From a virus: DNA of 25,267 bases. The stretch is from positions 1-25,267 of IMG/VR virus record IMGVR_UViG_3300006920_000221. One strand, given 5' to 3'. The notes beneath the pieces were generated by a model that saw only the letters and a program-made list of their open reading frames with translations, ran no database searches and was not told the origin of the DNA. The number at the start of each line of letters is the position of its first letter. Position 1 is the first letter of the stretch. Made by a program: the position numbers and the translations under genes. Below are positions 1 to 25,267 of this stretch, piece by piece.

Positions 1-1
1 A

Positions 2-1099
2 ATGGAATGGAACTACGAAGGATTTATTGACGAGTATGGAATTCCAGTCTTTACTACTCCTGACGTCGACAGACTTACACCAGACGGTGAATTAATAGAT
101 GTAGGCGTAATAGATAACTGGCAAAACGAAGTAGATGGTTTAAAAGACGATCAAGATGCTTTAAATGAATTTTACCGTCAGTTTCCTAGAACTACAGAGC
201 ACGCGTTTAGAGATGAAACAAAAAACAGTATATTTAACTTAGTTAAAATATACCAACAAATAGATTACAATGAAGAGATGACAAACACTCTTGGTATTAC
301 TACGGGTAATTTTCAATGGGTTAACGGTGTTAAAGATTCACAAGTAATATTTTATCCAGACCCAAAAGGTAGATTTAAAGTTAGTTGGGTTCCACCTCAA
401 CAACTTCAAAACAAAGTTGTACTTAAAAATGGTATTAAATATCCTGGTAACGAACACATGGGTGCTTTTGGTTGTGATAGTTACGATATATCAGGTACGG
501 TAGATGGGGTTGGGTCGAAAGGAGCTTTGCACGGGTTAACTAGATTTAGTATGGAGGATGCCCCAGCAAACAGTTTCTTTTTAGAATACTTGTCAAGACC
601 ACCAACGGCCGAGATGTTCTTCGAGGACGTTCTAATGGCTTTAGTATTTTATGGGATGCCTATACTCGCAGAGAACAATAAACCTCGTCTCCTGTATTAT
701 CTGAGACGTAGAGGATATAGAGGATTTAGTATGAATAGGCCGGACAAGATATGGAACAAATTATCTGTTGCAGAAAAAGAAGTAGGTGGAATACCTAACT
801 CTTCAGAAGACATCAAACAAGCTCACGCCGCAGCAATTGAGATGTATATACAAGATCACGTTGGAATGAAGCAAGATGGAACGTTCGGTGATTTGTATTT
901 CAATGAACTACTAAACGATTGGGCAAAGTTTGACATAAACAAAAGAACAAAGCATGATGCATCAATAAGTTCTGGTTTAGCTATTATGGCTAACAATAGA
1001 CATTTATATAGGCCAAATGCAGAGGTTAAAAAACCTCAACTAAATATAAACATTTCTAAGTATAGTAATACTGGAAGTAATTCACAAATAATCAAATAA
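2..1099 (+). CDS. terL: Terminase large subunit, C-terminal part (5' truncated by window edge)
   Basis: This is the nuclease half of the DNA-packaging motor that cuts concatemeric phage DNA and, with its ATPase half, pumps it through the portal. The visible 365 residues begin in the linker after the ATPase domain (FPRTTEHAFRDE at about residues 61-72). The RNase H-like nuclease follows. Candidate metal-binding acids, numbered in this fragment, are D159 (GCDSYD), E208/D209 (FFEDV) and D319 (KHDAS). The Walker A and B motifs are absent because the gene must begin upstream; the ATG at base 2 is probably internal. The stop lies 5 bases before the portal start, so the two are likely co-transcribed. 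The family assignment is firm; the true start cannot be seen. Confidence 0.92.
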   Translation: MEWNYEGFIDEYGIPVFTTPDVDRLTPDGELIDVGVIDNWQNEVDGLKDDQDALNEFYRQFPRTTEHAFRDETKNSIFNLVKIYQQIDYNEEMTNTLGITTGNFQWVNGVKDSQVIFYPDPKGRFKVSWVPPQQLQNKVVLKNGIKYPGNEHMGAFGCDSYDISGTVDGVGSKGALHGLTRFSMEDAPANSFFLEYLSRPPTAEMFFEDVLMALVFYGMPILAENNKPRLLYYLRRRGYRGFSMNRPDKIWNKLSVAEKEVGGIPNSSEDIKQAHAAAIEMYIQDHVGMKQDGTFGDLYFNELLNDWAKFDINKRTKHDASISSGLAIMANNRHLYRPNAEVKKPQLNINISKYSNTGSNSQIIK

Positions 1100-1104
1100 T
1101 AAAT

Positions 1105-3525
1105 ATGGCAGAGTCTGGCATTAAAAGTTATTTCCCGAGTCAAACAGTAGGTGATGCTGAAAAGTTAAGCTACGAATATGGTTTAAAGGTAGCTAAAGCT
1201 ATAGAGCAAGAGTGGTTTAACAACGATAGAAACACCAATAGATACACGGCTAATCACAATAATTTTCACAAATTAAGATTATACGCTAGAGGTGAACAAT
1301 CTATTAAAAAATATAAAGATGAATTATCTATTAACGGTGATTTATCTTATCTTAATTTAGACTGGAAACCAGTACCAATTATACCTAAGTTTGTAGATAT
1401 AGTTGTGAATGGTATTGCAGAAAGAACTTACGATATAAAAGCTTATTCTCAAGACCCTTTTGGTGTGTCAAAAAGAACAGAGTACATGGAGTCAATACTT
1501 GCCGACATGAGGTCTAAAGAAATGAATGAGTTCGTAATGGGTGCTTTTGAAATTAATCTTTATGAAAACGATAAAGATTCTTTACCAGAAACAGAGGAAG
1601 AGTTAGAGTTACACATGCAAATGACATATAAGCAGTCTGTTGAAATAGCTGAAGAACAAGCCTTAAACGTTTTGATGGATGGTAACAATTACGAGTTGAT
1701 TAAAAAAAGGTTTTATTACGATCTTGCTGTCTTAGGTATAGGCGCTACAAAAACAAGTTTCAACACGTCTGAAGGTGTAACTATTGATTATGTTAACCCA
1801 GCAGATTTAGTATACTCACACACTGACTCTCCTTACTTTGAAGACATATATTATGTTGGTGAGGTAAAAACAATTCCAGTTAACGAACTAGCAAAACAAT
1901 TCCCGCACTTAACAGAGTCTGATCTTAAAGAGATAATGGAAAACAAATCTAACAATAGATCAAATTACAACTCTAGAAACTCAACAGAAAAACAAGATAA
2001 CAATAGTATTCAAATCTTATACTTTAACTACAAGACTTACATGAACGAGGTGTATAAGATGAAACAAACTGGTTCTGGTGCGGATAAAATTATAGCTAAG
2101 GATGATTCGTTTAATCCACCAGAAGATATGGAAGGTGGGTACGCTAAAATGTTAAGATCTATAGAGTGTCTTTATGAAGGTGCTATTGTGCTAGGTACAG
2201 AAAGACTACTTAAGTGGGAAATGGCTAGAAATATGATGCGCCCTAAAAGTGATTTTACTAAGGTTAAAATGAACTATAGTATTGTAGCGCCTAGAATGTA
2301 CGACGGTAAAATAGAATCTTTAGTTAGTAGAATAACTGGTTTTGCTGATATGATTCAATTGACTCATTTAAAACTACAGCAAGTGTTATCTAGAATGGTG
2401 CCTGATGGTGTTTATTTAGATGCTGATGGTTTAGCTGAAATTGATTTAGGTAATGGAACAAACTATAATCCACAAGAAGCGTTAAACATGTTCTTTCAAA
2501 CAGGATCTGTTATTGGTAGAAGCTTTACAAGTGAGGGTGACATGAATCCAGGCAAAGTGCCTATTCAAGAAATTACATCTGGATCTGGTGGAAACAAAAT
2601 GCAAGCCCTTATTGGCAATTACAATTACTACTTGCAAATGATAAGAGATGTAACCGGGCTTAACGAAGCTAGAGATGGTAGTACTCCAGATAAAAACGCT
2701 TTAGTAGGCGTTCAAAAACTTGCCGCGGCTAACTCAAACACGGCAACTAGACATATTTTACAAGCTGGTTTATTTTTAACAGCACAAACAGCAGAGTGTT
2801 TGTCTCTTAGAATATCTGATATTATAGAACATTCACCTACAAAAAACGCTTTTATACAAGCAATAGGAGCTCACAACGTAGCGACGTTAGAAGAAATGTC
2901 ACAACTACATTTGTATGATTTTGGTATATTTATTGATCTAATGCCAGATGAAGAAGAAAAAGCAATGTTAGAAAACAATATACAAATGGCTTTACAACAA
3001 AAAAGTATAGAGTTAGAAGATGCTATTGATTTAAGGGATGTTAAAAACGTAAAGTTAGCTAATCAACTATTAAAGATTAGAAGAAAGAAAAAAGAAGAAA
3101 AAGATCAAGCTAGACAAGAGCAAATGATACAAGCTCAAGCTCAAGCGAATGCGCAAGCGCAGCAAGTGGCAGCTCAAGCAGAGGTTCAGAAAAACCAAGC
3201 ATTAACCCAAAATAACGCTCAATTAGAAACTATAAAAGCCGAACTTAATTCTCAAAAAATGACACAAGAGGTTGAGATGAAAAAAGAGTTGATGGCTTTA
3301 GAGTTCCAATACAACATGCAATTAAAAGGCATGGAGGTTGAAGGTGTTAAATCTAGAGAAAAAGAAAAAGAAGATCGTAAAGACGAAAGAACAAAGATAC
3401 AAGCGTCGCAGCAATCAGAAATGATTGAACAAAGAAACAGTGGAAAACCACCTAAAAACTTTGAATCCGCAGGTAATGATATACTAGGTGGAGGATTTGA
3501 TTTAGGTTCGTTTGATCCTAGTTAG
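1105..3525 (+). CDS. Portal protein
   Basis: This is probably the dodecameric head-tail portal through which DNA enters and leaves the capsid. At 806 residues it is in the long portal class seen in short-tailed phages. Portal-like features are the PVPIIPKFVDIVVNGI segment (about residues 88-103), the long central alpha/beta body, and a Gly/Ser loop followed by a helix-rich stretch with GLNEARDG (about residues 490-525). From about residue 640 to 770 the protein turns into a Lys/Glu then Gln/Ala-rich coiled coil, typical of a C-terminal barrel or crown. It sits directly after the terminase gene and before a scaffold-like gene, the standard order. The start ATG has the TAAATATGGC context with no Shine-Dalgarno. 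It is the only gene here ending in TAG, with a TAA two codons further on. Confidence 0.92.
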   Translation: MAESGIKSYFPSQTVGDAEKLSYEYGLKVAKAIEQEWFNNDRNTNRYTANHNNFHKLRLYARGEQSIKKYKDELSINGDLSYLNLDWKPVPIIPKFVDIVVNGIAERTYDIKAYSQDPFGVSKRTEYMESILADMRSKEMNEFVMGAFEINLYENDKDSLPETEEELELHMQMTYKQSVEIAEEQALNVLMDGNNYELIKKRFYYDLAVLGIGATKTSFNTSEGVTIDYVNPADLVYSHTDSPYFEDIYYVGEVKTIPVNELAKQFPHLTESDLKEIMENKSNNRSNYNSRNSTEKQDNNSIQILYFNYKTYMNEVYKMKQTGSGADKIIAKDDSFNPPEDMEGGYAKMLRSIECLYEGAIVLGTERLLKWEMARNMMRPKSDFTKVKMNYSIVAPRMYDGKIESLVSRITGFADMIQLTHLKLQQVLSRMVPDGVYLDADGLAEIDLGNGTNYNPQEALNMFFQTGSVIGRSFTSEGDMNPGKVPIQEITSGSGGNKMQALIGNYNYYLQMIRDVTGLNEARDGSTPDKNALVGVQKLAAANSNTATRHILQAGLFLTAQTAECLSLRISDIIEHSPTKNAFIQAIGAHNVATLEEMSQLHLYDFGIFIDLMPDEEEKAMLENNIQMALQQKSIELEDAIDLRDVKNVKLANQLLKIRRKKKEEKDQARQEQMIQAQAQANAQAQQVAAQAEVQKNQALTQNNAQLETIKAELNSQKMTQEVEMKKELMALEFQYNMQLKGMEVEGVKSREKEKEDRKDERTKIQASQQSEMIEQRNSGKPPKNFESAGNDILGGGFDLGSFDPS

Positions 3526-3552
3526 AATTATTAATTATTATTATATTATATT
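3526..3552 (+). promoter_or_regulatory. AT-only leader (copy 1) before the scaffold-like gene
   Basis: These 27 bases between the portal stop and the next ATG contain no G or C. They share TTATTAATT and a 3' ATTATATT run with the leader at 6338-6364. This may be a translation-initiation leader of Bacteroidota type or part of a late promoter. Low complexity makes chance similarity possible. Confidence 0.3.
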
Positions 3553-4752
3553 ATGGAAGAAGAAAATGAAAACGTAGTCGAAGAGATTACACAAGAAAAC
3601 ACTGAGCAGGTTGATAATACTCCTCAGGTAGATGAAAGTAAGTTTAATAGTGCTGGAGATGACAGTGTTATAAAAATAGATTTAAGTAAACCACCAACAC
3701 CAGTAGAAGAAAATGAAGTTAAAGAAGATAACGCTGACGACAGCGGAGTGGTTGCAGAGCTTGAAAATGCCGAGCCCACACAAGAACAAGAAGAAGTACA
3801 CGCGGAAGCTCAAACACAAAAAGCTCCAACGCTAGAAGAGGTTACTGAAGAAGAGCAAGAACAAGTTGAAGAAATAGCCACAGAAGCACAAGAGGCTATT
3901 CAAGAAAATTTAGAAACAGGTAAACCTTTACCAGAAAACATCCAAAAATTAGTTGATTTTATGGAAGAAACTGGTGGTGATTTAAGTGACTACGTAAAGC
4001 TTAATCAAGATTACTCAAAATTAGATGACACTAGTTTATTACACGAGTACTATAAGCAAACAAAACCTCACTTAGACAATGAAGAAATTAGCTTCCTTAT
4101 GGAAGATACATTCTCTTACGACGAAGATATAGACGACGATAGAGATATACGTAGAAAGAAATTAGCGTTAAAAGAGCAAGTTGCCAACGCTAAAAGCCAC
4201 TTAGACGGGCAAAAGTCTAAATACTATGAAGAAATTAAAATGGGTTCTAAGCTCACGGGTGAGCAACAGAAAGCAGTTAACTTCTTTAATAGGTACAACA
4301 AGGAAACAGAAGAGCTGAACAAATCTGCTGAATCAAATCGAAATAGTTTTATGAAAAAAACCAATGAGGTTTTTAACAACAAATTCAAAGGTTTTGAATA
4401 TAACGTTGGGGATAAAAACTATAGATTTAATGTTAAAGATGTGGACAAAGTTAAATCTGAACAAAGTGATATTAATCAATTCATGACAAAGTTTGTTAAT
4501 GAAGATTCCACTTTAAAGGATCCAAACGGGTATCACAAAGCTTTATTTACAGCGGGTAATCCTGATGCTATAGCTAAGCATTTTTACGAGCAAGGCAAGG
4601 CAGATGCTATGAAAGATAGTATTGCAAAAGCTAAAAACGTAGACATGAATCCTAGACAGTCTCATAAAACAATAGAGACTGGTGGGTTAAAGTTTAAAGT
4701 ATTAGGCGATGATTCTTCTGATTTTAAGTTTAAAATTAAAAATAGAAAATAA
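3553..4752 (+). CDS. Putative scaffolding/capsid assembly protein
   Basis: The product has 399 residues. The first 145 or so are very rich in Glu, Gln and Asp and look disordered. The rest is charged and mostly helical (for example the region around YDEDIDDDRDIRRKKLALKE), and the last 30 residues are basic and Lys/Phe-rich (KFKIKNRK at the end). An acidic, helical, low-complexity protein encoded between portal and major capsid protein is the usual place and character of a scaffold, which would bind coat protein through a basic C-terminus. This rests on position and composition, not on a recognised domain. It could instead be a minor head protein. No protease is visible in the window. Confidence 0.5.
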   Translation: MEEENENVVEEITQENTEQVDNTPQVDESKFNSAGDDSVIKIDLSKPPTPVEENEVKEDNADDSGVVAELENAEPTQEQEEVHAEAQTQKAPTLEEVTEEEQEQVEEIATEAQEAIQENLETGKPLPENIQKLVDFMEETGGDLSDYVKLNQDYSKLDDTSLLHEYYKQTKPHLDNEEISFLMEDTFSYDEDIDDDRDIRRKKLALKEQVANAKSHLDGQKSKYYEEIKMGSKLTGEQQKAVNFFNRYNKETEELNKSAESNRNSFMKKTNEVFNNKFKGFEYNVGDKNYRFNVKDVDKVKSEQSDINQFMTKFVNEDSTLKDPNGYHKALFTAGNPDAIAKHFYEQGKADAMKDSIAKAKNVDMNPRQSHKTIETGGLKFKVLGDDSSDFKFKIKNRK

Positions 4753-4777
4753 ATTAACAATTAAAACATTTTAAAAA

Positions 4778-6292
4778 ATGGCAATTACAAGCGCAGCAGC
4801 TGCGAATTTGACACCTTCACCGGTGAAAAAAGCGATAGCTAGCAATTACATGGACTTCGCTGGAGGTACTAATGGATGGGCAGATCAATATCTACCAGAC
4901 GTTATGGCTAAAGAGGCAGAAGCTTATGGAAACAGAACGATGGCAGGATTCTTAAGACAAGTTGGTGCTGAAGAAGCAATGCAATCAGATCAAGTTATTT
5001 GGTCAGAACAAGGTAGATTACACTTAGCATACAAAGGTCACATAACACATGATGATGACACTGCAAATACAGTTGGTGGTGTTTCAGCTACTAATGCGGG
5101 TGGTCAAATCGGTATTGATACTGATATTGATGGTAGAGCAATTTCTACTACTCACGGTATTAGAATTAACGATATTTTATTAATCGCTGATTCTAACACT
5201 ACAGCTACTGTATTGGTAGTAAGCGATCCTGTTGGAGCAGCATCTTTTGATGTAGTTCTTTATGACGCTGGATCTTCTACAGCAACTTTAGCAAACGCAG
5301 GTTTTGCACAAGGTTCTGATGGTGATGCTGATATTACTATATTAGTTATTGGATCTGAATTTGGAAAAGGAGCAACTGGTAGAGTTGGACAAAACGAACC
5401 AGATCACAAGACTTATTCTAACAAGCCAATTATCTTAAAAGATAAGTATGCTGTGTCAGGTTCTGATACTGCTTCAATTGGTTGGGTAGAAGTTTCTAGT
5501 GAAGATGGTACTGGAGGTTACTTATGGTATGTTAAAGCTGAAGCTGAAACTAGAATGAGATTTAACGATTACTTAGAAATGTCAATGTTGGAAACGGTTC
5601 CAACTGATTCTTCTGAGTCTCTTGTTGATTCTTACTTTGGGTTTACAGGTGGTGCTGATGGTACTACTGGTCACCAAGGTTTATTTAACGCTATTGAAAC
5701 TAGAGGTAACCAAACTTCTGGTGTTACTGGTGTTAACGCTGCTACTGATTTAGCTGAGTTTGATGCTATCTTAGCAGAACTTGACAAAAACGGTGGTATT
5801 GAGGAAAACATGATGTTCGTGAATAGAGCAACTGCTCTAGCAATGGATGATATGTTAGCTTCTATGAATTCTTACGGAGCTGGTGGTACTTCTTACGGGG
5901 TATTTGACAACTCTGAAGATATGGCTTTAAATTTAGGTTTCTCTGGTTTCAGAAGAGGTTCTTATGACTTCTACAAGTCTGACTGGAAATACTTAAACCA
6001 ATTAGATGGTAGAGGTGGTATTAACGCTGCTAACACTGTTGGAGCAATTCGTGGGGTTATGGTACCAGCTGGTACATCTTCAGTTTATGACCAAATGTTA
6101 GGTAGAAACTTAACGCGTCCATTCTTACATGTTAGATATAGAGCTTCTGAAACAGATAACCGTTACATGAAAACATGGGTTACTGGTTCTGTTGGAGCTG
6201 TTACTTCTGACTTAGACGCAATGGAGGTACACTACTTATCTGAAAGAGCATTAGTTACTCAAGGAGCAAACAATTTCTTCTTAATGAACTAA
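4778..6292 (+). CDS. Major capsid protein (HK97-fold type)
   Basis: This is probably the main shell protein of the head. It is 504 residues long, the size seen for crAss-like and related marine podoviruses. An Ala-rich N-terminal arm (residues 1-20) is followed by a segment like an HK97 E-loop (DQVIWSEQGRLHLAYK, about 71-86). A Thr/Val/Asp-rich beta segment (about 92-205) may be an insertion domain. Next come the spine-helix and P-domain region (EAETRMRFNDYLEMSMLE) and an A-domain-like stretch with NRATALAMDDMLASMN. Codon use is strikingly uniform (GCT, TCT, GGT, ACT, AAC), as expected of the most highly expressed gene. The leader before the ATG is A-rich (TTTTAAAAAATGGC), typical of strong Bacteroidota starts. 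A strong terminator follows at once. Confidence 0.9.
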   Translation: MAITSAAAANLTPSPVKKAIASNYMDFAGGTNGWADQYLPDVMAKEAEAYGNRTMAGFLRQVGAEEAMQSDQVIWSEQGRLHLAYKGHITHDDDTANTVGGVSATNAGGQIGIDTDIDGRAISTTHGIRINDILLIADSNTTATVLVVSDPVGAASFDVVLYDAGSSTATLANAGFAQGSDGDADITILVIGSEFGKGATGRVGQNEPDHKTYSNKPIILKDKYAVSGSDTASIGWVEVSSEDGTGGYLWYVKAEAETRMRFNDYLEMSMLETVPTDSSESLVDSYFGFTGGADGTTGHQGLFNAIETRGNQTSGVTGVNAATDLAEFDAILAELDKNGGIEENMMFVNRATALAMDDMLASMNSYGAGGTSYGVFDNSEDMALNLGFSGFRRGSYDFYKSDWKYLNQLDGRGGINAANTVGAIRGVMVPAGTSSVYDQMLGRNLTRPFLHVRYRASETDNRYMKTWVTGSVGAVTSDLDAMEVHYLSERALVTQGANNFFLMN

Positions 6293-6304
6293 TCATTATA
6301 TTTT

Positions 6305-6340
6305 AAAAGATCGAGGCTTCGGCCTCGACCTTTTATTTTT
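6305..6340 (+). terminator. Rho-independent terminator after the capsid gene
   Basis: A perfect 7-bp stem, TCGAGGC / GCCTCGA (6311-6317 and 6322-6328), closes on a UUCG loop with a C-G closing pair, an exceptionally stable tetraloop. Beyond an A/C mismatch the stem continues as AAAAG / CTTTT, and a T-rich run follows. It lies 13 bases after the capsid stop and would end or attenuate the capsid transcript. Confidence 0.88.
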
Positions 6341-6364
6341 ATTAATTTTATTATATATTATATT
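6338..6364 (+). promoter_or_regulatory. AT-only leader (copy 2) after the capsid terminator
   Basis: This G/C-free 27-base stretch between the terminator and the ATG at 6365 closely matches the leader at 3526-3552. Both carry TTATTAATT near the 5' side and ATTATATT just before the ATG. Its place right after a terminator would suit a fresh promoter, but no TAnnTTTG-type Bacteroidota -7 element is present. Confidence 0.3.
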
Positions 6365-7225
6365 ATGGCAAAAAAACAAAAAACAGAAAAGGCTGTAGAG
6401 CCTTTAATAGAAAAAGACTTCGAAGAAGTTATGGTGGAAACTCCACCGGTTGTTAAACAACCAAAAAAAGAAATAGTTGCAAAAACTGCACCTACAAAAG
6501 AAAACAAGTGGGAGATAAAAAATAGAACTTATCTTTTGAAAAGCCACAAAAAACCTTTAAGTAAATTAATAAAATCTGCGGGTATTTATTATTTTGATGA
6601 AGAAGCAGGTTATGAGAGAGAGTTAAAGTATTGTGAAAACCAAAGAACATCATTTGTTGATGAGATGGTTGGTGACCAAAGACTTTCTCACATTATATTT
6701 AGAAATGGAGCTTTAGTTGTTCCTAAAAATAAAGTTGTTTTGCAAAAGTTTTTATCTTTATATCACCCTCATAGAGATAAGGTTTTTTATGAACTAAAAC
6801 CCCAAGTTATAGCTCAAGACGAGTTAGTAGATATTAACCTAGAAGTAGATGCTTTAATAGCAGCTAGAAATATGGACATTGACATGGCAGAAGCAGTTAT
6901 GCGTGCCGAGATCGGTTCTAAGGTATCTAAGATGAGTTCTAAAGAACTTAAAAGAGATTTGCTTATATTTGCTAAGAAAAACCCAGCGTTACTCTTAGAT
7001 TTAGCTAGTGATGCTGATGTTCAACTTAGAAACTTTGGTATTAAAGCAACTGAAATGGGAATACTAAAACTATCTCAAGATCAAAGAACTTTCTCATGGG
7101 GTTCTAATAATAGAAAGTTAATGAACGTTCCATTCGATGAACACCCTTATTCAGCTTTAGCCGCTTGGTTTAAAACTGACGAAGGTATGGAAATCTACTC
7201 TAACATAGAGAAAAGATTAAATTAA
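6365..7225 (+). CDS. Conserved-looking structural-module protein of unknown function
   Basis: I cannot assign a function to this 286-residue protein. The first 50 residues or so are Lys/Glu/Pro-rich and probably disordered. A compact folded region follows, starting near NKWEIKNRTYLL. It has aromatic and charged runs such as YYFDEEAGYERELKYC, a helical part around ELKRDLLIFAKKNPALLLDLA, and a distinctive C-terminus with DEHPYSALAAWFKTDEG. The strong, non-repetitive sequence character suggests a conserved phage family rather than a variable accessory protein. It sits between two cUUCGg hairpins, so its transcript level may be set apart from that of its neighbours. Position suggests a head-completion or minor capsid role; this is inference only. 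Confidence 0.8.
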   Translation: MAKKQKTEKAVEPLIEKDFEEVMVETPPVVKQPKKEIVAKTAPTKENKWEIKNRTYLLKSHKKPLSKLIKSAGIYYFDEEAGYERELKYCENQRTSFVDEMVGDQRLSHIIFRNGALVVPKNKVVLQKFLSLYHPHRDKVFYELKPQVIAQDELVDINLEVDALIAARNMDIDMAEAVMRAEIGSKVSKMSSKELKRDLLIFAKKNPALLLDLASDADVQLRNFGIKATEMGILKLSQDQRTFSWGSNNRKLMNVPFDEHPYSALAAWFKTDEGMEIYSNIEKRLN

Positions 7226-7231
7226 CAACAA

Positions 7232-7266
7232 AATAATATGGTTGCCCTTCGGGGTGACCATTTATT
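7232..7266 (+). terminator. Second cUUCGg hairpin (terminator or attenuator)
   Basis: Bases 7238-7261 fold into a 10-bp stem closed by TTCG (7248-7251). It has CCC/GGG next to the loop, two G-U wobbles, and ATGGT/ACCAT at the base. With T7237 bulged, AATAA / TTATT (7232-7236 and 7262-7266) adds five more pairs. A T-rich stretch follows (TTTAATTTTATG). An ATG at 7238 lies inside the stem, so it is unlikely to be the start of the next gene. Confidence 0.75.
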
Positions 7267-7279
7267 AAAATTTAATTTT

Positions 7280-7444
7280 ATGACAAAGAAATCAAAGGGT
7301 TTAGGAGACTCAATAGAAAAAATTACAAAAGCAACGGGAATAAAAAAGGTTGTAGACACGGTTAGCAAGATAACTAAAAAACCCTGTAATTGCGGTCAAA
7401 GAAAAGATACTTTAAATAGATTATTTCCTTACAATAATAAATAA
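7280..7444 (+). CDS. Small basic CxC protein
   Basis: This 54-residue Lys-rich protein contains GLGDSIEKITKATGIKK and then PCNCGQRK, followed by LNRLFPY near the end. The CxCxxR...LNxLFPY arrangement is one I associate with small phage and bacterial proteins of unknown function; two close Cys could bind a metal in a dimer. The ATG at 7280 is preferred over the in-frame ATG at 7238. The earlier one is buried in a stable hairpin, and the 14 extra residues it would add are encoded mainly by that stem-loop. The gene ends 5 bases before the next start. Function is not known; position suggests a minor virion or assembly factor. Confidence 0.7.
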   Translation: MTKKSKGLGDSIEKITKATGIKKVVDTVSKITKKPCNCGQRKDTLNRLFPYNNK

Positions 7445-7449
7445 AAAAT

Positions 7450-8172
7450 ATGATATTCGTAGATACAGTATACCAAAGGGTTTTAGCATTAGCTAACAAA
7501 GAGCAAAGAGGTTACATAACACCTCAAGAGTTTAATTTATTTGCTTGTCAAGCTCAGTTAGAAATAATAGAACAGTATTTTTACGATATAAATAGATTTG
7601 GTAGGTTTCATGGTAATGACACGGAATACTCTGACATGCTTAATTTGATTAACGAAAAAGTTTTAGAAATAACTACATCTGCAACATTGAGTGTAACAGC
7701 AAATACTGGTGTAGCATCTTTGCCAGATGATTTATACAAATTAGGTACAGTAATAATGGGTGGTGTTGAGGCTGACTTTATGAGTGCTAGTGAAGTTGTT
7801 AAGTTAAATAACTCAAAATTAACTAAACCTTATTTTACCGAAGGTATTAAAGGCGTTAGATCGCCCGTGTATACAAAACAGGCGGATAATATAACTTTAT
7901 TTCCACTTCCAACATCCACTTATTTACAAAGTCTAACTACATCTATAACGTATATTGAACAACCTAAGTGTCCTTATTGGGGTTATGTTGTTGTTGATGA
8001 AAAAGCTATGTATAACGAGGGCGCTTCAGTTAATTTTATATTACACGCTTCTGAAGAATCAGAGTTGGTTAATAGAATACTAGGTTTATCCGGTATTACA
8101 ATACAAAAACCAGAATTAACATCCGCTGCATTACAACTTGAGGGAACAAAACAACAAATTGAAAAACAATAA
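7450..8172 (+). CDS. Head-tail connector/ring protein (tail adaptor-like)
   Basis: This is probably the ring or adaptor that docks onto the portal at the start of the short tail. The 240-residue product opens with a helical segment, VYQRVLALANKEQRGYITPQ, then EFNLFACQAQLEIIEQYF. Such an N-terminus recurs in structural proteins of marine and crAss-like phages. A beta-rich C-terminal half follows (ATLSVTANTGVASLPDDLYKL, then ITLFPLP and TSITYIEQPKCPYWGYV), ending in a short Gln-rich helix. Its place after the capsid gene and before the second ring gene and nozzle matches the adaptor position in this phage type. The assignment rests on recognition of family style and synteny; no catalytic role is expected. 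Confidence 0.68.
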   Translation: MIFVDTVYQRVLALANKEQRGYITPQEFNLFACQAQLEIIEQYFYDINRFGRFHGNDTEYSDMLNLINEKVLEITTSATLSVTANTGVASLPDDLYKLGTVIMGGVEADFMSASEVVKLNNSKLTKPYFTEGIKGVRSPVYTKQADNITLFPLPTSTYLQSLTTSITYIEQPKCPYWGYVVVDEKAMYNEGASVNFILHASEESELVNRILGLSGITIQKPELTSAALQLEGTKQQIEKQ

Positions 8173-8176
8173 ATAA

Positions 8177-9553
8177 ATGGGATTACTATTAAACAATGGG
8201 GCGAGCGAAAACAGTTATTATTCAAAACCAGATGAATATGGAGACTATCAATTTGTTTCTTTACAAGATATAATAAACCAATTTATGGTAGCATACGTTG
8301 GTGAAGATAAAATTATATCTAAAATAAAAAAAACAGATGTTGCTTTTCACGCTCAAAGAGCAATGCAAGAATTATCTTTTGACACTTTTAAATCTTGCAA
8401 AGCGCAAGAGATTACGGTACCTGCTTCACTTCAAATGATTTTACCATACGACTATGTTAACTACACCAAAGTCAGTTGGGTGGATTCTGCTGGTATAAAA
8501 CATTTATTATACCCTACAAGTAAAACTTCAAATCCAAAACACCCGCAGGTTGATTCAAATGGAGACTTTTTAGGTCATAATAATAGATTAATAAGCTCTG
8601 GTGAGTTAATAAAGAATGGAAATTTTAATGGAGATAGTACTCACTGGAAGCTAAACCAGCAATGGGCAAACACAACTTTACCACCTATTACCACGGGAAC
8701 CATAACGACTTCAATTGTCGCAAACACTCTTGGTGATCCTGTGACTGGTTGGTTTTTCAGATCTGGTAGTATTGGTAATGTTATTCGTGGTTACGACATA
8801 CCGCAGTGGAATGGTATAAGGCAGATAGATCTTCCAATCATAGATGGTGAAGAATACAGGGTATCAGTTGATGTTAGTAATTATACTTCTGGGACGTTTA
8901 GTGTGGTTTTAATTGACGGGCAAGGTGATTTTGCTGACTTTGGAAGCATCACCGCGGACGGAACATTTACAGCTACAAAAACCGCTGGAACAACAAACAC
9001 CCCCTATAATATTAAGCAGCTTTTTATTAGAAATAAATCTGCAACACCTGGCAACATTACTATTGATAATGTATCTGTGACTAGAGTTGGAAGTGAAGAA
9101 ACATCTACTACGTGGTCTAACTACAAATCAACATCGCCATCTGAAAATCAAGACGATTATCAAGACGATACTTATTGGCCAGCGGAAGGATCAAGATATG
9201 GGTTAGACCCTCAACACGCTCAAACAAATGGTTCTTTTTATATAGATTGTAATTCAGGAAAAATTCATTTTAGCTCTAATATTAGTGGAAAAACTGTGAT
9301 CTTAGATTATATAAGCGATAGTCTTGGTACAGACGCTGAGATGCAAGTTCATAAGTTTGCAGAAGAAGCTATGTACAAGTGGATTGCTCACGCGGTTTTA
9401 GCGACTAGAGCAAACACTCCAGAGTATCTTGTAGCAAGATTTAAAAAAGAAAGGTTTGCAGCCACAAGAACAGCTAAGTTAAGATTATCAAATATTAAGC
9501 TAGAAGAGATAACTCAAATTTTAAGAGGTAAATCGAAACAAATAAAACATTAA
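8177..9553 (+). CDS. Second connector/ring protein with inserted CBM-like domain
   Basis: The ends of this 458-residue protein look like a tail connector. There is an N-terminal helical part (DIINQFMVAYVGEDKI, then DVAFHAQRAMQELSFDTFKS) and a beta segment with ILPYDYVNYTKVSWVD. The C-terminus is helical (MQVHKFAEEAMYKWIAHAV, then ARFKKERFAATRTAKLRLSN). Between them, about residues 143-305, lies a separate beta-sandwich resembling carbohydrate-binding modules of the CBM4/9 kind. It has ELIKNGNFNGDSTHWK at its start, GEEYRVSVDVSNYTSGTF in the middle and the classic ending NITIDNVSVTRV. The insertion is about a third of the protein. The ATG at 8177 follows the previous stop by 4 bases. The connector role is inferred from flanking sequence and gene order; the CBM-like fold is inferred from motif pattern. 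Confidence 0.68.
   Translation: MGLLLNNGASENSYYSKPDEYGDYQFVSLQDIINQFMVAYVGEDKIISKIKKTDVAFHAQRAMQELSFDTFKSCKAQEITVPASLQMILPYDYVNYTKVSWVDSAGIKHLLYPTSKTSNPKHPQVDSNGDFLGHNNRLISSGELIKNGNFNGDSTHWKLNQQWANTTLPPITTGTITTSIVANTLGDPVTGWFFRSGSIGNVIRGYDIPQWNGIRQIDLPIIDGEEYRVSVDVSNYTSGTFSVVLIDGQGDFADFGSITADGTFTATKTAGTTNTPYNIKQLFIRNKSATPGNITIDNVSVTRVGSEETSTTWSNYKSTSPSENQDDYQDDTYWPAEGSRYGLDPQHAQTNGSFYIDCNSGKIHFSSNISGKTVILDYISDSLGTDAEMQVHKFAEEAMYKWIAHAVLATRANTPEYLVARFKKERFAATRTAKLRLSNIKLEEITQILRGKSKQIKH
8603..9091 (+). other. CBM4/9-like domain inserted in the ring protein
   Basis: Residues about 143-305 of the ring protein. The pattern NGNF...W, then GEEYRVSVDVSN, then TIDNVSVT is the usual beginning, middle and end of carbohydrate-binding beta-sandwich modules. 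It would display a glycan-binding surface from the tail collar. No enzyme motif is seen. Confidence 0.55.
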
Positions 9554-9557
9554 TTAA

Positions 9558-12500
9558 ATGCCAGAGTTAAAACACAATTTTGTACAAGGTCGAATGAACA
9601 AAGATCTTGATGAAAGGATTGTTCCTAACGGCGAGTATAGAGACGCTACAAATATACAAGTATCGTCTTCTGAAGACTCAGACGTTGGAACTATACAAAA
9701 TATACTAGGTAACGTTTTAGTAGATAGCCAAAATCTTTACCCTGAGGACGCGGCGTGTATTGCCACTATTGCAGATGAAAAAAATAATAAAATATATTTT
9801 TTTGTACAAGGAAAATATAAAGATCCTTCTGATTACTTTATAGACGGGGATTATAGTAACTTTTCTTCTTTTAGAGATTTAATAATTGAATATAATCAAC
9901 CTTCAGATCTAACGTCTGTAGGCTATTTAGAGCCTGTTTTTGTAGATATTTACGGTGCTATTTGTCACTTAAATGTAGAGCCGGTATACCAATCGCTATG
10001 GACGTCAAACAAATACACTTTAAACATACCAACAGAAGGAACTGCGCAAGAACAAACAGCGGTTGTAAAAAAAGGTATGGAAGTTTCTATCTATGATCCG
10101 ATTGGTGGTGTTTACAGCACACACAAAGTTATTAACTCTCAATTATCATCAGAGTTTATAGCTGGCACACCGGGTAGCGATAAATTAGTTGAAGTTGAAC
10201 TTGACAAAGCTATAGTTGGTATAAATGCGCAAATGCAACTTTCGTTTTCTAGCCCTAAAGTATTGTTTCCTTGGGATTTTAATGAGGCTAGCATTAGCTA
10301 TATAACTGGAATAAACATAATTGATGATTTATTATTTTGGACAGATAATTATGGTGAGCCTAAAAAAATAAACATAAAACACGGTAAAAAAGGAACAGTA
10401 TCTGTTGTCGGATTACCCCCGTTTCCAACCTCAATAGTTCACGAAGAACAATTTAACTATGACAACGTTGCATCGAATTTTTTGCCAAACAATTATATTG
10501 CTGAATACAGGGCTCAACCAGTCGAAGAACAACATATAACTGTTATAAAAAAATCTCCTAAAACTGCCCCTACTCTAGAAATGCACACCAACAGGGAGGA
10601 TGGTATCAATTACTCAGGCTTACTAACAATAACTACACCCGCGTTTATTAACGATAGTGACATACTAAATAGTTCAGGTAATAGTCATGCTGTTAATTAC
10701 GATTTTTCACCATATTCTATTGGTGACACTATATATTTAAGAATAAAATCTGACTTAGACGGTACCACTACTTTCAATCTTACAGAGTGGGAAACGTCTA
10801 TATCGCTAGGTATAAACCCAGCCGTTGTGTTGAAGGAATATACAGATAGTGGCACGCAACCTTCTGTACCGGTTACGGATTATAGAATAAAAGGTAACGT
10901 TACAGCTTGGGCTAACGCTAATTATGATTCAGCAAATGGTGATGTAAAAGTAGCAATTGTAATAACTTCAATAGATGGCTTTCCACCTACAGCTAATATA
11001 AGTACTGGAAACCGTGATTATGCTATAGACACTTTTTTAGATGAAGAAAAACTGTTTGAGTTTAAGTTTCCTAGGTTTGCTTATAGATGGAGATATAAAG
11101 ACGGTGAGTACTCTTGTTTTTCTCCATTTTCAGAAATAGCTTTTTTACCTGGAACGTTTGATTACCACCCTAAAAAAGGTTATAATCTAGGTATGGTTAA
11201 TAGGTTAAAGTATGTTGACATATATAACTTTTTTAACAGAGATCATACGCCAGACGACGTTGTTGAAATAGATATACTCTATAAAGACGAAAACTCAACA
11301 AACATACATGTTGTAAAAACTATAAAGTCTTCAGATTTTATATACATTCCATCAATTGCCACCAATGTTAACCACTGGGAGTGGAACTCTTTTAGACTAT
11401 CTTCAGAAACAGTAGAATCTACCGTTGCTTCAAATCAACTATTAAGACCGTTTGACAATGTTCCTAAAAAGGCGTTGTCACAAGAAGTTGTTGGTAATAG
11501 AATTGTCTACGGTAATTATTTACAAAACTTCAACTTATTAGAAAGCTTAGATCCAGAAGAACCGTATAATTTATCTAGCTTTAACTTTTTACTAGAATCA
11601 AACGATATACCATATTCTTTTTCAGGTGTTAAATCTATAAAGTCGCTACGAGAATATCAACTTGGCGTTGTGTTTACAGACGAGTATGACAGACAAACAC
11701 CAGTTATATCTAACGCAACAGCAACGGTTAAGCTAGATAAATCATATTCTTGGAGGTCAAATAACTTTTCTGTATCATTTAATCAATCATATCCAGTTAA
11801 CATGGATAGGTTCAAGTTTTTTATAAAAGAAACAGCAGAAGAATATTACAACATGGCTATGGATCGTTTTTATGACGCTGAAGATGGTAATATTTGGTTG
11901 GCATTTGCGTCTTCTGATAGAAACAAAATAGATATAGACACGTTTTTAATTCTTAAAAAAGGTTTAGATGAAGGAGTGCAGGTTACTGAAACCGCAAGAT
12001 ACAAAGTTTTGGCTATTGAAAACGAAGCCCCAGACTTTATTAAAACATCTAAGATATTAATATCAGAAGAATCACACTCACTAACGTTAAATGATATTTT
12101 TGGAACATCAATGTCTAGTGCTCCTGGTTTAAATGATAGCTCTTTTAGTGTTAACTACGATGTTTTTCATGGTACTAGTGGTGCAGATATGCACGAAATA
12201 AGCGATACGCTGTACGTTGAGTTTGCTCAACTATCAAGTGACCAGGTTTCTAATAGGTACGAAGTTACTGAATTAACCTGTGATTGGGACGGGGATGGTT
12301 CTACTATGCCTGGTAGTAAGTATCATTTTAGAATAAAAGGTATTTTTAAAAGCGATGTTTCTTTTATAACAGATGATGCTACAGGTCTTAATTCTACGAG
12401 TATAACTCCAGGTACAATAATGCGAGTATACAGGTATAAAGTAGAAAACAAACCACAGTTTGATGGTAGATTTTTTGTTAAAATATTAATTGATGATGTT

Positions 12501-15500
12501 TTTTCTAAATATATAAAAAAAGTATACGAAGAGACTGGTCTTGATTATAAAGTTGTTGCCTCTACAAGGTTGTATAAATTACCAGAAGATTTTTCTGATA
12601 ACGTTTGGGGAAATACTCCTGGTGTAGGTTTTGACTCTGGAAACCTTGCTTACAACGTGTTGGCACACTACAAAACTCAGTTTAAGTCTTGGTTTCAAGA
12701 TTATAAATTTAAAAATGTCGCAACATCACAACTTGGAAACAGCTTTATATATGAGGGCTCTGAACAGCATGATGATAATTATTGGAGTTGGGCAAATAGT
12801 CATTGTGAAACTACGTACGGTTGGACTATGTATTATCATTGTAGCACTGATCTAACTACTGGTAATTTTTATCAACATTCTAACGCAACTAATTTTAACA
12901 CTACACCACCACCGGCATATTGGTTTGTAGATGAGGGTATTTTCAGGGGTCAAAGATGGGATGATGACATGTACGTAAAGTTTGGTTATGTAAGTCCTAG
13001 TTCAAGTGTTTATCAATTTAGTGATGACACTTCTTTTGACAGAAATGGTAACGGTCTTGTTCCTGATCCTGTTAACGAAAACTGGACTTTAGATCTTGGT
13101 TTTGGTGGAATATGGAGCCAAGAGTGGAATTGGTACCAGCCAGGTACTTCTGGTGATAAGCATATAGAAAGTGAGAGTAGCGCTGTTATAAGTGGTAGTG
13201 GTTCGTTTATTGCTAATAATGATTGGCACCATACTTACGAGAATATTGTTGATTTTTACAAAATAGGTGTTACAGGTGGTAATCCAAAACACGTTAATCA
13301 ATCAGACATTGTTTCTAGATTAACTCCTGGTCAAAGATTTAGATTTGCTGAAGATCCTTTAAAAACAATATACACTTTAAAAGCTGGTGTTGACCAAAAC
13401 AATAGAATTAGATACAGAAGGAACGACGAAAAAATGCCTGAGGACCCAGGTAATCCTGGAGATTACATGGTGGAAAACATTGTTGGAGATTGGGCGGATA
13501 GCACGAGTGGAGGTAATTCTCTTTATTTTTCCGGTGATTTTATTCACCCAGCAGCTCAACACGATAGTAGATTTGGAACGAGTGAAAGAATAAATACGGC
13601 ATTTACAAACCCCGCAAACTTTACGAAAAATTATGGTTTAACTGTTGAGCCAGAAATAACTTGGGATCCTACAACTGGTACTGGAGGTTTAATAACTGGT
13701 GGTTTTGATTTAACATTAACCACGCCAACTAGTGGTTTAACTTGCTTAAGCTGTGGGAACGCTAGTGTACCAAACGACTTTCAGTTAGTTCTTGATTCTA
13801 TACTAGGATTAGACGCTACAACTGGAAATAACATACAACTAACGGTTGGTATGGCCTTGTACTCTTACGTGCTCACGGGCACTAGCACGACAATATCACT
13901 TCCGGCTACTGGAACTACTCAGCAAATAATGCTAATAAAAACCATTGTATATGACAATGCAACTGACAAGTACCACGTAGGATTAACTGGCAGTAGGTAT
14001 CTACACACAAGTTCTCAAAATTTTGTGCCAAAAATAAACACTAGTTTAAAGTTTGGACAACCAATAATGAATGGTTTTAGTCCTATATTCATAGAAAACT
14101 ATCATCACAATATAGCCAGCGTAGCGGATAGCGATGTTCTTGTTAACTCTGTTGGTTATACTTTAGAGTTTATCGAACCTATTGATGATATTGAAATAAT
14201 GCCAGATGACCCGGCTGTTTGGGAAACTGAGCCAAAAGAAAACACACCTTTAGATATATATTACGAGGCAACTGGATCCTTGCCAACTAAGTTAAATTCT
14301 AGCAATTTTAGTAGCTTACTAAGTGTAGGTACTTATACGGGTTCAGCATTTAGCTCGCTTAATGTGTTTCACGCAGGTACTGGTGTTACTGAAGAAAACA
14401 TTGGTTTTGCTACTGCGGCAGACGGTTTTTCAGGTCCTGGTTTAGGATTAACACTTGTCCAAGCGGGAGGTGCTTCGGCTAACCCATGTGTTGAACCTGG
14501 TGGTTGTGTTGGTGGTACTGTACCTGAGTTTGTTATTGGCGACGAGGTTATCATACCTAGCCACAATGTTAACGTACACATACCAATTATTGGTTTTGAT
14601 GGTGTTGTAAATGTTGGGGGTGATGATTACGCTGAGTATGTTATTGTAGATGTTAATTTATTTAGAAATGGTACTTTTAAACCAAACTGGTTTAACTGCT
14701 ATTCTTTTGGTAATGGGGTTGAGTCTAATAGAATTAGAGATAACTTCAACCTACCATATATAAAAAATGGCGTTAAGGTTTCTACTACGCTAGCTACACA
14801 ATACAAAGAAGAGCGTAGAAAATATGGATTAATATACTCTGGTATATACAACTCTATATCTGGTATAAACAACTTAAATCAATTTATACAAGCTGAAAAA
14901 ATAACTAAAGACGTAAACCCGTCTTATGGTAGTATTCAAAAGTTATTTACTAGAGACTCGGATTTAGTTACTCTTTGTGAAGATAAAGTTTTAAGAATAC
15001 TAGCAAACAAAGACGCTGTCTACAACGCCGATGGTAACCCACAGTTGACAGCTACAAATAATGTTTTAGGACAAACCATACCTTTTACTGGTGATTACGG
15101 TATATCAACAAACCCAGAATCTTTTGCATCACAATCGTATAGGGTGTATTTTACAGATAGAGTTAGGGGCGCGGTTTTAAGGTTATCACGTGATGGCTTA
15201 ACACCTATATCCGATCATGGTATGAGAGATTGGTTTAGAGATAGAATGAAAATATCAAGTGCGGCTAACAACGAGTTTATCAGTGAAGCTAAAATACTTG
15301 GTAGTTATGATGACAGGCAAGAAGAGTACAACGTAACGTTTTCACCAACGTGGAACGCTGCTGATTTTACTCCTAGAACTAACTTTAATAATAGTCACGA
15401 AGGGTTAAACACCGAACAAAACAATAGTTATCATTCTGAAGCTATTACAGTTTCTTTTAAAGAATCTTCTAAAGGTTGGGTTAGTTTTAAATCTTTTGTT

Positions 15501-18458
15501 CCAGAGCATGCTGTTAGTGGTAATAATGATTATTTTACTTTCAAAAACAGTAGGATGTGGAAGCACCACACTCCTAAAACAGAACTTGGTAAAGTTGTTA
15601 ATTACAATACTTTTTACGGGGATGATAACTTTTTTATATCTACGTTCAACGTGCTTTTAAATGGAGCGCCAGATGTTGTTAAATCATTTAAAACATTAAA
15701 CTACGAAGGTTCTAAATCTAAATCAATTAAAAATATAGAAGACGATCAATATCACAATCTAAAAAACAAAAAAGGTTGGCATGTTGACGCAATGTTTACA
15801 AACAAAGAAAAAGGTAGTTTAAAAGAGTTTATAGAAAAAGAAGGTAAGTGGTTTAATTATATTACTGGAAAACCAATATCAACTAGTGACACTGGTCATT
15901 TAGTAGATGGTTTTGATGCTGGCGCTTTTGCTGTCCAAGGACAAGGGTTTTTAACTGTAAGCCCTGTGGTACTAGGTATTTTAGGTTGTACTGATAATGG
16001 TCTTAATCTAAATGGAGCAGGTGTTGTTAACGACGCTAATGGAGATAATTTAGCAGCGTTTAACTATAATCCACTCGCAACAATTGATGATAGTAGTTGT
16101 ATTGATGTGGTCGAGGGCTGTACAAATCCCAGTGCCGCTAACTATGACGCTAATGCAAATACAGATGATGGTTCTTGTATTATATATGGTTGTATGGATC
16201 CTACTGCAAATAACTATGATCCTGACGCAACTGCTGATGATGGTTCTTGTACTTACATAGTTTATGGATGTACTGATCCTACTATGTTTAATTATGATCC
16301 GAATGCTGGGGTTGATGATGGTTCTTGTATTGCAGTTGTACTAGGATGTATGAATCCCACGGCTACAAATTATGATCCATTAGCTAACACTGATGATGGT
16401 TCTTGTTGTTTAATTTCAGGTTGTACAGATTTAACCGCATGTAACTATAACCCTCAAGCTTGTTATGATGATGGAAGTTGTAATTTTTGCAATGAGGATC
16501 CTATCTCATCTGGATTCCCTCAAGCTATTAACTTTGATGGTTACGAAGCTGATGGGGTAACACCTTTAGCGTCATGTAATGCTGGGTGTGTGTATTGCGT
16601 ACACGATTTAAACTCTCTTATTATTACTCCTAGTGGTACTAGTATATCATTGCAGTGGACAAACCCACCGACTAACACGATGCCTTTGTACTCGCCTATT
16701 ACAAGCATTGTTGTAGAATACGAAAACTTAACAACTTCGGGACCAACTACAACTATCAATGTAACGCCAACAGCTGCTGGGGTGCAAAACAGTTATAACA
16801 TAACAGGTTTGGATCCAATGTCAGATTATGAAATTTCTGTTGTATCTACGTGTAATAATACGGCGTTTGTTGATGGGGTTACTTCTACCGTTACTACTAC
16901 GGGTTCTGGAGGTTGTACGGATGGAGCAGGAACTTATAACAACGTTATAACACCTAGTGGCGCTCCTGGAACATGGGGCGCTTGTAACTATGATCCTACG
17001 GCTACTGTTGATGATAATAGTTGTGAATACACATCTTGTGCTGGCTGTACAAATAGCTCGTATCTTGAATATAATATTTCAGGTACTGGTTTTGACGCGG
17101 CAATAAATCAACCTTTATCTTCGGTTGCACCTAGTTTAGGATATTGTAACACTCTTATACAGCTTGGATGTACAGATGCTAATGCGTTTAATTATGATGT
17201 TAACGCTACTGTAGATGATGGTTCTTGTTGTTATGTTGCTGGGTGTATGGATGTGTGCGCTAACAATTACAATCCAAACGCTTGTTATGATAATAATTCA
17301 TGTACTTACGGTTTGTTGTGTGATGGTATTTTTGCTACTATTAACAGCGCTAGTGACCAAGCTGTTCCTATTGATGAAAATACTGGTGATTCTAATGGTA
17401 ATAGTATTTCTAATGTTGCTTTTAATTTTGCCGAACTTCCAAACTACTCTGAATTAGATGTATGGAGAGAAGGCGTGCTACCAACAAGCATATCAAATTT
17501 ACCACAAACTTGTGGTGATTGGTATAAGTTTTATCAACCAGTAAGCAATAAGTCTGATACAACCGATGGGACTGGTATACTTGGAGGACTTGGTAATAAC
17601 GAAACGTGGAGATTAAGAGGACCCGTGAACCCTGGGTTTAATAAAATTTTGTTTGAAAGTGGTTGTTGGGGAGAGAGTGCTAATGGCTCTGTTGTTGACT
17701 ACGAAGACGCATCGTCTGCTAACGGTGTGTATCAAGCTTTCAACGCACCTACAACTGATAATTTTGAGTTAATTTTAGTTGTTGATAACTGGATAGGGAG
17801 TGGTGGTGGACTAGCGTTTCCAAGACCCGATGGTCACTTTCAGTTTCTAGTTTGTAATGGTGATTACCCCTCAGGCGTGCAAGGCGGTATTCAAGGTCAG
17901 GCATACGAGGGTTGTATATACATTGACAACCCAATAATGGGTGGACCAGAATTTCCAGTACAAATGATGAATGATACTGGTTTAACAGGGGTGTCAAGAT
18001 TCGCGCCTGATGGAGTTGAATGGAGTTGGAGCCCTAGTGCAAACTGCTCTGGTAGTGCTCCTTGTACAGGTCCAGCTCAAGCTGGAGTAGATTTAAACAC
18101 TTATAGCCGTCAAAAAAGTGTTAAAGTAGGTTTTCAAGGTATGGGGCCAAATACTATAATTTATATAGCTTATTACTCTCAGCACCGATTCTATCGTGAA
18201 AACGGCGATAGAGCTTACACTACTGATCAAACTTTTTTCGGCGCTACTACAACAACAGGTCAGTCTAGCCGTGCTTGTGAGGTATCAAGTATCCAGATTG
18301 TGAACGCGGATACCGGTCCATGTAACCCTGGTTCTGGAAATGGTGGTCCAGTTAATACCGGTCCTGTTTTAGGAATTGCTAATCCTCAGCTATCAGACTC
18401 GAATGTATCTAACTTACAAGCTAAAGCACTTTCAAATAACAACTATCAAAACAAATAA
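9558..18458 (+). CDS. Giant tail nozzle (stabilization-type) protein fused to a Cys-repeat/FN3 adhesin
   Basis: This 2966-residue protein has two parts. Residues 1 to about 2140 resemble the tail nozzle/muzzle ('stabilization protein', P22 gp10-like role) of crAss-like and marine podoviruses. It opens with KHNFVQGRMNKDLDERIVPN (residues 5-24), with LLFWTDNYGEPKKINI (258-273), QEVVGNRIVYGNYL (642-655), YFTDRVRGAVLRLS (1864-1877) and EGKWFNYITGK (about 2095-2105) further on. Several segments, especially about 1040-1560, appear to be large insertions. Residues 2143-2582 hold Cys-rich 21-residue repeats interrupted by an FN3 domain, and 2583-2966 is an unrecognised domain likely to be at the tip. 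Known nozzles are far shorter (T7 gp12 has 794 residues, P22 gp10 has 472). The nozzle part would form the DNA exit tube and the extension would bind the host. There is no frameshift or internal stop. The start follows the previous stop by 4 bases. Confidence 0.82.
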   Translation: MPELKHNFVQGRMNKDLDERIVPNGEYRDATNIQVSSSEDSDVGTIQNILGNVLVDSQNLYPEDAACIATIADEKNNKIYFFVQGKYKDPSDYFIDGDYSNFSSFRDLIIEYNQPSDLTSVGYLEPVFVDIYGAICHLNVEPVYQSLWTSNKYTLNIPTEGTAQEQTAVVKKGMEVSIYDPIGGVYSTHKVINSQLSSEFIAGTPGSDKLVEVELDKAIVGINAQMQLSFSSPKVLFPWDFNEASISYITGINIIDDLLFWTDNYGEPKKINIKHGKKGTVSVVGLPPFPTSIVHEEQFNYDNVASNFLPNNYIAEYRAQPVEEQHITVIKKSPKTAPTLEMHTNREDGINYSGLLTITTPAFINDSDILNSSGNSHAVNYDFSPYSIGDTIYLRIKSDLDGTTTFNLTEWETSISLGINPAVVLKEYTDSGTQPSVPVTDYRIKGNVTAWANANYDSANGDVKVAIVITSIDGFPPTANISTGNRDYAIDTFLDEEKLFEFKFPRFAYRWRYKDGEYSCFSPFSEIAFLPGTFDYHPKKGYNLGMVNRLKYVDIYNFFNRDHTPDDVVEIDILYKDENSTNIHVVKTIKSSDFIYIPSIATNVNHWEWNSFRLSSETVESTVASNQLLRPFDNVPKKALSQEVVGNRIVYGNYLQNFNLLESLDPEEPYNLSSFNFLLESNDIPYSFSGVKSIKSLREYQLGVVFTDEYDRQTPVISNATATVKLDKSYSWRSNNFSVSFNQSYPVNMDRFKFFIKETAEEYYNMAMDRFYDAEDGNIWLAFASSDRNKIDIDTFLILKKGLDEGVQVTETARYKVLAIENEAPDFIKTSKILISEESHSLTLNDIFGTSMSSAPGLNDSSFSVNYDVFHGTSGADMHEISDTLYVEFAQLSSDQVSNRYEVTELTCDWDGDGSTMPGSKYHFRIKGIFKSDVSFITDDATGLNSTSITPGTIMRVYRYKVENKPQFDGRFFVKILIDDVFSKYIKKVYEETGLDYKVVASTRLYKLPEDFSDNVWGNTPGVGFDSGNLAYNVLAHYKTQFKSWFQDYKFKNVATSQLGNSFIYEGSEQHDDNYWSWANSHCETTYGWTMYYHCSTDLTTGNFYQHSNATNFNTTPPPAYWFVDEGIFRGQRWDDDMYVKFGYVSPSSSVYQFSDDTSFDRNGNGLVPDPVNENWTLDLGFGGIWSQEWNWYQPGTSGDKHIESESSAVISGSGSFIANNDWHHTYENIVDFYKIGVTGGNPKHVNQSDIVSRLTPGQRFRFAEDPLKTIYTLKAGVDQNNRIRYRRNDEKMPEDPGNPGDYMVENIVGDWADSTSGGNSLYFSGDFIHPAAQHDSRFGTSERINTAFTNPANFTKNYGLTVEPEITWDPTTGTGGLITGGFDLTLTTPTSGLTCLSCGNASVPNDFQLVLDSILGLDATTGNNIQLTVGMALYSYVLTGTSTTISLPATGTTQQIMLIKTIVYDNATDKYHVGLTGSRYLHTSSQNFVPKINTSLKFGQPIMNGFSPIFIENYHHNIASVADSDVLVNSVGYTLEFIEPIDDIEIMPDDPAVWETEPKENTPLDIYYEATGSLPTKLNSSNFSSLLSVGTYTGSAFSSLNVFHAGTGVTEENIGFATAADGFSGPGLGLTLVQAGGASANPCVEPGGCVGGTVPEFVIGDEVIIPSHNVNVHIPIIGFDGVVNVGGDDYAEYVIVDVNLFRNGTFKPNWFNCYSFGNGVESNRIRDNFNLPYIKNGVKVSTTLATQYKEERRKYGLIYSGIYNSISGINNLNQFIQAEKITKDVNPSYGSIQKLFTRDSDLVTLCEDKVLRILANKDAVYNADGNPQLTATNNVLGQTIPFTGDYGISTNPESFASQSYRVYFTDRVRGAVLRLSRDGLTPISDHGMRDWFRDRMKISSAANNEFISEAKILGSYDDRQEEYNVTFSPTWNAADFTPRTNFNNSHEGLNTEQNNSYHSEAITVSFKESSKGWVSFKSFVPEHAVSGNNDYFTFKNSRMWKHHTPKTELGKVVNYNTFYGDDNFFISTFNVLLNGAPDVVKSFKTLNYEGSKSKSIKNIEDDQYHNLKNKKGWHVDAMFTNKEKGSLKEFIEKEGKWFNYITGKPISTSDTGHLVDGFDAGAFAVQGQGFLTVSPVVLGILGCTDNGLNLNGAGVVNDANGDNLAAFNYNPLATIDDSSCIDVVEGCTNPSAANYDANANTDDGSCIIYGCMDPTANNYDPDATADDGSCTYIVYGCTDPTMFNYDPNAGVDDGSCIAVVLGCMNPTATNYDPLANTDDGSCCLISGCTDLTACNYNPQACYDDGSCNFCNEDPISSGFPQAINFDGYEADGVTPLASCNAGCVYCVHDLNSLIITPSGTSISLQWTNPPTNTMPLYSPITSIVVEYENLTTSGPTTTINVTPTAAGVQNSYNITGLDPMSDYEISVVSTCNNTAFVDGVTSTVTTTGSGGCTDGAGTYNNVITPSGAPGTWGACNYDPTATVDDNSCEYTSCAGCTNSSYLEYNISGTGFDAAINQPLSSVAPSLGYCNTLIQLGCTDANAFNYDVNATVDDGSCCYVAGCMDVCANNYNPNACYDNNSCTYGLLCDGIFATINSASDQAVPIDENTGDSNGNSISNVAFNFAELPNYSELDVWREGVLPTSISNLPQTCGDWYKFYQPVSNKSDTTDGTGILGGLGNNETWRLRGPVNPGFNKILFESGCWGESANGSVVDYEDASSANGVYQAFNAPTTDNFELILVVDNWIGSGGGLAFPRPDGHFQFLVCNGDYPSGVQGGIQGQAYEGCIYIDNPIMGGPEFPVQMMNDTGLTGVSRFAPDGVEWSWSPSANCSGSAPCTGPAQAGVDLNTYSRQKSVKVGFQGMGPNTIIYIAYYSQHRFYRENGDRAYTTDQTFFGATTTTGQSSRACEVSSIQIVNADTGPCNPGSGNGGPVNTGPVLGIANPQLSDSNVSNLQAKALSNNNYQNK
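15984..17303 (+). repeat. Cys-rich 21-residue tandem repeats in the nozzle protein
   Basis: Seven units are exactly 63 bases: 16116-16178, 16188-16250, 16266-16328, 16344-16406, 16419-16481, 17166-17228 and 17241-17303. Longer variants span 15984-16100 and 16911-17024. Each begins GC[TM][DN], has a central NY[DN]xxA core and ends DD or DN, G/S/N, SC, so every unit is framed by two Cys. Linkers are 3-5 residues. The 15-mer GATGATGGTTCTTGT recurs exactly five times (16164, 16236, 16314, 16392, 17214). The repeats resemble those of secreted flavobacterial proteins. Confidence 0.92.
16611..16904 (+). other. Fibronectin type III domain within the repeat region
   Basis: Residues about 2352-2449 of the nozzle protein show FN3 hallmarks. 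These are a strand B Trp (W2367 in ISLQWTNPP), then the ITGLDPMSDYEISVVSTC segment with L2418 and Y2424. It splits the Cys repeats into two blocks. FN3 domains are common spacers or adhesion modules in phage tail proteins and in bacterial secreted proteins. Confidence 0.78.
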
Positions 18459-18470
18459 AAATTATTAAAT

Positions 18471-18872
18471 ATGCCAGCGCACGTACAACTACAGTTTAAC
18501 AATTTAAACGTATCTTTACAACCTTCAGACTTCATTTATTATGTTCCAACGACTACAGTGGGAACTATTACCAGCGTGCAAAACTTTGATACTGGCGGTT
18601 ATTCTAACATAATAAGGTTTGGTCAAGTTGTGTCAATAGATAGGGATAATGGTACGATTTTAGTTTTATGGGATGATTCTGATAATGATCTTGATGGTTC
18701 TCCAGATATACCCTTACCCAACACTGGAGATTTTATTTTGTTTTCAAAAAGTACACCAAACAACACCACGGCTTTAGTAGGTTATTACGCTTCGGCTAAT
18801 TTTGTAAATGATTCTAATGAAAAAGTTGAATTATTTTCTGTTGGATCAGAAATATCATTAAGTAGTAAATAA
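18471..18872 (+). CDS. Small beta-rich tail/structural protein of unknown function
   Basis: This 133-residue protein follows the giant nozzle by 12 bases. It is mostly beta: FIYYVPTTTVGTITSVQNF, then IIRFGQVVSIDRDNGTILVL, then DFILFSKS. It ends with VGYYASANFVNDSNEKVELF and SEISLSSK. The central part reads like a small barrel (OB- or SH3-like alternation of short strands and turns), but no named family can be assigned. The last 35 residues have the look of a conserved virion-protein tail end that I associate with other marine phages. There is no signal peptide or membrane segment. It is likely a minor tail or plug protein made together with the nozzle; this comes from position only. Confidence 0.7.
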   Translation: MPAHVQLQFNNLNVSLQPSDFIYYVPTTTVGTITSVQNFDTGGYSNIIRFGQVVSIDRDNGTILVLWDDSDNDLDGSPDIPLPNTGDFILFSKSTPNNTTALVGYYASANFVNDSNEKVELFSVGSEISLSSK

Positions 18873-18888
18873 ATAATATAAATAAATT

Positions 18889-20691
18889 ATGGCAAACGGA
18901 TACGGTAGTTCATCAGGTTCATCTAGCTCACCACGTGTTTCTACAACAAGCGCTACAGGTATTAGGCAACCTGCTCCAGTTGGTTTTCATTATATGCCAG
19001 ATGGTACTTTAATGTCTGATACTGAGCACGCTGAGCTTTATGGTAAAAAAGCTGGCATAAAACTGATACGTAAGTTTAACTTTGACACTAAAAATATATC
19101 TCAAAACGGTGAGGTTAGAAAATTTAACATTGTGTCTGATAAGTTTGCTGTTTTTTCTTTAGAAATACTAAATGAAGATTCGCATTATTATAATTTTGAA
19201 ACAAAAACATTTGCCGCTGAAAAATATATAATAGATAATTATGTCATGGTAAATGGTCTATACAAAGGCGAGGTTGTCTTTCCTGCTGTAACAGACAGTG
19301 ATCACTACGACGTTAGATTATGGGCTCCCGATATATACAAAACAAAGCATACTGATTACATTGAGGTTAGAAACGAAGACGATTCTATAAACTTAAACGC
19401 TTCTTCTGGTTCTAACTCAAACTTATTAGCTAAAAAAATATTTCAATACATTGATGTTAATGTTACTATTTCTGTGGGTACTGGTATTGCGGCTAATAAT
19501 TGGGGAACTTTGACAGGGGGAACACAAGTTATTAGTGGTAGTTTACTTGGTACTAGCAGGACAAAACACTCTTTCTCGATAACAGCAACCGCTCCAGGTG
19601 ACGGGGGTATAGCAATTTTACGCCAACCAATAGCTACCGATGTACACGCTCTTTCTACCCGACAATACGGCACGGCTGTTGAAATACCAGGAGAAAACTT
19701 ATACAGCAACATTAGAGGTAAAACAAAAACTACAGGCGCAGGAGAAGATGTAGATATACCAATACGAGCAAGCTATACGGACTTAGGGTTAATTGTAGGT
19801 GATGCTGTCGCGGTTGGCGAATTCACCACGGAAAGCTCTCCTTTATTAACAATAGCGGCTACAGCTGTAGGTGGTGATCCATATGTTATCAGGCTTAACG
19901 AAGCAATTACATTTGCTGACAACGTGGATATATCTTTTTATCGCAACGGGTACTATAGGTGGAACATACATGCTGACAGCTCTTTACACGGTTTAACTAG
20001 TGGTATGTCAATAGTAGGTGCTAATGGTGTGACGCCATCTGTTAACCTAGGTGATTATAACGAAGAATTAACAAAGGTTGATGTTAAAATTAAATACAAA
20101 GAGCGTGGCGCTGAAGGACTTTCGAGAATTAAAGAAGAATTTACAAAGGGATTATACTACCCAGCTATCGAAAAATCTACTATAACACCAACATATACAT
20201 CGGGCGTAATATCAAAGCAACTAGGGGTAATAACACACGCTAAACAGCAAGCAGTTGCTAGTGCTAACCAAACTTTTAAGGTTTACGCTTATGGTAGGGA
20301 GCAAATTGCTAGCCTTACTTACTGCGACGCTGTTTTCACTAACTTAAAGGTAGAGTTAACAGAATTAACAACCTTGGTTGATGGCGCGGTATCTGCAAGC
20401 ACAACCGTAACCGTTGACGATAGAAGTGGTTTTATTAACAACGTAACAAGGGTAAGAGCCGTGGGTATAGACGGCACGAGTGGCTATCCTTTGGTAACAG
20501 CTGGTGGAGGAAATGATGGTGGTGGAAACCTAACTATATCAAGCTCTCAAACTATAGAAGATAATCAACCCTTGACCTTACTAGGTACTGGTAGCGTAGT
20601 CACAATAACGGGTGATGTTGAGTTTAAACGTTTTCCAACGGCAGATACCTCCTTGCTTTTTGACGCTAGTAAGTTTTTGTTAACTAATTAA
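18889..20691 (+). CDS. Putative tail/virion structural protein, beta-rich
   Basis: I do not recognise a named family in this 600-residue protein. It begins with a Gly/Ser-rich flexible arm (residues 1-20) and then a motif GFHYMPDGTLMSDTEHAELYG. A charged and aromatic segment (about 60-165) with SDKFAVFSLEILNEDSHYY and KGEVVFPAV follows, then long Thr/Val/Gly-rich beta repeats to the end (ADTSLLFDASKFLLTN). There are almost no Cys. Composition and length fit a fibre, collar or nozzle-associated protein, and the position between nozzle and cargo genes agrees. No catalytic or chaperone domain is seen. It could be a tail fibre or a second hub component; the sequence alone does not decide. Confidence 0.72.
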   Translation: MANGYGSSSGSSSSPRVSTTSATGIRQPAPVGFHYMPDGTLMSDTEHAELYGKKAGIKLIRKFNFDTKNISQNGEVRKFNIVSDKFAVFSLEILNEDSHYYNFETKTFAAEKYIIDNYVMVNGLYKGEVVFPAVTDSDHYDVRLWAPDIYKTKHTDYIEVRNEDDSINLNASSGSNSNLLAKKIFQYIDVNVTISVGTGIAANNWGTLTGGTQVISGSLLGTSRTKHSFSITATAPGDGGIAILRQPIATDVHALSTRQYGTAVEIPGENLYSNIRGKTKTTGAGEDVDIPIRASYTDLGLIVGDAVAVGEFTTESSPLLTIAATAVGGDPYVIRLNEAITFADNVDISFYRNGYYRWNIHADSSLHGLTSGMSIVGANGVTPSVNLGDYNEELTKVDVKIKYKERGAEGLSRIKEEFTKGLYYPAIEKSTITPTYTSGVISKQLGVITHAKQQAVASANQTFKVYAYGREQIASLTYCDAVFTNLKVELTELTTLVDGAVSASTTVTVDDRSGFINNVTRVRAVGIDGTSGYPLVTAGGGNDGGGNLTISSSQTIEDNQPLTLLGTGSVVTITGDVEFKRFPTADTSLLFDASKFLLTN

Positions 20692-20708
20692 AAAATAAGC
20701 AAAAAGTG

Positions 20709-20736
20709 TAATTATATATACAATTAAATATAATTA
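20709..20736 (+). promoter_or_regulatory. AT-only inverted repeat before the GNAT-like gene
   Basis: TAATTATAT (20709-20717) and ATATAATTA (20728-20736) are perfect inverted repeats around a 10-base loop, ending one base before the ATG. This 46-base gap is longer than most here. It may be a weak hairpin, an operator or a promoter region; an all-AT palindrome can arise by chance. Confidence 0.25.
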
Positions 20737-20737
20737 T

Positions 20738-21160
20738 ATGGAAAGCATTACAATAAGACCTATAAAAGAGGAGGATTATAAACTTATAGACAATTGGTGG
20801 AAAATGATAGATAAATCCCCACCACCAAGAAACCTACTACCAGAAAACGGCTTACATGGACTTATGGCTTGTAAAGATGATAGGCCTATAGTTTGCACCT
20901 ACTTGTATTTAACAAACTCTAAGTTTGGTTATTGTGATTACATGATAAGCGATACTAGTTACAAAGGTAGAGATAGATTCAACATAGTGTTAAAATTAAT
21001 GGACATGTCAATTGGAACAGCTTGGAAATTAGGTTGTGAAGATTTTTGGTTTATAACAAAAAGTAAAGGTATGTTAAAGAGATGTAAAGCTCTTGGAGTA
21101 AAAGTTTCAGAGGATCCATATTATTTAATATGCTCTTCAAATTCAAAAAAAGAAATATAA
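20738..21160 (+). CDS. GNAT-like acetyltransferase family protein
   Basis: At 140 residues this is the size of a single small GNAT domain. It opens with ITIRPIKEEDYKLIDNWW, the usual first strand and helix of GNAT proteins. A central beta segment follows (PIVCTYLYLTNSKFGYCDYM), then KGRDRFNIVLKLMDMSIGTA in the place of the acetyl-CoA-binding motif A helix. A late strand and helix, CEDFWFITKSKGMLKRCKALGV, resembles motif B with the typical late LxKxGF-like turn. The classic Q/RxxGxG/A loop is replaced by KGRDRF, so cofactor binding is uncertain. It is embedded in the late structural operon, which suggests a virion-linked or late role such as modifying a virion or host protein. The fold is likely; activity is unproven. 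Confidence 0.65.
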   Translation: MESITIRPIKEEDYKLIDNWWKMIDKSPPPRNLLPENGLHGLMACKDDRPIVCTYLYLTNSKFGYCDYMISDTSYKGRDRFNIVLKLMDMSIGTAWKLGCEDFWFITKSKGMLKRCKALGVKVSEDPYYLICSSNSKKEI

Positions 21161-21162
21161 AT

Positions 21163-22266
21163 ATGGCAAAAAATAAAAATACAGCACCCAGTCCTTTTCA
21201 CAAGAAAGGAAAGAATGAGGGTGATCAAAAAAGATCAGGATTATTTGGTGATTGGAAAGATGACGCTTATGGTGAAGATGAATGGGATATCAAAAGCACT
21301 ACAGCTAAGATGGATACATCTTTTTCAGATTTTCAAGGTTTAAAAGACATTGCTGGTCAAAATCTTTGGTCTGGCGCTAGAAACATGATGAACATCAAAA
21401 ATAACTTTGGTGGTGTTCAAACTGATTTTGACAATCAATACGCGGATGTAACAAATACATTCGAGGGCATGAAGAATAGATACGCTGGAATGGAAAACAC
21501 CATGGAAGACCTTACCGTTAACCAACAACAAGCTCAATTTCAAAAAGAAATGGCTGCGCAACAACAAGCGGATACATTGTCTCAATTAGGTGGTGCTGCT
21601 GGTGGGTCTGGTATCGCTGGTCTCGCTCAAGCAATGGCTGGAGCACAATCTCAACAAAGACAAGCGGCAGGCGCTTCTATTGGTCAACAAGAATCAGCTA
21701 ATCAAATGGCAGCAGCACAAGCGGGAATGAGTATACAACAAATGGAAGCTTCTGGCGCTTCAGCTGTAGATATGGCCAAAGCACAGGGCGGTATGCAGAC
21801 TCAATTAGCACAAGCGCAAGGCGCCCAAGCAGCTATGCAATTAGGGTCACAAGCTGAGTTAGCGCAAGCTCAGGGGTTACAACAAGGCCAAATAGCAAGA
21901 GGTCAAGGAGCGATGGACGCGCAAAAAATACGATTACAAGGTGCTGCAGACTCTAGAGATTTACAAATAGGCATGCAACAAGCGGAACTATCTTATTTAG
22001 CTGGACTTAAAGAAGCCGCTGAGGCAAATAAAGACGCTGATACAGCTGGTAAGTCTGATCGTAGATTAAAGAAAAACATAAACAAAATAGGTCAATCAGC
22101 TAGTGGATTAAACATATATTCTTTTGAATATAAAAACCCATTAGATGGTGAGGGATTATTCCAAGGTGTGATGTCTGATGAAGTACCACAAGAAGCTGTT
22201 ATTAACAACGGAGAGTACGACATGGTAAACTATGGTATGTTAGACGTAGAATTTAAACAAATATAA
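21163..22266 (+). CDS. Gln/Ala-rich coiled-coil protein with C-terminal S74 intramolecular chaperone domain
   Basis: The 367-residue product has a charged N-terminus, then a long Gln/Ala/Gly-rich helical region (about 110-290, with many AQ steps). The C-terminal 70 residues have the peptidase S74 pattern: SDRRLKKNINKIG beginning at S298 (with K303), then GLNIYSFEY, then GVMSDEVPQEAV and VNYGMLDVEF. In endosialidase-type fibres this domain trimerises the chain and then cuts itself off at the Ser-Asp, using the Ser/Lys pair. Here it is attached to a helical rod rather than a beta fibre. The ATG at 21163 is chosen. It has the recurring TAAATATGGC context, 2 bases after the previous stop, whereas an in-frame ATG at 21130 would overlap the GNAT gene. 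Confidence 0.78.
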   Translation: MAKNKNTAPSPFHKKGKNEGDQKRSGLFGDWKDDAYGEDEWDIKSTTAKMDTSFSDFQGLKDIAGQNLWSGARNMMNIKNNFGGVQTDFDNQYADVTNTFEGMKNRYAGMENTMEDLTVNQQQAQFQKEMAAQQQADTLSQLGGAAGGSGIAGLAQAMAGAQSQQRQAAGASIGQQESANQMAAAQAGMSIQQMEASGASAVDMAKAQGGMQTQLAQAQGAQAAMQLGSQAELAQAQGLQQGQIARGQGAMDAQKIRLQGAADSRDLQIGMQQAELSYLAGLKEAAEANKDADTAGKSDRRLKKNINKIGQSASGLNIYSFEYKNPLDGEGLFQGVMSDEVPQEAVINNGEYDMVNYGMLDVEFKQI

Positions 22267-22268
22267 AT

Positions 22269-23834
22269 ATGGCTATAGATCCAAATGCAATGTACAGAGC
22301 TGGTTTTGCTAGAGGTACAACAGGTAGAAATCCACAGGTTGAAAGACAAGTTGCTAGGCAAGAAAAGTTAATTAACTTTGCTTACGAAACTATTGGTCAA
22401 GTAGCTACAACAGCTGTTAGCGATGGTTATAAAAGTTTCCAGAAGTTTAGGGACCAACTTGATAGTCCTATGGCAGCTAGTCTCACTCAGATAGACAAAC
22501 TACCTAAAGAAAACGCTGGACTTAGTAAAACCATACAAGATATTAGTGATAACTATAGAAAAGCAAATCGTAAAGCACATTTATCATTTGGTAAAAAAAG
22601 AAAGGCAGCTAAAGCAGAAAGGCAAAAATGGATGACGCAGATGACTGATCTAAACGCTGCTCTTGAAACATATAGGGTGAACGCAGAGAAAGCACAAGGA
22701 TTTGCTAGAGTTTTTACTGGTGTTGCTGGTGAAAATAACAAAGGTGGTAATGTAAACTTAAATCCTGGTAATCAAGATTTTTCAAATCTAAATACAGCTG
22801 AGGCGGCAAGCGGGGAGATGGCTCAGCTTTTAAGATGGAATATGGATGGTGGTTACATGGAAGTTGCTAGAAATGGCTCGTGGGTAGATGGTCAGTATAG
22901 CAGTAAAAATAGTGATGATGAACAATCTAGTATTACGTATAAAAAGTATTCGGACTTAAGGTTTGGTGACGGTGAGGACAATACGATGGAAAACGATCTA
23001 ACAGAGTTTAGGGACACTATGGTTGGCGCCGCTTACAAAAATGATGCTATTCCTTGGAGTCTTTTAGCTGAGAACAAGAAAAAACAATTTGTAGGAAAAA
23101 TAAACGGTTATAATGACGCGACATTTAGAGATTTTTATTTTGGTGGATATTCTTATGATTACTCTAGCAATAGAATGGATGAGACAGCTCCGGCATACCA
23201 AGAGCTTTTAAGTAGAGGTTTAGTGCCATACTCAAAAGAGTGGAACGGCGCTTTAACTACGTTGAAGGCACAATCAATGGTTAAAGGATCTGTGTTTAGA
23301 CAAAATGTAATTGAGAGTGAGTGGCAAAACATGGAAAATTCTTATAATAATGCTCAAACAGAATGGCAAAAACTACAAGCTGAAAAAGATAGAAAAGCAG
23401 CTGAAAAAGGTGGGCTTAACTACAAACCTTATCAAAATTACACTGTTGACGGTTACACGGGTATAGATTATAATACGGCTAAACAACAGTATGACAACAT
23501 GTTGGTAGTTGGTAAAGTAAACTATGATAGAAGTAAAGGATATAAATACATTACTAAAAAAAGTGGGGTGACTGAGGTATATATACAAGATGTTAACGCT
23601 GAGAGCACGACCTATGGTAAGTACAAGTTACTTGAAACTATACCAACAAACGACGCTTTAGCAAGAAGAGGTTTAGATTTATTTGGCGAAGGTTTCACGG
23701 GGGAAACGAAAGATGACGATGTTGTTAGTCTGTACTTAGACTCACAAAACCCCGATAACGCCGGTGCTGACTCTAATAATGATGGTATCCCTGACGCGGC
23801 ACAAGCAGAAATATCTAACCTACAAAGACAATAA
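22269..23834 (+). CDS. Putative internal virion (cargo/ejection) protein
   Basis: This 521-residue, mostly helical and charged protein has no recognised catalytic motif. It begins MAIDPNAMYRAGFARGTTGR. A long basic helix-rich part follows (about 90-155, with FGKKRKAAKAERQKW). The middle is mixed, with DFYFGGYSYDYSSNR, then coiled-coil-like helices with NNAQTEWQKLQAEKDRKAAE. Near the end, residues 501-509 read DSNNDGIPD, a Ca-binding loop of the dockerin/thrombospondin-3 type. It starts 2 bases after the S74 gene and is followed at once by a very large gene. Helical, charged proteins in this position of podovirus genomes are usually carried in the head and ejected. That role is inferred from context and composition. 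Confidence 0.62.
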   Translation: MAIDPNAMYRAGFARGTTGRNPQVERQVARQEKLINFAYETIGQVATTAVSDGYKSFQKFRDQLDSPMAASLTQIDKLPKENAGLSKTIQDISDNYRKANRKAHLSFGKKRKAAKAERQKWMTQMTDLNAALETYRVNAEKAQGFARVFTGVAGENNKGGNVNLNPGNQDFSNLNTAEAASGEMAQLLRWNMDGGYMEVARNGSWVDGQYSSKNSDDEQSSITYKKYSDLRFGDGEDNTMENDLTEFRDTMVGAAYKNDAIPWSLLAENKKKQFVGKINGYNDATFRDFYFGGYSYDYSSNRMDETAPAYQELLSRGLVPYSKEWNGALTTLKAQSMVKGSVFRQNVIESEWQNMENSYNNAQTEWQKLQAEKDRKAAEKGGLNYKPYQNYTVDGYTGIDYNTAKQQYDNMLVVGKVNYDRSKGYKYITKKSGVTEVYIQDVNAESTTYGKYKLLETIPTNDALARRGLDLFGEGFTGETKDDDVVSLYLDSQNPDNAGADSNNDGIPDAAQAEISNLQRQ

Positions 23835-23842
23835 TATAATAC

Positions 23843-25267
23843 ATGGAAGAATTAGACGCTATAATAGCACAAATGACATCTGACGGTAGAACTGAAGCTG
23901 AAAAGGCAACCGTAGTAAAAGAATGGAAAAAAAGAAACCCAGAAAAGTTTAGTGTTTCGGGAAAGTTAACAGGTCCTGCGAGTGCGACTCCGATTGTAGG
24001 ATCAAACGTTATGGGGTCCACGTCGGTTCCTGGTTTTTCGGCGCAACAAGAAAAGGCTGCTGAAACAGCTATTTATGATTACAAAAAAAATAGTAAAGCC
24101 TATCAAAAACCAATACTTGACTGGTTTAAATTAATATCTGATGATTCCACATTACCTGAAGTAAAGGAAACTGATAGACAAAAAGGCTCTTATTTTGCCG
24201 CTCAAAAACACTTAGCTCCTTACTTGGGATATAACAATATTCTTTCAAACTTTGTCGCTGAAGGCGTGTCTAACATGTACAGATCTGGTGGTATCGGTGA
24301 AGTGCAAGGTGAAGGTACTCAACCTAGTTGGGACGTAATGTCACATGGTAAAGATGTTACACTTGAAGACGCTAAAGCTTTGCATGCTGTTGTTTCCAAG
24401 GGAATGACTAAAGAACAAACTGACAACGTTAAAAAGTACCAAGGAAGATATGAACAAGTAAACGAGGAACATGGAGGTATGATGGCCTTTATGGTTGCTG
24501 TTGCTGAAAACCCAATGTATCTAAGAGACGTTTCGATATCGTCTATGGCTTCTATGGCTACATCTTTATTCACATCAGAAGACGTTGCGGCAAGAGCCGC
24601 GATAGCAACACCTTTAGGGGCTGCTGGTGGAAGCGCAATACCTGTTATTGGTACTGGACTAGGCGCTATATCCGCGTTAATGGGTAGTGTTTCTGGTTCA
24701 ATGGATGCTGGGTTATCATATCAACAATTTTTGATGGAGCAGATGACAGAAGATGGTTTAGATTTTACTCCAGAAAATATACAAAAAACTTTACAAAACG
24801 AAGAGATTATAACATACAAAGATCCAAGAACTGGATTGGGTGATATAACGGGTACTAGAACTGAAATACTAAAAAAGAGAGCTATTCGACGTGGTGTTGC
24901 AATTGGATTTACAGATATGGCTACAGGTGTTTTAAGTGGTGGTCTTGCTAAAGGTACTATTAGCTTACCAGGTATGAGTAAAAAACTAATGACCGGAACA
25001 CAGAGAGCGGTTATTGGTACAGGGGCTGCTGTTGGTGGTGGTTTACTTAGTGAGGTTATGGGGCAAACTTTTGGTGGGCAAGAGTATGATGCTGGAGAGA
25101 TTTTAACTGAAGGTTTTGCAGAAAAAGGAATCGCTATGACAGGTGTTACTGTGCTACCGCAGCTTATTAAAAAGAAAGGTAAGTATAGTATTCGCGGAGA
25201 GGAAATGTCGGAGTCTAGGTTTGTTAAAGAAGTTAACAACATGGATGACGTTACGTTAGCTCAAGCT
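23843..25267 (+). CDS. Large putative ejection/internal virion protein (3' truncated by window edge)
   Basis: An open frame starts at ATG 23843, 8 bases after the previous stop, and runs 475 codons to the window end without a stop. The N-terminal 60 residues are polar and low in structure. A helical region follows (about 70-230: AIYDYKKNSKAYQKPILDWF, then GMTKEQTDNVKKYQGRYEQV). A Gly/Ala-rich hydrophobic stretch lies at about 252-285 (ATPLGAAGGSAIPVIGTGLG), and a second at about 389-407 (AVIGTGAAVGGGLL). Such segments are typical of phage proteins that insert into or cross the host envelope during DNA ejection. Codon use and start context match the neighbours. No transglycosylase, polymerase or toxin motif is visible in this part; these could lie downstream. 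Confidence 0.75.
   Translation, partial: MEELDAIIAQMTSDGRTEAEKATVVKEWKKRNPEKFSVSGKLTGPASATPIVGSNVMGSTSVPGFSAQQEKAAETAIYDYKKNSKAYQKPILDWFKLISDDSTLPEVKETDRQKGSYFAAQKHLAPYLGYNNILSNFVAEGVSNMYRSGGIGEVQGEGTQPSWDVMSHGKDVTLEDAKALHAVVSKGMTKEQTDNVKKYQGRYEQVNEEHGGMMAFMVAVAENPMYLRDVSISSMASMATSLFTSEDVAARAAIATPLGAAGGSAIPVIGTGLGAISALMGSVSGSMDAGLSYQQFLMEQMTEDGLDFTPENIQKTLQNEEIITYKDPRTGLGDITGTRTEILKKRAIRRGVAIGFTDMATGVLSGGLAKGTISLPGMSKKLMTGTQRAVIGTGAAVGGGLLSEVMGQTFGGQEYDAGEILTEGFAEKGIAMTGVTVLPQLIKKKGKYSIRGEEMSESRFVKEVNNMDDVTLAQA

Follow-up and report, generated by a model that had tools for sequence, protein, structure and literature searches.

In siphophages, carbohydrate-binding modules (CBMs) inserted into the Dit ring correlate with host polysaccharide and raise adsorption to EPS- or polysaccharide-coated hosts (PMC8540738, PMC10688798). 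CBMs have also been described on siphophage neck passage structures and tail tubes, and decoration of virion parts besides the tip is therefore already known (PMC10688798). Tail fibres and spikes are a further point of reference, as their domain mosaicism is among the strongest (PMC10684548). In crAss001, the ring proteins of the tail barrel form dodecamers, and the rings R1 and R2 hold the docking hubs of the fibres (PMC10172136).

The ring protein described here, ring B, is encoded in a 25,267-nucleotide stretch of viral DNA (IMG/VR record IMGVR_UViG_3300006920_000221; hereafter the window) and shares features with each of these systems. Like the evolved Dit proteins of Lactobacillus J-1, skunaviruses, and OE33PA, it is a ring-forming virion protein that carries a CBM-like domain (often CBM4-like in evolved Dit) on linkers and has "classical", uninterrupted counterparts. 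However, evolved Dit forms the hexameric ring at the distal tail of siphophages, whereas ring B would be a head-proximal podovirus ring, and its slot, unlike that of evolved Dit, accepts at least two unrelated folds. Ring B may thus work like an evolved Dit without being classed as one; its scaffold matches podovirus ring proteins. With mosaic fibres and spikes it has in common a conserved anchor and exchanged, putative contact domains, although here the exchanged domain is flanked on both sides by conserved halves of a barrel ring protein. The preliminary description of this locus had held that few such cases are known among connector proteins. Given that CBMs have been published as inserts in Dit and as decorations of neck passage structures and of tail tubes, this holds in a narrower form: our literature search, which had partial coverage, found no description of CBM inserts in podovirus ring proteins and, within the same coverage, no earlier account of unrelated domains being accommodated in one slot of a podovirus barrel ring.

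The features of the locus that are relevant for the following are:

7450-8172, + strand: ring A, a second ring/adaptor protein of 240 aa (PHROG 14543, E 3e-31; profile match to gp34)
8177-9553, + strand: ring/adaptor protein with a domain insert inside (ring B), an ORF of 458 aa (PHROG 13977)
8177-8560, + strand: N-terminal half of the ring B scaffold, residues 1-128; helices 29-40 and 52-71 plus strands in the AlphaFold2 model
8525-8557, + strand: flexible linker ahead of the insert, residues 117-127; pLDDT below 50 at 117-122 and 125-127
8567-9100, + strand: inserted segment, residues 131-308 as delimited by alignment; 178 aa long, compared to 13-26 aa in named insert-free phages
8597-9088, + strand: CBM4/16/22/70-like beta-sandwich, residues 141-304 (AlphaFold2, structural comparison, and profile search against PDB sequences)
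9092-9217, + strand: flexible linker behind the insert, residues 306-347; pLDDT below 50
9101-9550, + strand: C-terminal half of the ring B scaffold, residues 309-458; strands plus three helices (alignment, AlphaFold2)
9558-18458, + strand: giant muzzle-like tail protein of 2966 aa (PHROG 14478, E 8e-122; crAss_MUZ_C, PF25729)

The ring B scaffold matches PHROG 13977 (virion structural protein) with an E-value of 8.8e-44, and its N-terminal half was conserved in all 75 distinct homologues of our first alignment. Given that the structural matches of the window model were filled with CBMs, the fold of the ring was read from the model of L018, a relative with 83% scaffold identity to the window and with an unrelated insert that gives weaker matches. 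VIA-align comparison of residues 18-437 of this model returned the KHP30 adaptor (Z 10.4), ring protein 1 (gp43) of crAss001 (Z 10.4; chain 7qog_B), and the adaptors of N4 (Z 8.8) and SU10 (Z 8.1), all of which share the predicted scaffold fold of helices plus a beta-sandwich. Gene order agrees with this assignment: gp43 is encoded directly ahead of the crAss001 muzzle gene, gp44, and ring B lies directly upstream of the muzzle-like giant gene. At the same time, gp43 comprises 236 aa, carries no added domain, and has no detectable sequence similarity to ring B. The scaffold profile retrieved nothing from PDB sequences up to an E-value of 10, and sequence and profile comparison with crAss gp34, gp35, gp40, and gp43 gave no match. 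The link to the crAss rings is one of predicted fold and gene order, and not of sequence. As part of the explanation developed below, ring B is taken to be the portal-end, R1-like ring of a podovirus tail barrel, and by analogy to crAss001 it would be present in twelve copies per virion.

The neighbouring genes are in keeping with a tail-barrel locus. The profile of ring A matches crAss001 gp34 (ring 4/5; 90%, E 1.5e-6), while its match to SU10_adaptor (E 0.001) remains below the cut-off. In the giant protein, crAss_MUZ_C is recognized at residues 2015-2103 with an E-value of 1.5e-4, which is under the curated cut-off. This protein is long, with 2966 aa compared to roughly 950-1550 aa in named relatives, and contains an fn3 domain and, in its C-terminal third, several cysteine-containing repeats with the pattern CxDxxAxNYDPxAxxDDGSC. 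Further downstream, the gene at 21130-22266 has a weak Peptidase_S74 match (chaperone of endosialidase) near the C-terminus of its product (E 2.4e-4, just below the cut-off); it probably encodes a fibre or a spike that carries a self-cleaving chaperone.

The domain inside ring B was originally described as a CBM4/9-like sandwich at residues 143-305, a numbering that corresponds to 8603-9091 when checked against the 458-aa ORF. Structure prediction bears out this description. The AlphaFold2 model, computed from 51 aligned sequences, shows a confident beta-sandwich (pLDDT 76-96, mostly 91-96, for 10-residue blocks between 201 and 300), and residues 141-304 match CBM4-2 (Z 12.2), CBM16 (Z 12.1), CBM70 (Z 11.8), and CBM22 (Z 11.1) among solved structures. 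Together with CBM61 and similar modules, these were recovered by Foldseek and VIA-align with Z-scores of 10-12. Sequence profiles agree: searching PDB sequences with a profile of all inserts except those of the unrelated type B (see below) retrieved the CBM70 of a hyaluronate lyase with an E-value of 2.5e-9 and the CenC CBM4 with one of 4e-5. The profile of type A, the group of the window insert, retrieved the same two with E-values of 6e-7 and about 1e-3, respectively. The insert thus shares the beta-sandwich, as well as a profile match, with CBM4, CBM16, CBM22, and CBM70 modules. Unlike these, however, it has no enzyme attached, and by itself it matches Pfam CBM_4_9 weakly (E 0.034; 15.0 bits compared to a curated cut-off of 25.9). 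We therefore refer to it as a confidently predicted CBM-like beta-sandwich with a galactose-binding-like fold and do not file it as a member of CBM_4_9. Searched alone, the window insert had no match in named phages, and in IMG/VR its sole match was a near-identical contig of the window. Binding of glycan by this domain would follow by analogy to the CBMs; the same fold also occurs outside sugar-binding modules, as illustrated by HpiC1 cyclases and meprin among its structural matches.

Comparison with relatives shows that the domain is an insertion. The window has its gene order (portal, unknown, capsid-like, unknown, ring A, ring B, giant gene) in common with Maribacter phage Panino, Cellulophaga phages phi38:1 and Calle_1, Flavobacterium elemo phages, and ctfjg026. 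The ring B homologues of Panino (290 aa), phi38:1 (283 aa), elemo (286 aa), and ctfjg026 (307 aa) lack the insert, and the segment between residues 130 and 308 measures 13-26 aa in these proteins, as opposed to 178 aa in the window. A profile scan of IMG/VR with the scaffold yielded at least 591 relatives, of which 80 were kept; dozens of the kept relatives that were examined have no insert at the window site and nearly all of these measure 283-308 aa, with a longer N-terminal part in four. The existence of these homologues, including those of Maribacter, Cellulophaga, and Flavobacterium phages, shows that the interruption is real, as the preliminary description had proposed for a head-tail ring protein: the equivalent gene, at the equivalent position, is uninterrupted. 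The opposite reading, in which all homologues carry the segment as an integral part of the connector fold, is ruled out by the same phages and loci.

The CBM-like domain is one of several occupants of this position. The close relatives of the window in IMG/VR comprise 80 loci, equivalent to 70 distinct proteins, and each of the 70 carries an insert of 142-246 aa at one and the same junction. BLAST grouping divides the inserts into type A (CBM-like, including the window; 22), type B (32), type C (13; a longer type), and two further groups of two and one. Profile comparison detects no similarity between types A and B, and at most a weak link between A and C, yet A and C have end motifs in common (NGxF near the start and IDNxS near the end). 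Types C, D, and E may thus be distant jelly-roll relatives of A, as judged from these motifs, whereas type B is clearly separate. The confident model of a type B insert, that of L018, consists of an OB-like barrel, resembling the insertion of T5 Dit, and a small beta domain resembling a small protein of Arthrobacter phage Bridgette; searched alone, type B had no match in named phages. Mean pairwise identity is 0.69 for the scaffolds and 0.20 for the inserts. Given that close relatives hold quite different domains at the same spot, the ring has the appearance of a socket in which domains for surface contact can be exchanged, and a CBM in a ring protein, the form in which the locus was first described, is one state of a modular position. 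Type B, the commonest insert, is not CBM-like, and on grounds of fold, glycan binding can therefore not be what all occupants of the slot have in common. Some relatives have CBM-like domains in the giant protein as well, and L068 has two of them in ring A, which is thereby extended to 582 aa (normally about 240 aa; L068:3243-4991), indicating that both ring proteins can be decorated.

Inserts have been exchanged repeatedly. On a scaffold tree built without the insert columns, the insert-bearing proteins occupy one side of a single branch (SH-aLRT 99) and no insert-free protein is found there; with all 70 on the same side of this well-supported branch, the slot has been kept filled while its content changed. 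The tree implies at least 15 changes of insert type when types A, B, and C are considered and 19 when every group is included, counts that are approximate because many inner branches are weakly supported; strongly supported branches by themselves force three to four changes each for types A and B. In AU tests, a single clade was rejected for type A (p-AU 0.0016) and marginally for type B (p-AU 0.048), which rules out that the CBM type arose once and then diversified by drift. Individual pairs illustrate the process in both directions: L018 and L032 have inserts that are 93% identical on scaffolds that are 84% identical, while the scaffolds of L013 and L025 are 91% identical and their inserts 24%. 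Between the window and L018, the four genes upstream are 95, 96, 97, and 89% identical (with partial portal coverage in L018), ring A drops to 45%, the N- and C-terminal halves of ring B reach 78% and 87% around an insert without any match, and the giant protein retains 74% over its first 60 residues, followed by 27-38%. Nucleotide identity falls at the same places as protein identity, and the divergence between these two phages thus forms a block reaching from ring A into the giant gene. Across relatives, phages with similar inserts also tend to have similar giant proteins and distal parts of ring A, an association that is weak but goes beyond what scaffold similarity accounts for (partial Mantel r 0.09-0.13, p 0.001-0.007).

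Taken together, we consider it reasonably probable that the R1-like ring acts as a socket for a tethered and exchangeable host-contact domain. A loop of the scaffold, probably facing outward, would be the constant site at which a domain of 140-250 aa is held on a flexible tether, a position that in the window phage would be filled by the CBM4/9-like sandwich. About twelve copies arranged around the barrel could then bind polysaccharide of the host surface or capsule weakly but with avidity, and support adsorption before or during engagement of the muzzle and the tail fibres. The socket would be refilled by recombination, probably between homologous stretches of the conserved flanking scaffold, and the contact domain would change jointly with the neighbouring ring A and the muzzle-like protein.

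Contact with the host need not be the function of the insert, and one could imagine that it serves as a docking platform for the hub proteins of tail fibres, in which case exchange of the insert would go with exchange of the fibre set and the insert itself would not touch the host. Fold and gene order do point to R1, which contacts the hubs in crAss001 (PMC10172136), and changes of insert are accompanied by changes in ring A and the giant protein; however, docking should call for a conserved face and short, rigid linkers, and the inserts include unrelated folds on linkers modelled with low confidence. Insert-free relatives also possess the full set of tail genes, and the CBM-like type is found inside the giant protein and ring A, too, making a docking function unlikely in our view. 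The insert might alternatively be a structural decoration that stabilizes the neck or packs onto the capsid vertex, with no host contact and with variation arising by drift. Such add-on domains are common in virions, and in type B the OB-like half resembles the insertion domains found in Dit and in tail-tube proteins, with the second half resembling the Bridgette protein. Yet drift does not account for unrelated domains at one junction, nor for inserts whose identity is at chance level between phages that are 89-97% identical upstream, and long flexible tethers are better suited to a domain that reaches out than to a cement; we regard mere decoration as rather improbable. A fixed socket, a flexible tether, a CBM-like filling among unrelated ones, and exchange in company with tail proteins all fit host contact better than a structural role. 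Finally, the insert could be neutral or selfish and simply be tolerated by a permissive loop, the length of which varies among insert-free named phages as well (13-26 aa between residues 130 and 308). That every one of the 70 insert-bearing relatives falls on one well-supported side of the tree, where no empty slot occurs, argues for a slot that stays filled with changing content and renders neutrality very doubtful.

The host-contact reading has implications beyond this locus. For podoviruses, the determinants of host range are commonly looked for in fibres, spikes, and the tail tip. Should the barrel ring carry an exchangeable contact domain, attempts to predict the hosts of uncultured marine Bacteroidota phages ought to take the slot into account, too. 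More tentatively, in a widely distributed group of podoviruses of Bacteroidota, the head-proximal collar ring could be a standard socket for adhesion domains of unrelated fold that are recombined together with ring A and the muzzle, and the collar, rather than the fibres or tip only, could set which surface polysaccharides are held. The many insert types offer a ready set of natural modules for testing, and pairs of insert-free and insert-bearing rings make the question of a contact domain directly testable.

The window phage is marine and its host probably a member of the Bacteroidota. The hosts of the named relatives are Flavobacteriia, and one relative with a type A insert, L175, sits in a metagenome bin of Sphingobacteriales; bin membership does not prove the host, though, as some relatives are found in bins of unrelated organisms. 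Three of these (L188, CP070801.1 884444-897301; L176; L181) belong to records named Aenigmatarchaeota, Maricaulis, and Woesearchaeota, one of them inside a 1.05 Mb "chromosome", and given the Flavobacteriia hosts of the named phages, such placements probably reflect contamination during binning or assembly. The scaffold of ring B also has a second insertion site: in a sister group that has nothing at the window site (L109:5497-6915, L122:5692-6864, L148:5695-6864, and L177 near 2450-3322), about 90-170 aa are added near the N-terminus, between a YY motif and a GxY-Y motif.
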